Assembly (NCBI RefSeq): GCF_019668485.1
Contig: NZ_AP024619.1
Coordinates: forward strand, 2,144,001 to 2,208,000
Reading direction: 5' to 3'
Source of the DNA: Gelria sp. Kuro-4
Lineage (GTDB): Bacteria > Bacillota > DTU030 > DUMP01
Length of the DNA stretch: 64,000 nt
Part shown: positions 1 to 64,000 of the stretch, one piece after another
Numbering within the stretch: position 1 is the first letter of the stretch
Layout of the letters: the number at the start of each line of letters is the position of its first letter
Notes under the pieces: generated by a model
Database searches by the model: none
Seen by the model: the letters and a program-made list of their open reading frames with translations, nothing else
Told to the model about the DNA's origin: nothing
Position numbers and translations under genes: made by a program

Positions 1-558
1 CTCCACATCCTTAACCACGCCCTCATGAAAAGCGGCCTCTTTCTGGCGGCCGGCGCCGTGATTTTCCGTACCGGACGCCACAAGGTTTCTGAACTCGATA
101 ACGTCGGCTGGGCCATGCCGCGCACCATGCTGGCCTTTACCGTCACCGCTCTGGCCATGGTCGGGATACCGCCGCTGGGCGGCTTTATCAGCAAGTGGTA
201 CCTGGGGCTGGGAGCCGTCTCCGGCGGCCAGCCGCTCTTTCTCGGCTTTCTGCTCCTCTCCAGCTTTCTTAACGCCCTGTACTACCTGCCCATTGTTACC
301 CGCGCCTTCTTTAACCGTGCAGCCTGCCCCTTTGCCGCCTTCCAGGTGCTGCCACCGGAAGAAGCCCCCACCGCCGCCTCCGACACCGCTTCCGGGCCGC
401 TTCCTCTGGAACCGCGGCCGCTCTTGCCAGAGCTGCCGCCGGCCATGCTATTTTCGATCCTCACCCTGGCCGCAGGCACCCTTTTCTTCGGCCTTTTCCC
501 GACGTCCCCACCTTTTTCCTTGGCGCAAGAGGTGGTTCAGACCTACTTTGGAGGCTAA
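1..558 (+). CDS. Proton/cation-translocating membrane subunit, NuoN/MrpD-like (5' end outside window)
   Basis: The reading frame is open from base 1 and its start lies upstream. The visible ~185 residues are the C-terminal part of an antiporter-like subunit of the complex I / Mrp / membrane-hydrogenase superfamily: an HALMK segment with the conserved transmembrane lysine, then GIPPLGGFISKW, the usual motif of the late membrane helices, and several further hydrophobic segments. Such subunits carry protons or Na+ across the membrane. It ends 3 bp before the next gene, a larger protein of the same superfamily, so both probably belong to one complex encoded mainly upstream. Which complex (Mrp antiporter, group 4 hydrogenase, or complex I-like) cannot be decided from this fragment. 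Confidence 0.8.
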   Translation, partial: LHILNHALMKSGLFLAAGAVIFRTGRHKVSELDNVGWAMPRTMLAFTVTALAMVGIPPLGGFISKWYLGLGAVSGGQPLFLGFLLLSSFLNALYYLPIVTRAFFNRAACPFAAFQVLPPEEAPTAASDTASGPLPLEPRPLLPELPPAMLFSILTLAAGTLFFGLFPTSPPFSLAQEVVQTYFGG

Positions 559-561
559 CCC

Positions 562-2751
562 ATGCCGCAAGGTGTAACCTTGGTTCTACCGCTCCTCGGC
601 GAGGGGCTGCGCTTCAGGTCCGATGCCCTGAGCCTGCTCTTTGTTCTCCTAACCCTGTGGGTCGGGTTCTGGGCGACCCTGTTTTCCTTCCCCTACCTCT
701 CCCACGGGCACACGCGCGGCCGTTTTTACCTCTGCTGGCTGCTCACCCTGGCCGGCTGCCTGGGATCGTTCCTGGCTGCTGACCTCTTCACCCTTTACCT
801 CTTCTTCGAGCTGATGTCGCTCGCTTCTTGGGCGCTGGTGGTACACGAAGAAGACTACGCCGCGCTAAAAGCCGGGGGCACCTATCTCTACCTCAGCCTG
901 GCCGGCGGGCTGGCGCTGCTCGCGGCGGCTTTCCTCCTCCAGGCGAGCTGCGGGACAACCGCCTGGCAGCAGCTCTCCCTCCTCCCGGCACCGCCGGAGG
1001 GAATCCTCCGGCCGGTAGCCTCCCTGCTTCTGGCGGGCTTTGGCCTGAAAGCCGGGGTTTTCCCCCTGCACTTCTGGCTGCCCCAGGCCCACCCGGTGGC
1101 CCCCGCCCCGGCCAGCGCCCTCCTGTCCGGCATCCTGCTTAAGGTGGGAGCGTACGGCCTGCTGCGCACCGTGAGCCTCCTGGCCCGGTGGGAGTTCACC
1201 GCTCTGGCACCGCTCGGAACACTCCTGGCCCTTCTGGCCGTCTTCACCATGCTGCTGGGTGCCTATGAGGCGCTCCAGCAGCAAAACGCCAAGCGGCTTT
1301 TAGCCTTCTCCAGCGTAAGCCAGCTGGGCTACGTGGTCCTGGGCGCCGCCCTGGCGGCACTCCTAGCTCCGGCCTTTCCCCTGGTGTGGGCCGCGGCCCT
1401 TTACCACGCGCTCAACCACGCCCTGGCCAAGGGCGCGCTCTTTCTCACCGCCGGCTCGTTAGGGGTGCTGAGCGGCTCCCTGGAGCTCAGCGCTGCGGCC
1501 GGGCTTGGCCTGAGGTACCGCGGTCTCGGCGCCGCAGTGACGCTGGGGGCGGCCGCCATGGCCGGTTTGCCCGGACTGAGCGGCTATCTCAGCAAAACCC
1601 TGCTCCACCATGCCGTGGTGGCAGCGCCCCAGGCGGCGGGTGCCGTCTGGGGGCTCCTCGAGCCCCTCTTTCTCCTGGCCGGCGCCGGGACAGTGGCGTA
1701 CTACTTGGTGTTCCTTACTCCCTGGTACCAAAAAAGCGGTGCTCGCCCGCAGCGGGCCGCACCGCTTCTCTGGCTGCCGCCTCTCGTTCTCACCCTCAGC
1801 GCCCTGGCGGCCGGCGCCCTGCCCGGGCTTTTCCTGCCGCGCCTTGTCGTCCCGGCCGCCCTGGTTCTCATGAAAGCGGAAGAAGCCCACCACCTGGCAG
1901 CAGAGCTGGAGCACTTTCACCCCTGGTCGGCAGCCGATCTCAAGGGAGCCATCTTCACCGTAGCCCTGGGCCTCCTCGTCTACGCCGCTTACGCCCGCGG
2001 CCTGCTGCCGCGCCGGCGTACAAGCCCCCTCTCTTGTCCACGGCTGCCGCTCGCCGCGCTGCTTAAGAGGCTTGGCCGCAGCATCCGCCAGGCCCTCGCC
2101 CCGCTCGCGCAAGCCGGCCGCAGTAGAGCGGCCGCTTTCCTCCGGCCGCTTTACGCTCCGGCCTCAAAGCTAGCCCCCGGTGCTGCAGCTCGCGCTCTTG
2201 CTGCCTTGGCAGCGCGCCTGGCACCCAGTACGGCGCCGGATAGTCACCGGTCCGATCCCCTGGCAATGCTGCTGCGGTCCTTTGCCGCGTTAGGTAGCCA
2301 ACTGCGTGCGGCCGAGGAGCTGGCTGATCGCTCCCGGGCCCACCTCGTCCGCCGTGCGGTGGCAGGGGTACCCTTTCCGTCGACCGATTACTTTCTTTCC
2401 GCTGCCGGCGGCCTTCTGCTCGTCACCTGCCAGGTTCTCAACGTCCTGGATGACCTTCTAAACGAGTTGGGCGCCGCCCTGGGCCGCGGCACCCTGGCTC
2501 TTTTTCGCTCTACGGCGCGGCTCGACGAGGCCCTGGAAAACTTGAGCACCACCCTGGCCCGCTCCCTCCACTCTTTCCTGCGCCGACTAGGCCACCTGGA
2601 GGCGCCGCCCCGTCCGGCCGCAAACGCCGACCCGCCGCTTACCCGCTGGGAGCGCTTCCTGCACCTGGACCTGCTCAACCTGGATGTGGCTGTTCTCCTG
2701 CTGGCGCTCCTTCTTATCCTTACCCTCTTGTACTTTCTGCTCACGGCCTAA
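562..2751 (+). CDS. Proton-conducting membrane subunit, NuoL/HyfB-like, with long C-terminal extension
   Basis: A 729-residue polytopic membrane protein. Residues ~1-470 are an antiporter-like domain: FFELMSLASW with the conserved TM5 glutamate, GLKAGVFPLHFWLP and HPVAPAPASALLSG in the core, NHALAKGALF with the TM lysine, and GLPGLSGYLSK. Residues ~480-690 are an Arg/Ala/Leu-rich, mostly helical region without long hydrophobic spans, except around 610-640. The protein ends in one very hydrophobic helix. The length and the tail recall NuoL, whose lateral helix runs along the membrane arm, but I see no direct sequence match to it. Start ATG follows the preceding stop by 3 bp (GGAGG just upstream), which indicates coupled translation. 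A GC-rich terminator follows. Confidence 0.8.
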   Translation: MPQGVTLVLPLLGEGLRFRSDALSLLFVLLTLWVGFWATLFSFPYLSHGHTRGRFYLCWLLTLAGCLGSFLAADLFTLYLFFELMSLASWALVVHEEDYAALKAGGTYLYLSLAGGLALLAAAFLLQASCGTTAWQQLSLLPAPPEGILRPVASLLLAGFGLKAGVFPLHFWLPQAHPVAPAPASALLSGILLKVGAYGLLRTVSLLARWEFTALAPLGTLLALLAVFTMLLGAYEALQQQNAKRLLAFSSVSQLGYVVLGAALAALLAPAFPLVWAAALYHALNHALAKGALFLTAGSLGVLSGSLELSAAAGLGLRYRGLGAAVTLGAAAMAGLPGLSGYLSKTLLHHAVVAAPQAAGAVWGLLEPLFLLAGAGTVAYYLVFLTPWYQKSGARPQRAAPLLWLPPLVLTLSALAAGALPGLFLPRLVVPAALVLMKAEEAHHLAAELEHFHPWSAADLKGAIFTVALGLLVYAAYARGLLPRRRTSPLSCPRLPLAALLKRLGRSIRQALAPLAQAGRSRAAAFLRPLYAPASKLAPGAAARALAALAARLAPSTAPDSHRSDPLAMLLRSFAALGSQLRAAEELADRSRAHLVRRAVAGVPFPSTDYFLSAAGGLLLVTCQVLNVLDDLLNELGAALGRGTLALFRSTARLDEALENLSTTLARSLHSFLRRLGHLEAPPRPAANADPPLTRWERFLHLDLLNLDVAVLLLALLLILTLLYFLLTA

Positions 2752-2768
2752 AGCCCTCCAGGACGCAG

Positions 2769-2798
2769 GCCCGGGCTGACGCCCGGGCCCGTTTTATC
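2769..2798 (+). terminator. Rho-independent terminator after the antiporter-like genes
   Basis: Perfect 8-bp stem GCCCGGGC/GCCCGGGC (2769-2776 and 2781-2788) with a 4-nt loop, followed by CCGTTTTATC. It lies 18 bp past the stop codon of the upstream gene. Confidence 0.85.
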
Positions 2799-2898
2799 AG
2801 GCGATGGAAGCTGAGCAGAGGCTGCTCCGGCCCAGCGGGTTAAGCCTGGTTGGCAAACGCTCGTCCGAAGCGCAGCGTCGCCTTGAGCTGACTTGCCT

Positions 2899-4374
2899 CT
2901 ACCTTGGCGGTTTTGCAGGCGGCGACACGGCCGGGTCGCCGGCGGGTGTGTTCTCTTCCAAGGCGCGTACCGGCGCCGCTTCCTGCACCTCATCCGCCGC
3001 TGGGGCCGCTGGAGGCGCAGCCGGCGGCGGCAGCGTGGGCTGCTCCTCTTTGGCCGGCGCCTCTGGCGCCCCGGTCACCGGGACCACTGCCGCCCGCTCG
3101 ACAACCTCAACCAACCTTTCCCCGGCGAGCACCGTAACCTTAGCCGAGAGGAGCTCGGCAAGGACAGCGGGGGAAACGTACAGCTCTTGGCCCCGCAACC
3201 TGCCCGGCCACTCTTTTTCCGCCCCGAGCGCCACCTGACGCTCCGGATCCCAGCTCACCTTTGTTCCCAAGGCCTGTGCAATGGCCCCGGCCGGCAACCA
3301 GACCTGGTCGCCTTCATACCAAGCTCCGCAGCCCAGGTCCTCGCCGTTTACTTTGACAGCCCACTGGAAGAGCTCCAGGACCTTGTCTTCGTCATTCCAG
3401 GCGCTTTTGATGCCCAGCACCCGCTGCAGGTCCCCCAGGCGGGCAAAGGACCGTTGTTCCACCAGGTGGACCGGAAGTACAGCTGTGCCTATGACCACGG
3501 CTTTACGCCGCGCATCCCAGCCGACGGGCAGCTTAAAAGCCGCCAGCACCGGGCGTACAGCGAGCAGGGTTTCCCCGGAAACCACCGTGGTCTCCACCGT
3601 TTCCTCCTGCCCGGCAACGCGCACGCACGTTCCCAGCGAGACGAAGCTCGCCCCCCGGCGGCTGGCCACAAGCGCCTTCTTGATCTCTGCCGGGGCATAA
3701 TGGCCGTCCAGCCCCGACTTTTTAAGGCGGGCCAGCACCGCTTCCACCGTGGGGGTGCCGCGGCGGTAAACATCGGGGTAGAACACGAGGCAGGTCTGCC
3801 CGGTCATGGGGTCAGTCTCCAGGCCCAATGTCTCGTAGGTGATCATCAGAGGCGTTCCCACAGGAATCAAAGGGAAAAGCTCTTCCACATCCTCATTGCG
3901 CATGCGGACGCAGCCCAGCGACACGGCTTTGCCGATGGAGGAAGGGTTGTTATTGCCATGAACGCCGTAACCGCTGGGAAGAAAGCCCAACCAGCGCCTG
4001 CCCAGCGGGTTGCCCGGGCCGGGAGGCACCGGACGCCCGCCGAAGGGCGGGTACCAGGTGGGATTCACCACTTTGCTGATGATGCGGAAGCTACCCACAG
4101 GCGTAGGCGCGGTGGGCTTTCCCACCGCCACCGGGTACCTTTTCACTTCTTTCCCATCGCGAAAGTACGTCAGGGTAAAGCTGGGTATGTTGATGACGAG
4201 GGCGGAGCCTTTGGCGGGCGGCGAGAACTCCTGCAGCGCCGCCGTAGCCGTCGCCGGTTCCGCCCGGACCGCGCCCGGCCAGACCAGCAGCGCCACCGCA
4301 ACGAGCACCGCCCCGCGCCAGGCTGTCTTCTTAATCCACCTCCCCGTATATCTCCAAGTCGCAGGCAGGGGCAC
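2899..4374 (-). CDS. L,D-transpeptidase (YkuD) with copper-amine-oxidase-like stalk domain
   Basis: A secreted cell-wall enzyme expected to form 3-3 peptidoglycan cross-links or attach proteins to the wall. An N-terminal signal/anchor segment (KKTAWRG then a hydrophobic run, residues ~15-38) leads into a YkuD domain at ~56-185 with the catalytic signature HGNNNPSSIGKAVSLGCVRM (His139, Cys155). A helical linker follows, then two stalk-type repeats (~245-415) of the copper amine oxidase N-terminal fold, which usually serve as wall- or surface-binding modules, and a Pro/Ala-rich tail. GTG start at 4374 has a GGGAG site 7 nt upstream. Monocistronic, transcribed away from the tRNA gene. Confidence 0.87.
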   Translation of the reverse strand: MPLPATWRYTGRWIKKTAWRGAVLVAVALLVWPGAVRAEPATATAALQEFSPPAKGSALVINIPSFTLTYFRDGKEVKRYPVAVGKPTAPTPVGSFRIISKVVNPTWYPPFGGRPVPPGPGNPLGRRWLGFLPSGYGVHGNNNPSSIGKAVSLGCVRMRNEDVEELFPLIPVGTPLMITYETLGLETDPMTGQTCLVFYPDVYRRGTPTVEAVLARLKKSGLDGHYAPAEIKKALVASRRGASFVSLGTCVRVAGQEETVETTVVSGETLLAVRPVLAAFKLPVGWDARRKAVVIGTAVLPVHLVEQRSFARLGDLQRVLGIKSAWNDEDKVLELFQWAVKVNGEDLGCGAWYEGDQVWLPAGAIAQALGTKVSWDPERQVALGAEKEWPGRLRGQELYVSPAVLAELLSAKVTVLAGERLVEVVERAAVVPVTGAPEAPAKEEQPTLPPPAAPPAAPAADEVQEAAPVRALEENTPAGDPAVSPPAKPPR

Positions 4375-4512
4375 AGCATCACTCCCTTTTTGACCCTTCC
4401 GCCGGAATATATGCCCCGACCCCTGCCGCTATGTCCGCAGACACAAATTTTAACCGTTTTGTAACCATCAGACCGCAACGGCTCTGCGGGTTAACCTGTT
4501 TTCACGCTACCC

Positions 4513-4540
4513 AAAAGAAAAACCCTGGGCGCCAGCCCAG
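4513..4540 (-). terminator. Terminator of tRNA-Leu
   Basis: On the minus strand, CTGGGC-TGGC-GCCCAG (4525-4540) is followed by GGTTTTTCTTTT. It starts about 20 bp beyond the tRNA 3' end and is a standard factor-independent terminator. Confidence 0.8.
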
Positions 4541-4559
4541 AGCCCTGCAAGTCTATATT

Positions 4560-4648
4560 TGGTGCCGAAGGCCGGGGTCGAACCGGCACGTGGGGTGAAC
4601 CACACTTGATTTTGAGTCAAGCGCGTCTGCCAATTCCGCCACTTCGGC
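4560..4648 (-). tRNA. tRNA-Leu, anticodon CAA
   Basis: Read on the minus strand from 4648: acceptor stem GCCGAAG pairs with CTTCGGC; D-loop region GGCAGACGC; anticodon stem CTTGA/TCAAG with loop CTCAAAA, giving anticodon CAA (reads UUG); a long variable arm (GTGG/CCAC stem) typical of class II tRNA-Leu; T arm CCGGTTCGACCCCGG; discriminator A. The 3' CCA is encoded (4560-4562). A consensus-like promoter and a terminator flank it, so it is an independent transcription unit. Confidence 0.97.
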
Positions 4649-4669
4649 ACTGCTACAGCAGCTAAGTAC

Positions 4670-4698
4670 ATTTTAGCACAGGCATAGCGTCCTGGCAA
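4670..4698 (-). promoter_or_regulatory. SigA-type promoter of tRNA-Leu
   Basis: Minus strand -35 TTGCCA (4693-4698), 17-bp spacer, -10 TAAAAT (4670-4675). Its distance fits a start point just upstream of the tRNA 5' end. Confidence 0.8.
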
Positions 4699-4790
4699 GA
4701 CACTGCGCGCCCGGCGCCGTTTTCTTTAGCCACACGCTTCTTGCAGCATAAGAGCCGCCGTTTGCGTGATGAAGTCCTCGGGGGCTGCTC

Positions 4791-5537
4791 TCACTGGCCC
4801 GGAACGGCCAGCGCGGATTCGTCGTGGGAACCGGGCACGCCCTTCCCCGCCGCCCAAGAGCAGATGGCTCTCAGCGGGCACTCCAGGCAGCGCGGCTCCT
4901 GGGGCAGGCAGATGTAGTGGCCCAGGGCGTCGATGAGAGCGTGGTACTCGTTGAAGAGCCGGTTGCCTGCCGGAAGATTTGCGATAAAGAGCTCCTGCAG
5001 TCGGTCGTAGCTTATCTTTTCCGGCACCAGCCCCAGACGCGAGAAAATGCGTACCGTGTAGGCATCCATAGGCATGATGGCTTTCCCGCCCGCGTAGCAG
5101 AGGATGGAATCCACCGTCTCCTTCCCCAGGCCCCAAACGCCGAGAAGCTCTTTGCGTAACTCCGGCAGCGGCCGGGCAAACAAAGCCTCTAGGGAACCGC
5201 CGTAGTTTTTATGCAGGTAAAGGCAGAAGGCCTTGAGCTTGCGCGCCTTTACCTTATAGTAACGGGTGGGCCGGATAAGCTCCTCCAGTTCGGCCTCGGG
5301 CAAAGCCAAAAGGGCCTCCGCCCTTAAGGCCTCTCGCGCCTTTAAGTTGCCAATCGCTTTTTGTACGTTGCGCCAAGCCACATTCTGGGTAAGGATCGCC
5401 CCGACGATGACCTCGAACGGCGTCTCAGCCGGCCACCAGTGGCGCGGACCAAACTTTTCCCACAGGCGTTGGTAGACCTGGAGAAGCTGTGCTTGAAGCC
5501 CTTCTTTCCGCTGGAAGCCCTCCTTGTTTCTTCGCAC
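4791..5537 (-). CDS. Endonuclease III-like base-excision DNA glycosylase (HhH-GPD, 4Fe-4S)
   Basis: A 248-residue HhH-GPD protein. Helix-hairpin-helix LLGVWGLGKETVDS at ~131-144 carries the Lys139 expected of bifunctional (AP-lyase) members, and the catalytic Asp is in MPMDAYTVR (Asp158). Four cysteines (210, 217, 220, 226) form the C-x6-C-x2-C-x5-C iron-sulfur site. The sequence (TRYYKVKARKLKAF) resembles the MagIII/'endonuclease III domain-related' branch more than canonical Nth, so the substrate may be alkylated bases rather than oxidised pyrimidines. I place the start at the GTG at 5537, which has GGAGGTG 6 nt upstream. An in-frame start at 5585 has no such site. Confidence 0.88.
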   Translation of the reverse strand: MRRNKEGFQRKEGLQAQLLQVYQRLWEKFGPRHWWPAETPFEVIVGAILTQNVAWRNVQKAIGNLKAREALRAEALLALPEAELEELIRPTRYYKVKARKLKAFCLYLHKNYGGSLEALFARPLPELRKELLGVWGLGKETVDSILCYAGGKAIMPMDAYTVRIFSRLGLVPEKISYDRLQELFIANLPAGNRLFNEYHALIDALGHYICLPQEPRCLECPLRAICSWAAGKGVPGSHDESALAVPGQ

Positions 5538-5607
5538 TTGGAGCACCTCCACCAACAGGGTAACGGAGCCGGCCGCAGAAGTCAAGGGAAGAATCTCCCA
5601 GCACAGG

Positions 5608-5636
5608 TTGACTGCCTCATTCTAACGTGTTATCAT
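5608..5636 (+). promoter_or_regulatory. SigA-type promoter of the FabH/radical SAM lipid cluster
   Basis: -35 TTGACT (5608-5613), 17-bp spacer, -10 TATCAT (5631-5636). The expected start is near 5643, leaving a ~60-nt leader that contains the GCTTTTGTG repeats before fabH. Confidence 0.8.
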
Positions 5637-5646
5637 AGGCGCAAGA

Positions 5647-5671
5647 GCTTTTGTGGCTTTTGTGGCTTTTA
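5647..5671 (+). repeat. Tandem GCTTTTGTG repeats in the fabH leader
   Basis: Two exact head-to-tail copies of the 9-mer GCTTTTGTG (5647-5655, 5656-5664) and a partial third, GCTTTTA (5665-5671). They lie just downstream of the likely transcription start. A regulator-binding site is possible but unproven. Confidence 0.6.
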
Positions 5672-5705
5672 TTATTTATTGGGTTAGGGAAGCGTTTAGG
5701 GAAGG

Positions 5706-6758
5706 ATGAGGGCGTTGACGGGTTCACTTCACGCATACATAGTTCCTGCTATCACCTCCGTCGGCCTCGCTGTACCCGCACGAACGGTAACCAACAAAGA
5801 CCTTGAGGCGACTCTTGCCACCACCGATGACTGGATCCGCCAGCGTACCGGGATAGAAAGACGGCACCTGGCATCGGCCGAAGACAAAACCGCCACGCTG
5901 GCCGCCAAGGCCGCCTCAGTTGCGTTAAACGCGAGCCAGCTTACAGCAGAACAATTGGATGCCATTATCGTAGCCACTTCTACACCCGACGATGCTCTTG
6001 TTTCCACTGCTTGCCAGGTGCAGGCCGCCCTGGGGGCGAGCCGGGCCTTCGCTTTTGACCTGGCGGCAGCGTGCTCCGGCTTTGCTTACGCCTGTGCCGT
6101 GGCCGGTCAATGGATCAGAAGTGGTCAAGTCCACTACGCCCTGGTAATTGGGGCCGAAACATTCTCGCGGTTGGTGAACTGGAGCGACCGCCAGACGGCC
6201 ATCCTGTTCGGCGACGGGGCCGGCGCCGCGGTGCTAAGTCCAGTGCCCTTAAGGCGCGACGACTGGTACTGCCACCTGGGGGCCGACGGCTCGGGAAAAG
6301 ATCTCCTCTTTGCTCCCCGTGGTAGCTACCTGCAAATGAAAGGTCGTGAGATCTTCAAATTCGGGGTGCGCGCAGTAACGGAAGAACTGGAGCACCTAGC
6401 AGCTCAGTCTGGACTTCGCCTGCAAGAGATAGACCTTTTTGTCCTGCACCAGGCCAACCAGCGTATCATCGAAGCGGTGGCCCAGCGGCTCAATCTTCCG
6501 CCCGAACGCTTTTTCAGCAACATCGCGCACTATGGCAACACCTCCGCCGCTTCCATTCCAATCGCCCTGGCCGAAGCCGCCCAGAAAGGGCTGCTTGGCC
6601 CGGGCAGCCGTGTCGCCCTCGTCGGCTTCGGCGCCGGCTTAACCTGGGCCACCTGCCTTTTGACCTACCAGCCGTTGGTATGCGGACAAACAGGGGGAGG
6701 TGAGAATGGAGCCGATAACGCACCGTCGTTCAACAACAATTCTACTATCAGGAGGTAA
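5706..6758 (+). CDS. fabH: 3-oxoacyl-ACP synthase III (KAS III)
   Basis: Condenses an acyl-CoA primer with malonyl-ACP, the first step of fatty-acid elongation. The Cys-His-Asn triad is intact: Cys123 in AAACSGF, His248 in LHQANQRI, Asn278 in YGNTSAAS. DDWIRQRTGI near residue 41 is the family's N-terminal signature. The last ~27 residues after TWATCLLTY look like a non-conserved tail, and the ORF end runs over the ribosome binding site of the next gene. No other fab genes are nearby; it heads a cluster with a radical SAM enzyme, an acyltransferase and a lipase, which suggests a specialised role. The ATG at 5706 sits almost on top of its AGGGAAGG site; a TTG at 5715 has better spacing. Confidence 0.92.
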   Translation: MRALTGSLHAYIVPAITSVGLAVPARTVTNKDLEATLATTDDWIRQRTGIERRHLASAEDKTATLAAKAASVALNASQLTAEQLDAIIVATSTPDDALVSTACQVQAALGASRAFAFDLAAACSGFAYACAVAGQWIRSGQVHYALVIGAETFSRLVNWSDRQTAILFGDGAGAAVLSPVPLRRDDWYCHLGADGSGKDLLFAPRGSYLQMKGREIFKFGVRAVTEELEHLAAQSGLRLQEIDLFVLHQANQRIIEAVAQRLNLPPERFFSNIAHYGNTSAASIPIALAEAAQKGLLGPGSRVALVGFGAGLTWATCLLTYQPLVCGQTGGGENGADNAPSFNNNSTIRR

Positions 6759-6765
6759 TGACGGT

Positions 6766-8145
6766 ATGCCGGTTAACCTCAGTTTCGCCAAGCGCTATGT
6801 GAGTGAGGCCCTGCTGCGTGAAGGTTTAACCTATTTGTCCAAGGACCCGGTAGGGAATCTTACCAGGATCCTCGCCGTGGGGAAGCTTATCGCGCAGCGC
6901 GAAGAGCACCGCCAGGCCATCGCAGCGATCGAGCATAACATTAAGACCTACCCCGCCGTCCGCACTCTGGCCGAAGACGTGCTACGCAATTCGCACCGGA
7001 ATATTCTCGACCATCTCATTTACAACTGGGCGGTCAATTCGGCTCTACTAGGCATTCCCCGCCAGCGCCAGCTCTCCGAGAAGCTGGGCTACAACATCCC
7101 CCACTTTCTGCTCATCGATCCCACCAGCGCCTGCAACCTCCGCTGCAAGGGCTGCTGGGCCGGTGAGTATCCCCACCACGACGCCTTAAGCTATGAGCGC
7201 CTGGACCAGCTCTTAAGCGAGGCCAAGGAGCTGGGTATTTACTGGATCGTCATGTCGGGCGGCGAACCGTTCCTTTACCCGCGGTTGTTCGATCTGGCGG
7301 CAAAACATAACGACATGGCCTTCATGCTCTACACCAACGGCACCTTGATTGATGACAGGGTAGCCGATAAAATCATCGAAGTCGGCAACATTTCTCCGGC
7401 CATCAGCTTGGAAGGCTGGGAAAAGGAAACCGACGACCGCCGGGGGGAGGGAGTGTTTCAGCGTATCACGGCGGCGATGGACCGGCTGCGGGCGCGCGGC
7501 GCCGTGTTCGGGATTTCACTCACGGCCACACGTGCGAATGTCGCCACCATTGCCTCCGACGCTTTCCTGGACTTCCTTACGGAAAAAGGCGCACGCTACG
7601 GGTGGCTGTTCCATTACATCCCTATCGGTAGAAGCCCGGACCCGAATCTTATGCTCACCCCTGAGCAGCGCGCCTTCCTGGCCCGGCGCGTTCCCTACAT
7701 CCGTACTCACTGGCCCTTGCTCCTGGCGGACTTCTGGAATGACGGTGAGTATACCCAGGGTTGCATCGCCGGTGGGCGCCGCTACCTCCACGTTACGCCT
7801 AACGGAACGGTAGAACCATGTGCCTTCGTCCACTTTGCCACCGACAACATTTATGACAAACCCCTGGCCGAGATTCTCCAGTCACCGCTTTTTGAGGCAT
7901 TCCAAAAGCGGCAGCCGTTTTCGAAAGACCACCTGCGTCCCTGCCCCATCATCGACGTACCGACGGCTCTCCGCACCATCGTGCGCGAAAGCGGGGCCCA
8001 ACCGACGCACCCTGGCGCAGAAACCGTGCTTGAGGGCGCAATTGGATCTTTCCTCGACGAACGCTCGCGCGCCTGGGCTGAGGAGGTGACTAAGCTCCGA
8101 GCTGAGAGAGCTGAGACCGCCCAAGGCCGAGCAACCGGACGCTAG
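6766..8145 (+). CDS. Radical SAM enzyme with SPASM-like C-terminus; candidate lipid-modifying enzyme
   Basis: A 459-residue protein. The Cx3Cx2C motif in SACNLRCKGCWAGEY (Cys123, 127, 130) binds the catalytic [4Fe-4S]; GGEP (165-168) contacts S-adenosylmethionine. A C-terminal block with Cys333, Cys352 and Cys393 (QGCIAGGRRY, EPCAFVHF, RPCPII) would bind an auxiliary cluster. About 115 helical residues precede the SAM domain. The start has AGGAGGT 9 nt upstream. It lies 7 bp after fabH and before plsC-like and patatin genes, so a lipid substrate is likely. From memory, homologues of this family are widespread in Clostridia, and radical SAM enzymes join fatty-acyl tails in bacterial membrane-spanning lipids. 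Assigning that role here is inference; peptide or cofactor modification remains possible. Confidence 0.8.
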   Translation: MPVNLSFAKRYVSEALLREGLTYLSKDPVGNLTRILAVGKLIAQREEHRQAIAAIEHNIKTYPAVRTLAEDVLRNSHRNILDHLIYNWAVNSALLGIPRQRQLSEKLGYNIPHFLLIDPTSACNLRCKGCWAGEYPHHDALSYERLDQLLSEAKELGIYWIVMSGGEPFLYPRLFDLAAKHNDMAFMLYTNGTLIDDRVADKIIEVGNISPAISLEGWEKETDDRRGEGVFQRITAAMDRLRARGAVFGISLTATRANVATIASDAFLDFLTEKGARYGWLFHYIPIGRSPDPNLMLTPEQRAFLARRVPYIRTHWPLLLADFWNDGEYTQGCIAGGRRYLHVTPNGTVEPCAFVHFATDNIYDKPLAEILQSPLFEAFQKRQPFSKDHLRPCPIIDVPTALRTIVRESGAQPTHPGAETVLEGAIGSFLDERSRAWAEEVTKLRAERAETAQGRATGR

Positions 8146-8177
8146 CCCCATGAATTGTGAAGGGAGAAAGCAAGCGG

Positions 8178-8798
8178 ATGGCCTATGCGTTTAGCAGGTT
8201 AGTAGCCAGGTCTCTGCTCTGGCTATTGGGGCCACCCCTAATCACCGGCCTGGGGAATATCCCCCGGACGGGCCCAGTCATTGTCGTGGCCAACCATACC
8301 AGCCTTCTGGACGGCTTCCTTTTGGCCGCTTTCTGGCCGCGCCGGCTTACGTTCTTATCAGCCGCCTACTTGTTCAAATTACCACTCGTCGGAACCTTCT
8401 TGCGGGCCGTGGGCGCCATTCCCGTCCAGAAGGAAAACGGCGAGCTCTCCGCCATGCGGGTGGCCCTGCGCGTTTTGCAGCAAGGAGGAACTCTGGCTCT
8501 CTTTCCCGAAGGCAGGGTTTCACCGCCAGGCAAGCTGGGGGCCTTTCAAGCCGGCTGGGCATATTTAGCCGCCAAGAGCGGTGCACCGGTGCTGCCAGTA
8601 ATCATCACGGGAACGCAGAACGTCCTGCCCAAAGGGGCAACCCTGCCGCGCCGCAGCAAAATCGGGCTCAGCATCGCCACAGCGCAGTGGGTGGAGAAAA
8701 GTGAGCGGCCGCGGGCAGACACCTTGGCATCTCTGAACACAGCACTGCACAGGGACATGGAGCAAATGCTGTACACCGTGTCGGTCAGCACACACTGA
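8178..8798 (+). CDS. 1-acyl-glycerol-3-phosphate acyltransferase family (PlsC-like)
   Basis: Transfers an acyl group to a lysophospholipid or related acceptor at the membrane. The catalytic HX4D motif is NHTSLLD (His40, Asp45), and the substrate-binding LFPEGR motif lies near residue 110; residues ~8-27 are hydrophobic. At 206 residues it is a compact member of the family. I chose ATG 8178, which follows a GGGAG site, over an in-frame GTG at 8157 without one. It sits between the radical SAM enzyme and the patatin gene, in keeping with a role in loading or remodelling unusual acyl chains. A different acceptor cannot be excluded. Confidence 0.88.
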   Translation: MAYAFSRLVARSLLWLLGPPLITGLGNIPRTGPVIVVANHTSLLDGFLLAAFWPRRLTFLSAAYLFKLPLVGTFLRAVGAIPVQKENGELSAMRVALRVLQQGGTLALFPEGRVSPPGKLGAFQAGWAYLAAKSGAPVLPVIITGTQNVLPKGATLPRRSKIGLSIATAQWVEKSERPRADTLASLNTALHRDMEQMLYTVSVSTH

Positions 8799-8822
8799 CT
8801 CAGCTCACAGCGGAGGTTACCC

Positions 8823-9749
8823 ATGCAAAACAAGAATCACCAACCAGCTGGCACACTACCGGCAATTGGCCTGGCCCTGGGGGGCGGCGGAGCGAGGGGC
8901 TATGCCCACCTGGGTGTACTCAAAGCCCTACATCAGTCAAACATCCCTGTCGCCGTTATCGCCGGGACCAGCATGGGAGCAGTGGTGGGGGCAGCATACG
9001 CTGCGGGCCGCCCCATCGAAGAGTTAGTGGAGATGGCCCTGGAGATGCACTGGAGGCGGTTATTCTCTTTAGCCGACCTTACGCTACCCCGCCAGGGTGT
9101 GCTGGCCGGCAACCGGCTGGAAGAGTACTTTAACACGCTGACCAAAGGGAAGACCTTTGACCAGTTGGATGTACCGCTTACAATCGTTGCTACCGATATT
9201 GCTACCGGCAAGCCGGTACATCTCAATTCTGGTCCCGTCGCCCCGGCCGTGCGGGCCAGCATGGCTGTTCCGGGAATCTTTTGCCCGGTGAAGGTGGGCC
9301 AACGCCTCCTGGTGGATGGCTCAATAGCAACGCCCGTCCCAGTAGCAGCCCCCCTGGAAGCGGGAGCCACCGTGGTGCTGGCTGTTGATGTCTGTTCGTC
9401 AGTGGATCACAGCGATGTCCTGGTCCAGACGTGGAGGTGGTTAAAGACCGTGCGGACCAGGCGAGTACCTCAGGGGGTGGGCCTTTCCGCTGCCTGGCGT
9501 TTCTTTAAGCCGACGTTGCCCCAATGCGTCAGCATTGTCAGCCGTTCGCTGGAACTCTGCGCTCATTACCCTGCCACTCCTGCGCTGGTGGCTTTGCCCG
9601 GCCGTTACTGGCGGATACGACCGGCGGTGGACCACGTAAGGTGGTATGAATTTCACCGGGCCAAGGAGTGCATTGACGCCGGTGAAGCAATCGGGCGGCA
9701 GGTGGCCCGGGAAATCACTTCTGTTCTTGAGAAAGGCTGGAGTTCTTAA
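8823..9749 (+). CDS. Patatin-like phospholipase (RssA-type)
   Basis: A serine acyl hydrolase of the patatin fold. The oxyanion loop GGGGARGYAHLG (residues 20-31), nucleophile Ser50 in GTSMG and catalytic Asp165 in VDGS form the expected Ser-Asp dyad. No signal peptide is visible, so it is probably cytoplasmic and acts on the inner membrane face. It lies 24 bp after the PlsC-like gene; together they could run a deacylation/reacylation cycle. It is followed by a phasin-like gene, so polyester or lipid-granule turnover is an alternative reading. Confidence 0.88.
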   Translation: MQNKNHQPAGTLPAIGLALGGGGARGYAHLGVLKALHQSNIPVAVIAGTSMGAVVGAAYAAGRPIEELVEMALEMHWRRLFSLADLTLPRQGVLAGNRLEEYFNTLTKGKTFDQLDVPLTIVATDIATGKPVHLNSGPVAPAVRASMAVPGIFCPVKVGQRLLVDGSIATPVPVAAPLEAGATVVLAVDVCSSVDHSDVLVQTWRWLKTVRTRRVPQGVGLSAAWRFFKPTLPQCVSIVSRSLELCAHYPATPALVALPGRYWRIRPAVDHVRWYEFHRAKECIDAGEAIGRQVAREITSVLEKGWSS

Positions 9750-9789
9750 CAGGAAGCCTCAAACTAAGTTCGAAAGGAGCGGGAAGATT

Positions 9790-10122
9790 ATGAAGGAACT
9801 GATTGCTAAAAGCCTGGCCTTGAGCTGGGGAGTCATTGCCATCACCCGGGAGACAGCGGAGAAACTAGTGGACGAACTGGTAAAAAAGGGCGAAGTGAAG
9901 CAAGAGGAAGCCAAGGATTTGGTAAGCGGCCTGGTGGAACGAGGTAAGAAAGCGCGGGAGGAAGTACAACAAACCATTCGCCAAGAAGTAACGCGGGCGT
10001 TGAAGGAACTCAGTCTCCCCTCCCGGGATGATCTCCTTCGCTTGGAAGAAAAGCTGGACCGTTTGCTGGAACGCGAAGAAAAGAAGGGGGCGCTAGGCGG
10101 CCAAAACCAGGCGCGTGACTAG
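9790..10122 (+). CDS. Small phasin-like / granule-associated helical protein
   Basis: A 110-residue, highly charged, almost entirely helical protein. The N-terminal part has a hydrophobic segment (KSLALSWGVIAI) followed by EKLVDELVKKGEV and RGKKAREEVQQTI, the pattern of the PhaF/PhaI (phasin) family, and the C-terminal half is coiled-coil (RLEEKLDRLLEREEK). Start ATG 9790 follows AAAGGAG. It could coat lipid or polyester inclusions or act as a scaffold at the membrane. No PHA synthase is in the window, so granule coating is not established. Confidence 0.65.
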   Translation: MKELIAKSLALSWGVIAITRETAEKLVDELVKKGEVKQEEAKDLVSGLVERGKKAREEVQQTIRQEVTRALKELSLPSRDDLLRLEEKLDRLLEREEKKGALGGQNQARD

Positions 10123-10143
10123 GCAACCTCGATGCGAAACGGC

Positions 10144-10172
10144 TTGACTAATGGCATGCGGCCGGGGATAAT
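10144..10172 (+). promoter_or_regulatory. SigA-type promoter of the winged-helix regulator
   Basis: -35 TTGACT (10144-10149), 17-bp spacer, -10 GATAAT (10167-10172), 33 bp before the regulator's start codon. The regulator can therefore be expressed apart from the upstream lipid genes. Confidence 0.7.
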
Positions 10173-10204
10173 GATGTTGAGCGTTCTTATCAGGAGGCCT
10201 GGAC

Positions 10205-10942
10205 ATGGAGCTGACCCGCCGGCGTAAAGAGTGCTTGGAAAAGGTGGTTACCCTTTACCGGAAATCCGGTTTGCCTGTCCACTATGCCGGCATTGCCGAA
10301 CTCTTGGGCGTTACCAAGTGGTCGGCATACGAGATGCTGCGCAAATTGGAGAAGGAAGGTTTTCTCGCCACCGAGTACGCCGTCAATCCCGAAGCGCGAT
10401 TCCCCGGCCGCTCCATGGTGTTTTTCCGGCCCACCGCTCAGGCACTGGGACTGGTAGAAAGTAATGAGGGGAAGAATGGTTGCCCCGGTGCAACCTGGGA
10501 GCAGGTGCGTTCTCGGTTGCTGCGCCTCTGTACCATGGGGAACACTAAGGCCATCGCTGAAGAATTGCTCAACAACTTCGGTAACAACAGTGGTCTTGAA
10601 TACCCTTTTTTCGTCAGCGCCTATATTTTGAGCCTGCTGGTGATCTACCTGAGAAGCCTCAGTCACAAAAGCATTGCTTTTCTGAAGGAGCTCCTGCACC
10701 AGACCGAAGCAGCAGATGAAGGGTTTAGCGTGTTTGCCGGCGTAGTGATCGGTAGCGTACTTAGAACGGCCGCCCAGTTTCCTCTTGCCACACAGCTGGC
10801 CCAGTATGTCAGACAGCTGCAGGCAGCCATGAGCCGCCTCGGCGCTGAGGATGTTGAACGCCTGCGGCAGTTCCTGTTGGACGCTCTCTCCAGGGTGCTG
10901 GATTCCCGTTCTGCATCGATGAAGTCCAGTCCTACGGCCTAA
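10205..10942 (+). CDS. Winged-helix DNA-binding regulator, unknown specificity
   Basis: A 245-residue protein. The N-terminal ~85 residues form a winged helix-turn-helix: a first helix (RRKECLEKVVTLYRKSG), a recognition-helix region (IAELLGVTKWSAYEMLRKLEKEG) and a wing ending at MVFFRPT. The C-terminal ~150 residues are helical and not recognised; they may bind an effector or dimerise. The start has AGGAGG 7 nt upstream. It follows the lipid cluster on the same strand, so that cluster is the first candidate target, and the tandem repeats in the fabH leader are a possible site. MarR/DtxR-like folds are the nearest general comparison. Confidence 0.65.
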   Translation: MELTRRRKECLEKVVTLYRKSGLPVHYAGIAELLGVTKWSAYEMLRKLEKEGFLATEYAVNPEARFPGRSMVFFRPTAQALGLVESNEGKNGCPGATWEQVRSRLLRLCTMGNTKAIAEELLNNFGNNSGLEYPFFVSAYILSLLVIYLRSLSHKSIAFLKELLHQTEAADEGFSVFAGVVIGSVLRTAAQFPLATQLAQYVRQLQAAMSRLGAEDVERLRQFLLDALSRVLDSRSASMKSSPTA

Positions 10943-11055
10943 CACGCCGCCAGATCACCGGCCACAACAAACCGGCAACTATACGCTGCGTTGACGTATG
11001 GTGCCTGATAACCGCGCGCTACGTGGTTTCGCCAGGTAGAGGGAAAGCCGGATGG

Positions 11056-11081
11056 AAAGAGGGGGCAAAAGTCCCCTCTTT
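11056..11081 (+). terminator. Hairpin, possible terminator after the regulator
   Basis: Perfect 9-bp stem AAAGAGGGG/CCCCTCTTT with an 8-nt loop between the regulator and the UbiB-family gene. The T-run is short, so termination is plausible but not certain. The rest of the 160-bp gap shows no gene. Confidence 0.5.
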
Positions 11082-11102
11082 GCAAATGCCCCGGGAAAGT
11101 AG

Positions 11103-12800
11103 GTGAACGGCACGTCTTTCTTTACCGCTTACTCACGGCTGGGCCGTCTCAGGGAGATCGTCCAGGTACTCTTTCGCTACGGGTTCGGCTACCTCGTCGA
11201 CCAGCTGGACCTTAAGGAGCTCCTCTCCCCCTTTGACCGGGCCCGAAAAGTGGCGGAAGAAGAAGCGCCCTCCCGGGGGGTGCGGCTGCGCCGCGCCCTG
11301 GAGGACCTCGGACCTACGTTCGTCAAGCTGGGCCAACTCCTGAGCACGCGCCCGGACCTGCTGCCGCCGGACATGGTGAGCGAACTGGCCAAGCTGCAGG
11401 ACCGCGTCCCGCCCTTCCCGTTTGCCGATGTACGGCAGGTGGTGGCCGCGGAACTGGGGCAGGAGCTGGACGAGGTGTTTGCCTCCTTCGACCCGGAACC
11501 GGTGGGCTCGGCCTCCTTGGGCCAGGTCCACCGGGCCGCCCTGCCGGACGGCCGCCGGGTGGTGGTCAAGGTACAGCGCCCGGGCGTGGCGCGCATTATC
11601 CGCACGGACCTTCTGGTTCTGGCCGATCTGGCCCGGCTGGCCGACCGGCGCACACCCTGGGGGCGCATTTACAGCTTCAGCGACATGGTGGAAGAATTCA
11701 GCCGTTCGCTCAACGAAGAATTGGACTACACCGCTGAGGCGCGGCACGCTGAACGGCTGGCCGCCGCCTTCCGCGATGATCCGGATGTACATATTCCCAG
11801 CATCCACTGGGAGTTCACCACCACCCGGCTGCTCACGCAGGAGTACCTGGCCGGCATCAAGCTGGAAGAGCATGCCGCGCTGCAGGCAGCCGGCTATTCC
11901 CTGCCGCGGCTGGCCGAGAAGCTTACGCGGGCCATGCTGAAACAGATTCTTGAGGCTGGGTACTTTCACGCCGACCCCCACCCGGGCAACATCGTCGTCT
12001 TGCCGGGGGAAGTCATCGGCTTTCTCGATTTCGGCCTGGTGGGCTACCTCTCCCGGGAGCGAAAAGAAACCTTTTTGCGCCTGATCCTGGCCGTTCACCG
12101 CCATCAGACCGATGTTCTGGTTCAGGGGCTCAAAGAGCTGGGCGCCGCCACCGTCCCGCTGCAAGAAAGCGAGCTGCGCCGGGACATCGAGCTTTTGCTG
12201 GACAAATACTATGGCCTGCCCCTGGCACGCATTCACCTCGGGCAGGCCATCCGCGAGCTCATGGACGTCGCCTTTCGCCACCATTTGCGCCTGCCGGCCG
12301 ACTTCACCCTGCTCGCCAAAACGCTCCTCACCCTGGAGGGCGTAATCACGGGACTCAACCCCAAGCTGAGCCTGCTGCAAATCATGGAGCCCATTGCGCG
12401 CAACTACCTCAGGGAGCGCCTGGCACCGCGCCACCTGCTCGCGAGCGCCGGCGAGCGGTTGGGCGAGTACATCACGCTCGCCGAAGACCTGCCGCGGCTC
12501 CTCAAGAACCTGCTGGAACAGGCCACGGGTGGGGAACTTAAGCTGAGCTGGGAACTGCCGGAGCTCGAGGCGTCCCTTCGGCGCCTCGACCGGATCAGCA
12601 ACCGCCTCTCTTTTAGCATGGTCCTTCTCGCCTTCAGCATCATCATGGCCAGCCTCATCCTCGGCTCCGCCATCATCGGCCCCGCTGCCGGCGCCCGCTC
12701 CCTCCTCTGGCGCCTGCCCATCCTGGAGCTCGGTTTCCTTACCGCCGGCATCATGGTAGGCTGGCTCATCTGGGCCATCTTCCGCTCGGGCCGGATTTGA
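11103..12800 (+). CDS. UbiB/ABC1/ADCK family atypical kinase (AarF)
   Basis: A 565-residue member of the ABC1 family. KLGQLLSTRPDLLP is the family's KxGQ motif; VVVKVQRPG holds the ATP-binding lysine; YFHADPHPGNIVV and IGFLDFGLVG are the catalytic and metal-binding loops. Two hydrophobic helices close the protein (~500-560), giving the usual membrane anchor. Family members are ATPases tied to isoprenoid-quinone synthesis or lipid homeostasis; an anaerobe of this kind would use menaquinone, or the protein may serve another lipid. GTG start with a weak GGGAAAG site. It is followed by an independently promoted regulator gene. Confidence 0.9.
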   Translation: MNGTSFFTAYSRLGRLREIVQVLFRYGFGYLVDQLDLKELLSPFDRARKVAEEEAPSRGVRLRRALEDLGPTFVKLGQLLSTRPDLLPPDMVSELAKLQDRVPPFPFADVRQVVAAELGQELDEVFASFDPEPVGSASLGQVHRAALPDGRRVVVKVQRPGVARIIRTDLLVLADLARLADRRTPWGRIYSFSDMVEEFSRSLNEELDYTAEARHAERLAAAFRDDPDVHIPSIHWEFTTTRLLTQEYLAGIKLEEHAALQAAGYSLPRLAEKLTRAMLKQILEAGYFHADPHPGNIVVLPGEVIGFLDFGLVGYLSRERKETFLRLILAVHRHQTDVLVQGLKELGAATVPLQESELRRDIELLLDKYYGLPLARIHLGQAIRELMDVAFRHHLRLPADFTLLAKTLLTLEGVITGLNPKLSLLQIMEPIARNYLRERLAPRHLLASAGERLGEYITLAEDLPRLLKNLLEQATGGELKLSWELPELEASLRRLDRISNRLSFSMVLLAFSIIMASLILGSAIIGPAAGARSLLWRLPILELGFLTAGIMVGWLIWAIFRSGRI

Positions 12801-12802
12801 AG

Positions 12803-12831
12803 TTCCCAGGCCCGCCGGCGCGTGCTATAAT
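12803..12831 (+). promoter_or_regulatory. Promoter of the cupin regulator gene
   Basis: -35 TTCCCA (12803-12808, weak), 17-bp spacer, -10 TATAAT (12826-12831, perfect). A GGAGG site and ATG follow at 12879. Confidence 0.6.
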
Positions 12832-12878
12832 GAACAGCAAAAGCAGACTCAGGGGAAAGAGTTAGGAGGACAAAGCAT

Positions 12879-13415
12879 ATGGAGATCGGCGGCAAAATCC
12901 GGGCCCTGCGCCAGAAACGCGGGCTCAGCATTGAACAACTTTCCCAGCTCACGGAGCTTTCGACGGGCGCTATCAGCCAGATCGAGCGCGACCTGGTGGG
13001 CCTCTCGGTGGAATCGCTTTACCGCATCGCCCGCGCGCTGGAGGTGCCCATCGGTTACTTCTTCGATGAGGCCGGCAGCGGGGTGGTGGTGCGCAAGAAC
13101 GAGCGCCGCAAGATCGCCCTCCCCCAATCCAACCTGGTCTACGAGATGCTTTCCCCGGACATGAACCGTCAGATCGAGTTCCTGCTGGTGCGGCTGGCAC
13201 CGGGACAGTGCAGCAGCCAGGAGCAGCTCAGCCATACCGGCGAGGAGTGCGGGCTGGTGCTCCAAGGGCGGCTCATCGTCCGCTGGGGCGACAAAAAGTT
13301 CGAGCTGACCGAGGGCGACAGCATCTATTTCGCCAGCAACATTCCCCACCGCTACCTCAACCCAGGAAACGAAGAATCCGTCTCGGTGTGGGCCATGACG
13401 CCGCCTTCTTTCTGA
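12879..13415 (+). CDS. XRE-family transcriptional regulator with C-terminal cupin sensor domain
   Basis: A 178-residue regulator. Residues ~5-62 are a classical lambda-repressor-like HTH (LRQKRGLSIEQLSQLTELSTGAISQIERD); residues ~105-175 are a small cupin barrel (SHTGEECGLVLQG, ELTEGDSIYFASNIPHRYLN). This layout is typical of PuuR/SutR-type repressors that sense small metabolites such as amino acids or polyamines. The start has GGAGG 9 nt upstream and a TATAAT promoter. No adjacent catabolic gene reveals its target; autoregulation is likely for the family. Confidence 0.9.
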   Translation: MEIGGKIRALRQKRGLSIEQLSQLTELSTGAISQIERDLVGLSVESLYRIARALEVPIGYFFDEAGSGVVVRKNERRKIALPQSNLVYEMLSPDMNRQIEFLLVRLAPGQCSSQEQLSHTGEECGLVLQGRLIVRWGDKKFELTEGDSIYFASNIPHRYLNPGNEESVSVWAMTPPSF

Positions 13416-13721
13416 ACCAGTGCCCAGAAGGCAGGGTACGGGTGCCCTGCCAGCCGTTCCTCACCTTTTTCAGGAGCTCGCTCGACGCGGCTACGACGCC
13501 ACCCTGCTCTAAAAGACAGACCGGGGATGATTTTGTCCGCGCCATCCTGGAAGTGCTCGCGAGGGGTGCCGCTCTCAACTACCGCTGCGCCCCAAACTAA
13601 ACAAGACCGGAGTTGCCTGACCCCGGCCGGCATAGGTCCCGCTGGGCTCTGCCCGGCTGCTCGGCAGGCAGGGCCTTATGTTTGCCCATGATTTGTCCGG
13701 GCGGGGCCAAAGACACCCGCC
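13416..13721. other. Intergenic region without recognised gene
   Basis: About 300 bp between two convergent genes. It holds a 7-bp stem GGCAGGG/CCCTGCC (13430-13436, 13445-13451) shortly after the regulator stop, possibly a weak terminator. Otherwise I see no coding sequence with a ribosome binding site and no RNA motif. Confidence 0.5.
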
Positions 13722-13754
13722 CAAAAGAAAAGACGCGCCGGCTTTTAGCCGGCG
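13722..13754 (-). terminator. Terminator overlapping the stop codon of the HAD gene
   Basis: Minus strand CGCCGGC-TAAAA-GCCGGCG (13736-13754), then GTCTTTTCTTTT. The TAA stop codon of the upstream gene lies in the loop, so a ribosome at the stop would cover the stem. Confidence 0.8.
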
Positions 13755-14560
13755 ATGAACCGTTCCACCGCCCAGGCCACGCCGGCATCCTCGCAGCCGG
13801 GGGGCGTGACAACCACGTGGGGCGGCAGGGAGGGCCGCAAAGCCGAACGCGCCACAAACACCCCCTGCCCGGCCAGCTCCAGCATGGGGAGGTCGATCTC
13901 GCCGTCACCCACCGCCAGAACCTCTGCCGGGGCAAGCCCCAACCGTTCGCACACCACTCGCAGGGCACGCCCTTTGTCGGCGCTCTTGCTGTTGATTTCA
14001 CACAGGTAAGGATAGGAGCGGGCGCAGGTCAGGTGATCCAGCTTTGCCGGCCAGCCGGCCAGGGTACGGGCGATGGTGGCGGGTTCTGCCGCCATGAACA
14101 TGGCCTTGGCGGCTTGTTCGCGCGGCAGGTCTTCCACCCGGGCGGCCAGGGCGAGCCGCGTTAGGGAGTAGGAATGAAACCGCTCCAGAACCCAGCCGCG
14201 GTCCAGGGTGGGAGGTACCCACAGGTTAACCACCTCGGGCTGAAAGGTGGAGAGAACGAGCCCGCCCGCCGCCTGCCCATAGGCCAGCACAGCCTCTACG
14301 TCGGCCGGGGCCAGGTAGTCTTCCAGCCAGACCTCTTCGTCAGCCAGTACCAGGGCGCCATTCACCAGCATCAGCGGTCCGCGGATGCCCAGCTCCGCAC
14401 AGATCGCCTCCACCCCCTGCCGGGGACGGCCCGTGGCGAGCGCCACCTCCACCCCGGCGGCGAGCGCTGCGCGCACAGCGCTTTTGTTGGCCGCGCCGAT
14501 GCGCCCTTCCGCATCGGTTAAGGTCCCGTCCACGTCCAGCACCAGCAGCTTAATCGCCAC
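13745..14560 (-). CDS. Cof-type HAD-IIB hydrolase (phosphatase)
   Basis: A 271-residue haloacid dehalogenase-type phosphatase. Motif I LLVLDVDGTLTD carries the nucleophile Asp and acid/base Asp close to the N-terminus; motif II is ALATGRP; the C-terminal end has GDGEIDLPML, the IIB variant of the metal-binding motif. Members dephosphorylate sugar phosphates, pyridoxal phosphate or flavin intermediates; the substrate is not predictable. I set the start at GTG 14560, which follows AGGAG by 7 nt; the open frame extends further upstream with no family similarity. Confidence 0.88.
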   Translation of the reverse strand: MAIKLLVLDVDGTLTDAEGRIGAANKSAVRAALAAGVEVALATGRPRQGVEAICAELGIRGPLMLVNGALVLADEEVWLEDYLAPADVEAVLAYGQAAGGLVLSTFQPEVVNLWVPPTLDRGWVLERFHSYSLTRLALAARVEDLPREQAAKAMFMAAEPATIARTLAGWPAKLDHLTCARSYPYLCEINSKSADKGRALRVVCERLGLAPAEVLAVGDGEIDLPMLELAGQGVFVARSALRPSLPPHVVVTPPGCEDAGVAWAVERFIAG

Positions 14561-14646
14561 GCCGCCACTCCTCTCCGCCTTAAGGCTTACCTGCGTCGGC
14601 ACCGTATGCAAGACGTACAACTTACGCCGGCGATCGCGGTCCGGGG

Positions 14647-15306
14647 CTAGCGGTTCAGTTCTTTCTTTTCGCCTGTCACCATGTAGATGATCCACTCACC
14701 CAGGTTGGTGGCGTGGTCAGCGATGCGTTCCAAGTACATACCGACGAAAAGCAGGTAGGTGGCCTGCTGAATGGTCCGCGGATCCTCCATCATGTAGGTG
14801 AGGAGCTCGCGGAAGATCTGCGAATACAGGTGGTCCACCTCGTGGTCGGACTCAATCATGGCCAGGGCCATGTTCACGTCGCGCTGCACAAAGGCATCCA
14901 GGCTCTGGCGCGTCATCTCCCGGGCAATGGCGGCCATGCGCGGAACATCCACCAGTGGTTTGATCAAGGGTTGCCCCTGCAGGCGGATCGTCACCTTGGC
15001 GATATCGCTGGCATGGTCGGCCATCCGCTCCAGGTCGGTTACAATCTTCAGCGCGGTACCGATCACCCTCAGGTCGCTCGCCATCGGCTGCTGCAGGGCC
15101 AGCAGGCGCAGGCAACGGTTTTCGATATCGAGCTCCATGGTATCAATCAGGTCGTCGCCCGCCACCACCTTTTCGGCCAACTCCAGGTCACGCTCGGCCA
15201 GGGAGCGCACCGCCTCGGCGATGGCTTTTTCCACCAGCGAACCCATACGCAAGAGATCTTGCTGCAGTTCCTCCAGTTCCAGGTGAAAAGACTTTCTGCC
15301 CGTCAC
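14647..15306 (-). CDS. phoU: Phosphate signalling regulator PhoU
   Basis: A 219-residue protein made of two repeats of a three-helix bundle. Both repeats show the metal-binding E/D-rich signature (DLERMADHASDIAK in the first, LERIADHATNLGEW in the second). PhoU links the Pst phosphate transporter to PhoR and holds the kinase in phosphatase mode when phosphate is plentiful. It lies 15 bp after pstB. Start GTG 15306 has AAAGGAGG upstream; a TTG nine bases earlier is too close to that site. Confidence 0.95.
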   Translation of the reverse strand: MTGRKSFHLELEELQQDLLRMGSLVEKAIAEAVRSLAERDLELAEKVVAGDDLIDTMELDIENRCLRLLALQQPMASDLRVIGTALKIVTDLERMADHASDIAKVTIRLQGQPLIKPLVDVPRMAAIAREMTRQSLDAFVQRDVNMALAMIESDHEVDHLYSQIFRELLTYMMEDPRTIQQATYLLFVGMYLERIADHATNLGEWIIYMVTGEKKELNR

Positions 15307-15321
15307 CTGCCTCAACCTCCT

Positions 15322-16089
15322 TTACCCGAAACGGCCGGTTATATAGTCCTCGGTTCGTTTGTCGCGCGGATTGGTGAAAACCTTGCTGGTGCTGTCGTAC
15401 TCGATGACCTCACCGCTCAGAAAGAGCGCCGTCCAGGCCGACACCCGGGCCGCTTGTTGCATGTTATGCGTAACAATAATGATGGTATACTTGTTTTTCA
15501 GTTCATCGATGAGCTCTTCGATTTTTGTAGTGGAGATGGGGTCCAGGGCAGAGCAAGGTTCATCCATCAGCACCACTTCGGGATCTACCGCCAGTACCCG
15601 GGCCAGGCAGAGTCGTTGCTGCTGGCCGCCCGAAAGACCCAGCGCCGAGGAATGCAGTCTGTCCTTCACTTCGTCCCAGAGGGCAGCCTGGGTAAGGCTT
15701 CGTTCCACAATCTCATCCAGCCGCGCCCGATTGCGTTCGCCGTGGATGCGCGGCCCATAGGCAATGTTGTCGTAAACGCTCATTGGAAAGGGATTGGGCC
15801 GCTGGAAAACCATCCCGATCCGCTTGCGCAGGGCCACCACGTCGGTATCCGGGTTATAGATGTTTGTCCCGTCAAAAAGCACCTGTCCCTCGATGCGGAC
15901 ACCTTCAATGATGTCATTCATCCGGTTGAGCGAACGCAAGAATGTGGACTTGCCGCACCCAGAGGGCCCGATAAGGGCGGTTACCGTATTGCCTCGGATG
16001 TCCAGGCTGATGTCCTTCAGGGCGTGGAACTTGCCGTAGAACAGGTTCAGGTGCTCGGTCTTGATTTTCACTTGTTCCAAGCGGCTCAC
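15322..16089 (-). CDS. pstB: Phosphate ABC transporter ATP-binding protein PstB
   Basis: A 255-residue ABC ATPase. Walker A is GPSGCGKST (41-49), the signature is LSGGQQQR, and Walker B is [19 protein letters not shown] and the [14 protein letters not shown]-loop are characteristic of PstB. It would drive high-affinity phosphate uptake with PstS, PstC and PstA. Those three partners are not next to it, where they are normally found; phoR lies upstream instead, so they must be elsewhere in the genome if the system works. Confidence 0.95.
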
Positions 16090-16161
16090 CTCAAATCCGC
16101 TGTCTTCTTTCAGTGTAACAGTTCAGGTTTAGCCTGGCTTTAAGTTTGTATTAAGGTAATG

Positions 16162-17573
16162 TTAAACCTTGCCGGCGGGTATGGTAAAGGCGATGGTCGT
16201 CCCTTTGCCGAGTTCGCTCTGCGCCTCCACCTTGCCGCCGTGCAGCTCGATGATGTGCTTGACGATGGCCAGGCCCAGGCCCGTCCCGCCTTCCGAACGT
16301 GAGCGGGCTTTGTCCACCCGGTAAAAGCGCTCGAAGATGCGTTCCAGGTCCTCCGACGGGATACCGCGCCCGGTGTCCGCCACGGCCACGCGCACCGTAC
16401 CATCAAGCGCCGCTGCACTGATGCTGATGCGCCCGCCGGCCGGGGTGTATTTGATGCTGTTGTCGATCAGGTTGAGTAGTACCTGGCGAATCCGGTCCCG
16501 GTCGGCCTGCACCGCCAGCTCCGGGTCCTTGATTTCTACGCTCAGCGTTAGAGCGGCCTTATCCAGGCGCGGCTTCAGGCTGGCGGCGATGCTCTCGACG
16601 AGGGGCAGCAGGGCAAAATTCTCCAGCTTCAGGTTGGCCCGCTTCAGCTCCAGGCGTGAAAGATCGAGAAGGTCATCGATGAGTGCGGTTAAGCGCCGGG
16701 CCTCGTCGTCGATGATGCGCAGGAAGTGCTCCGCGGCGGCTTTATCCGCGAGCGCACCATCGAGCAGGGTTTCGCTGAAGCCGCGGATGGCGGTGAGCGG
16801 CGTCCGGAGCTCGTGGGAGACGCTGGCCACAAACTCTGTGCGCATGCGCTCCAGTCGCCTGAGTTCGGTGATGTCGTGGAACACCACAATAAGGCCCGTT
16901 ACTTCTTTATCTTCCCACACCGGGGCCACGTAGGCGCGGACGGTCCGTTCCTCCGGATAGAGGAAGGTTACCTCGCGGCTAACCACCTGGTGGTTGCGCA
17001 TGGCTTCATTGATGGCGGTACTCAGGTGGTAGTCGCGCACTACCTCGATGTTGTGGCGGCCTACCGCCGCCCCCGGCGCCAGGCCGAAGAGTTTCTCCGC
17101 CGCAGGGTTCATCATCACCACCCGGCAGCGGGTGTCGAGCAACATCAGCCCGCTGACCGTGTAATGCAGTACCGCTTCCAGGCGGCTTTTCGCCGCGTTG
17201 ATTTCCTCCAGTCTGGCCTTAAGCGTCTCACTCATGTAGCCGAAGGCGGCCGCCAGCTGGCCGATCTCATCCTGGCTGCGCACCCGCAGGCGGACGCTGA
17301 AGTCGCCCTGCGCCAACCGCCGGGCGGCGCGCGTCACCTCTTCCAGGGGATTGCTGATGTCTCCCGCCAGCTTCACCCCTAGAAAAAAAGCGATCAGCAC
17401 TGCCAGGCCCGCCGCCGAAAGCAGCATCAGCTCCAGCCGGCGCCAGACGCCCGGCTCCACGGCCGGGAGGACCGGACCGAGCACGCTCCAGGCATGCGCT
17501 AGAAAGCCGGCCAAAACGAGCAGCAGAGCCGCGCTGACGAGCAGGTAGCTCAGCGTCAGCTTCCAGCGCAGGC

Positions 17574-17583
<10 letters not shown>
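16162..17583 (-). CDS. phoR: Phosphate-regulon sensor histidine kinase PhoR
   Basis: A 473-residue membrane kinase. Two transmembrane helices (~10-32, ~52-72) enclose only a ~20-residue outer loop, so it lacks a real extracellular sensor domain. A HAMP domain (~73-125), a PAS domain (~135-240), HisKA with phospho-acceptor His257 in SHELRTP, and an HATPase domain with GTGLGLAIVKH follow. It overlaps phoP by 10 bp and precedes pstB and phoU, so phosphate sensing through PhoU is the obvious role. The short outer loop fits signalling by protein contact rather than by ligand binding. Confidence 0.93.
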
Positions 17584-18275
<692 letters not shown>

Positions 18276-18279
18276 GCTT

Positions 18280-18759
18280 TTAACCTCGCTGCTTGGCTGC
18301 TCCCGGCGTGCCGGGTTCCCTGCCCGCCGGAGGCGCGACGCAGGGCAGAAGTTTATCCCACAGCCCGGGAAAAGCCTTTTTCAGGTTAACCGGACGCCCC
18401 CCAGGTCCTAAAAAGGCGTGCACCGTGTGCCCCTCGGCCAAAAGGACCGTTCCCCGTTCAACACGGTAAGTAAAGGTCAGGCGGGCGACGCTCAGGTTCG
18501 CCAAGGTGGTAGCAACAGTCACTTCGTCGTCATAGTGCGCCGGTTGATAGTACCGGCAGCCCGCCTCCACCACCGGCAGGAGCAGCCCGGCCTCTTCCCA
18601 GCGGCGGTAGGAGTCGCCCAGGACACGAAAGAACGCGTTTCTCCCCACTTCAAACCACACCAGGTAGTTGGCGTAGTAGACCACACCCATCTGGTCGGTA
18701 TCGGCGTACCGCACGGAAAGCTGGGTGCGCACGGCCTTTCCTTGCTGCACGGCGCTCAC
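18280..18759 (-). CDS. Acyl-CoA thioesterase, YbgC/4-hydroxybenzoyl-CoA thioesterase family
   Basis: A 159-residue hot-dog-fold thioesterase. YADTDQMGVVYYANYLVWFE contains the catalytic Asp and the YxNY element of the YbgC group. It would hydrolyse an acyl-CoA or acyl-ACP; chain preference is not readable. Its GTG start overlaps the TGA stop of proA (GTGA), so translation is coupled to proline synthesis genes although no functional link is evident. Confidence 0.88.
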   Translation of the reverse strand: MSAVQQGKAVRTQLSVRYADTDQMGVVYYANYLVWFEVGRNAFFRVLGDSYRRWEEAGLLLPVVEAGCRYYQPAHYDDEVTVATTLANLSVARLTFTYRVERGTVLLAEGHTVHAFLGPGGRPVNLKKAFPGLWDKLLPCVAPPAGREPGTPGAAKQRG

Positions 18760-20012
18760 TCCCGGATCTGCCCGTTGCCGTAGATGATGTACTTGATGGT
18801 GGTGAGCTCCTTTAAGCCCATGGGGCCGCGGGCGTGCAGTTTCTGGGTGCTGATGCCCATCTCGGCGCCGAAGCCGAATTCGAAGCCGTCGGTAAAGCGG
18901 GTGGAGGCGTTCACGTACACCGCCGCCGCGTCCACCTCTTCCAGGAAGCGCTGGGCGTGCGAGTAGTTCTCTGTGACAATGGCTTCGGAGTGGTGCGTAC
19001 CGTACGTGTTGATGTGCCGAATGGCCTCGTCCAGCCCGGCCACCACCTTGACGGCGATGATGTAGTCCAGGTACTCAGTCCCCCAATCCTCTTCGGTGGC
19101 GGGTTTGACCTCAGGGCAGAGGGAGCGCGTGCGCGGGCAGCCCCGTACCTCCACACCGGCAGCGGTGAGTTCGCGCACGATCACCGGTAGGAACGCATCC
19201 GCGATGGCCTCATCCACCAGGAGGTTCTCGATGGCGTTGCACACGCCGGGCCGGCTGCACTTGGCGTTGAGAACGATGCGCCGGGCCATCTCCCGGTCGG
19301 CGCTGGCATCCACGTAAACATGACAGTTCCCTACGCCGGTTTCGATGACCGGCACGGTGGCATTCTCTACCACCGCCCTGATGAGCCCGGCACCACCCCG
19401 GGGGATGAGGACATCGAGGTACTCGTTCAGTTTCATCAGGGCGGCAGCCGCCGCGCGCGTAGTGTCCTCGATCAGCTGGATGCAGCCTTGCGGCAGCCCC
19501 GCGGCGCTTACTGCCTCCTGCAATGCCTTAACGATGGCCTTGTTCGAGTTGATCGCTTCCGAACCGCCCTTTAAGATAACGGCGTTCCCGGCCTTCAGGG
19601 CCAGGCCCGCGGCATCCACCGTGACATTGGGCCGTGCCTCGTAAATGATCCCGATGACGCCGAGCGGCACGCGCACCTGGCCGATGCGCAGGCCGTTGGG
19701 CCGTTTCCACATCGCCACCACTTCGCCGATCGGGTCGGGCAAAGCCCGCAGCACCTTCAAGCCTTCCGCCATACCGCGGATCCGCGCCGGGTCCAGGGTG
19801 AGCCGGTCGAGCAGGGCGGCGCTCAGTCCCCTGGCCCGTCCTTCTTCCACGTCCAGGCGGTTGGCAGTCAGAATCTCCTCCTGCCTTTCCAGCAGCGCCC
19901 CGGCCATGGCCGCCAGGGCCCGGTCCTTAACCGCTGTGGGTAGAGTAGCGAGTACCCGGCTCGCCGCCTTGGCCGCCCGGCCCTTCCTTTTTACCTCTTC
20001 CACCCAATTCAC
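18756..20012 (-). CDS. proA: Glutamate-5-semialdehyde dehydrogenase
   Basis: Second enzyme of proline synthesis: reduces gamma-glutamyl phosphate to glutamate-5-semialdehyde with NADPH. A 418-residue aldehyde dehydrogenase-fold protein. The catalytic Cys lies in LNAKCSRPGVCNA, and VPLGVIGIIYEARPNVT and STRFTDGFEFGFGAEMGIST are family signatures. It overlaps proB by 4 bp in the usual proBA order. Confidence 0.97.
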   Translation of the reverse strand: MNWVEEVKRKGRAAKAASRVLATLPTAVKDRALAAMAGALLERQEEILTANRLDVEEGRARGLSAALLDRLTLDPARIRGMAEGLKVLRALPDPIGEVVAMWKRPNGLRIGQVRVPLGVIGIIYEARPNVTVDAAGLALKAGNAVILKGGSEAINSNKAIVKALQEAVSAAGLPQGCIQLIEDTTRAAAAALMKLNEYLDVLIPRGGAGLIRAVVENATVPVIETGVGNCHVYVDASADREMARRIVLNAKCSRPGVCNAIENLLVDEAIADAFLPVIVRELTAAGVEVRGCPRTRSLCPEVKPATEEDWGTEYLDYIIAVKVVAGLDEAIRHINTYGTHHSEAIVTENYSHAQRFLEEVDAAAVYVNASTRFTDGFEFGFGAEMGISTQKLHARGPMGLKELTTIKYIIYGNGQIRE

Positions 20013-20830
20013 TTCCCTTCCTGCTGGTCCGCGCGTACGGGCAAAAACAGCGTGCCGATTTCTTCCCCGGCCAGGATGCTCTTTATCAAACCCGGCTTTT
20101 CGCCGCTGGCGATAATGAGCGGAATCTGCGCGGCACCGGCAATGCGCGCCGCCTCAATCTTAGTGACCATGCCGCCGATGCCCCGGTCGGAACCGGCGCC
20201 GCTGGCCAGCTCCTCGATCGCGGGCGTGATTCCCTCCACCAGCGGGATAAGACGCGCCGCCGGATCCCGCCTGGGATCGGCGGTGTAGAGGCCCTCGATG
20301 TCGGACAGCAGAACCAAAAGATCGGCCCGGGCCAGCACGGCCACGTACGCCGACAGGGTGTCGTTGTCACCGAACTCGATCTCTTCCGTAGCTACGGTGT
20401 CGTTTTCATTAACAATGGGGATCACCCCGTACTCGAGCAGCATGTTGAAGGTGTTGCAGGCGTTTTCGTAACGCTTGCCGTTGGTCACATCTTCTTTGGT
20501 CAGCAGCACTTGAGCCACATTGAGGCCGTACTCGGCAAAGAGTTTTTCGTAGGTCTGCATGAGAATGCCCTGTCCTACCGCCGCCATGGCCTGCTTTTCA
20601 GGAGTGCTGCTGGGCCGCCGGGGAATCCCCAGGCGCGTACGCCCCACCACAATGGCTCCGGAAGACACCAAGATCACCTGGCGGCCACTGTGGGCCAGGT
20701 CGGCCAGCTCCCGCACAAGGTGTTCGATGCGGTCCAGGTTGAGTTTACCGGAACCGTAGGTCAAAGTGGACGTGCCCACCTTGACCACTAAACGCCTGGC
20801 TTTCTCCAAAGCCTCCCGCACTGCACTCAC
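20009..20830 (-). CDS. proB: Glutamate 5-kinase, short form without PUA domain
   Basis: First enzyme of proline synthesis: phosphorylates glutamate. The 273 residues form a complete amino-acid kinase domain (VVKVGTSTLT near the N-terminus, VSSGAI, NENDTVATEEIEFGDNDTLSA, GIGGMVTKIEAA). The protein stops at FLPVRADQQEGK, where E. coli ProB (367 aa) continues into an RNA-binding-type PUA domain. Short forms are known in some Gram-positive bacteria, so this is not a truncation artefact. Overlaps proA by 4 bp. Confidence 0.96.
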   Translation of the reverse strand: MSAVREALEKARRLVVKVGTSTLTYGSGKLNLDRIEHLVRELADLAHSGRQVILVSSGAIVVGRTRLGIPRRPSSTPEKQAMAAVGQGILMQTYEKLFAEYGLNVAQVLLTKEDVTNGKRYENACNTFNMLLEYGVIPIVNENDTVATEEIEFGDNDTLSAYVAVLARADLLVLLSDIEGLYTADPRRDPAARLIPLVEGITPAIEELASGAGSDRGIGGMVTKIEAARIAGAAQIPLIIASGEKPGLIKSILAGEEIGTLFLPVRADQQEGK

Positions 20831-20866
20831 TTCTTCCCTTCATAGTCTCTACCATCTCCCAAACTT

Positions 20867-22618
20867 TTACCTCACCTGCGCGCGGCCCCGGTAAATCAGG
20901 CCGCGCACCGGGTCCACGGTCACCACCATGCCGTCAGCCAGGAGCTCGACCGCCCCCTCCACCCCCACCACCACGGGGATGCCCAGGTTGAGCCCCACCA
21001 CCGCCGCGTGCGAGCTGAGGCCCGGCTCCTCTGTAATAATCGCCGCGGCCTGTTCCATAAAGGGGACCAGGCTGCGGTCGGTGGCGGTGGTAACCAGAAT
21101 CTGCCCCCGCTTAAACTTGCGCCGGCCTTCGGCGGCGTCTTTGACCACTGCCACCTGCCCGGAGACACCGACATGCCCGACGCCGCTCCCCCGGGCCAGC
21201 ACGTCGCCCACCACCTGTACCTTGATCAGGTTGGTGGTGCCGGCCACCCCGGCGGGCACGCCCGCCGTGATCACCACGAGATCGCCTTGGTGGATGTAGC
21301 CGCGGTTTAAAGCCGTATCCACCGCCCGGTCGATCATCTCGTCGGTGTTGGCTGTAGCCGGCGCCCACTCGGGCACCACGCCCCACACCAAGAGCAGGCG
21401 CCGGACCACCGCCTCGCTGGGCGTAATGGCGATAATGGGTGCGGCCGGCCGGTAGCGCGCCACCATGCGGGCTGTGTAGCCGGAGCTGGTGGACACCACG
21501 ATGGCGGCGGCCTTCAAGGCGCTCGCCGCCGAGCAAGTGGCGTAGCTGATGGCGTCGGTGACGCTCACATCCGCCTCCAGGCCCCGCCGCCCCAGCAGCT
21601 CCGCATAAGGCAGCGCCGTTTCCGCCCGCTCAGCGATGCGGGCCATGGTGGCCACCGCCTCCTTGGGGTAGCGCCCGGTGGCCGTCTCTTCCGAAAGCAT
21701 CACGGCGTCCGACCCGTCCAGGATGGCGTTGGCCACATCGCTGGCTTCCGCCCGCGTCGGCCGCGGGTTCGCCACCATGGACTCCAGCATTTGCGTGGCG
21801 GTGATAACAGGCTTGCCCAGCCGGTTGGCTTTTTTGATGATGATCTTTTGGATGAGCGGCACCTCTTCCGCCGGGATCTCAATGCCCAGGTCCCCGCGGG
21901 CCACCATCACCCCGTCCGCCGCGCGCAGGATGGCGTCGATGTTGGCCACGCCCTCCCGGCTTTCAATTTTAGCGATAATCGGGATGTCGGCTCCCTTTTC
22001 TTCGAGTACGCGGCGAATCTCAAGGACATCCTCGGCCTTACGAATAAAGGACGCCGCTACGAAATCGACGCCGTTTTCCACCCCAAAGGCCAGGTCCGCC
22101 ACATCCTGCTCGGAAAGCGCCGGCAGGGACACCGAGGCCCCGGGCAGGTTCAGCTTCTTGCGGTCGGAGAGCTCACCGCTGTTTTTTACCCGGCAAACCA
22201 CCTCGTTCTCCCGGACCTCCAGCACCTCCATAGCGATGGCGCCGTCGGCCAACAGGATGGTCTGGCCGGGCCGCACGTCGCGCGGCAGTCCGCTGTAGGT
22301 CACGTAGGCCCGGGTGCGGTCGCCCGTCACCTGCTCGGTGGTCAGAGTGAAGGTGTCGCCCTCCTCCAGCTTAATGCGCCCGCCCCGAAAGGTGCCCAGC
22401 CGGATTTCCGGGCCCCGGTTATCCAGCATGATGCCCAGGGGGCGGCCCATCTCCTGGGCCACCGCCCTCAGGGTATTGATCCGGCGCTTGTGTTCAGCGT
22501 GACTGCCGTGGGAAAAGTTGAGCCGCGCCACGTCCATACCGGCCGTCAAAAGTCCCCGCACCACTTCTTTGTTTTCACTGGCCGGACCAATCGTACAGAC
22601 AATCTTTGTTCGTCGCAA
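20867..22618 (-). CDS. pyk: Pyruvate kinase with C-terminal PEP-utiliser-type domain
   Basis: Makes pyruvate and ATP from PEP and ADP. The 583 residues match the long Bacillus-type enzyme: an N-terminal RRTKIVCTIGPAS, catalytic block IIAKIESREGVANIDAIL, MVARGDLGIEIP, and an extra C-terminal phosphohistidine-like domain (~480-580) with GGxxSHAA-type sequence EEPGLSSHAAVVGLNLGIP. I chose TTG 22618 because it follows AGGGGGTG and gives the family N-terminus; a GTG at 22645 lies inside the preceding gene. Confidence 0.95.
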   Translation of the reverse strand: MRRTKIVCTIGPASENKEVVRGLLTAGMDVARLNFSHGSHAEHKRRINTLRAVAQEMGRPLGIMLDNRGPEIRLGTFRGGRIKLEEGDTFTLTTEQVTGDRTRAYVTYSGLPRDVRPGQTILLADGAIAMEVLEVRENEVVCRVKNSGELSDRKKLNLPGASVSLPALSEQDVADLAFGVENGVDFVAASFIRKAEDVLEIRRVLEEKGADIPIIAKIESREGVANIDAILRAADGVMVARGDLGIEIPAEEVPLIQKIIIKKANRLGKPVITATQMLESMVANPRPTRAEASDVANAILDGSDAVMLSEETATGRYPKEAVATMARIAERAETALPYAELLGRRGLEADVSVTDAISYATCSAASALKAAAIVVSTSSGYTARMVARYRPAAPIIAITPSEAVVRRLLLVWGVVPEWAPATANTDEMIDRAVDTALNRGYIHQGDLVVITAGVPAGVAGTTNLIKVQVVGDVLARGSGVGHVGVSGQVAVVKDAAEGRRKFKRGQILVTTATDRSLVPFMEQAAAIITEEPGLSSHAAVVGLNLGIPVVVGVEGAVELLADGMVVTVDPVRGLIYRGRAQVR

Positions 22619-22635
22619 ACGCGCCCACCCCCTGA

Positions 22636-22836
22636 CTAAGAACACAGGTTACCCTGCAGAATCTCGTTTGCTTCCTCCGCTTCCGAGGAGGGAACCAGAA
22701 TCTCCACGCTGCCTGAGTTGCCTAAGTGCGGTACCCCCACCGCCCGCAACATTACGAGAATGCCCTCGGCGCTGAGAATGCCCTTGAGCATCTCAGCCTC
22801 CGTCCGGTTACGGGCGACGTAGATTACGGTCCACAT
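22636..22836 (-). CDS. DUF2007 small protein
   Basis: A 66-residue protein. WTVIYVARNRTEAEMLKGILSAEGI matches the N-terminal pattern of DUF2007 ('putative signal-transducing protein') domains, an alpha-beta ferredoxin-like fold often found in small proteins beside metabolic genes. The C-terminal VEILVPSSEAEEANEIL completes the fold. It lies 17 bp before pyk and 74 bp after dnaE, so it may be co-transcribed with pyk. Function unknown. Confidence 0.8.
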   Translation of the reverse strand: MWTVIYVARNRTEAEMLKGILSAEGILVMLRAVGVPHLGNSGSVEILVPSSEAEEANEILQGNLCS

Positions 22837-22910
22837 CTTAAGCCAAGGCCCCCCTTACCTTGTCATCCGGGATTGCTATATTTTTCGCTTCCCTTTCCGC
22901 TAAATCCTTT

Positions 22911-25900
22911 TTACAGGGGCAATTTTTTCACCTTCACCGCCACGTTTTCCGGTCCCAAGAGCTCCTTCAGCCGCGCCAGCAGCCCCTCCTCCAGCGCCAC
23001 ATTGAACTCTTCATGCAGGCGGACCAGGCGCTTGTCGCCGGCGTAAAAGAGGAACACCGGGGTTTCCCCGGGGGCCCGCTTGAGTTCCCGCTCTATAGCG
23101 CCGAGCGCCGCCTTCTGCCCCGGCTCCAGCTTGAGGTAGAGCTCTTTTGCTCCGGTAAGCGGCCAGACCTCGTCCGCCAGCACCTTGGCCGCCTCTTCTT
23201 CCCGCCGGGCCACGCGCCCGCGCACCAGCACCAAGCCGTCCGGCGTAAGGAGCGTCCGGGCGGCGGCAAAGGTGCGCGGGAAGACGACCGCCTCCAGGGT
23301 GCCGGTGAGGTCCTCCAGGGTGACAAAAGCCATCGGATCCCCCCGCTTGGTGGTTATCCTTTTCACCGCCGTCACCAGCCCGCCCACCACCACCGCCGTC
23401 CCCTCCGGCAACTCGTTAAGCTCGCTGCTTTCGGCCGTAGCCACCTGGCGCAACACCTCCGCCTGGGCCGCCAGCGGGTGCCCGCTGAGGTAAAGCCCCA
23501 GCGCTTCTTTTTCCCAGGCCAGAAGCTGCGCCGGGTCCACCTCCGGCAGCTCCGGGAGGGGCGTCGCCAGCGGGCTTTGCGGCAACAGGTCCCAGATCAA
23601 ACCCTGGCCGCTGGCGCGCTCGCGCTGGTAATGCTGGGCGCTCTCCAACACTGCCTCCAGGGCGGCCAGCTGCTGGGCACGGTTGCCCGGCAGGGAGCTT
23701 AAGGCCCCGGCCTTGATGAGGCTCTCCAGCGTGCGCTTGTTGTTGCTGTGCAGGTCAATGCGCCGGCAGAGATCTTCCAGCGAGCGGAAGGGGCCTCCCT
23801 TTTCCCGGGCGGCGACAATGCCGGCCATGGCCGCGCGGCCGGCGTTCTTGATGGCCGCCAGCCCAAAGCGGATGCCGCCTGCGTCCACGGTGAAGTCCAC
23901 CTGGCTGCGGTTCACGTCGGGTGGGAGCACCGCAAGCCCCAGGCGGCGGCACTCTTCGCAGTAGAGGGCCACTTTGTCGCTGTCCTCCATAATGCTGGTG
24001 AGCAGCGCCGCCATGTACTCCGCCGGGTAGTGAGCCTTCAGGTACGCCGTCTGGTAAGCCAGGAGGGCGTACGCGGCCGAGTGGGACTTGTTGAAGCCGT
24101 AGCCGGCAAAGTACTCCATGAGTTCAAAGACCCGTTCCGCCGTCTCGCGCTCCACCTCCAGCCGGGCGGCGCCGGCCAGGAAGCGTTCCCGCTGCGCAGC
24201 AAGCGCCTCGGGCTTTTTTTTGCCCATGGCACGGCGCAAGAGATCGGCCTGGCCCAGGGTAAAGCCGGCCAGGCGGCTGGCGATTTGCATCACCTGCTCT
24301 TGGTACAGGATAACGCCGTAGGTTTCTTTGAGTATAGGCTCGAGCAGGGGATGAAGGTACTCCACGGGCTTCCGGCCGTGCTTTCTGGCGATAAAGTCCT
24401 CCACCATGCCGCTCCCCAGCGGCCCGGGCCGGTAGAGCGCCACCAGGGCGGTGAGGTCCCTTAGCTCCGACGGCTTCAGTTCCTGGATGAGCGACCGCAT
24501 CCCGGGGCTTTCCAGCTGGAACACGCCGCCGGTGGCCCCGGCGCTGAGGAGCGCGTAGGTGGGGCCGTCGTCGAGCGGCAGCTCAGCCAGGTTCAGGGCT
24601 TCACCGCGTCCCTTCTGCACCAGCTGCACGGTCCCCGCCAGCACGGACAGGGTGCGCAGCCCGAGAAAATCCATCTTAAGAAGCCCGATCTCCTCGATGG
24701 TCTCCCACGGGTACTGGGTGGTGACCGCTCCCTCGCCCGTCCTTTGCAGCGGCACGTACTCCACAAGCGGCCGCGCAGCGATCACCACGCCGGCGGCGTG
24801 GGTAGAGGCGTGGCGCGGCAGCCCCTCCAGTTTGCGCGCCGTGTCGATGAGTTTTGTCACCCACTCCTCGCGCGCGTAAAGCTCAGCCAGCTCGGGGCTC
24901 TGCTCCAGGGCGCTGTCCAAAGACACCCCCAGTTCAGCCGGTACCAGCTTGGCAATGCGGTCAACCTCGCCGTAGGGCAGGTCGAAGGCGCGCCCGGCAT
25001 CGCGGATCGCAGCGCGGGCGGCCATGGTGCCGAAGGTAATGATCTGGGCCACGTGGTCGGCACCGTAGGTGGCCGTAACATACTCAATCACCTCGTCCCG
25101 GCGGTCGTCGGCAAAGTCGATGTCGATATCCGGCATGCTCACCCGTTCGGGGTTGAGGAAGCGTTCAAAGAGAAGCCCATGGGCCAGCGGATCGATGTCC
25201 GTAATGCCCAGGGTGTAGGCCACCAGGCTCCCGGCAGCCGAGCCTCGCCCCGGCCCCACCAGTATCCCCCGCTCGCGGGCAAAGCGTACAAAGTCCCAGA
25301 CGATGAGAAAATAGCTGCTGTAACCCATGCGGCGGATAATGTCGAGTTCACGGCTCAGCCGTTCTTCCTCGTGCCGGCCGGGGGACCGGTAGCGGCGCCT
25401 GAGCCCTGCCTCGCAAAGTTCCTTAAGGTACGTCTCTGTCGTTTTCCCCGGCGGCAAAGGAAACTCCGGCAGGTGCAGCTTCCCCAGCTCCAGCTCTACG
25501 TTGCAGCGTTCCGCGATGGCCAGGGTGTTCGCCAGTGCTTCGGGGACCTCGGCGAACACGGCTGCCATCTCCTGGGGTGACTTCAGGTAGAACTCCTCTG
25601 TCGGGAAACGCAGCCGGCTGGGGTCGTGAACGCTCTTGCCCGTCTGGATGCACAGGAGAATGTCGTGCGCCGCCGCATCCTCCGGGCGTACGTAGTGTAC
25701 GTCGTTGGTGGCCACCAGCGGCAAGTCTTCCTGGCGGGCCAGGCGCACCAAGGCCGCATTGAGCTCCGGCTGCCGCGGCAGGTTTTGGTCCTGCAGCTCC
25801 AGGTAGAAGTTGCCCGGTCCAAAGATATCCCGGTACTCCCCGGCCACGCGCCGCGCCCCCTCCTCGTCCCCGGCCAAAAGCCGCGCCGGTACTTCCCCGG

Positions 25901-26321
25901 CCAGGCAGCTGGAGAGGGCGATCAGGCCGTCGCTGTACTCGGCCAAGAGCTCCCTGTCCACCCGCGGCTTATAGTAAAAGCCCTCTAAGAAGGCCCGGCT
26001 CACCAAGGCCATCAAGTTGCGGTACCCACGGGCGTCGGCGGCGAGCAGCACCAGGTGGGCCAGGTTATCGTCCTGCCGCGGCGTCCGGTCGCGCCGGGTG
26101 CGCGGCGCCACATAAACTTCGCAGCCTAGAATGGGCTTCAGGCCGGCTGCGCGGGCCGCCTTATACAGGTCCACACACCCGTACATCACACCGTGGTCCG
26201 TAAGGGCCAGGGCCGGCATGCCGTAACGCTGGGCCTGCGCCACCAGGTCGCCGATGCGCCCGGCACCGTCGAGCAGGCTGTACGCGCTGTGGACGTGTAG
26301 ATGAACAAATTCGGCGCTCAT
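22911..26321 (-). CDS. dnaE: DNA polymerase III alpha subunit (DnaE)
   Basis: A ~1136-residue replicative polymerase. It has an N-terminal PHP domain starting at FVHLHVHSAYSLLDGA with later His/Asp metal ligands, the catalytic aspartates in MPDIDIDFADDRR, a GYGFNKSHSAAYALLAYQTAYLK segment, a beta-clamp-binding region and a C-terminal OB fold (~985-1060). It lacks the 3'-5' exonuclease of PolC. In Firmicutes DnaE usually extends primers beside PolC. Two ATGs (26327, 26321) follow a GGGGGG stretch; I used the second. Confidence 0.96.
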   Translation of the reverse strand: MSAEFVHLHVHSAYSLLDGAGRIGDLVAQAQRYGMPALALTDHGVMYGCVDLYKAARAAGLKPILGCEVYVAPRTRRDRTPRQDDNLAHLVLLAADARGYRNLMALVSRAFLEGFYYKPRVDRELLAEYSDGLIALSSCLAGEVPARLLAGDEEGARRVAGEYRDIFGPGNFYLELQDQNLPRQPELNAALVRLARQEDLPLVATNDVHYVRPEDAAAHDILLCIQTGKSVHDPSRLRFPTEEFYLKSPQEMAAVFAEVPEALANTLAIAERCNVELELGKLHLPEFPLPPGKTTETYLKELCEAGLRRRYRSPGRHEEERLSRELDIIRRMGYSSYFLIVWDFVRFARERGILVGPGRGSAAGSLVAYTLGITDIDPLAHGLLFERFLNPERVSMPDIDIDFADDRRDEVIEYVTATYGADHVAQIITFGTMAARAAIRDAGRAFDLPYGEVDRIAKLVPAELGVSLDSALEQSPELAELYAREEWVTKLIDTARKLEGLPRHASTHAAGVVIAARPLVEYVPLQRTGEGAVTTQYPWETIEEIGLLKMDFLGLRTLSVLAGTVQLVQKGRGEALNLAELPLDDGPTYALLSAGATGGVFQLESPGMRSLIQELKPSELRDLTALVALYRPGPLGSGMVEDFIARKHGRKPVEYLHPLLEPILKETYGVILYQEQVMQIASRLAGFTLGQADLLRRAMGKKKPEALAAQRERFLAGAARLEVERETAERVFELMEYFAGYGFNKSHSAAYALLAYQTAYLKAHYPAEYMAALLTSIMEDSDKVALYCEECRRLGLAVLPPDVNRSQVDFTVDAGGIRFGLAAIKNAGRAAMAGIVAAREKGGPFRSLEDLCRRIDLHSNNKRTLESLIKAGALSSLPGNRAQQLAALEAVLESAQHYQRERASGQGLIWDLLPQSPLATPLPELPEVDPAQLLAWEKEALGLYLSGHPLAAQAEVLRQVATAESSELNELPEGTAVVVGGLVTAVKRITTKRGDPMAFVTLEDLTGTLEAVVFPRTFAAARTLLTPDGLVLVRGRVARREEEAAKVLADEVWPLTGAKELYLKLEPGQKAALGAIERELKRAPGETPVFLFYAGDKRLVRLHEEFNVALEEGLLARLKELLGPENVAVKVKKLPL

Positions 26322-26380
26322 GTTCATTCCCCCCGGATTCTCTCGGAGGTAATTCCACAAGCGCCCCCCACCCTTCCTGC

Positions 26381-27232
26381 CTAGGTCAGCCTTTTTATGT
26401 TCTCTTGCGCCTCCGTCCGGAAGTAACCCTCGGGGTAACTCTGGGTGTAGAGCTCAAACCTCCGGCGCGCCTCCGCCGGCCGGCCCAGTTTCTGCGCGAG
26501 CAGCTGCGCGCTGGTGAAGAGCCCCACTTCTCCCAGGAGGGTTCGCGGGTAAGCCGCAGCCAGGCGGCTGTAGTACTCGTACGCCCTGGCATAAGCTCCC
26601 ACCTGTTCGGCGCTGTAAGCGGCCCCGTACAGGGCATCCGCCTCCAGGCGGTGGCCGGTCGTCGCCGTAAACACCTGCTCGTAAGCCTGGATGGCTTCCT
26701 CATACTTCTCCAAACGAAGACGGCTTTCCCCGATGAGAAACCAGGTTTCACCCGCCAGGCCGGGCGGCGGGTTGTCCGCAATCAGGGCCTGCCCCAAGGC
26801 CTCGGCCTCCTCGAAGCCGGCGCTGCTGCCCCGGCGAAAGGCATCCGCCACGGCGATAAAGCGGGGAAAGAAGCTGGTGTCGCCGCCATAGAGCGCAATA
26901 AGATCCAGCTGCTCCCGGGCGTATGTCGCAAGGCCCCCGGGGAGTCTGTCACGACCCAGGGCGGCACGGTAGTGCGCGGCGGCAGCCGGCAGGTTACCGT
27001 ACTTATAATAGTAAATGTCCGCCTGCTGCAGCTCGTAAAGGCCGGCCTCGGGACGCCGGGGGTACCAGCGGCTGAGCCAGGCGTAAAGCCGCAGGGCACG
27101 CTCCAGGCGGCCGTGGAGGAGCGACTCTTCCGCCGCGTACTGCAAGGCCGGCGGCAGCGCCAGCCGGGTGCCGGCCAGCAAGGCACCCAAGAGCAAAAGC
27201 ACCAGGAGTGAGGTTCGTAACCGTGGGCGCAC
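26381..27232 (-). CDS. Tetratricopeptide-repeat protein, membrane-anchored
   Basis: A 283-residue protein. A basic start (RPRLRT) and hydrophobic run (LLVLLLLGALLAG) give a signal anchor or uncleaved signal peptide; the rest is TPR-like helical pairs (e.g. FLIGESRLRLEKYEEAIQAYEQVF, YSAEQVGAYARAYEYYSRLA, RPAEARRRFELYTQSYPEGYF) resembling the YbgF/BamD-type extracytoplasmic TPR proteins. It probably acts as a protein-binding scaffold outside the membrane. I placed the start at GTG 27232, with AAGGGGGG upstream. No specific partner is evident. Confidence 0.8.
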   Translation of the reverse strand: MRPRLRTSLLVLLLLGALLAGTRLALPPALQYAAEESLLHGRLERALRLYAWLSRWYPRRPEAGLYELQQADIYYYKYGNLPAAAAHYRAALGRDRLPGGLATYAREQLDLIALYGGDTSFFPRFIAVADAFRRGSSAGFEEAEALGQALIADNPPPGLAGETWFLIGESRLRLEKYEEAIQAYEQVFTATTGHRLEADALYGAAYSAEQVGAYARAYEYYSRLAAAYPRTLLGEVGLFTSAQLLAQKLGRPAEARRRFELYTQSYPEGYFRTEAQENIKRLT

Positions 27233-27305
27233 GGCAAACCCCCCCTTCTCTCCCCTGGCCGTAGTTTTTCTAGGAGGAAGGGGGGTTATTCCCGCGCTTT
27301 TGCGG

Positions 27306-27674
27306 CTAATTTCCCGGTAGTTGACCGCCCATAAGGTCCCGCACATGAATGTTGACGCCGGGAGGGGTAAAAAGGAAGATCGACGCGCCGACCTTCTTCA
27401 GGTTCCCGTCCAGTGCGTAGGTGGCACCGCTTAAGTAGTCCACCAGGCGCTGCGCCGTCGCCAGCGGTAAACCCTCCAGGTTCACCACCACGGCCTGCCC
27501 CTCTTTAATTTGAGCCGCTATCGGTTCCGCTTCGGCGAACGAAGCCGGCCGGCGTACCGCCACCCGCACCTCGCCCGGGGGCGGATCGAGCACATCGCCG
27601 CCTTCGTCTGCGCCGGCAGCCGTGCCTTGCCGTTTACCCACCAGCGAGCGCACCTTTTTCCAGAGGTCGGGCAT
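27306..27674 (-). CDS. sepF: Cell division protein SepF
   Basis: A 122-residue SepF/DUF552 protein that binds FtsZ and the membrane during septum formation. It opens with the short amphipathic membrane-binding helix (MPDLWKKVRSLVG), has a variable linker, and then the core (VVVNLEGLPLATAQRLVDYLSGATYALDGNLKKVG, FLFTPPGVNI). It normally lies in the ftsZ/ylm cluster; here it stands beside a TPR gene and an aminotransferase. The start at ATG 27674 follows AAGG; a GTG three codons upstream overlaps that site. Confidence 0.93.
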   Translation of the reverse strand: MPDLWKKVRSLVGKRQGTAAGADEGGDVLDPPPGEVRVAVRRPASFAEAEPIAAQIKEGQAVVVNLEGLPLATAQRLVDYLSGATYALDGNLKKVGASIFLFTPPGVNIHVRDLMGGQLPGN

Positions 27675-27751
27675 CCTTGTCACCCTTCCCGCTTCTCTCT
27701 TTGACCAGGCCGCAGGGCCCGCTCTGCGGCACCGGCATCAGCCGGTGCGGT

Positions 27752-28945
<1,194 letters not shown>

Positions 28946-28972
28946 GTTCGATTCCTCCTCTTTTCTTTTGCT

Positions 28973-30838
28973 TTATAGCTGGCACCTGGAATACCCACAG
29001 GCCGGACACACAGCGCAACCGCCGGCGCCCGTGAGGGCCGAGCCGCACTCGGGACAGCGGGCGGCCGCGCTCTCCGCCAGCGAGCTCCCGGCGGCCGGCG
29101 TTCCCTCCGGCGCCGCAGGGGGACCCAGGTTAAGCACCTGTTCCGTCCGGCTGCGGTCACGGTAAACGGTTACGCCCTTACAGCCCAGGCCGGCGGCCAA
29201 AAGCAGCACCTCGCGCACATCCTCCGGCCGCGCACTCTGCTTCAAGTTCACCGTCTTGGCCACAGCGTTGTCGGTGTACTTTTGGAAGGCCGCCTGCATG
29301 CGCACGTGCCAGGCGGGGGCGATGTCGTGCGCCGTGACAAAAACTCGCTCCACATCCGGCGGCACCCCGGGCAGGCCCCGGATGCTCCCACGGTGCGCCA
29401 AGCGGTCCAGCAGGTCCGGGGTAAGGAAGCCGCGCTCCTGGGCCGCCGTCAGGAAGAGCGGGTTGAGCTCCGGTAGCTCCTCTCCCCCCAGCACGCGGCG
29501 CACGTAGGCCAAAGCGAAAAGGGGCTCGATCCCGCTGCTCGTGCCGGCCAGGATGGAAATGGTGCCGGTGGGGGCGATGGACGTGAGGGTGGCGTTGCGC
29601 AGCTTTTCCTTGCCCGCATAAATGCTCTTTTCCCAGTTGGGGAAAGGCCCCCGTCGCTCCGCCAGCTCGCTTGAGGCCCGGCGCGCCTCACGGCGGATAA
29701 AGGCCATCAGCTGCGCGGCCAGGTCGGTGGCGGCCTGGCTGTCGTAGGGCAGGGAAAGCTGAATAAGAAGCTCGGCCCACCCCATGACGCCCAGGCCGAT
29801 CTTGCGGTTGCCCCGCGTCACGGCGGCGATCTCAGGCAGCGGGTAGCGGCTTACATCGATCACGTTATCCAGGAAGTGAACCGCCAGGCGGGTCACGCGC
29901 CCCAAGCGTTCCCAATCCACCTCCGGCCCCCGGGCACCCCGGCGCACCATCCGGCTCAGGTTAAGCGAGCCCAAGTTGCAGCTTTCGTAAGGCAAAAGCG
30001 GCACTTCACCACAGGGATTGGTGCTTTCAATCCGGCCCAGGGCCGGCGTGGGATTATCTTGGTTTATCCGGTCGAGAAACACCACCCCCGGTTCCCCGGT
30101 GGCCCAGGCCGTGTTCACAATGAGGTCGAACACCCGGCGTGCCGGCAGGCGGCGCACCGTGCGGCCGGTGCGGGGATTAATCAAGGCATATTCCTCGTCG
30201 GCCCGCAGGCGGGCCAGGAAGTCCGCGGTTACACCCACGGACAGGTTAAAGTTGGCAAAGGCTCCTTCCTTCTCTTTGGCGGTTATGAACTCCAAAATGT
30301 CCGGGTGGTCCACGCGCAGGACGGCCATGTTCGCCCCGCGCCGCGTGCCACCCTGCTTGACGGTTTCGGTCGCAACATCGAAGACGCGCATAAATGAAAC
30401 CGGCCCGCTGGCAATGCCCTGCGTTGAGAGTACCACATCGTTCTTCGGCCGCAGGCGCGAAAAAGAGAACCCGGTGCCGCCGCCGCTTTTCTGGATAAGC
30501 GCCATGTTCTTGACAGCCTCAAAGATGCTCGCTATGGAGTCTTCCACCGGCAGCACAAAGCAGGCCGCCAGCTGTCCCAGCTCCCGGCCCGCGTTCATCA
30601 AGGTGGGCGAATTGGGCAAAAACTCCAGGCGCGCCATGGCGGTGTAAAACTCTTCTGCCAGCGGCTCCAGGGCCGCCGCCGGGTCATACCGGCGGTCGGC
30701 CGCGGCCACTGCAGCAGCCACCCGCCGCAGCATTTCAGCCGGCGTCTCGCTGACCCGGCCGCCGGGGCCGCGCTTCAGGTAGCGCCGCTCGAGCACTCGC
30801 CGGGCGTTGGGTGAAAAGCGCGGCTCGATCGCGGTCAT
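28973..30838 (-). CDS. nrdJ: Adenosylcobalamin-dependent ribonucleotide reductase (class II)
   Basis: Makes deoxyribonucleotides without oxygen, using B12. The 621 residues form a compact Nrd[23 protein letters not shown] holds the first redox Cys, [20 protein letters not shown] the active-site thiyl Cys and glutamate, and [20 protein letters not shown] a nucleotide-binding segment. The C-terminus ends in paired cysteine motifs ([14 protein letters not shown]), a zinc/thiol shuttle tail. No ATP cone is visible at the N-terminus, so overall activity may not be dATP-controlled. It lies 12 bp after yjbQ. Confidence 0.96.
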
Positions 30839-30850
30839 GATGCAGCTCCT

Positions 30851-31252
30851 CTAAGGCAGGCCGGCAACCCGGACCAATACCTCCCGGGTGCGCGGGCCGT
30901 CAAACTCGCAAAAGTAGACACCTTGCCAACGGCCCAAGGCCAGCCTGCCGCCGCTGATGAGGAGCGTCACCGACGACCCAACCAGCGACGCCTTCACGTG
31001 GGCCGCGCTGTTGCCTTCGGCGTGCGCGTAGTCTGCCAGGTCGGGAACCAGCCGGCGCAAGGTTTGCTCTATGTCCGCTCGCACCGCCGGGTCCGCGTTT
31101 TCATTAAGGGTGATGCCGGCCGTGGTGTGGGGCACCGTGGCAAAGAGAACTCCCTCTCCGACGCCGCTTTTGGCTACCGCCTGCTGGAGTAACCCGGTGA
31201 TATCCATAAACTCGCATTGTGCGCCCGTGCGCACGGTCACACGCTGGAGCAC
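30851..31252 (-). CDS. YjbQ/UPF0047 family protein (secondary thiamine-phosphate synthase)
   Basis: A 133-residue UPF0047 protein. The conserved core is intact: FATVPHTTAGITLNENADP, HAEGNSAAHVKASLVGSS and GRWQGVYFCEFDGPR, with the histidines and glutamate of the metal/phosphate site. Members show weak thiamine-phosphate synthase activity, but the physiological role is unsettled. The GTG start follows GGAGGG. Confidence 0.9.
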   Translation of the reverse strand: MLQRVTVRTGAQCEFMDITGLLQQAVAKSGVGEGVLFATVPHTTAGITLNENADPAVRADIEQTLRRLVPDLADYAHAEGNSAAHVKASLVGSSVTLLISGGRLALGRWQGVYFCEFDGPRTREVLVRVAGLP

Positions 31253-31330
31253 ATTTTTCCCTCCTGCGCCCTAGTATTCCACGTCCGGGCAACTTTTTCC
31301 TTCCAGCAGAGCCTGGTTTGTTCAAAAGGT

Positions 31331-31370
31331 AAAAAAAAGAAAAAAGAGCCCCCTTAAAAGGAGGAGGCTC
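31331..31370 (-). terminator. Terminator of the ATP synthase operon
   Basis: On the minus strand a GAGCC...GGCTC hairpin (31346-31370) runs into a long T-rich tract (31331-31345) directly after the atpC stop codon. It closes the atp operon. Confidence 0.85.
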
Positions 31371-31820
31371 TCAGTGCACCTGCGGCAGCCGGCCCGCGCG
31401 CTCCGGCTTGCGTTTGCGGTAGTCCTCAACCACGTGCAGGCGGTTCGCCGCCCGCCGCACGGCGGCCAGGGCCTGGGCGTGTTGCTGGCGGTCGCGGGCG
31501 CACTCCAGCTCCGCCTGCGCCCGTTCCAGAGCGACCTGGGCACGGGCGACGTCGATCTCCTCCGCCCGTTCGGCCGTCTCGGCCAGAATAACCACCTTCT
31601 GCGGCATCACCTCGAGGAAGCCCTCGCTCACCGCCAGCTCTATCACCTGGCCGCCGCGCTTCAGGACCACCGGGCCCGTGCCCAGCTCGGTAAGCAGCGG
31701 CGCGTGTCCGGGCAACACGCCCAGGCTCCCCTCAATACCTGGGGCAATGACCCGCTCCACCTCGCCGCTGAAGGCGATCTTCTCCGGCGTCACCACATCC
31801 ACCTTAAGCGTTTTGGCCAT
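31371..31820 (-). CDS. atpC: ATP synthase epsilon subunit
   Basis: A 149-residue F1 epsilon. The N-terminal beta-sandwich (KVDVVTPEKIAFSGEVERVIAPGIEGSLGVLPGHAPLLTEL) is canonical; the C-terminal helical hairpin (EIDVARAQVALERAQAEL onwards) is extended by ~12 residues relative to common forms. It contacts gamma and the c-ring and can block ATP hydrolysis. Last gene of the operon, 2 bp after atpD. Confidence 0.95.
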   Translation of the reverse strand: MAKTLKVDVVTPEKIAFSGEVERVIAPGIEGSLGVLPGHAPLLTELGTGPVVLKRGGQVIELAVSEGFLEVMPQKVVILAETAERAEEIDVARAQVALERAQAELECARDRQQHAQALAAVRRAANRLHVVEDYRKRKPERAGRLPQVH

Positions 31821-31822
31821 GG

Positions 31823-34143
<2,321 letters not shown>

Positions 34144-34158
34144 TGCGCTCCCCCCCAT

Positions 34159-35957
<1,799 letters not shown>

Positions 35958-35961
<4 letters not shown>

Positions 35962-36479
35962 ACCTTGGCACCCCCACCGACACTGCGCAGGTCGAGGTTA
36001 TCGAGGAAGTCGGACACCAGCTTCTTGCCGGCCTTTTCGTCCACCGACTGCTCCGCCACCTTGCTGGCGGCCAGGATGGCCAGGCTGACCACGTTCTCTT
36101 TGAGGTCCAGCAGGGCCTTCTCCTTTTCATGCTTAACCTCTTCCTGCGTGGCGGCGATGATGCGCTTGGACTCCTCGCGCGCCTGCTGGATGATCTCCCG
36201 CTTGGCCTTCTCCGCCTCGCGCACGGCGTTCGCAATGATCTCCTCGGCCTCGCGGCGGGCCTTCTTACGCTCTTCCTCACCGGCAGCTTTAATCTCGGCC
36301 AGTTCGGCACGCGCTTTTTCCGCCTGTTCCAGCGCCTCTTTAATAGTGTCGCGGCGCTTTTTCATATGGTTAGTGAGCGGCTTGTAAACAAACAGCCTGA
36401 GAACCAGAAGGACAATCAAGAAGTTTATTATGGTGTGCAGAAAGGTGGTAAGGTTAGGGCTCAAGAGTCCGCCTTCCAT
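35958..36479 (-). CDS. atpF: ATP synthase b subunit
   Basis: Peripheral-stalk subunit, 173 residues. One N-terminal membrane helix ([20 protein letters not shown]) is followed by a long charged coiled-coil and the usual C-terminal segment [21 protein letters not shown] that contacts delta. Its length is normal and it carries no delta domain, so it is not the mycobacterial b-delta type. It ends with a glycine-rich [10 protein letters not shown] tail that overlaps the start of the fused alpha gene by 4 bp. Confidence 0.95.
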
Positions 36480-36544
36480 ACGACCTTCCTCCTTTCACTT
36501 TACCATGGGTACGGATCGCTCCGGGCGCCGGCCGACCCCGTCGG

Positions 36545-36826
<282 letters not shown>

Positions 36827-36851
36827 CTAAAACTCGAGTCCAACGTACCTC

Positions 36852-37502
36852 TTATTCCTCGGTGGCTTGGGCAATGTAAACCATGGCCAGCATGGTGAAC
36901 ACCAAAGCCTGAATCAGCCCGGTAAAGAGGCCAAAAAGCGACATGGGCACCGGTACGACAAGGGGCACAATAAGGCCGAGCACCGCCACCACGATGTGCT
37001 CGCCGGTAATGTTGCCGAACAGTCGGAAGGCCAGTGAGAGCGGCTTCGTGATCTCTTCCATGATGTTAAGCGGCAGGAAAAGGGGCATGGGTTCCAAGAA
37101 GTGGTGCAGATGTGCCAGGCCCTTTTTGCTCAGACCATAGGCATGGGAAGCCAGAAGAACTATCACCGCCAAGGCCACGGTAACATTGATATCGCTGGTC
37201 GGCGACTTCAGGCCGGGGACAGCCCCCATCCAGTTGCTGAGTAGGATATAGAGGAACAAGGTGCCGAGAAAAGGAAAGTAAAGCCGGCCCTTCTCCCCCA
37301 TGTTATCCTCTACCAGCCCCTCCAAGAGTTCCACCACAGTCTCCAGAGCATTTTGCAGGCGCCCTGGTATTGCCTGTAGGTGCCGGGTGGACAGAAAAGA
37401 AATCACCGCGATAAAGCCGCTCAAGGCGGTGCTCATCACCACTGTGCTGGTGACAGGGAGACCGTAAAACTCCGCCACCACTACAGGGCCCAGCTCTTCC
37501 AT
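36852..37502 (-). CDS. atpB: ATP synthase a subunit
   Basis: Membrane stator subunit, 216 residues with about five transmembrane helices. The essential arginine is in SLAFRLFGNITGEH; the late helix PMSLFGLFTGLIQALVFTML is conserved. I set the start at ATG 37502, with GGGGGGTGA upstream. It follows atpI by 7 bp. Confidence 0.95.
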   Translation of the reverse strand: MEELGPVVVAEFYGLPVTSTVVMSTALSGFIAVISFLSTRHLQAIPGRLQNALETVVELLEGLVEDNMGEKGRLYFPFLGTLFLYILLSNWMGAVPGLKSPTSDINVTVALAVIVLLASHAYGLSKKGLAHLHHFLEPMPLFLPLNIMEEITKPLSLAFRLFGNITGEHIVVAVLGLIVPLVVPVPMSLFGLFTGLIQALVFTMLAMVYIAQATEE

Positions 37503-37509
37503 GTTCAGG

Positions 37510-37896
37510 TCACCCCCCTTTTTTCTTTGGGGCGCGCGGCAAGCCCAGAGCCCGCGCCCAAAGTACAACCTCGGGCAGCAAGAACCCGCCGGCCGCAGCC
37601 ACCAGGCCGCGCAGCGAGAGGGAAGCCACCAGGTAAAAGCACGCAAAGACAAAACCGTAACGAGCCAAAAAATGGAGCAAAAAAAACACCTGAACCCGGT
37701 TGCGCCTCTTGGGCTGCAGACCGTGCTCAACAGTGAAGGTCAGAAGGCGGAGATTTACTATCCCTAGGGCCAGGCCGCCCAGGAAGAAGCCCGCTACCGC
37801 CGGAGAGACACCCATGGCCAACACGCCGGCGGCCATCGCCCCCAGGCCCAGGCTCACCCAGCCTGCCCGCCGGGTCAAACCCCAGAGCTTGTTCAC
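37510..37896 (-). CDS. atpI: ATP synthase subunit I
   Basis: A 128-residue membrane protein with four predicted helices of the ATP synthase I chain family (GFFLGGLALGIVNLRLL; FLARYGFVFACFYLV). AtpI helps assemble the c-ring and may conduct Mg2+ with AtpZ. Position between atpZ and atpB is standard. Confidence 0.85.
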   Translation of the reverse strand: MNKLWGLTRRAGWVSLGLGAMAAGVLAMGVSPAVAGFFLGGLALGIVNLRLLTFTVEHGLQPKRRNRVQVFFLLHFLARYGFVFACFYLVASLSLRGLVAAAGGFLLPEVVLWARALGLPRAPKKKGG

Positions 37897-37899
37897 GTT

Positions 37900-38157
37900 C
37901 TATCGAATCCTCTTCCGTTTAGCCGGCTTCGGTTTGGGTACCCGGGCGGCCATTTTGGCCAGCAGCTTGTACACATTCCACACCCCTGAGACCAGGCCGA
38001 AGAGAATGAGAGCAAAACCCCATCCTGCACTAAGCCCGTAGTGTTCGTTCAGGTAATTAGCCAGATAGGCGAAGAGAACAATGGGTGCCGCCAATCTGAC
38101 GCCCAGATCCATGGCCACCCCGAAGCCTTCTACTATGGTTCCGCGCTTCTTCGCCAT
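37900..38157 (-). CDS. AtpZ/AtpI-family protein, first gene of the ATP synthase operon
   Basis: An 85-residue protein with two hydrophobic helices (LGVRLAAPIVLFAYLANYL; WGFALILFGLVSGVWNVYKLL) and a very basic tail, as in AtpZ. It starts the operon downstream of a clear promoter and lies 3 bp before atpI. AtpZ and AtpI are thought to form a divalent-cation channel or chaperone for the rotor. Confidence 0.85.
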   Translation of the reverse strand: MAKKRGTIVEGFGVAMDLGVRLAAPIVLFAYLANYLNEHYGLSAGWGFALILFGLVSGVWNVYKLLAKMAARVPKPKPAKRKRIR

Positions 38158-38216
38158 TACCAGCCCCCACTCGGCCGTCTACGGCGGCCATCCATTGGTT
38201 CCATCTTACAGTGACC

Positions 38217-38245
38217 ATAATAGCACTCCGGCTGGGCTTTGACAA
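38217..38245 (-). promoter_or_regulatory. SigA-type promoter of the ATP synthase operon
   Basis: Minus strand -35 TTGTCA (38240-38245), 17-bp spacer, -10 TATTAT (38217-38222). It is the only strong promoter upstream of atpZ, ~60 bp before the start codon. Confidence 0.75.
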
Positions 38246-38250
38246 GGGGG

Positions 38251-39081
38251 TCAGCTTCCCTCCCAGCCTTCTCCCAGAACCTCGTAAACGCTGCCGACGA
38301 TGACAAAGGCCTGCTTGTCACAAGCGGCCACCGCCTTTTTCAGCCGCGGCAGTTCAGCCTGCGTCACCACACAAAGGAGGGCGGACCGCGCCTGCCCGGT
38401 GTAGCCGCCTTCCACTTTGAACAGGGTGACCCCCCGCCCCATCTCTTCGAGAACGGCCTTTCGAATGGCTTCCGCCTCTTCGCTGATGATAAACGCCGCC
38501 TTGGCATAGGTCTCACCCTCTTGCACCAGGTCGATAACCCGGCTGGTGAGAAAGAGCGTGACGAGAGCGTATAACGCCAGCTCCGGGGAAAAGACAACCC
38601 CGGCCACGGTTATGACCAGGGAATCGATGGTGAGCAGGCCTTTCCCGTAGGAAAGCCGCAGGAAGCGATGTAGGAGAGCGGCAGCCAGGTCCGTGCCGCC
38701 GGTGGTACCGCCGGCGCGGAAAACGATCCCCATGCCGATGCCGCCGGCGATGCCGCCGTAAATGGCCGCCAAGAGGGTGTTCGTTGTCAGCGGCCCGAAG
38801 CGGGCGGTTAAGGACACGAACACGGAAAGCAGCAACGCCCCGGCCAAAGTGCGGACCCCGAAGCGGCCGCCCAAGAAATGGACCGCGGCGGCAAAAAGGG
38901 GAATGTTGATGGCCAGCATGGTGGGGCCTACCGGCCACCCCAATATGTAGTAAAGAATAGTGGCGACGCCGCTGACGCCGCCGGCGGCAATGCGGTTGGG
39001 AATGAGAAACAGGTTCAGCCCCAGCGCGGTTATCAAGGCACCGGCGCTGATCTGGGCCAGGTTCACCAGGCGTTCCCGCAC
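38251..39081 (-). CDS. YitT family membrane protein (DUF161 + DUF2179)
   Basis: A 276-residue protein. The first ~190 residues carry six membrane helices with the duplicated DUF161 signature (GALITALGLNLFLIPNRIAAGGVSGVATIL; FRAGGTTGGTDLAAALLHRF). The last ~80 residues are a DUF2179 cytoplasmic domain (AKAAFIISEEAEAIRKAVLEEMGRGVTLFKVEGGYTG). Transport substrate unknown; the family is abundant in Firmicutes. Start chosen at GTG 39081 behind TAGGGGG. The stop lies near the atp promoter, so the genes are separately transcribed. Confidence 0.9.
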   Translation of the reverse strand: MRERLVNLAQISAGALITALGLNLFLIPNRIAAGGVSGVATILYYILGWPVGPTMLAINIPLFAAAVHFLGGRFGVRTLAGALLLSVFVSLTARFGPLTTNTLLAAIYGGIAGGIGMGIVFRAGGTTGGTDLAAALLHRFLRLSYGKGLLTIDSLVITVAGVVFSPELALYALVTLFLTSRVIDLVQEGETYAKAAFIISEEAEAIRKAVLEEMGRGVTLFKVEGGYTGQARSALLCVVTQAELPRLKKAVAACDKQAFVIVGSVYEVLGEGWEGS

Positions 39082-39162
39082 GCCACTACCCCCTACTTCA
39101 CACCTTGCGTCCTCAGTCTCTCCCCAACCGGTTGCTTCCATGCGAAGCGGGCGGCCCGGGCG

Positions 39163-39885
39163 CTACACCAGGCCGGCCACAAAGGCAGGCAGATCGGCCA
39201 TGCGCCCCCGCCGGGTGGGAACTGCCTTGCCTCCGGCCGGAATGAGGAAATCTTCCACCAGGAAGGTCTTGATCCCTAACCGGCCCGCGACCATGTCTTC
39301 CCCGACGTCGTTGCCGATCATCCAGCACTCCTCCGGCCTGCGCCTCAGGAAGGTTAAGATTTCCTGGTAGTACTCCACGTGCGGCTTACAAAAGTGCATG
39401 TCCTCGTAGGCCGTGACAAGGCGAAAGGGATACTGGTCCAGGCCGCCCCAGGCCAGGCGGTGGCGGATCGCCTGGAGCGGGAAGACGGGGTTGGTAGCTA
39501 CTACTACCTCCAGCCCTGCCGCCAGGGCCAGCTCTACCGCCTGCCGGGCCGCCGGGCTGGCCACCTCCGGGCCGCCCAGGCGCGGAAACTCCTCGGCGTA
39601 AAAGGCATCCAAGAGCGGCAGCACCTCAGCCGCCGGCAGGCCCAGCCGGGACAAGAAAGCCTGCATAAAGGCCTCTCGGTTGGTCACGGCCGCGTCCCGG
39701 TTACCCACCATGATCTCGGTACAGGCGAGAACGTGTCTCACCAGCGCCTGCGGGTCCACCAGGCGGCTGAAGCGTTTCCCCAGGGCCTGAAAGTAGCGTG
39801 GTAAAAAAGCCGCCATGTCCAGGCGAATCAGGGTACCATCCAGATCAAAGAGCAGTGTCTTCACCCGGTGACTCTTACCGCCCAC
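39163..39885 (-). CDS. HAD-family hydrolase (phosphatase)
   Basis: A ~240-residue HAD phosphatase: motif I LLFDLDGTLI near the N-terminus, motif II VVATNPVF (Thr), a Lys in FCKPHVEYY, and motif IV MIGNDVGEDMV. The helical cap after motif I places it in subfamily I. Substrate unknown. The start is uncertain: GTGs at 39885 (used; AAAGGAG ~10 nt upstream), 39894 and 39864. The N-terminus overlaps the YlbF gene slightly. Confidence 0.85.
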   Translation of the reverse strand: MGGKSHRVKTLLFDLDGTLIRLDMAAFLPRYFQALGKRFSRLVDPQALVRHVLACTEIMVGNRDAAVTNREAFMQAFLSRLGLPAAEVLPLLDAFYAEEFPRLGGPEVASPAARQAVELALAAGLEVVVATNPVFPLQAIRHRLAWGGLDQYPFRLVTAYEDMHFCKPHVEYYQEILTFLRRRPEECWMIGNDVGEDMVAGRLGIKTFLVEDFLIPAGGKAVPTRRGRMADLPAFVAGLV

Positions 39886-40267
39886 CCGGTTCACTCTCCT
39901 TTGCCCGGCGCTCCCCTGCCCCCGGTGGGAGCAACGGTTCCCATTCCTTCACGGCGTCCAGCACGATCTTCTGCACGTCGCTGAACAGGCGGGCAAAACG
40001 CGCCTCTGCCTCCAGGTACTCCCGTGCCACCGGGTCCAGGAGGAGCAGGTCGGCCAGGCGCTGAAGCGCCTCCAGCTTTTCCGGCGGCAGGTCCACGCCT
40101 AAAAGCCTCTGCCCCTCCACCTCGAACTCCTTGGCCTTAAACTCTGTCACGCGTTTCAGCTTCTCCGGTTCCCGCTGCAGGGCGTCCTTGGCCTTGAGCA
40201 GGCGCTGAAACTCCGCGGAAGCGCGCAGGCTCCTGGCCAGCGCATGCGCCTCATCGTATACCTCCAC
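39875..40267 (-). CDS. YlbF/YmcA family regulator protein
   Basis: A 130-residue all-helical protein of the com_YlbF family (VYDEAHALARSLRASAEFQRLLKAKDAL; VAREYLEAEARFARLFSDVQKIV). In Bacillus subtilis YlbF, YmcA and YaaT form a complex that directs RNase Y to transcripts and affects competence, sporulation and biofilm formation. A Pro/Gly-rich tail follows. I put the start at GTG 40267, which follows GGGGGTG by 6 nt; earlier in-frame starts exist at 40282 and 40294. Confidence 0.82.
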   Translation of the reverse strand: MEVYDEAHALARSLRASAEFQRLLKAKDALQREPEKLKRVTEFKAKEFEVEGQRLLGVDLPPEKLEALQRLADLLLLDPVAREYLEAEARFARLFSDVQKIVLDAVKEWEPLLPPGAGERRAKESEPGGR

Positions 40268-40399
40268 GTCACACACCCCCATATAAAAGTCCACGTTCCT
40301 GCGCCGGCTTTCCGCCGCTCAGCGGCCGGTGAGACGCGCCATTGCGTCGGGTGGCGCATACAATGAAGCAGAGTCTCTATGGAAGGAGGCTAGTCGTCC

Positions 40400-41128
40400 A
40401 TGGCTATCTACGTCGTCCAGCCCGGCGACAGCCTGTGGAGCATCGCCCGGCGTTTCGGTGTCTCGGTTGAAGAGATCATGCGCGCCAACAACTTGACCAC
40501 CACTGAGCTCATGCCCGGGCAGGAGCTTGACATCGTCGCCGTAACCGAACCCACACCGCCGCAGGTCCCGCCCGCTGCCGTCACGCTGCATATTGTGCGG
40601 CCCGGAGAGACGCTCTTCAGCATTGCCCGGCGCTACCGGGTGCCGCTGGCCGCCCTGATTGAGGCCAACCCGGCGCTGGTTTACCCGGGCCTGGAGCTGC
40701 GCATCCCCGTTGCCGCCCCGCCGTCGGAACGACCGCCGGAGGAAACCCGGGAAAAGGAGTGCTTCCGCCTTACCCTCTCCACCGACCGCGCGCGGTACAG
40801 TCCGGGGATGCCGGTGACCATGAAGCTCACCAAAACCAACATCTGCCGCCGCAGTGAAGTCCTCACCTACATGACAGGGCAGCGTTATGAGTTTGAAATC
40901 CGCCAGGACAACCGTCTCATCTGGCGGTGGTCCGAAGGGCGTCCCTTCACCCAGCGGGTACAACGGCTGCGGGTCCGTCCCGGCGAAACCGAAATCTTCA
41001 CCGAGAGCTGGCCGCAGGTGGACAGTGCCGGTCGCCAAGTAGAACCCGGCCGCTACCGCGTTGTAGCCTGGAACACCGCCCGCGAGCTGCGGGATGAGGT
41101 TGTGACCGTCTACTTGGAAATCAGGTAA
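40400..41128 (+). CDS. Double LysM protein with C-terminal BsuPI domain
   Basis: A 242-residue protein. Two LysM modules (residues ~2-47, YVVQPGDSLWSIARRFGVS; ~63-107, HIVRPGETLFSIARRYRV) should bind peptidoglycan or chitin-like glycans. After a Pro-rich linker, residues ~115-240 form a BsuPI-type beta domain (intracellular proteinase inhibitor family: YEFEIRQDNRLIWRWSEGRPF, GETEIFTESWPQVD, EPGRYRVVAWN). I see no signal peptide, so it is exported by another route, acts on spore layers, or is cytoplasmic. GGAGG site upstream of the ATG. It converges on queG. Confidence 0.85.
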   Translation: MAIYVVQPGDSLWSIARRFGVSVEEIMRANNLTTTELMPGQELDIVAVTEPTPPQVPPAAVTLHIVRPGETLFSIARRYRVPLAALIEANPALVYPGLELRIPVAAPPSERPPEETREKECFRLTLSTDRARYSPGMPVTMKLTKTNICRRSEVLTYMTGQRYEFEIRQDNRLIWRWSEGRPFTQRVQRLRVRPGETEIFTESWPQVDSAGRQVEPGRYRVVAWNTARELRDEVVTVYLEIR

Positions 41129-42188
41129 GGCCCAGGGCGATTTCCGCCCGTACCTCCTCTGCCGTTTCCTGCTTTAGTTGTTCGGCCAGGGCCGCGCGGG
41201 CCGCTGCGCCCCCCACCCGGCCCAGGCTCCAGGCCGCAGCCGCCCGCAGTCCCGGCCGCGGGTCCCGCAGCAGGTCTGTAAGCAGCGGTACTCCGGCCGG
41301 GTCGCGTAAATTGCCCAGGGCGTAAGCGGCGTTGCGCTGCAGCACCGTGCGCCCGCGCCAGGCGATGGCCGTCCCGCCGTAGCGCGCGGCAAACTCGCGC
41401 CGGCCCAGGCTCAGGAACTCTCGCAGGTCCACCTCCGCCCCGGCCTGCGGCGCCTTCTTTACCAGCGGGCAGGCTGCCAGGCACGCATCGCAGCCGTACA
41501 GCCGGTTGCCCAGGAGAGGCCTTAAGGCACGCGGTACGCTGCCCCGGGCTTGGGTGAGGTAGGACAGGCACAAAGCCGGGCGCAGCCGGAACGGCTCGGC
41601 CAGCGCGCCCGTGGGGCAGCTCCAGCGGCAACGCCCGCAGCCGAGGCACTGCTCCGCCCGGGGCGAGTCTGCCTCCAGGGGAACGTTCACCAGCAGCCCC
41701 CCCAGGAAAAAGGCCGGCCCACCCGCCGGGTCGAGCAAAAAAGTGTTCTCGGCCAGGATCCCCAACCCCGCCCGCCAGGCCAGCGGCCGCTCCACGAGCG
41801 GTCCCGTATCCACAAAGGGGCGGCCCGCGCTCCCCGGAACTTCCGCTTCCAGAAAAGCCGCCAGCTCCTCCAGCTTACCTCTCAGCACCCGGTGATAGTC
41901 CGGGCCTGTCGCCCCGGCCGCCAGGCGCCCGGTGAGATCCTTGGGTGGCGGCACCGGGGCCACGGGATACGGCAGGCCCACCATGATGACCGCCCGGGCC
42001 TGGGCCCAAACCTGGCGGGGATCTGTGCGCAGCGCCGCGTCCGCCGGCACAAAGGGCGCACCTTCCCCCGCCTGCGCGCGGCTTTCCAGCCGGCGCCGCA
42101 CGTCCAGGAGCGGCTCGGCGCCGGTTATGCCCACCGGTGCCAGGCCCAGCGCGCGGGCTTTTGCTTTGAGGCGTTCCGCAAGCGACAC
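41121..42188 (-). CDS. queG: Epoxyqueuosine reductase QueG
   Basis: Last step of queuosine synthesis in tRNA: reduces epoxyqueuosine, using cobalamin and two [4Fe-4S] clusters. The 355 residues include both ferredoxin-type motifs (CLGCGRCRWSCPTGAL and GCDACLAACPL) and a C-terminal HEAT-like repeat region (~290-355) that binds the tRNA. The B12 requirement fits a genome that also uses class II ribonucleotide reductase. Start GTG 42188 follows AGAGGG by 8 nt. A strong promoter and an unusually perfect hairpin lie in its leader. Confidence 0.92.
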   Translation of the reverse strand: MSLAERLKAKARALGLAPVGITGAEPLLDVRRRLESRAQAGEGAPFVPADAALRTDPRQVWAQARAVIMVGLPYPVAPVPPPKDLTGRLAAGATGPDYHRVLRGKLEELAAFLEAEVPGSAGRPFVDTGPLVERPLAWRAGLGILAENTFLLDPAGGPAFFLGGLLVNVPLEADSPRAEQCLGCGRCRWSCPTGALAEPFRLRPALCLSYLTQARGSVPRALRPLLGNRLYGCDACLAACPLVKKAPQAGAEVDLREFLSLGRREFAARYGGTAIAWRGRTVLQRNAAYALGNLRDPAGVPLLTDLLRDPRPGLRAAAAWSLGRVGGAAARAALAEQLKQETAEEVRAEIALGLT

Positions 42189-42204
42189 AGCTTCACCCTC
42201 TTGG

Positions 42205-42247
42205 GGCAGAAAACGAGCTTCTCCGTACGAAAAGCTCGTTTTCTGCC
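42205..42247 (-). promoter_or_regulatory. Perfect 16-bp hairpin in the queG leader
   Basis: GGCAGAAAACGAGCTT (42205-42220) is matched exactly by its reverse complement at 42232-42247 around an 11-nt loop. It falls between the predicted transcription start (~42255) and the queG ribosome binding site. There is no T-run after it in the queG direction, so it is not a normal terminator. Confidence 0.7.
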
Positions 42248-42261
42248 TTCCTGACTTTTCT

Positions 42262-42290
42262 ATTATATAACTCATTCCTGCAACAGGCAA
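42262..42290 (-). promoter_or_regulatory. SigA-type promoter of queG
   Basis: Minus strand -35 TTGCCT (42285-42290), 17-bp spacer, -10 TATAAT (42262-42267). Confidence 0.82.
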
Positions 42291-42295
42291 CGGCG

Positions 42296-43534
42296 CTATT
42301 TTTTCGCCCCGACCACGTCATAGTAGCGCAGGCTGCGCACGTGCCGCGTATGGCTCCACTCACCGTTGTTTTTCTTCAGAAAACCGACCAGCGTCACCGG
42401 GATCCACGAATAGACGAAGATGGGGTAGCCTAGAAGCGCGGCAAATGTAACCGGCTTGTTGTCCAGCGTGGCGCAGATGAGCGGTATTAAGTATTGGAAA
42501 ATGGTCACCGCCACCCAGATAGAGCTCGGTACCACCTGGGTAAACAGGTAGGTGTATTCCGGGAAGAGGTGCGGGAAGTTGCTCAGCACCATGAACACCA
42601 GGCCCAGGATGATGTAGATGGGCTGGAAAACGTGGAAAGCCCCGTCGATGAGCCGGAAGTTGCGGGTGACAATCCCTTTCCAGAGCAGCGGGAAAAAGTA
42701 GCGGTGGGCCACATCCACGTGCCCCTGCGCCCAGCGCACCCGCTGCCGCCAGGATTGGGCGAAGGTAAGCGGCTTCTCGTCGTAAACGCGCGCGGCATGG
42801 CACCAGGTGGTACGAATCCCCTGCAGCAGCGCCTTCATACTGAACTCCAGGTCCTCTGTCAGGCAGGTGGCGCCCCAGCCGTAGCGTTTCAGCACCGACG
42901 TGGCGATGCACATCCCCGTCCCGCCCAGGGCGCAGGAGAGGCCCAGGTTGTACTTGGCCAGGTGCCACATGCGATTGATCACCCAGAAAGCCAGGGCAAA
43001 GGAGCCGGCCACCCAGCTGTCACCCGGGTTCTTGGCATCCAGGTACCCTTGAATCACCAGCTCGCCCCTGAGCAACCGGTCGTTCATGTACCGCAGGAAA
43101 TCCGTTGCCACCAGGTTATCGGCATCAAAAATAACAACGGCATCGTACTGCCGCCGTAAGCTGAAGAGCTGCCGGAACATCCATTCCAGCGCGTGGCCCT
43201 TGCCCTTTTTCGTTTGGTTGTAGCGTTCGTAAACCTGCGCGCCCTGCTTGCGGGCAATGGCGGCCGTACGGTCGGTGCAGTTGTCCGCGACGACGAAAAC
43301 ATCGTAGAGTTCGCGCGGGTAGTCCAGGAGAAACAAGTTTTCAACCAGCGGTCCAATCACCGCCTCCTCATTATGCGCTGCCACCACCACTGCGAAGGAT
43401 TTCTCCGCTGGGCGGTGCTCTTCTTCACGCCGCAGCCGGAAACCGAACAGGGCGAGAAATAAGTAGTAAAAAGAGAAGAAAATGGTGATGAGCTGCAGGG
43501 GGACCATAATCACGTCAAAAGGGTGGCGCAACAC
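42296..43534 (-). CDS. Membrane glycosyltransferase family 2 (processive type)
   Basis: A 412-residue enzyme. One N-terminal membrane segment (~8-35) is followed by a GT-A domain with AAHNEE, VADNCTDRT, FDADN (the DxD-type site), CLTEDLEF and QRVRWAQG, the Q-x-x-R-W motif typical of polysaccharide synthases such as NodC, hyaluronan and cellulose synthases. Three or four C-terminal membrane helices (~285-395) close it. It probably makes or extends a beta-linked surface glycan, but the sugar is unknown and no other polysaccharide genes lie next to it. The GTG start at 43534 has AAAGGAGG upstream; the promoter lies ~35 bp further. Confidence 0.9.
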   Translation of the reverse strand: MLRHPFDVIMVPLQLITIFFSFYYLFLALFGFRLRREEEHRPAEKSFAVVVAAHNEEAVIGPLVENLFLLDYPRELYDVFVVADNCTDRTAAIARKQGAQVYERYNQTKKGKGHALEWMFRQLFSLRRQYDAVVIFDADNLVATDFLRYMNDRLLRGELVIQGYLDAKNPGDSWVAGSFALAFWVINRMWHLAKYNLGLSCALGGTGMCIATSVLKRYGWGATCLTEDLEFSMKALLQGIRTTWCHAARVYDEKPLTFAQSWRQRVRWAQGHVDVAHRYFFPLLWKGIVTRNFRLIDGAFHVFQPIYIILGLVFMVLSNFPHLFPEYTYLFTQVVPSSIWVAVTIFQYLIPLICATLDNKPVTFAALLGYPIFVYSWIPVTLVGFLKKNNGEWSHTRHVRSLRYYDVVGAKK

Positions 43535-43565
43535 CAAAACCCCTCCTTTCCCCTTGCCAGATCTG

Positions 43566-43594
43566 AGTATAGTTATCTTCTGGCAGCTTGTCAA
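43566..43594 (-). promoter_or_regulatory. SigA-type promoter of the glycosyltransferase gene
   Basis: Minus strand -35 TTGACA (43589-43594, consensus), 17-bp spacer, -10 TATACT (43566-43571). Confidence 0.85.
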
Positions 43595-43850
43595 CATTTT
43601 CACCGGTTGGCAGGTCTTCCTTCGCCTGTCCGGGTTCGGCGGCATCACCATGTCCCGGGTTGCTCGTCCGATCCCCGCAGGCAAACTCCGCCCGCAGCCG
43701 CCAGCCCGCCTTATAATGATTCGCCCGCGGCCCCGGCTTTCCGTCGCAGAGATTCCGCCTCGCGGCGGACACCGGGCCTTAGGCCGGCGGCCGCCGCTCG
43801 TTCGCCGTTCGGGACTTCCACCCCATAGACAGCGCCCATACCGGGCGCAC
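43595..43850. other. Intergenic region between glycosyltransferase and pckA terminator
   Basis: About 255 bp of very GC-rich sequence with many short self-complementary stretches (e.g. GGCCTTAGGCCGGCGGCCG). No open frame has a convincing ribosome binding site or family match. An isolated TTATAAT at ~43711 lacks a -35 partner. Confidence 0.4.
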
Positions 43851-43874
43851 AAAAAACCGCCCCACGAGGGGCGG
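43851..43874 (-). terminator. Terminator of pckA
   Basis: Minus strand CCGCCCCTCGTGGGGCGG (7-bp stem) followed by TTTTTT, 17 bp beyond the pckA stop codon. Confidence 0.9.
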
Positions 43875-43891
43875 CTTGAGCACCTGCCTTC

Positions 43892-45469
43892 CTAAGCCTG
43901 CGGCCCGGCCTTTAATACTGCCGCCGGAACGGTGCCGAACTTCTCGACATTGGCGGCAAAGCGGGCCGCCAGAGCGCGGGCTGTCCGCGCGTAAGCCTCT
44001 TTATCCTCCCATGCCTCCTGCGGCCGCAGCACCTGCGCCGGGACACCGGGACAGCTTTGCGGTACCAAAACCTTGAAGATGGGGTCCGGGGTGCAGGGTA
44101 CATCGCGCAGTTGGCCGCTTACCGCCGCCCGCACCATGGCGCGGGTGTAGGCCAGGTTCATGCGCTGCCCCACCCCGTAGGAGCCGCCTGACCAGCCGGT
44201 GTTCACCAGGTAAACATCGGTACCGTGCCGGTCGATGCGCCGGCCCAATAGTTCTGCATACACCGTAGGCGCGAGCGGCAGGAAGGGCGCCCCGAAGCAG
44301 GTCGAAAAAGTGGCCTGAGGTTCGGTGACACCGCGCTCGGTACCCGCCAGTTTGCTGGTATAGCCGGAGATAAACTGATACATGGCCTGCTCGCGGGTGA
44401 GCCGGGCAATGGGCGGCAACACCCCAAAGGCATCGGCCGTGAGGAAGATTATCGTGCGCGGGACGCCTCCCGTACCGCTCAGCACCGCGCCGGGGATGTG
44501 ATCCAGGGGGTACGCCGCGCGCGTATTCTCAGTAAGGCTGTCGTCGGCGTAGTCCGGCAGGCGTGTCGCCGGATCCAGCACAACGTTTTCCAGAACTGTC
44601 CCAAAGCGGATGGCCCCCCAGATTTGCGGCTCGTGCTCTTGGGAGAGCCGGATGCACTTGGCATAGCAGCCGCCTTCAAAATTAAAGATGCCCTCGTCAG
44701 ACCAGCCGTGCTCATCGTCGCCGATGAGGAAGCGCTGCGGGTCGGCGGAGAGGGTGGTCTTACCGGTGCCCGAGAGGCCGAAAAACAGGGCTACGTCGCC
44801 GTCTTCGCCCTGGTTGGCGGAGCAGTGCATGGAAAGGACACCCTTAAGGGGCAGCAGGTAGTTCATGACGGTAAAGACGGATTTCTTGATCTCCCCGGCG
44901 TAAGAGGTGCCGCCGATGAGCACCAGCCGCCGCTCAAAATCGAGCACAATGAAGGCCTCGGAGTTGGTCCCGTCCAGCGCCGGGTCGGCCTTGAACCCGG
45001 GGGCCGCAATGATGGTGAAGCCGGGCTCGTGGGCCTTTAGTTCCTCCGCCGTGGGCCGCCGGAACAGCTGGTGCGCGAAGAGGTTTTGCCAGGCCAGCTC
45101 GTTCACCACGCGGATGGGCAGCCGGTAGCGTGGGTCGGCGCCGGCGAAACCATCGAAGATGAAGAGCTCGCGCTGCTCGAGGTAAGCCAGGAGGCGCCGG
45201 TAGAGCCGCTCAAACCGCTCCGGCTCAAAAGGGGCGTTGTTTCCCCACCAGATGCGGTCGTGCAGTGCCGGCCTGTCCACTACGAACTTGTCGTGGGGTG
45301 AACGTCCGGTGTATTTGCCGGTGGCGACGCGCAAGGCACCGCCGGCGGTGAGCACGCCTTCGCCCCGGTGCAGGGCCGCCTCCACCAGTTCCGCCACGGA
45401 AAGGTTGCGGTGGACCTGCCCCGGGTGGTTGAGGCCCAGGTCTGCCAGCCCGTAGTCGGATTTATGCAT
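43892..45469 (-). CDS. pckA: Phosphoenolpyruvate carboxykinase (ATP)
   Basis: Interconverts oxaloacetate and PEP with ATP/ADP. The 525 residues are normal for the ATP-dependent type: P-loop [13 protein letters not shown], metal/substrate segment [22 protein letters not shown], and the MHCSANQG and [12 protein letters not shown] segments. Start ATG 45469 gives the standard N-terminus. It is monocistronic with its own terminator. With malic enzyme and pyruvate kinase in this window it forms the C3/C4 node. Confidence 0.97.
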
Positions 45470-45486
45470 CTGAACCGCCCTTTCTT

Positions 45487-45499
45487 GTATATTGTATAC
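45487..45499 (-). promoter_or_regulatory. Palindrome GTATA-N3-TATAC in the pckA promoter region
   Basis: A 5-bp inverted repeat with 3-bp centre overlaps the TACAAT-like -10 sequence 20-30 bp upstream of the pckA start codon. It could be an operator. The -35 region is not clear. Confidence 0.4.
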
Positions 45500-45572
45500 T
45501 TTAGAACCTCCAATAAAACTCCAATTAGGATTCGCCAGCCGGGCTGGAATTCCTGCTTTCTTTGTTACTGTT

Positions 45573-46133
45573 TTATTCCACACCTTCCCCCGACAGCGCC
45601 TGTAGAGCCGCTTCATAAGCCGCCAGGTCGGCCGCCGAGTAAAGCACCAGCCGCACCTCGGCAAAAGCTCCCGGGTACCCGTCTAAAAAGTCGCGCACAG
45701 CACCCAGAGCGACGGCCGCTGCCCGGCCGATGGGAAAACGGTAGGCGCCGGTGCTAATCGAAGGAAAGGCGATTGACCTCAGGCCCTTCTCCCGGGCCAG
45801 GCGCAAGCTGTTGGTGTAAGCCTGGCGCAGCAGCTCCGCCTCGCCCCGCTCGCCGCCGTACCAGACCGGACCTACCGTGTGTATGACGTAACGGGCCGGG
45901 AGGTTGCCGCCCGTCGTGATGACAGCCTGCCCGGTGGGGCAGCCGCCCTGCCGGGCGCGGATGGCGAGGCACTCTTCATGCAGCTTGGGTCCCGCTGCGC
46001 GGTGAATAGCCCCGTCCACGCCCCCGCCGCCCAAAAGACTGCTGTTGGCGGCGTTGACAATGGCGTCCGTCTCCTGCCGCGTGATATCCCCCTGTACCAG
46101 CAGCACCCGCGTGCCGCTCCATGTTACCTCCAT
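45573..46133 (-). CDS. Macro-domain protein (O-acetyl-ADP-ribose deacetylase type)
   Basis: A 186-residue single macro domain of the MacroD/YmdB type. [39 protein letters not shown] is the family signature with the adenine- and ribose-binding loops, and [14 protein letters not shown] is the second loop. It would remove ADP-ribose from proteins or hydrolyse O-acetyl-ADP-ribose. No sirtuin or ADP-ribosyltransferase partner is nearby. It starts 19 bp after the GNAT gene, with GAAAGGAG at its ribosome binding site. Confidence 0.93.
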
Positions 46134-46152
46134 GTGGTCTCACTCCTTTCGG

Positions 46153-46629
46153 CTACAGCTCCTTTTCCAGAAAAACCCCGGCGCGTTCGTTGCCGTTGTA
46201 ATCCGCGCAGGGCCGAAAGCCGCTGCGCCGGTAGAGGGCGAGCGCTGCCGTAAGGTCGGGGCGGGAGTCCAGTTTCATGCGCCTGTACCCGGCCCGGCGG
46301 GCAAACTCCAGGGCGGCGTCAACGAGCAGCCGACCCAGCCCTCGGCCGCGGTAGGCCCCCCGGACGAACATCCGCTTCAGCTCACAGGTGTCTGCCGTAA
46401 GCGGCCGTACCGCTGCCGTCCCCACAGGCTCCCCGTCCTGGGTTACCGCCAGGAAAAAGGCGGCCTGGGGCGGGGCATAGTAGGCCGCCGGATCCACCAG
46501 GTCGGCATCCAGCCGTGCCGGGTCGAAGCTGAGCCCGAGCTCGGCCAGATACTCGCGCATCAGCGTCCGCGCTGCTTCGCCCTCACCTGCCGCAAGGGTG
46601 CGTATCCGAAAACCGGTCACCCCCACCAC
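46153..46629 (-). CDS. GNAT family N-acetyltransferase
   Basis: A 158-residue acetyltransferase. The acetyl-CoA-binding P-loop is FVRGAYRGRGLGRLLVDAAL (R-G-x-G-x-G type) in the middle, and the C-terminal FLEKEL ends the fold. Acceptor unknown. It lies 9 bp after the malic enzyme gene and 19 bp before the macro-domain gene, suggesting co-transcription; a shared function is not clear. Confidence 0.88.
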   Translation of the reverse strand: MVGVTGFRIRTLAAGEGEAARTLMREYLAELGLSFDPARLDADLVDPAAYYAPPQAAFFLAVTQDGEPVGTAAVRPLTADTCELKRMFVRGAYRGRGLGRLLVDAALEFARRAGYRRMKLDSRPDLTAALALYRRSGFRPCADYNGNERAGVFLEKEL

Positions 46630-46638
46630 CTCCCAGTG

Positions 46639-47793
46639 TTAAGACCGGCCCGCCGCGGCCTTAACCGCTCGGGCCACCGCCGGCGCCACCCGGGGATCGA
46701 AGGGATCAGGCAGGCAGTGTTCTGCGTTCAGCTCTCCCCCCACCAGGCCCGCCAGCGCCCGGGCCGCAGCGATTTTCATTTCTTCTGTTATCTGCGGGGC
46801 GCGCGCATCCAGCGCTCCTCGAAACACGCCGGGAAAGGCCAGCACGTTGTTGACCTGGTTGGGAAAATCGGAGCGCCCGGTGCCCACCACGGCAGCGCCG
46901 GCCGCCTTGGCTTCTTCCGGCCAGATCTCCGGTACCGGGTTGGCCATGGCGAACACCACCGCCCGGGCCGCCATGGTACGCACCATGTCCGCCGTGAGGA
47001 CCCCGGGTGCCGACACGCCGATGAACACATCGCGCCCGCGCACGGCCCGGCTTAAGTCCCCGCGCACGCACTCCTTATTGGTCATCGCTGCCAGCTCTTC
47101 TTTAATGCCGCTGTTGCCCGGCCGGCCTGGATAGAGGGCACCGGCGCGGTCGCAAAGGATCACATCGCCGACCCCCACCCGCTTGAGCAGCCGCGCAATA
47201 GCCACCCCGGCGGCGCCGGCACCGTTTATCACCACGCTCGCCTCGGCCAGGCTCTTTTCCACCACCTGCAGGGCATTGAGCAGGCCGGCCGCAACGACGA
47301 TGGCCGTGCCGTGCTGGTCGTCGTGGAAAACCGGGATGGGAAGCTCGGCTTTGAGCCGCTCCTCAATGGTAAAGCAGCGCGGCGCGCTGATGTCCTCCAG
47401 GTTGATGCCGCCAAAGGTGGGAGCGATCAGTTTTACCGTCTCCACGATGGCGTTCACGTCCTTGGTGGCGAGGCACAGGGGAAAAGCGTCCACGCCGGCA
47501 AAGGCCTTAAAGAGTACAGCCTTCCCTTCCATCACCGGCAGGGCCGCCTCCGGGCCGATGTCCCCCAGTCCCAGCACGGCGCTGCCGTCGGTTACTATCG
47601 CCACCAGGTTGCCGCGCGCTGTGTACGTGTAAACCTCCTCCGGGCGGGTGGCGATAACCCGGCAGGGTTCGGCTACGCCCGGTGTATAGGCTAGGCTGAG
47701 GTCCGCCCGTGTCCTCAGCGGGACCTTGCTTTCCACGCTGATCTTGCCCTGCCTTTCCCGGTGCAAAGCCAGGGCCGCTTCCTGCACATCCAT
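46639..47793 (-). CDS. NAD(P)-dependent malic enzyme, short bacterial form
   Basis: Oxidative decarboxylation of malate to pyruvate. The 384 residues contain the N-terminal malic domain (SLAYTPGVAEPCR with the catalytic Tyr, NLVAIVTDGSAVLGLGDIGP, and the metal-binding FHDDQHGTAIV) and the NAD-binding domain (INGAGAAGVAIARLL). It lacks the C-terminal phosphotransacetylase-like domain of MaeB. First gene of a probable malic enzyme-GNAT-macro unit. Confidence 0.95.
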   Translation of the reverse strand: MDVQEAALALHRERQGKISVESKVPLRTRADLSLAYTPGVAEPCRVIATRPEEVYTYTARGNLVAIVTDGSAVLGLGDIGPEAALPVMEGKAVLFKAFAGVDAFPLCLATKDVNAIVETVKLIAPTFGGINLEDISAPRCFTIEERLKAELPIPVFHDDQHGTAIVVAAGLLNALQVVEKSLAEASVVINGAGAAGVAIARLLKRVGVGDVILCDRAGALYPGRPGNSGIKEELAAMTNKECVRGDLSRAVRGRDVFIGVSAPGVLTADMVRTMAARAVVFAMANPVPEIWPEEAKAAGAAVVGTGRSDFPNQVNNVLAFPGVFRGALDARAPQITEEMKIAAARALAGLVGGELNAEHCLPDPFDPRVAPAVARAVKAAAGRS

Positions 47794-47893
47794 GCTGCAA
47801 CCTCCATCCGGCTACCATTTTGCTCTCGCCTTGTTATTTTCTCGTCGGCCGCAGTTTTTCCTGCCTGAACCTACCTAGCACCCGCTACTTTTC

Positions 47894-47922
47894 TACAACT
47901 TCTGACAGAAATAAAAGTTGTA
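47894..47922 (+). promoter_or_regulatory. Inverted repeat overlapping the -35 of the GpgS-like gene
   Basis: TACAACTT (47894-47901) and AAGTTGTA (47915-47922) form a perfect 8-bp inverted repeat with a 13-bp centre. The right arm contains the start of the predicted -35 element, so a bound repressor would block it. Confidence 0.45.
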
Positions 47923-47947
47923 TGCTGTACCCCTGTTATAGTATACT
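47918..47947 (+). promoter_or_regulatory. Promoter of the GpgS-like gene
   Basis: -35 TTGTAT (47918-47923), 18-bp spacer, -10 TATACT (47942-47947), directly upstream of the GGAGGTG site at ~47968. Confidence 0.6.
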
Positions 47948-47980
47948 TATGCTCAGAGAAAATGCCTGGAGGTGAAGCGC

Positions 47981-49471
47981 GTGCCTTGGAACCTGACCCA
48001 TCCCGACCTGGCACCACTCGCCCGCTTTTTTGCCCCGACCAACCTTACGGTGGCAGCGGTTCCCCTCAGTGAAACGTACCGCGGCAAGGAGCCGTATGTT
48101 GTCTACGCTCACCTGCCCCAGCCCCTTGCCGGCCCGGTGGTGGCGCTGCTGCGCGGTGGGCCGAAAGCCAGTGAAATCCTGCACTTTTTGGCTCACCTGG
48201 GCCTCAATGTCCTGGAGCTCTGGCACATCAGGAGCCTGCCCGAGAAGGATGACCTCTTTTACAGCGAACTGGTACCCGAAGCGCTGGAGATGTTCAGCGA
48301 GGTGAAGGTGCGTTCCTTCCCGCCCCAGCCGCTGGAAAGACTGCTGTCCCAGCAGCCCGCCGGATTGGTGGTTGCGGGGCGGCCCCGGCGCGAAGAGGCC
48401 CGGGCCCGCTTCTGCGCGCGCCTCGCCAGCCTGCCGGTGAACGTGGCGGTGGTGGATATTCAAGAGCCTCTGCCGGATTTCAGCGGCAGCGAAGGCCCGG
48501 TGACCCTGCAGCACCCCCCGATCCCGGTGTTCCCCTGGAATTCCTTCCCGCTTTCCCAACTCCTCAGGCGCAAACGCAGCCAGGGACTTAAAGTGGCAGC
48601 CGCCCTGCCCACCCTAAACGAAGAAGCCACCGTGGCCAAGGCGCTCAGCGCCGCCCTGGAGGTGAAGGCGCAGGGGCTCCTCGATGAGGTGTTCGTGGTG
48701 GATTCGGCGTCCACCGACCGCACCGCAGAGATAGCCACCGGGCTGGGCGTGCCGGTGTACCAGGCGGCAGGAGTGGGGCCGGAGCTGCCGCCCGCGCGCG
48801 GGAAGGGCGAAAACCTCTACAAGTCCCTTTTTCTTACCGACGCCGATATCATCCTCTGGGTAGACACAGATATCGAAACCATCACCCCCAGTTTCTTCAC
48901 CGCTCCCTTGGCACCCCTTTTCGCCGGTCCCGGGATTCAACTGGTCAAGGGCTTCTTCAAACGGCCGGTGCGCGTTACCGAGCAGGGCACGGCCTTAGGC
49001 GGCGGCCGCGTCACCGAGCTTTTGGTCAAACCCTTTCTAAACCTCCACTACCCCGGCCTGGCCAGCCTGGTGCAGCCGCTTTCCGGAGTAACCGCCATCC
49101 GGCGCCGGGCGGCAGAAGAGTTCTTCTTCCCCGATCACTACGGCGTGGAGATCGCCCTGCTGCTCCAAGCCTACCGCCGCTGGGGCCCGCAGGCGCTGGC
49201 CCAGGTGGATGTGGGGGAGGTCATCCACAAGTCCAAGAGCCTTGAGGGGCTTACCGAGATGTCCTTTCAAATCCTCCAAACCGTACGCGACCTGGACGCC
49301 GTCCCTACACCCGGCCGTCGCCAGGACCTTTTTCTGCGGGCTTACGATGAAGAGCGCAGCGTCACCCTGGTGGCCAAGGCCCTGCCCATCTCCTGGCGGC
49401 CGCCGAAAAGCGCGCTGGGGGCCGCGCTTGACCGGGGATTGAGCGCGGATGGTGTCCTGGGAGCTTCCTAG
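47981..49471 (+). CDS. Glucosyl-3-phosphoglycerate synthase-like glycosyltransferase with N-terminal extra domain
   Basis: A 496-residue protein. Residues ~204-495 match GT81 (GpgS/MpgS) enzymes: ALPTLNEE, VVDSASTDRTAEIA, ARGKGENLYKSL, the metal site WVDTDIETI, VKGFFKRP, GGGRVTELLVKPFLNLHYPG, QPLSGVTAIRR and YGVEIALLLQA. These make glucosyl- or mannosyl-3-phosphoglycerate, precursors of compatible solutes or glycolipids. Residues 1-200 are an alpha/beta domain I do not recognise. The GTG at 47981 follows GGAGGTG by 6 nt; a GTG at 47972 overlaps that site. No cognate phosphatase gene is adjacent. Confidence 0.85.
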   Translation: MPWNLTHPDLAPLARFFAPTNLTVAAVPLSETYRGKEPYVVYAHLPQPLAGPVVALLRGGPKASEILHFLAHLGLNVLELWHIRSLPEKDDLFYSELVPEALEMFSEVKVRSFPPQPLERLLSQQPAGLVVAGRPRREEARARFCARLASLPVNVAVVDIQEPLPDFSGSEGPVTLQHPPIPVFPWNSFPLSQLLRRKRSQGLKVAAALPTLNEEATVAKALSAALEVKAQGLLDEVFVVDSASTDRTAEIATGLGVPVYQAAGVGPELPPARGKGENLYKSLFLTDADIILWVDTDIETITPSFFTAPLAPLFAGPGIQLVKGFFKRPVRVTEQGTALGGGRVTELLVKPFLNLHYPGLASLVQPLSGVTAIRRRAAEEFFFPDHYGVEIALLLQAYRRWGPQALAQVDVGEVIHKSKSLEGLTEMSFQILQTVRDLDAVPTPGRRQDLFLRAYDEERSVTLVAKALPISWRPPKSALGAALDRGLSADGVLGAS

Positions 49472-49517
49472 TTCCGCGTGAAGCCGCTGTTCACTGGATA
49501 AAAACAGGTAAGGACGA

Positions 49518-49547
49518 TTGACAGTACCGGACGGACTCGGCTAGAAT
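49518..49547 (+). promoter_or_regulatory. SigA-type promoter of the riboswitch operon
   Basis: -35 TTGACA (49518-49523, consensus), 18-bp spacer, -10 TAGAAT (49542-49547). Transcription should start at ~49554, only a few bases before the riboswitch P1 stem. Confidence 0.85.
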
Positions 49548-49557
49548 GAGAACCATA

Positions 49558-49667
49558 TTAGGAGTGTACCTAGGGTTCCGCGCCGTCAGGCGGCCGCGAC
49601 CGAGCGGTACAAACCAGGCTGGGCCTGGTACACCGTGGGTGGAAAATACCCGAGCGGAAAGTCCTAA
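49558..49667 (+). ncRNA. ykkC-class riboswitch aptamer (ppGpp-type most likely; guanidine-I or PRPP-type possible)
   Basis: The conserved core of the ykkC family is present: GUGUACCUAGGGUUCCG (49564-49580), a P2 hairpin, GACCGAGCGGUACA (~49599-49612), a P3 hairpin (ACCAGGC/GCCUGGU) and UACACCGUGGG with GGAAAA and ACCCGAGCGG (to 49657). P1 is closed by UUAGGA (49558-49563) pairing with UCCUAA (49662-49667). From memory, the GUGUACCUAGGG, AGCGGUACA and UACACCGUGGG details resemble the Thermoanaerobacter ppGpp riboswitch (subtype 2a) more than guanidine-I, which has GGUCCGAGAG. The ligand is therefore a proposal. It precedes a membrane transporter gene. Confidence 0.88.
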
Positions 49668-49700
49668 GCGATGCTTAGTTTGCCGCTCGGGTTTTATTTT
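49649..49700 (+). terminator. Riboswitch-controlled intrinsic terminator
   Basis: CCCGAGCGG (49649-49657) pairs with CCGCTCGGG (49683-49691), with an inner stem CTAAGC/GCTTAG (49664-49669, 49673-49678), followed by TTTTATTTT. The left side uses aptamer bases, including the 3' strand of P1, so aptamer and terminator cannot coexist: ligand binding should allow read-through (ON switch). Confidence 0.9.
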
Positions 49701-49798
49701 CAGCCCAGGCAGGGGGGTGAACGTCAAAGGCTTCTTCATTAATCGCAGGGGGAAAGCCCCATCCACCAACGCCGAGTACAAAGAAAGGAGAAACCCGT

Positions 49799-50989
49799 AT
49801 GCAACTCACCCCCATCTTGGCCTTAAGTATTGTTCTTACCATCTTCGCCGTCGGTGACGTGGTAGCCATCAAAACTAAAGCCATCCTCTCTATGCTCTTC
49901 GTCAGTTCCGTCCTCCTCCTCCTCGGTTACTGGTCCGGTATCCCGGGCAACCTGCTGCCCCAATCGCAGCTGGTGGGCATCGGCAGCGTCCTGGTAGGCC
50001 TGCTCATCACCCACATGGGCACCTTGATGAAGGTGCGCGATCTCCTGCAGCAGTGGAAAACCGTCCTCATCGCCGCCGGTGCCGTGGCCGGCATCGGTAT
50101 CTTTGTCTTTCTCGTCGGTTCGCCGCTTTTCGGCCGCAACGTGGCTGTGGTCGCCGCGCCCCCCATCTCCGGCGGCGTGGTGGCAGCGCTCATCATGTCT
50201 GAGGCGGCGAAGGCCAAAGGGTTTGCCGACCTCTCCCTCCTCGCCACCATGCTCCTGGTCGCCCAGGGTTTCATCGGTTACCCCTTAAGTTCAATCCTGC
50301 TGACGCGCGAAGCGCGGCGCATTGTGTCGCAGCCCGAACTGGTGCGCGTCGCACAGGAAACAGCCGTCGGTGCCGAGGGCGCGGTGGACAAAGGCGCCTT
50401 CGGGTTCCGCCTCCCCCAGATTCCCAAAGAGTACCAGACAAACTTCGTGCTCTTGGCCAAGCTCTCCCTGGTGGCCTATGCCGCGGTGCTAATCGCCGGA
50501 CTCTTCAACAACGTCATTCATCCCCTGGTCGTCAGCCTCGTCGTTGGTATCATCGCCCGCGAAATCGGGCTTCTCGAAGACAACATCTTTGAAAAGGCGA
50601 ACGGCCTGGGCCTGGCCATGGCCGGGCTCTTGGCGGTGGTCTTCGGCAACCTGGCCTCGGCCACGCCCGCCATGGTGACCAAGCTGCTCGCCCCCCTTGC
50701 AGGCACCTTGGTTTTAGGCGTCATCGGCATCGGTCTCTTCTCTTTTGTCCTGGGGCACCTCCTCGGCTATTCCTTTGAGATGGCCACGACCATCGGCCTG
50801 ACCGCTCTCTACGGTTTCCCGGGCACGTATATCCTTTCCCACGAGGCAGCCAAGGCCGTGGCCCAAAATGAGGAGGAAGAGCAGGCCATCCTGCACCACA
50901 TCCTGCCGAAGATGCTGGTGGCCGGCTTCGTTACCGTCACCATCAGCTCCGTGATCCTCGCCGGCATCTTCGCCAAACTCCTCGTTTAA
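49799..50989 (+). CDS. Polytopic membrane protein, putative transporter (family not recognised)
   Basis: A 396-residue protein with about ten membrane helices in two halves around a hydrophilic loop at ~177-216 (REARRIVSQPEL...LPQIPKEYQ). The segments AAPPISGGVVAALIMSEAA and FGNLASATPAMVTKLLAPLAG, rich in small residues, lie at similar places in the two halves, as in inverted-repeat carriers of the GltS/2-hydroxycarboxylate type; I could not confirm a family. Start ATG has AAAGGAG 8 nt upstream. It is under riboswitch control and followed by an amidohydrolase gene, so uptake of the hydrolase's substrate (a dipeptide or amide) is a reasonable guess. Confidence 0.75.
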   Translation: MQLTPILALSIVLTIFAVGDVVAIKTKAILSMLFVSSVLLLLGYWSGIPGNLLPQSQLVGIGSVLVGLLITHMGTLMKVRDLLQQWKTVLIAAGAVAGIGIFVFLVGSPLFGRNVAVVAAPPISGGVVAALIMSEAAKAKGFADLSLLATMLLVAQGFIGYPLSSILLTREARRIVSQPELVRVAQETAVGAEGAVDKGAFGFRLPQIPKEYQTNFVLLAKLSLVAYAAVLIAGLFNNVIHPLVVSLVVGIIAREIGLLEDNIFEKANGLGLAMAGLLAVVFGNLASATPAMVTKLLAPLAGTLVLGVIGIGLFSFVLGHLLGYSFEMATTIGLTALYGFPGTYILSHEAAKAVAQNEEEEQAILHHILPKMLVAGFVTVTISSVILAGIFAKLLV

Positions 50990-51127
50990 CGCGCACCGCG
51001 CCGTTCTCGCATCATTTGTCTCCACCGTGCCCGGCCCGGGGCACAGCCTGGAGCGCCGGCCGCGCCGGCAAAAAGCGCCCGGACCGCGGCGCGCCGGCAT
51101 ACTTCTACTGAGAAGGGAGAAACCGCT

Positions 51128-52318
51128 ATGCAACTGGTACTAAAAGGCAGCCGGCTTATCGACGGCACCGGGCGTCAGCCGATTGCCGATGCCACCCTGG
51201 TCATTGAAGACAAGGTCGTCACAGCCGTAGGCGGGCCGGAGGTGCCCTACGCGGCGGACGCCGAGGTGCTGGAGCTTCCCGGCTGCACCATCCTCCCCGG
51301 CTTCATCGACGCCCATGTGCATCTCACCATGCCGCCGGTGGGAGATTCCTTCAAAGTAATCACCAGCGAGTCCGACGCCATGACCGCCCTCAGGGCGGCG
51401 ACCCACGCCCAAGAAACCCTCGCCAACGGTGTCACCACCGTGCGCGACATGGGCGGCAAAAACTATGTCGACCTGGCCCTGCGCGACGCCATCGCCGGCG
51501 GCATGGTCCCCGGGCCGCGCATGCTGGCCTCCGGCCGCGCGGTGGTTATGACGGGCGGTCACGGCTGGCCCACGGCGCGCGAGGCCGACGGCCCGGACGA
51601 GGTGCGCAAGGCCGTGCGCGAACAGCTCAAGGCCGGCGCAGACGTGATCAAGCTCATGGCCACAGGCGGCGTCATGACCCCCGGCGTGGAACCGGGGTCC
51701 CCGCAGCTCACCTACGAGGAACTCAAGGCCGGCGTCGCAGAGGCCAACAAGGCCGGCCGCCGCACCGCCAGCCACGCCCAGGGCACCACCGGCATCAAAA
51801 ACGCCGTCCTGGCCGGGATCACCTCCATCGAGCACGGCATCTTCCTCAGCGATGAGGTCATCGAGCTCATGCTGGAGCACGGCACCTACCTGGTGCCCAC
51901 CCTGGTGGCGCCTTACTGGATTGTGAAGAAAGGGCGCGCGGCCGGGATCCCCGACTACGCCGTAAAAAAATCCGAGGACGTCATCGAAGCCCACCTGGCC
52001 AGCTTCCGTAAGGCGCTGGCCGCCGGCGTGAAGATCGCCTTCGGCACCGATGCCGGCACGCCCTTTAACGAGCACGGCGCCAACACCTTTGAGCTTGAGC
52101 TCCTGGTGGAGAACGGCATGACCCCGCTCCAGGCCCTGGAGGCGGGGACGCGCGTCAGCGCCGAGCTCCTCGGCATCGAGGACAAGGTGGGCACGCTGGA
52201 AGCAGGTAAGCTGGCCGACGTGGTCGTCGTCGCCGGTGACCCCCTGGCCGACATCAAGGCCGTGCGCAACGTGCAGGTGGTTGTTAAGGAGGGCCGAATC
52301 GTAAAAGCAAAGAACTAG
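51128..52318 (+). CDS. Metal-dependent amidohydrolase (imidazolonepropionase / dipeptidase-like)
   Basis: A 396-residue amidohydrolase-superfamily enzyme. The metal ligands are HVH in DAHVHLTMP, a likely carboxylated Lys in DVIKLMATGG, His in TASHAQGTTG, His in SIEHGIF, and Asp in AFGTDAGTP. The sequence resembles members characterised as prolidase-like dipeptidases and N-acyl-amino-acid hydrolases. It has its own GAAGGGAG site, lies 138 bp after the transporter gene and ends before a hairpin, so both share the riboswitch-controlled transcript. The exact substrate is unknown. Confidence 0.88.
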   Translation: MQLVLKGSRLIDGTGRQPIADATLVIEDKVVTAVGGPEVPYAADAEVLELPGCTILPGFIDAHVHLTMPPVGDSFKVITSESDAMTALRAATHAQETLANGVTTVRDMGGKNYVDLALRDAIAGGMVPGPRMLASGRAVVMTGGHGWPTAREADGPDEVRKAVREQLKAGADVIKLMATGGVMTPGVEPGSPQLTYEELKAGVAEANKAGRRTASHAQGTTGIKNAVLAGITSIEHGIFLSDEVIELMLEHGTYLVPTLVAPYWIVKKGRAAGIPDYAVKKSEDVIEAHLASFRKALAAGVKIAFGTDAGTPFNEHGANTFELELLVENGMTPLQALEAGTRVSAELLGIEDKVGTLEAGKLADVVVVAGDPLADIKAVRNVQVVVKEGRIVKAKN

Positions 52319-52332
52319 ACGTCTTTGGATTA

Positions 52333-52364
52333 AAAGGCCCTGCCCCACCCGGGACAGGGCCTTT
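52333..52364 (+). terminator. Hairpin terminator after the amidohydrolase
   Basis: AAAGGCCCTG (52333-52342) pairs with CAGGGCCTTT (52355-52364). The T-rich ends on both sides suit termination in either direction; it also faces the truncated flavoprotein gene on the other strand. Confidence 0.7.
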
Positions 52365-52428
52365 GGGTCATCCTCACGCCTGAGAAGAAACGCCTTTGCA
52401 CCGCCGCCAGCGCCGGGCAGGCACCGGC

Positions 52429-53595
52429 TTATTTCTTGACAAACTCAGCCGCCTGCCGGCCGGCGATGCGGCCGAAGACCACGATGTCCGCCACGGCGTT
52501 ACCGCCCAGCCGGTTGGCGCCGTGGATGCCGCCCGTCACCTCGCCGGCGGCGTAAAGGCCGGGGATGGGCTGGCCGGCCTTGTTCAGAACCTCGGCCCGG
52601 GTGTTAATGGCCAGGCCGCCCATGGTGTGGTGCACGGCCGGCGTCACTTCCACCGCGTAAAAAGGTGCCTTCGCAAGCTTGCGCTGGAGGTGCTGGCGGC
52701 CGAAATCGCTGTCTTTACCGGCAGCGACAAACCCGTTATACCGCTTTACGGTTTCTGTCAGCCTGCCGGCCGGAATGCTCAACTTGGCAGCGAGCTCGTC
52801 CAGGGTGTCGGCCTCGGTGAGGAGATTTAACCGGGCGTACTCTTCGATTGCCTTGAGGTTTTCCCGCACGCCCTGGTCGAAGAGCAGGAAGGCGGTGCCC
52901 TTCTCCTGGTCCAAAATAGCCTTAGAGACCACGTCCCGCGTCTGCAGCTCGTCGATGAAACGGTCGCCCTTATGGTTGACCAGAATGGCACCCGTGCCGC
53001 GCACGGCCTCCGTGATCATCAGACCCTTATGCGGCACTACGGTCGGGTGCGTCTGGATGTTCTCCATCTGTACCGTGGCCGCACCTACGGCCGTAGCCAT
53101 CTTAATCCCGTCTCCCGTGGCACCCGGGTGGTTGGTGGTGTCAAACCCCTTGAGGGCCGGGTTGTACTGAGCCACCATCTCCGGGTTGGCACCGAAACCG
53201 CCGGTGGCCACAATGACAGCCTTGGCCCTGACGACGAGGTCGCCCTTTTCCTTGCTGGCCGCTTTCACTCCGGTTACGCGGCCGTTCCCGTCGGTGGTGA
53301 TCTCTGTGACCTTGGTGTCAGTAAAGATCTCAATGCCCTGGTCCTTTGCCGCCTTCTCCAGGGTCTTAACGATCACCGGGCCCACAGCGCCGCCGCCTTC
53401 CGGCGCATGGGTGCGCGGGTTGGTTGCTCCGCCGGCGATCACCACATGCACCAGGTTGGCGCCCATGCCGTTTAGCCATTCCAGGGTGTTATTGGCGTTG
53501 TCCACCAGGGTGCGCACCAGCTCTGGAATGTTCTGGTTCTTGCCGCCTTCCTTTCTTTCGAAACCCGTCTCCGGGCCAAGGATACCCAGCGCCAA
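52429..53595 (-). pseudogene. Flavocytochrome c / fumarate reductase-type flavoprotein, 5' truncated
   Basis: 388 codons match the middle and C-terminal parts of FAD-dependent fumarate reductase-like flavoproteins: NIPELVRTLVDNANNTLEWL, GGGAVGPVIVKTLEKAA, AVIVATGGFGANPEM, HPGATGDGIKMA, the active-site HHTMGGLAINTRAEVL and the FAD-binding end GIHGANRLGGNAVADIVVFGR. The N-terminal ~120 residues with the GxGxxG dinucleotide-binding motif are absent: similarity begins at about residue 15, behind a weak TTG start, and the upstream 190 bp on this strand do not encode the missing part in any frame that I can see. Without it FAD cannot be held normally, so the gene is probably inactive. Several 'decayed reductase' substrates are possible (fumarate, urocanate, acrylate-type). 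Confidence 0.78.
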
Positions 53596-53786
53596 ACGCT
53601 CCCATCATCCGCGCAGCGGTTTCTGGCTCAGGTGGCACCCAGCAGCCTTCCGCCTCGCCCCGATCTCGCTCGTGTTATGCCGCTCTTGGGGAACTGAGGA
53701 GAAAAGTAAGAAAAGGAGTCGGCGGCTTCCGGCTGGAATACTATCTTAAGACTGCGTCCCGGCGAGGGTCCAAGGGAGGTTCTTAC

Positions 53787-54398
53787 GTGGAAAGGTTGCC
53801 GCGCCGTTTTTACGCCCGTCCCGCCACGGAAGTGGCGCCGGACCTTTTAGGTAAACTCCTGGTACACGTTACACCGGAAGGCACTGCCGGCGGTTACATA
53901 GTGGAGACCGAGGCCTACATGGGGCCGCAGGATAAGGCCGCCCACTCCTACGGCGGGCGGCCCACCCAGCGTACCCGGGCCATGTTCGGCCCGCCCGGGC
54001 ACGCCTACGTCTACCTCATTTACGGTATGTACTACTGCTTTAACGTGGTGGTGGCCCGGGAAGGTGAGCCCCAGGCCGTACTCATCCGCGCCCTCGAACC
54101 CGCCGCGGGGGTTGAGCTCATGGCGCGCCGTCGCGGCAAGAGTCCGGCGGCCGCGCAAAAGCTCTTGGCGGATCCCCGCAAACTCCGCACCTTAACCGAC
54201 GGCCCAGGGAAGCTCTGCCAGGCCCTGGGCATCACCCAGGCCCAGTACGGCCTGGACCTGACGGGGGACGAACTCTTTCTCACTCCCGGCCGCAGCGTAG
54301 ATCCTGCGGACATCCGCACCACGCCCCGCATCAACGTAGCCTATGCCGGCGAATGGGCCCAGCGACCCTGGCGCTTCCTGCTGCCGGCAGGCAGGTAA
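53787..54398 (+). CDS. DNA-3-methyladenine glycosylase (AAG/MPG family)
   Basis: Excises alkylated purines from DNA. A 203-residue protein: DLLGKLLV, IVETEAYMGPQDKAAHSYGGRPTQRT (catalytic Glu), YVYLIYGMYYCFNVV and VLIRALEP are family signatures; RTTPRINVAYAGEW ends the fold. The GTG start at 53787 follows GGGAGG by 7 nt. It stands alone. It may complement the endonuclease III-like glycosylase near the start of the window. Confidence 0.95.
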   Translation: MERLPRRFYARPATEVAPDLLGKLLVHVTPEGTAGGYIVETEAYMGPQDKAAHSYGGRPTQRTRAMFGPPGHAYVYLIYGMYYCFNVVVAREGEPQAVLIRALEPAAGVELMARRRGKSPAAAQKLLADPRKLRTLTDGPGKLCQALGITQAQYGLDLTGDELFLTPGRSVDPADIRTTPRINVAYAGEWAQRPWRFLLPAGR

Positions 54399-54462
54399 CC
54401 ATTTTTCTAATATTCTCTGGAAATACTTGTTAAAGTGTAGACTGAGCCGCCGCTGCAGTGCG

Positions 54463-55488
54463 TCACCCGCGGGCATCGTACCGCAGGGGTGGCCGGCGCC
54501 GCTCCAGCCGCTGCCAACCGGCATACACCAACCAGGGCACCACCAGGCCGGCAACGAGCTTCGCGCCCACCAGCACCAAGTGGCGCTCGACACCCATACT
54601 CGCCAGCAGAAAACCGGTCCAGCCCAGTACCAGCGGATGCGCCAGATAAATGAAGAACACCGCCCGGTTCAAACTCGGCCAGCCTCGCCCCGCCCACCCA
54701 GCGCTCAGGACAAAGAAAAGCCAGAAGGCAACCACCGCGTAAAGGATCACCGCCAGCTGCCTGAGCGCCGCCGGCAGCGCCAGGGAAACCTGCGGTACCG
54801 CAACCACCGCCAGGAGCAGCACGAAAAGACCCGCCAGCGCCGCCTGCCGCTTCCGCCCCACCTGGGTCAGCACCTCCAGGTGTAAAGCGGCGACACAGCC
54901 GGCCACGAAGTAGACTCCGTAGCCGAGAAAAACGCTGGCCCAAGCCCTGTTTAGCCCGGCGGTTTTGACGTTCCAGATCACCTGTAAAAGCAGGGCAGCG
55001 GTCAAGAGCCGCCCCTGCCAGCTGCGCCCCCGCTGGAGAAGGGCCAAAAGATAGGGGAAAAGCAGGTAAAGCTGCAGCAAGACAACGCAGAAGTACAGGT
55101 GGCCGAAAGCCCGCCCGGTGAGGAGTTTACCGGCCAGCTCGCCTAAAAAGCTTAAGGCAGTGTTCCAGCGCCGCCCCTCAATGCGGGCGGCGTAAAAGAG
55201 GTAGACCACCGTCCACACGGCATACGCCGGGAGAATGCTCTGGAAACGGTGCCGCCAAAACCGCCGGCAGCTTAGCGGACGCTCCCGGTGGCTGGCCGTA
55301 AGCGCCAGGCCGCTGATCAGGAAAAAGAAGGGCGCGGCGAAGCTCACCGCCCGGTTGAGGAACCAATACACCGCCCAGGCCGGCGCCGTAGGCGGCAGCC
55401 CGGCCACCGGCGCGGCGGTGGCGTGGAGCAGCACCACCGCCGCAATACCCACCAGGCGCAGAGCATCAAGTTCCTTGATCCATGCCAC
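54463..55488 (-). CDS. Membrane acyltransferase family 3 (WecH/YiaH-like)
   Basis: A 341-residue polytopic protein with about ten membrane helices. ELDALRLVGIAAVVLLHA holds the conserved Arg/His of acyltransferase family 3, and SFAAPFFFLISGLAL the following helix; a basic loop RRFWRHRFQSILPAY comes next. Such enzymes O-acetylate surface sugars or peptidoglycan. No polysaccharide cluster is near, so the target is unknown. Confidence 0.85.
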   Translation of the reverse strand: MAWIKELDALRLVGIAAVVLLHATAAPVAGLPPTAPAWAVYWFLNRAVSFAAPFFFLISGLALTASHRERPLSCRRFWRHRFQSILPAYAVWTVVYLFYAARIEGRRWNTALSFLGELAGKLLTGRAFGHLYFCVVLLQLYLLFPYLLALLQRGRSWQGRLLTAALLLQVIWNVKTAGLNRAWASVFLGYGVYFVAGCVAALHLEVLTQVGRKRQAALAGLFVLLLAVVAVPQVSLALPAALRQLAVILYAVVAFWLFFVLSAGWAGRGWPSLNRAVFFIYLAHPLVLGWTGFLLASMGVERHLVLVGAKLVAGLVVPWLVYAGWQRLERRRPPLRYDARG

Positions 55489-55568
55489 GCGTGATTTCCC
55501 CTTGGATGTTGCTCGCTGACTATGTTTCGTTGCCGCCGGCTCCTTTGCCTTGGTAACTAAAACCGGTC

Positions 55569-56063
55569 CTAGTTAAGAAAAGGAACAATGGATGTGGGGA
55601 CTAGGAAAACCCAGGGAGCAGTAATAATGCCCATGGCCAGCGCCACCTTGTGGGCCACCGCTGCAGGCAGCCCGGCCCGCGTGCCCAGCCGCCTGTTCGC
55701 CAGATAGATCAGGGCGCCCACCAAAGCGATCGTCAAGAGGTGCAGCACCACCGTCGTAGGGTTGTTCCAAATGGTCAGGATCGAATCGGGAGCCATCAGG
55801 GAAGAGTCGGCCAAAGCGAAGAGAATGGCAACCCCTAGAAAGTCGGCCAGAAAGCCGCAGAGCCACGCCTTGAAGATGTAGGAACGGAGCGCCCCACCCG
55901 GCAGGCTGAACTTCAGAAGCCTTAACGCGGCGCCGATCACCCCGGCATCAATCACCAGGTTCACCAACAGAACAGGCAAATAAACAAGTGGAAAGAGGGG
56001 GGCAAAAAGCACCAGCCAGAGAGGAAAGATTACGTTATAGAGCGTACACCTTTTATCTTGCAC
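55569..56063 (-). CDS. Hypothetical membrane protein
   Basis: A 164-residue protein with four predicted membrane helices (at ~10-40, ~66-88, ~100-122 and ~135-158). I do not recognise the family. FKAWLCGFLADFLGVAILFAL includes a polar Asp within a helix. Gene limits are plausible from codon usage and the lack of alternatives. It is flanked by an acyltransferase and corA in the same orientation but with separate spacing. Confidence 0.65.
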   Translation of the reverse strand: MQDKRCTLYNVIFPLWLVLFAPLFPLVYLPVLLVNLVIDAGVIGAALRLLKFSLPGGALRSYIFKAWLCGFLADFLGVAILFALADSSLMAPDSILTIWNNPTTVVLHLLTIALVGALIYLANRRLGTRAGLPAAVAHKVALAMGIITAPWVFLVPTSIVPFLN

Positions 56064-56273
56064 TGCTTCATCTCCCCGTTCTTTAATTTAAGGCCTATAT
56101 CTTGATCTATCTGGCACGGCGTCGGCGGAACACTGAATGCCTCCGGGAAATTCCCGCGCAGCTGCCTGCTCTGCGTGCCGTACGCGCCACATGGGATGTA
56201 AAAGCGGGGACTCGGGCCTGGCTGCTCCCCTGCGGTTTTGGGGTGGTATTTCCACGCAAAACCCGAGAAAGCC

Positions 56274-57233
56274 CTAGAACCAGCCCCGGCGGCGGAAGAC
56301 AGCCATCATGGCGCCGGCCAAAAGGGCCATGACGCCGAGAACCGCAAAGTAGCCGTAGCGCCACTGAAGCTCCGGCATGTAGCGGAAGTTCATCCCGTAA
56401 ATCCCGGCGATGAGGCTGAGCGGCATCATGATGGTGGTGATGATGGTGAGCACCTTCATGATTTCGTTCAGGCGGTTCGAGGTGATGGAAAGGTAAATCT
56501 CCACCGTGGAACTGGCCAGGTCGTGCAGGGTCTCCACCTGGTCGATAAGGCGCAGCATCTCGTTGTAAATGTCCAGGAAGAAGGCCCGGTTGTCCGGTTG
56601 TACCAGCTTAAACTCCGGAAAGGCCAGAAGGTTCATAATATCCCGCTGTGCCCCCAAGACTTTGCGCAGCTTGATGGCCTGGCGCCGCAGCGTAAAAACC
56701 TGATTGAGGAGCCGCCGGGTCGGCCGGTGAAAGACCTCTTCTTCCAAACGCTCGATTCTTTCCTCCGTACGGTCGAAGAAGGTGAAAAAGGTCTCGGTCA
56801 ATGCCTCCAGCAGGCTGTAGAGGGCGAAGTCGAGACCCTTTTGGAAAAGCTGCGGGTCTTTCCGGTACTGCGCAAAGAGCTCTGTGAGGAAGGTCAGCTC
56901 TTCGTGGTGAACAGTGACCAGGTACCGGGGGCCGAGAAAAACGCTCAGCGCCGCGGTAATGGGCCGACGGCCCCGCTGCTCCGCCTGAACGTAGCGCAGC
57001 AGCAAAAAAGCGTACTCGTCGTACTGGCTCAGCTCCGGCCGGTAGTGCGGGCGGCGGCAGTCTTCCACCGCCAAAGGGTGAAAATGAAACACGCCGGTAA
57101 GTAGTTCCAGTTCCTCCGCGGTGGGTTCTACCAGATCCACCCAGGTGTAGGCGGCGGCCTTGCGGGGTGCAAATCCTTGACCGAGCTCCGTGCGCAGCCC
57201 CTGCTCTTCATCATAAACTAAAACCCGCAGCAT
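56274..57233 (-). CDS. corA: CorA-type magnesium/divalent cation channel
   Basis: A 319-residue CorA protein. A cytoplasmic alpha/beta N-terminal domain and a long stalk helix are followed by two C-terminal membrane helices with the selectivity motif GMN in IAGIYGMNFRYMPEL. The helix before it (TSNRLNEIMKVLTIITTIMMPL) is the pore-lining helix. It should form a pentameric Mg2+ (or Co2+/Ni2+) channel. The 210-bp gap downstream shows no gene. Confidence 0.95.
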   Translation of the reverse strand: MLRVLVYDEEQGLRTELGQGFAPRKAAAYTWVDLVEPTAEELELLTGVFHFHPLAVEDCRRPHYRPELSQYDEYAFLLLRYVQAEQRGRRPITAALSVFLGPRYLVTVHHEELTFLTELFAQYRKDPQLFQKGLDFALYSLLEALTETFFTFFDRTEERIERLEEEVFHRPTRRLLNQVFTLRRQAIKLRKVLGAQRDIMNLLAFPEFKLVQPDNRAFFLDIYNEMLRLIDQVETLHDLASSTVEIYLSITSNRLNEIMKVLTIITTIMMPLSLIAGIYGMNFRYMPELQWRYGYFAVLGVMALLAGAMMAVFRRRGWF

Positions 57234-57343
57234 AAGCGACTCCTTCCGACCGTTTTCCTTAGTCTACCCCATTGCTCAACCCGGCTGCAATGCTTAGGCG
57301 CTCTTTTATCCCACCTTCGCCGGCCAAGCTCACCGACCGCGAC

Positions 57344-57541
57344 TCATCCTTCCAGTTTCGCTTCTGTACCGCCGGGTTTGCCGTCCTTTACTTCATTCAC
57401 TGCCGGGGATTCGATTCCTTCGCGCAGAGCGAGGAACTTTTTAAGGTCCGCCAGCTCCTCCAGGATAAGCTTCGTATTGGCCCAAGCCAGAAAAGCAAAC
57501 AGCGGGCCGGCAAGCCAGAGCACGTTAAGCAGCAGGCGCAT
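57344..57541 (-). CDS. Small membrane-anchored hypothetical protein
   Basis: 65 residues: one N-terminal membrane helix (LLLNVLWLAGPLFAFLAW) and a short coiled, charged tail (KLILEELADLKKFLALREGIE). Start ATG has GAGGGGTGA upstream. No family recognised; the single-helix form suggests a small accessory or regulatory membrane protein. Confidence 0.5.
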   Translation of the reverse strand: MRLLLNVLWLAGPLFAFLAWANTKLILEELADLKKFLALREGIESPAVNEVKDGKPGGTEAKLEG

Positions 57542-57642
57542 GAATTCACCCCTCTTTATAGACGCCGGGAAAAGGGAATACGTTCCCCTGAAGCGAAGGT
57601 GTTTTTTATGCTGAGATTTAAGAAGGGACGTGGTCGAGTGCC

Positions 57643-58374
57643 ATGAAGCGAGTGCCGTTGGTCCTCATCCTGCTGGTCTTGGTCGCCGCCGTGTTCCTGA
57701 AAGATCCGTCCTTCGCCCCGGGCGGCGGGCCGAGCGGAGCGATAGTACCAGGGCCGGCCCCTACTCTGTCCCGAGACTCCCTGCCGGCCCCGGTCCCCAC
57801 CGTTGCGGTGGAAACCATCACCCTGGACCATGACCAGGACGGGGACGGTATCCTGGACCTGGCCGACATCGTCCAGGGGGCGCGGGCCTACGTAGAGACC
57901 CGGCCCCAATATAAAAACGCCTACTACGCCGGCGGATACCCCCCGCCGGGTGAAGGCGTTTGCACCGACGTTGTCTGGCAGGCTCTCCAGGCCGCCGGTT
58001 ACGACCTTAAGGCCATGGTCGATAAGGACATCCGCGAAAACCTGCGCGCGTACCCCCGGGTGGCCGGTAAACCGGACCCGAACATCGACTTCCGCCGCGT
58101 GAAGAACCTGCACGTTTTCTTGAAGCGCCACGCCACGGCGCTCACCTTGGAGGTGAAACCCGGCGACGCTGAAAACCTTAAGGCCTGGCAGGGCGGTGAC
58201 ATCGTGGTCTTCGGCCCGCCTGTGGACCACATCGCCATCGTTTCCGACCGGCGCCGGCCCGACGGCGTCCCCCTGCTCCTTCACAACGCCGGACCCTACG
58301 CCGAGGAGGCCGACCGCCTCCTCACCTGGCCCTCGCCGCTCATCGGCCACCACCGTTTCCCCAAGCTGCCCTAG
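57643..58374 (+). CDS. DUF1287 domain protein, exported
   Basis: A 243-residue protein. An N-terminal signal segment (VPLVLILLVLVAAVF) is followed by a Pro-rich linker and the DUF1287 core: GICTDV-type EGVCTDVVWQALQAAGYDL, the PDPNIDFRRVKNLHVFLKR block, and WQGGDIVVFGPPVDHIAIVSDRR with LHNAGP. The conserved Cys/His pattern of this family resembles NlpC/P60-type cysteine peptidases, so a cell-wall amidase role is possible but unproven. It ends with a 4-bp convergent overlap with the next gene. Confidence 0.82.
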   Translation: MKRVPLVLILLVLVAAVFLKDPSFAPGGGPSGAIVPGPAPTLSRDSLPAPVPTVAVETITLDHDQDGDGILDLADIVQGARAYVETRPQYKNAYYAGGYPPPGEGVCTDVVWQALQAAGYDLKAMVDKDIRENLRAYPRVAGKPDPNIDFRRVKNLHVFLKRHATALTLEVKPGDAENLKAWQGGDIVVFGPPVDHIAIVSDRRRPDGVPLLLHNAGPYAEEADRLLTWPSPLIGHHRFPKLP

Positions 58375-59672
58375 CCCCGGCGGCCGCCCGCTCGCACGCG
58401 TTTTCCTGCTTTCAGCCCTTCTAACCCCGGGTTCTTGATGACTTCATCGCCCGCAGCCAGGCCGGCTTCGATCACCACCAGCTCCGTGGTTTCGAGGCCC
58501 TTTTTTACCGGCTGAATCCGCGCGCAGCCCGCTCGCACCACCCACACCGCGTCGCCGCCTTCGTACGGGAAAAGCGCCGTCTTGGGCACCGCCAGTTTGT
58601 TTTCCTGCTCCAGCACGGAAAACTCCACGTCCAGGGCGTAGCCGGGCCGCAGCTGCGGCACCTTTCCTTCGGGCCGGATGGTGACTTTCACGCGGCGCTC
58701 ACTGAGCCCCAGGGCGGACACTTTTTCCACCGCCGCCGGAGCGATGGCTTTGACAGTTCCCGGAAACCTGTAGTCCCCGTCCCTTCTTTTCTGGATCAGC
58801 GTAACCTTCAGCCCGACTTTCACGGGGAGCACATCTTCAGTGAGCAGGTAGGCGTTGACTTCGTAGCCTTGATCGCCCGCCAGTTTCAGCAGCGGTACCT
58901 GTGGTGCGATCACCATTCCTTCCTCGGCCGTAAGCTCTTCCACCACGCCCGTGATGGGGGCGGTGATCCGGCTCCGGGCGATCTGGTACTCCAGCTGGCT
59001 TATCTGGGCCTCCACCGCTTCCAGCTGGCCTTGGAAGTACTGCCGGGCGGCGCCGGCTCCGGTTGAACCAAGGGCCGGTGCCGCCTGACCGGCGGCCTGT
59101 CCCCTGTGACCCGCCTGCTCTCGCAGCAGCTCGAGCCTCGACTCCTGTTGAGCGGCCGCGTTTTGCAGCTGCTCCACCGCCCGCTCGGCGGCAAGAAGCT
59201 CCACCTGGGTCGCCGCGCCGGCCTCATACAGGTACTTGGTCCGCCGGTAATCCTCCCTGCTTTTCGCCAACTGGCGCTGGGTTTCTGCGAGCGCCAGTTG
59301 CTGCTCCTCTACCTGCTGCTGAATTTCCTGGATTGATTTTTCCATCTGGCCGGCCAGGCTCCTCAGCTGGGCTTGGAGCTGAGCCAGCTGGTACTCCAAC
59401 TCCTTGGTGCTAAGCTCGACCAGCAGATCCCCCTGGGCCACCTTCTGCCCCTCCTGGACGGCCAAACGGGTGATCTCACCACCGACGGGGCTGTACACCA
59501 GGCGGTCCTCTACCGCTTCCACGATCCCTTCTTCCTTGAACACCTGGGCCACCGTCTGCGGTTTTACCTCAATCAGCTCCGCCGTGAGAGGCTGCACGGC
59601 CGCAGAGGCGACCGACACGGCCGCCAGCACCCCCAGGACCACCAAAGCTCCCCACTTCACGGACTTCTTCAC
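58371..59672 (-). CDS. HlyD/MacA-type efflux adaptor protein
   Basis: A 433-residue membrane-fusion protein: an N-terminal signal anchor, a split lipoyl domain (RLVYSPVGGEITRLAVQEGQKVAQGDLLVEL and RITAPITGVVEELTAEEGMVI), a long coiled-coil hairpin of about 150 residues between them (~90-215), then beta-barrel and membrane-proximal domains. It is the last gene of an ABC export operon of MacAB type with the FtsX-like permease and ATPase upstream. The substrate (antibiotic, lipid or peptide) is unknown. Confidence 0.9.
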   Translation of the reverse strand: MKKSVKWGALVVLGVLAAVSVASAAVQPLTAELIEVKPQTVAQVFKEEGIVEAVEDRLVYSPVGGEITRLAVQEGQKVAQGDLLVELSTKELEYQLAQLQAQLRSLAGQMEKSIQEIQQQVEEQQLALAETQRQLAKSREDYRRTKYLYEAGAATQVELLAAERAVEQLQNAAAQQESRLELLREQAGHRGQAAGQAAPALGSTGAGAARQYFQGQLEAVEAQISQLEYQIARSRITAPITGVVEELTAEEGMVIAPQVPLLKLAGDQGYEVNAYLLTEDVLPVKVGLKVTLIQKRRDGDYRFPGTVKAIAPAAVEKVSALGLSERRVKVTIRPEGKVPQLRPGYALDVEFSVLEQENKLAVPKTALFPYEGGDAVWVVRAGCARIQPVKKGLETTELVVIEAGLAAGDEVIKNPGLEGLKAGKRVRAGGRRG

Positions 59673-59691
59673 GTTCCTCCACTCCTCACCG

Positions 59692-62055
59692 TCACTCTCT
59701 TTCCTTCAGTACCTCCACCAGGTCCAGCTGCCTGATCCGGCGGGCCACCCACTGCTGGGCCAGCCAGATGGCGAGCATGGTGCCCAGCAGGGCCTCAAGC
59801 AAAGCCGCCGGAGTGGTCCCCGCCGGCAGGGAGTACAGGTCGCTGCTCATGCTCCGGGCCAGAACTTGATTCAGCACCGCCGTCAGGGGTATGCCCGCGA
59901 TTATACCGCACACCCCCAGGAGCCACTGTTCCACCGAGACCGCCTCCAACACCTCGCCCGGCCGCATCCCCAAGACGCGCAGCGAAGCCAGCTCCCTTTT
60001 CCTTTCTGCCAGGGAGATGATGCTCGAGTTGTACACGATGGCAAAACCGGTCACCACCGCCAGCAGGGCCATGCTGTACAGCATGTACCGGGAGGAACCG
60101 ATGAGTTCGCGAAAGAGGTCGACGGCCTGCCGCCTTTCTTCGAACATCCCGGTGTACGGCGCCGTCTCATACTTCTCCTTGAGCGCCGGGATGCACCCCT
60201 TATCCACGGCAATAACGAGTGACGTGGCCATCTCACCCTGGCGCAAAAGGCCCAGCAGCGTGTTCTGGTTCAGGTAGACATTGGCGCCGAGGTACTGCGG
60301 AACGATGCCCGCCACGTCCACGTACACCGGCGACTCCTCAGCCCACACGCTTTCCAGCCGCAGCCGGTCCCCTACCTGGGCGTCGAGTTTCGCCGCCACC
60401 TGCTCGGAGAGCACCACACCTCCCTCCGGTATCGCCACCGGACTACCCCGCTTGTCCAGGGGTGTGTACAGCTGGGCGGCCGGGGGCAGGCCCAAGGCGG
60501 CCACACTCTTCTTACGGTGCTCGTGCTGCAGGGTCACCGGGACCTCCAGCAGCGGTTCCACCCGTTTGACCCCGGGCTCATCCTCCAGCTCCCTTACCAC
60601 CGCTGTCAATGGCAGGGGGCGTGTGAAGCTGATCTTCACGTCGTACTGCTGCACCTTGGTGAACTGCTCCAGCACCATGGTGTCCATCAGGCCGTTCAGG
60701 GACCACACTACCGCTATCAGGCTGAAGGTAAAGGTGACGCCCAGCAAGGTGAAAAGACTCCGCGCCCGGTTGCGCAGGGCATTGCGCACGGCCATGCGCC
60801 CCGGCACGGTGAACGCCGCCCAGACCACCCGCAGGCGTTCCAAGGAAGATTTGCCCTTGAAAAGCGGGACGGGAGGATGCAGGGCATCCGCCGGCCGGAG
60901 TCTCAGGACGCCTTTGGTCCCCTGGTAGGCGGCGAAGAGGCTGAAAGCGGTGGAGAGCAGCACCCCAGAGACAAAATACGCCCGGGAAAACCGGCCGCTC
61001 AGGTTGGGCAGGCTGAAGTACTGCGCATAAAGCCGGGTCAGCGAAAAGGACAGCGCCGTGCCCAGGAGCCCGCCCACCACACCTCCCACCAAGCCCACCA
61101 GCAGGCCGTAAGACAGATAGTGCAGGAGAATCTCGCGCGGGCGGTAACCAAAGGCCTTCAGGGTACCGATCTGCCCCCGCTGCGCCTCCACCAGCCTTTT
61201 CAACATGATGTACAGTATGAGGGCGGCGATGGTCAGGAACAACACGGGTACACTCTGCGCCATCTTCGCCAGTCCGTCCAGTTCTTGTGTCAGGATCGCA
61301 TTGCTGGCCTGGTCCTTGCGCGGGATGAGGCTCTCCAGGCCGTACCGCGTCAGCTCCGCCTTCAGGCGCGGTTCCACATCTTCAAACTTGTAGCCGGGAC
61401 GCAGCGTGAAGACGATGTCATTGACCCGGCCCTTCTGGTTGAACAAGCTCTCCATGACCGTGTAAGGCAGGTAGGCCACCTCAAACCCCGCGGGATCGGG
61501 GAAGATGTTCTGCCCGCCCTTGATGGCATAAACGAACTCCGGGCTTTGGCCGCTGCCGGCCACGGGCAGTTCCACCTTTTTGCCGGCAATGGCTACGGTA
61601 AGGGGTTGGCCCAGGGACAGCCGGTGGGCGGTGAAAAACTTGTCGCCCACGAGGAGCGCCCGCTCATTACCGTGCGGAAAGGCACCGCGCAGGAGCTGAA
61701 CCCCATTCAGCAGAAAGGGCTGGGACTGGTCCAACGAAACAAATCTCAGATAGATGTTCTTGTCTTCATTGAGACCCAAGACCCGGACGTCCTTGACCAG
61801 CCGCCCTTGGACTTCCGCTATACCTTCTATCGCGGCGAGTTTCTTCACCTCAGTATACGGCATGGCCCGGACCTGGGCAAAACCATCGGCCAGATGATAC
61901 TCTTGGTAAAATTGCTCGCGGGCGATAAAGAGATTGTCCCTGGCCATTAACATGCCGGTGTAGGTTAAGAGGCCGATGATCAGCACCACTGCGCACGCCA
62001 GGTACGCCGTTTTGTTCTCCCCAATGTCGCGCAGCATTTTCCGCAGGAGGATCAC
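59692..62055 (-). CDS. ABC transporter permease, duplicated FtsX type
   Basis: A 787-residue permease. It has an N-terminal membrane helix, a ~220-residue extracytoplasmic MacB-like domain, three membrane helices (~270-390), another helix near ~435, a second extracytoplasmic domain and three C-terminal helices (e.g. MLYSMALLAVVTGFAIVYNSSII, the FtsX core). The LGMRPGEVLEAVSVEQW coupling helix faces the ATPase. The two-FtsX-domain size is that of mechanotransmission-type exporters which work with an adaptor. It overlaps the ATPase gene by 4 bp. Confidence 0.92.
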   Translation of the reverse strand: MILLRKMLRDIGENKTAYLACAVVLIIGLLTYTGMLMARDNLFIAREQFYQEYHLADGFAQVRAMPYTEVKKLAAIEGIAEVQGRLVKDVRVLGLNEDKNIYLRFVSLDQSQPFLLNGVQLLRGAFPHGNERALLVGDKFFTAHRLSLGQPLTVAIAGKKVELPVAGSGQSPEFVYAIKGGQNIFPDPAGFEVAYLPYTVMESLFNQKGRVNDIVFTLRPGYKFEDVEPRLKAELTRYGLESLIPRKDQASNAILTQELDGLAKMAQSVPVLFLTIAALILYIMLKRLVEAQRGQIGTLKAFGYRPREILLHYLSYGLLVGLVGGVVGGLLGTALSFSLTRLYAQYFSLPNLSGRFSRAYFVSGVLLSTAFSLFAAYQGTKGVLRLRPADALHPPVPLFKGKSSLERLRVVWAAFTVPGRMAVRNALRNRARSLFTLLGVTFTFSLIAVVWSLNGLMDTMVLEQFTKVQQYDVKISFTRPLPLTAVVRELEDEPGVKRVEPLLEVPVTLQHEHRKKSVAALGLPPAAQLYTPLDKRGSPVAIPEGGVVLSEQVAAKLDAQVGDRLRLESVWAEESPVYVDVAGIVPQYLGANVYLNQNTLLGLLRQGEMATSLVIAVDKGCIPALKEKYETAPYTGMFEERRQAVDLFRELIGSSRYMLYSMALLAVVTGFAIVYNSSIISLAERKRELASLRVLGMRPGEVLEAVSVEQWLLGVCGIIAGIPLTAVLNQVLARSMSSDLYSLPAGTTPAALLEALLGTMLAIWLAQQWVARRIRQLDLVEVLKERE

Positions 62056-62756
62056 CAGGACACCTCCTCCGCCGCCACCGGATGGGCCACCTTTTCCGTA
62101 CGCTCGATCCGACCGTCTTTGAGGTGAAAGATCCGATCCGCCATGCGCGCAATGCCGGCATTGTGCGTGATAATGGCGACTGTTTTTTTGTAGCGCTGAT
62201 TGAAGTCCCTCAGCACCTTCAACACCTGAATGCCGGTGGCCGAATCCAGCGCTCCGGTGGGCTCGTCGCAGAGGAGCAGCTCCGGGTTCTTCGCCACCGC
62301 CCGGGCGATGGCCACCCGCTGCTGCTGGCCGCCCGAAAGCTGCGCCGGGAAATGGTCCGCCCGGTCCGCCAGCCCCACCTGAGCCAACACGTCGGCCGCC
62401 GAAAGAGGGTTCTTGGCGATCTCCACCGCTAGCAACACATTCTCGTAAGCAGTGAGATTGGGCATCAGGTTATAGAACTGGAAAACAAACCCCACGGCGT
62501 CCCGGCGGTATTCGGTGAGCACCTGTTCTGAAGCACCGTGCAGGGGCCGGTCGCGGTAGTAGATCTCGCCGGAACTCGCCACATCCATGCCGCCGATCAG
62601 GTTGAGCATGGTGCTCTTGCCCGAACCGCTGGGACCCAGCACCACGATGAATTCGCCCGCGTAGATGTCGAAGTCGACTCCCCTGAGCGCCTCTACGCGC
62701 ACCTCGCCCATCTGATAGTACTTGGTAAGCTTACGGGCCCGAAGAATAACGTCCAT
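62052..62756 (-). CDS. ABC transporter ATP-binding protein, MacB/LolD type
   Basis: A 234-residue ATPase. Walker [10 protein letters not shown], signature [14 protein letters not shown], Walker [14 protein letters not shown] and the H-loop ITHNAGIA are all present; [18 protein letters not shown] is the LolD/MacB Q-loop. First gene of the export operon with the FtsX permease and the HlyD-like adaptor. Confidence 0.95.
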
Positions 62757-63219
62757 CGCTCCTCATCCCTCACCCTGGAACTCCGTGGCGCCGCTGCCAC
62801 CCGCCCGGTAAGGCACGTACTCCTCTTACACCTCCTCAAGCGCTGATCCTCGGCCGGCAGCTCTCTTACACCCTTCAGCCTGACTCTCCGTTTGTTCCCC
62901 ACGTTTTTCAATCCCGCGCCAAAAGTTTTCCACCGGCGTCTTGATGTTCTGCTCCAGCCGCGCCTCGTCAACTCAGTGAGGCCAGGAGTTGAAAAGCAGT
63001 AGATAAGTAAGAGTTACTCCCTTGGCTAATCGGCCTATGGTCTCATCAACCTTATCACTTTCCAACCTGAAATAAACATCGCCGTCTCGTCTTTATTTCC
63101 GCCATGAACTTTTCTTTTATTGTTGAATCCTCCGTTTTCCTCATACCTCAAATTTTCTCATACCTCAAAAGGGCAACAATGATTTCTCGGAGCTTCCAGC
63201 TGTCTCAGCCAGCTATTCC
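62757..63219. other. Intergenic region with possible gene remnant, AT-richer right half
   Basis: 463 bp with no complete gene. On the minus strand one frame stays open from 63092 to a TAA at 62826 except for a single TGA at 62973-62975; the translated pieces (DGDVYFRLESDKVDE and DEARLEQNIKTPVENFW) look protein-like, so this may be a decayed gene. Bases ~63000-63200 are clearly AT-richer than the rest of the window and include two 12-bp direct repeats TCATACCTCAAA (63141-63152, 63158-63169). Confidence 0.4.
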
Positions 63220-63516
63220 TTACCCTCGCCTGTAAACCTCTACCCCCTCCTCCTCGATCCGCAAGCGTAGGCGGCCGCTCTCGAGCCCGTTCATATCCAC
63301 AACATCGATCTTGTAAATCCCCGCCGCTTCATCCAAATCCAAGGACAAATCCGGCGGTAGTGCTCCTTCGCAGTAAACGGCAAGGTCGATATCTGAATTG
63401 TATTTGTGGTCTCCCCTGGCCCGCGACCCAAAGACAACCGCTCGCAAAACGTTCTCCCTTTTCGCCAGTTCCCGAACGATGGCTTGCAGAACAGGCTCCG
63501 GCAGACCGAACTTCAT
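63220..63516 (-). CDS. MNT-type nucleotidyltransferase domain protein
   Basis: A 98-residue minimal nucleotidyltransferase. FGSRARGDHKYNSDIDLAV has the GSxxxG and DxD metal ligands (Asp42, Asp44), and the third carboxylate is probably Asp71 in YKIDVVD. In HEPN/MNT toxin-antitoxin pairs this partner AMPylates and silences the HEPN protein. It overlaps the HEPN gene by 4 bp, as such pairs usually do. Confidence 0.9.
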   Translation of the reverse strand: MKFGLPEPVLQAIVRELAKRENVLRAVVFGSRARGDHKYNSDIDLAVYCEGALPPDLSLDLDEAAGIYKIDVVDMNGLESGRLRLRIEEEGVEVYRRG

Positions 63517-63911
63517 TTGACTATTGCCTCCATTCGGAAGACAAGGGCGGCAAACTGGTCCAGATACTTCTCCTTCACTCTGGCGTAAATCTCCTTGGCC
63601 CGTTCCTGATTGTACGTATAAGCAGTGAGGTTACGGTCGCTGATCATCTCGATCCACACATCCCCGTCCAAGATCAACTCCGCCGCAAAAGCTTCTTTGA
63701 AAGCCGACCGCGGCGAATTGATGACTGCTAATCCTTGGTATTCTAAGTATGCCTTGATAAGCTTCCAAGCCAGCTCATAGGTGAACTCAAAGCGCTGGAT
63801 GACCGCATCGTAGATCAGCGGATTGGACTCGTCTTCTTCCACAGCCTCTTTAAGCCTGAGCACCGCTCGTCTGTACTCTTCCAGTCTTTCCTGTAACCGC
63901 TCGGCGTCCAT
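63513..63911 (-). CDS. HEPN-like nucleotidyltransferase substrate-binding protein (HI0074 family)
   Basis: A 132-residue helical protein of the HI0074/HepT type: QRFEFTYELAWKLIKAYLEYQG in the middle, then WIEMISDRNLTAYTY. In catalytically active HEPN RNases this last segment carries an Rx4-6H motif; here the His position is Tyr98 (RNLTAYTY). Start ATG 63911 follows GAAAGGAG. It forms a gene pair with the MNT protein. Confidence 0.88.
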   Translation of the reverse strand: MDAERLQERLEEYRRAVLRLKEAVEEDESNPLIYDAVIQRFEFTYELAWKLIKAYLEYQGLAVINSPRSAFKEAFAAELILDGDVWIEMISDRNLTAYTYNQERAKEIYARVKEKYLDQFAALVFRMEAIVK

Positions 63912-63952
63912 CGACGATGCTCCTTTCGTAGGCCCGGAATCAGCGTTGGTCG

Positions 63953-64000
63953 TCAGCCCGCACTTTTTTCCAGCAAGACCACACACTCTACGTGCATGGT
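63953..64000 (-). CDS. 23S rRNA/tRNA m5U methyltransferase (RlmD/TrmA family), C-terminal end only
   Basis: The last 15 codons (T-MHVECVVLLEKSAG-stop) are visible; the gene continues beyond the window. HVECVVLL is the standard C-terminal end of RumA/RlmCD-type uracil-5 methyltransferases. The call rests on this short match only. Confidence 0.65.
   Translation of the reverse strand, partial: TMHVECVVLLEKSAG

Follow-up and report, generated by a model that had tools for sequence, protein, structure and literature searches.

What a leader RNA senses, and what its ligand says about the genes behind it, is the question raised by a locus in the window (the whole stretch of 64,000 nucleotides of Gelria sp. 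Kuro-4 DNA analysed here) in which a ykkC-like leader precedes a transporter of unnamed family and an amidohydrolase.

Organization of the leader

The promoter, the aptamer with its outer helix, and the terminator were located as follows.

49518–49547 (+): sigma-70-type promoter, with TTGACA at 49518–49523, an 18-nt spacer and TAGAAT at 49542–49547, matching 11 of 12 bases
49556–49670 (+): ykkC aptamer of subtype 2a (ppGpp type), from covariance models and alignment
49558–49563 (+): 5' strand of helix P0, UUAGGA, from folding and P0 covariation across 29 2a RNAs
49662–49667 (+): 3' strand of helix P0, UCCUAA, from folding
49648–49700 (+): intrinsic terminator, outer stem 49648–49657/49683–49692 and inner stem 49664–49669/49673–49678
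49692–49700 (+): run after the terminator stem, TTTTATTTT

The promoter, which the original prediction had read as a consensus one, was the sole sigma-70-type match within 49400–51200, and TTGACA and TAGAAT likewise lay at the equivalent place in two congeners (G006 and G007). The folding energy of the segment 49546–49700 was 4.5 sd below that of dinucleotide shuffles. When the aptamer-only transcript was folded, 49558–49563/49662–49667 was the minimum-energy outer helix, and the terminator formed once the downstream sequence was included in the fold. The two structures were mutually exclusive in folding, the terminator sharing four bases with the P0 3' strand and taking the 3' strand of P3. 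Two exclusive structures had been predicted here, and folding reproduced both, with two corrections: the helix then called P1 is the outer helix termed P0 in the crystal-structure nomenclature (PMC6031431), and the start of the terminator had been placed one base off. Counterparts of the terminator were present in three relatives.

The leader is supported as an ON switch, in which ligand binding would block the terminator, because the folds are exclusive here and ON behaviour has been published for 2a and 2b ykkC RNAs (PMC6031431). The ON logic had been proposed from the start, and the persistence of the exclusive folds in relatives argues for it. When the full transcript was folded to minimum energy, the terminator was favoured by about 14 kcal/mol; the switching must therefore be kinetic, decided during transcription.

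Class of the aptamer

At the gathering threshold, the Rfam scan across the window returned tRNA alone and no ykkC match. In a permissive scan RF00442 (Guanidine-I), the sole ykkC model in Rfam, matched over its full length (1–107) at 49559–49658 with 39.0 bits (E = 1.1e-5 over 401 bases) against a cut-off of 63 bits, a shortfall that is expected because the RNA is a subtype-2 variant. The proposed Rfam check thus gave a significant ykkC match, though one under the gathering score, and the claim of a ykkC-class RNA with a full core held both in this match and with the 2a model described below.

For a comparison of subtypes, RF00442 was used to gather ykkC RNAs across 398 genomes of the phylum, and these RNAs, retrieved together with the genes behind them, were sorted according to gene context. 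Model R1 (2a) was built on seven RNAs that precede ilvE, livK-like, sodium:neurotransmitter symporter and ABC genes, and model R2 (2b) on 22 RNAs, mostly before genes of the purine-synthesis and nucleobase-permease type, with the genes called by reading N-termini; both training sets excluded every transporter-linked RNA. The window RNA scored 80.7 bits with R1 (E about 1e-21) against 46.3 bits with R2, a difference of +34, and the same difference was +34, +36 and +25 bits for its relatives L017, L019 and L074. RNAs recovered afterwards with R1 and kept out of the training, before ilvE, ilvD (PF00920), ilvB (TPP enzyme), SNF symporter, livK-type and ABC genes gave +17 to +35 bits for 2a, and the window RNA lay inside the range of the held-out RNAs before ilv genes. 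All 12 untrained 2b-type RNAs (L009, L071, L090, L091, L093, L108, L110, L130, L137, L160, L214 and L217) had negative differences, favouring 2b. Because of these scores, positive for held-out 2a RNAs and negative for held-out 2b RNAs, the assignment of the window RNA to the ppGpp type is well supported by the comparison of 2a, 2b and guanidine-I sequence models.

Within 2a the window RNA was an outlier, its score comparing with 89–119 bits for most. It carries one extra base in P1a, and a similar insertion was seen in RNAs before ilvE (G016/G062) and ilvB (G361), so that this base is compatible with the class. A new subvariant based on the extra P1a base in four transporter-linked RNAs was considered and rejected, as these ilvE and ilvB RNAs match the pattern.

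The residues by which the subtypes are told apart were found at the following places, crystal positions having been mapped onto the window RNA by alignment.

49565–49570 (+): 5' strand of P1, pairing with 49606–49611, from fold and covariation
49605 (+): C at the equivalent of C49, which is A in guanidine-I and a pyrimidine in ppGpp and PRPP aptamers
49630–49635 (+): P2–P3 junction ACACCG, which should contain the equivalents of the ligand-contacting C75-A76-C77
49637–49651 (+): P3 hairpin GGGU-GGAAAAU-ACCC, from fold and alignment
49653 (+): A at the equivalent of G96, which is G in PRPP aptamers and A, C or U, or absent, in ppGpp aptamers

The contexts were CCGAG-C-G around C49605 and ACCC-G-A-GCGG around A49653. 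Subtype 2 is told from guanidine-I by its pyrimidine at position 49; PRPP aptamers conserve G96, and ppGpp aptamers have A, C or U there or lack the base (PMC6031431, PMC7266159). P0 is carried by the PRPP aptamer and by its ppGpp-binding mutant (PMC6031431, PMC7266159). The window RNA combined the ykkC core and the P1/P1a/P1b/P2/P3 fold with a pyrimidine at 49, a base other than G at 96 and a P0 of 6 bp. Across 29 2a RNAs, in an alignment that was fitted to the model and so leans towards it, 96.3% of cells were paired and 17 of 32 pairs had two-sided changes, with slid controls far lower. Covariation extended over P0, P1, P1b and P2; P0 was paired in 100% of cells, three of its four modelled pairs having compensatory two-sided changes.

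Other RNAs of the set differed at position 96. A 2a-type RNA before ilvB (L215, 1501–1621) reads ACCC-AGG-CGG, and its apparent G at the position-96 equivalent either breaks the A/C/U rule or reflects another register. Two ykkC RNAs of genome G063 that fall between the 2a and 2b models (L095, 98–220 (+), and L111, 1733–1850 (-)), with +13 and +17 bits for 2a, also have an apparent G at position 96; they precede an ABC permease-like gene and an M20 amidohydrolase.

A PRPP aptamer of subtype 2b, which would tie the operon to the supply of purines or ribose, would share the overall architecture, C49 and P0 with the window RNA, and the latter still obtained its 46.3 bits with the 2b model. That score is 34 bits worse than with 2a, however, and the window has A where G96 was invariant in the 22 aligned 2b RNAs. 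At this position the single change G96A is enough to convert the T. mathranii aptamer from PRPP specificity to ppGpp specificity (PMC6031431), and in a PRPP aptamer G96A shifts the specificity towards ppGpp about 40,000-fold (PMC6031431, PMC7266159). Purine genes are also absent nearby. Subtype 2b was rejected by the model comparison, and we consider PRPP a very improbable ligand.

Guanidine had been offered as an alternative ligand, in which case the transporter and the hydrolase would handle guanidine. Guanidine-I is the only Rfam family that was matched convincingly, and it shares the core sequence CUAGGGUUCCG and the P1/P1a/P3 fold with the window RNA. But the score of 39 bits is to be set against the gathering score and against 80–91 bits for the best guanidine-I RNAs in the phylum; the guanidine-contact position (46/49) has C and not A; the junction reads ACACCG and not GACACGG; an extra P0 is present; and the neighbours are peptidases rather than carboxylase or SMR exporter genes. 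This alternative, rejected because of the score, the residues and the gene context, is scarcely credible.

An aptamer of subtype 2c, or of some further specificity, would sense a nucleoside diphosphate or another nucleotide. Extended ends are also known in 2c (PMC5912903), and the window RNA departs from the typical 2a type; yet it keeps all the 2a key residues, whereas 2c shows more prominent binding-site changes (PMC5912903) and NUDIX/HAD gene contexts (PMC7266159). The gene context here does not fit, a nucleotide hydrolase being absent downstream, and no 2c RNA was identified in the ykkC set from the 398 genomes. Such a specificity appears unlikely.

The ppGpp type is thus the preferred one, as had been predicted, and C49, A96, P0 and the 34-bit preference for 2a over 2b support ppGpp as the probable ligand. 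With known ppGpp riboswitches the window RNA shares the P0-P1-P2-P3 architecture, the C49- and A96-type residues and the terminator-coupled ON logic. It differs from them in preceding an unnamed-family transporter and an amidohydrolase, in the extra P1a base, also found in a few 2a RNAs of the set, and in its 6-bp P0.

Conservation of the RNA

Both congeners have the same promoter, aptamer, terminator and transporter (87–88% identity), followed by the same amidohydrolase. In G056, which belongs to another family, a transporter 66% identical is preceded by a 2a RNA of 73.9 bits with its own terminator stem, and an M20 peptidase is the next gene after the transporter. P0 differs by compensatory changes, UUAGGA/UCCUAA in the window and UCAAGA/UCUUGA in G056. 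It might be supposed that the riboswitch is degenerate and has lost its response, given the P1a insertion and a score below that of other 2a RNAs. The helices, pocket bases and terminator are nevertheless shared by three congeneric species and by another family, the P0 changes are compensatory and the promoter is conserved within the genus, so that we hold a loss of response to be extremely unlikely.

The ykkC RNA was absent from most relatives of the transporter, including a paralogue of 46% identity in the window genome; control by ppGpp would therefore be lineage-specific. Rfam scans of 21 transporter neighbourhoods revealed no other regulator at the transporter genes, and a plasmid search with the leader DNA gave no match.

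The same genome contains two further convincing 2a-type ykkC RNAs, one (L001) before a glutamate-synthase-like gene and one (L002) before a livK-like gene whose product resembles branched-chain amino-acid binding proteins, the gene names being given by inspection. Both contexts agree with what has been reported for 2a (PMC5912903). The genome gave a fourth match to Guanidine-I (L004, 25.7 bits), which lies over a long coding sequence of the opposite strand and was set aside as a chance match. A relA/spoT gene of full length (866.7 bits) is also present.

In other genomes 2a-like RNAs precede oligopeptide-type ABC permeases and an M20 amidohydrolase (M20 assigned from sequence), and because of this the scavenging of peptides under a 2a-class RNA is probably not unique to the window locus.

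The transporter, the amidohydrolase and the surrounding genes

49799–50989 (+): transporter, 396 aa, predicted CitS-like fold, from profile searches, AlphaFold2 and Foldseek
51128–52318 (+): amidohydrolase, 396 aa, dipeptidase/carboxypeptidase-like, from profile and structure-sequence matches and motifs

The transporter matched no Pfam or NCBIfam family. When 31 relatives were compared with Pfam, NCBIfam and PDB sequences, single weak matches alone were obtained, for example to DUF819; its plasmid relatives are annotated "hypothetical protein", one of them "DUF819 family protein". An AlphaFold2 model made with ten homologues was of moderate confidence (pLDDT 72, pTM 0.74), residues 1–53 being poorly predicted. 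For this moderate-confidence model the best Foldseek matches among solved structures were to the Na+/citrate symporter CitS (E 1.5e-4, TM about 0.5). The likeness to CitS, of the 2HCT family, is one of predicted fold; in contrast, identity is about 15%, no PDB, Pfam or NCBIfam sequence-profile match connects the two, and the transporter has peptidase neighbours. In the neighbourhoods examined, most transporter relatives were followed by at least one M20 peptidase or by the same amidohydrolase, and one by a gamma-glutamyltranspeptidase. What these enzymes have in common is that they hydrolyse dipeptides or amino acids that are N-acylated. A cation-coupled symporter of the elevator type, for a dipeptide, an N-acyl amino acid or a similar amide, is the probable identity of the transporter.

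A second copy of the family lies in the same genome at G000:C1:2461081-2462271 (L031, L183); it is the paralogue of 46% identity, is followed by an M20-type peptidase and has no ykkC leader.

The amidohydrolase, separated from the transporter gene by 138 bases, matched 3MTW (Cc2672, an L-arginine carboxypeptidase, E 2e-80) and 2QS8 (Xaa-Pro dipeptidase, E 2e-78) over its full length. It has an Amidohydro_1 domain with the superfamily motifs HxH, K, H, H and D (metal ligands), and reached 386 bits against the NCBIfam Xaa-Pro dipeptidase family, below the cut-off of 500. We take it to be of the COG1228 type.

Other genes were observed around the locus.

47972–49471 (+): glucosyl-3-phosphoglycerate synthase-like gene upstream (NF010496, 268.6 bits against a cut-off of 262), extended at its N terminus by about 190 aa; both congeners have a homologue at this place
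52429–53595 (-): flavocytochrome c/fumarate-reductase-like ORF, matched by profiles only from position 72 (TIGR01813) or 132 (NF005064)
43892–45664 and 46639–47793 (-): PEP carboxykinase (ATP)-like and malic enzyme-like genes, from inspected translations
45573–46133: macro-domain-like protein, from its inspected translation

An N-terminal FAD-binding part for the ORF at 52429–53595 was not readable in any frame just upstream, and this ORF is probably a truncated remnant.

Proposed mechanism and biological meaning

We propose that a 2a ppGpp riboswitch in the leader turns on a two-gene transporter–amidohydrolase operon for amide or peptide scavenging at starvation, a model that we regard as highly probable and that starts from the aptamer class, its key residues, the exclusive folds, their conservation, the gene families and the relA/spoT gene. 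At low ppGpp the nascent leader would fold the 3' strands of P3 and P0 into the terminator, and transcription would halt before the transporter gene. When amino acids are exhausted, RelA/SpoT would make ppGpp, whose guanine would pair with the conserved C75 equivalent and whose 5' pyrophosphate would be held near P0. The bound aptamer, P0 included, would be stabilised, and with P0 and P3 held the terminator would be blocked, so that the transporter and the amidohydrolase would be made. The transporter would then import a dipeptide, an N-acyl amino acid or a similar amide, which the amidohydrolase would cleave to amino acids. Ligand binding, antitermination in the cell, co-transcription and the transport substrate of the operon are the parts of this model that we infer.

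The operon probably serves to take up and cleave dipeptides or N-acyl amino acids, the presumed substrates, when starvation induces it. The original prediction of a starvation-induced scavenging operon is consistent with the conserved peptidase neighbours; the amidohydrolase gene lies beyond the interval it covered, and the substrate follows by inference. The transporter may represent an undescribed family of CitS-fold symporters for peptides or N-acyl amino acids, which is widespread next to hydrolases of the M20 and COG1228 types and which ppGpp, in this lineage, switches on directly via RNA; we give this proposal as much credence as its contrary.

The riboswitch is of a known class, and the transporter family under its control is the less familiar part. 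The pairing of the two may be a new association for ppGpp riboswitches, which we do not claim as proven. A ppGpp switch would assign a physiological condition, amino-acid starvation, to a transporter family that is uncharacterised and has members in other phyla and on plasmids as well, and together with the conserved peptidase neighbours it would make the substrate of the transporter directly testable. If the proposal of a CitS-fold symporter family switched by ppGpp is true, ppGpp riboswitches would extend from amino-acid synthesis to the scavenging of amides and peptides by a secondary transporter.
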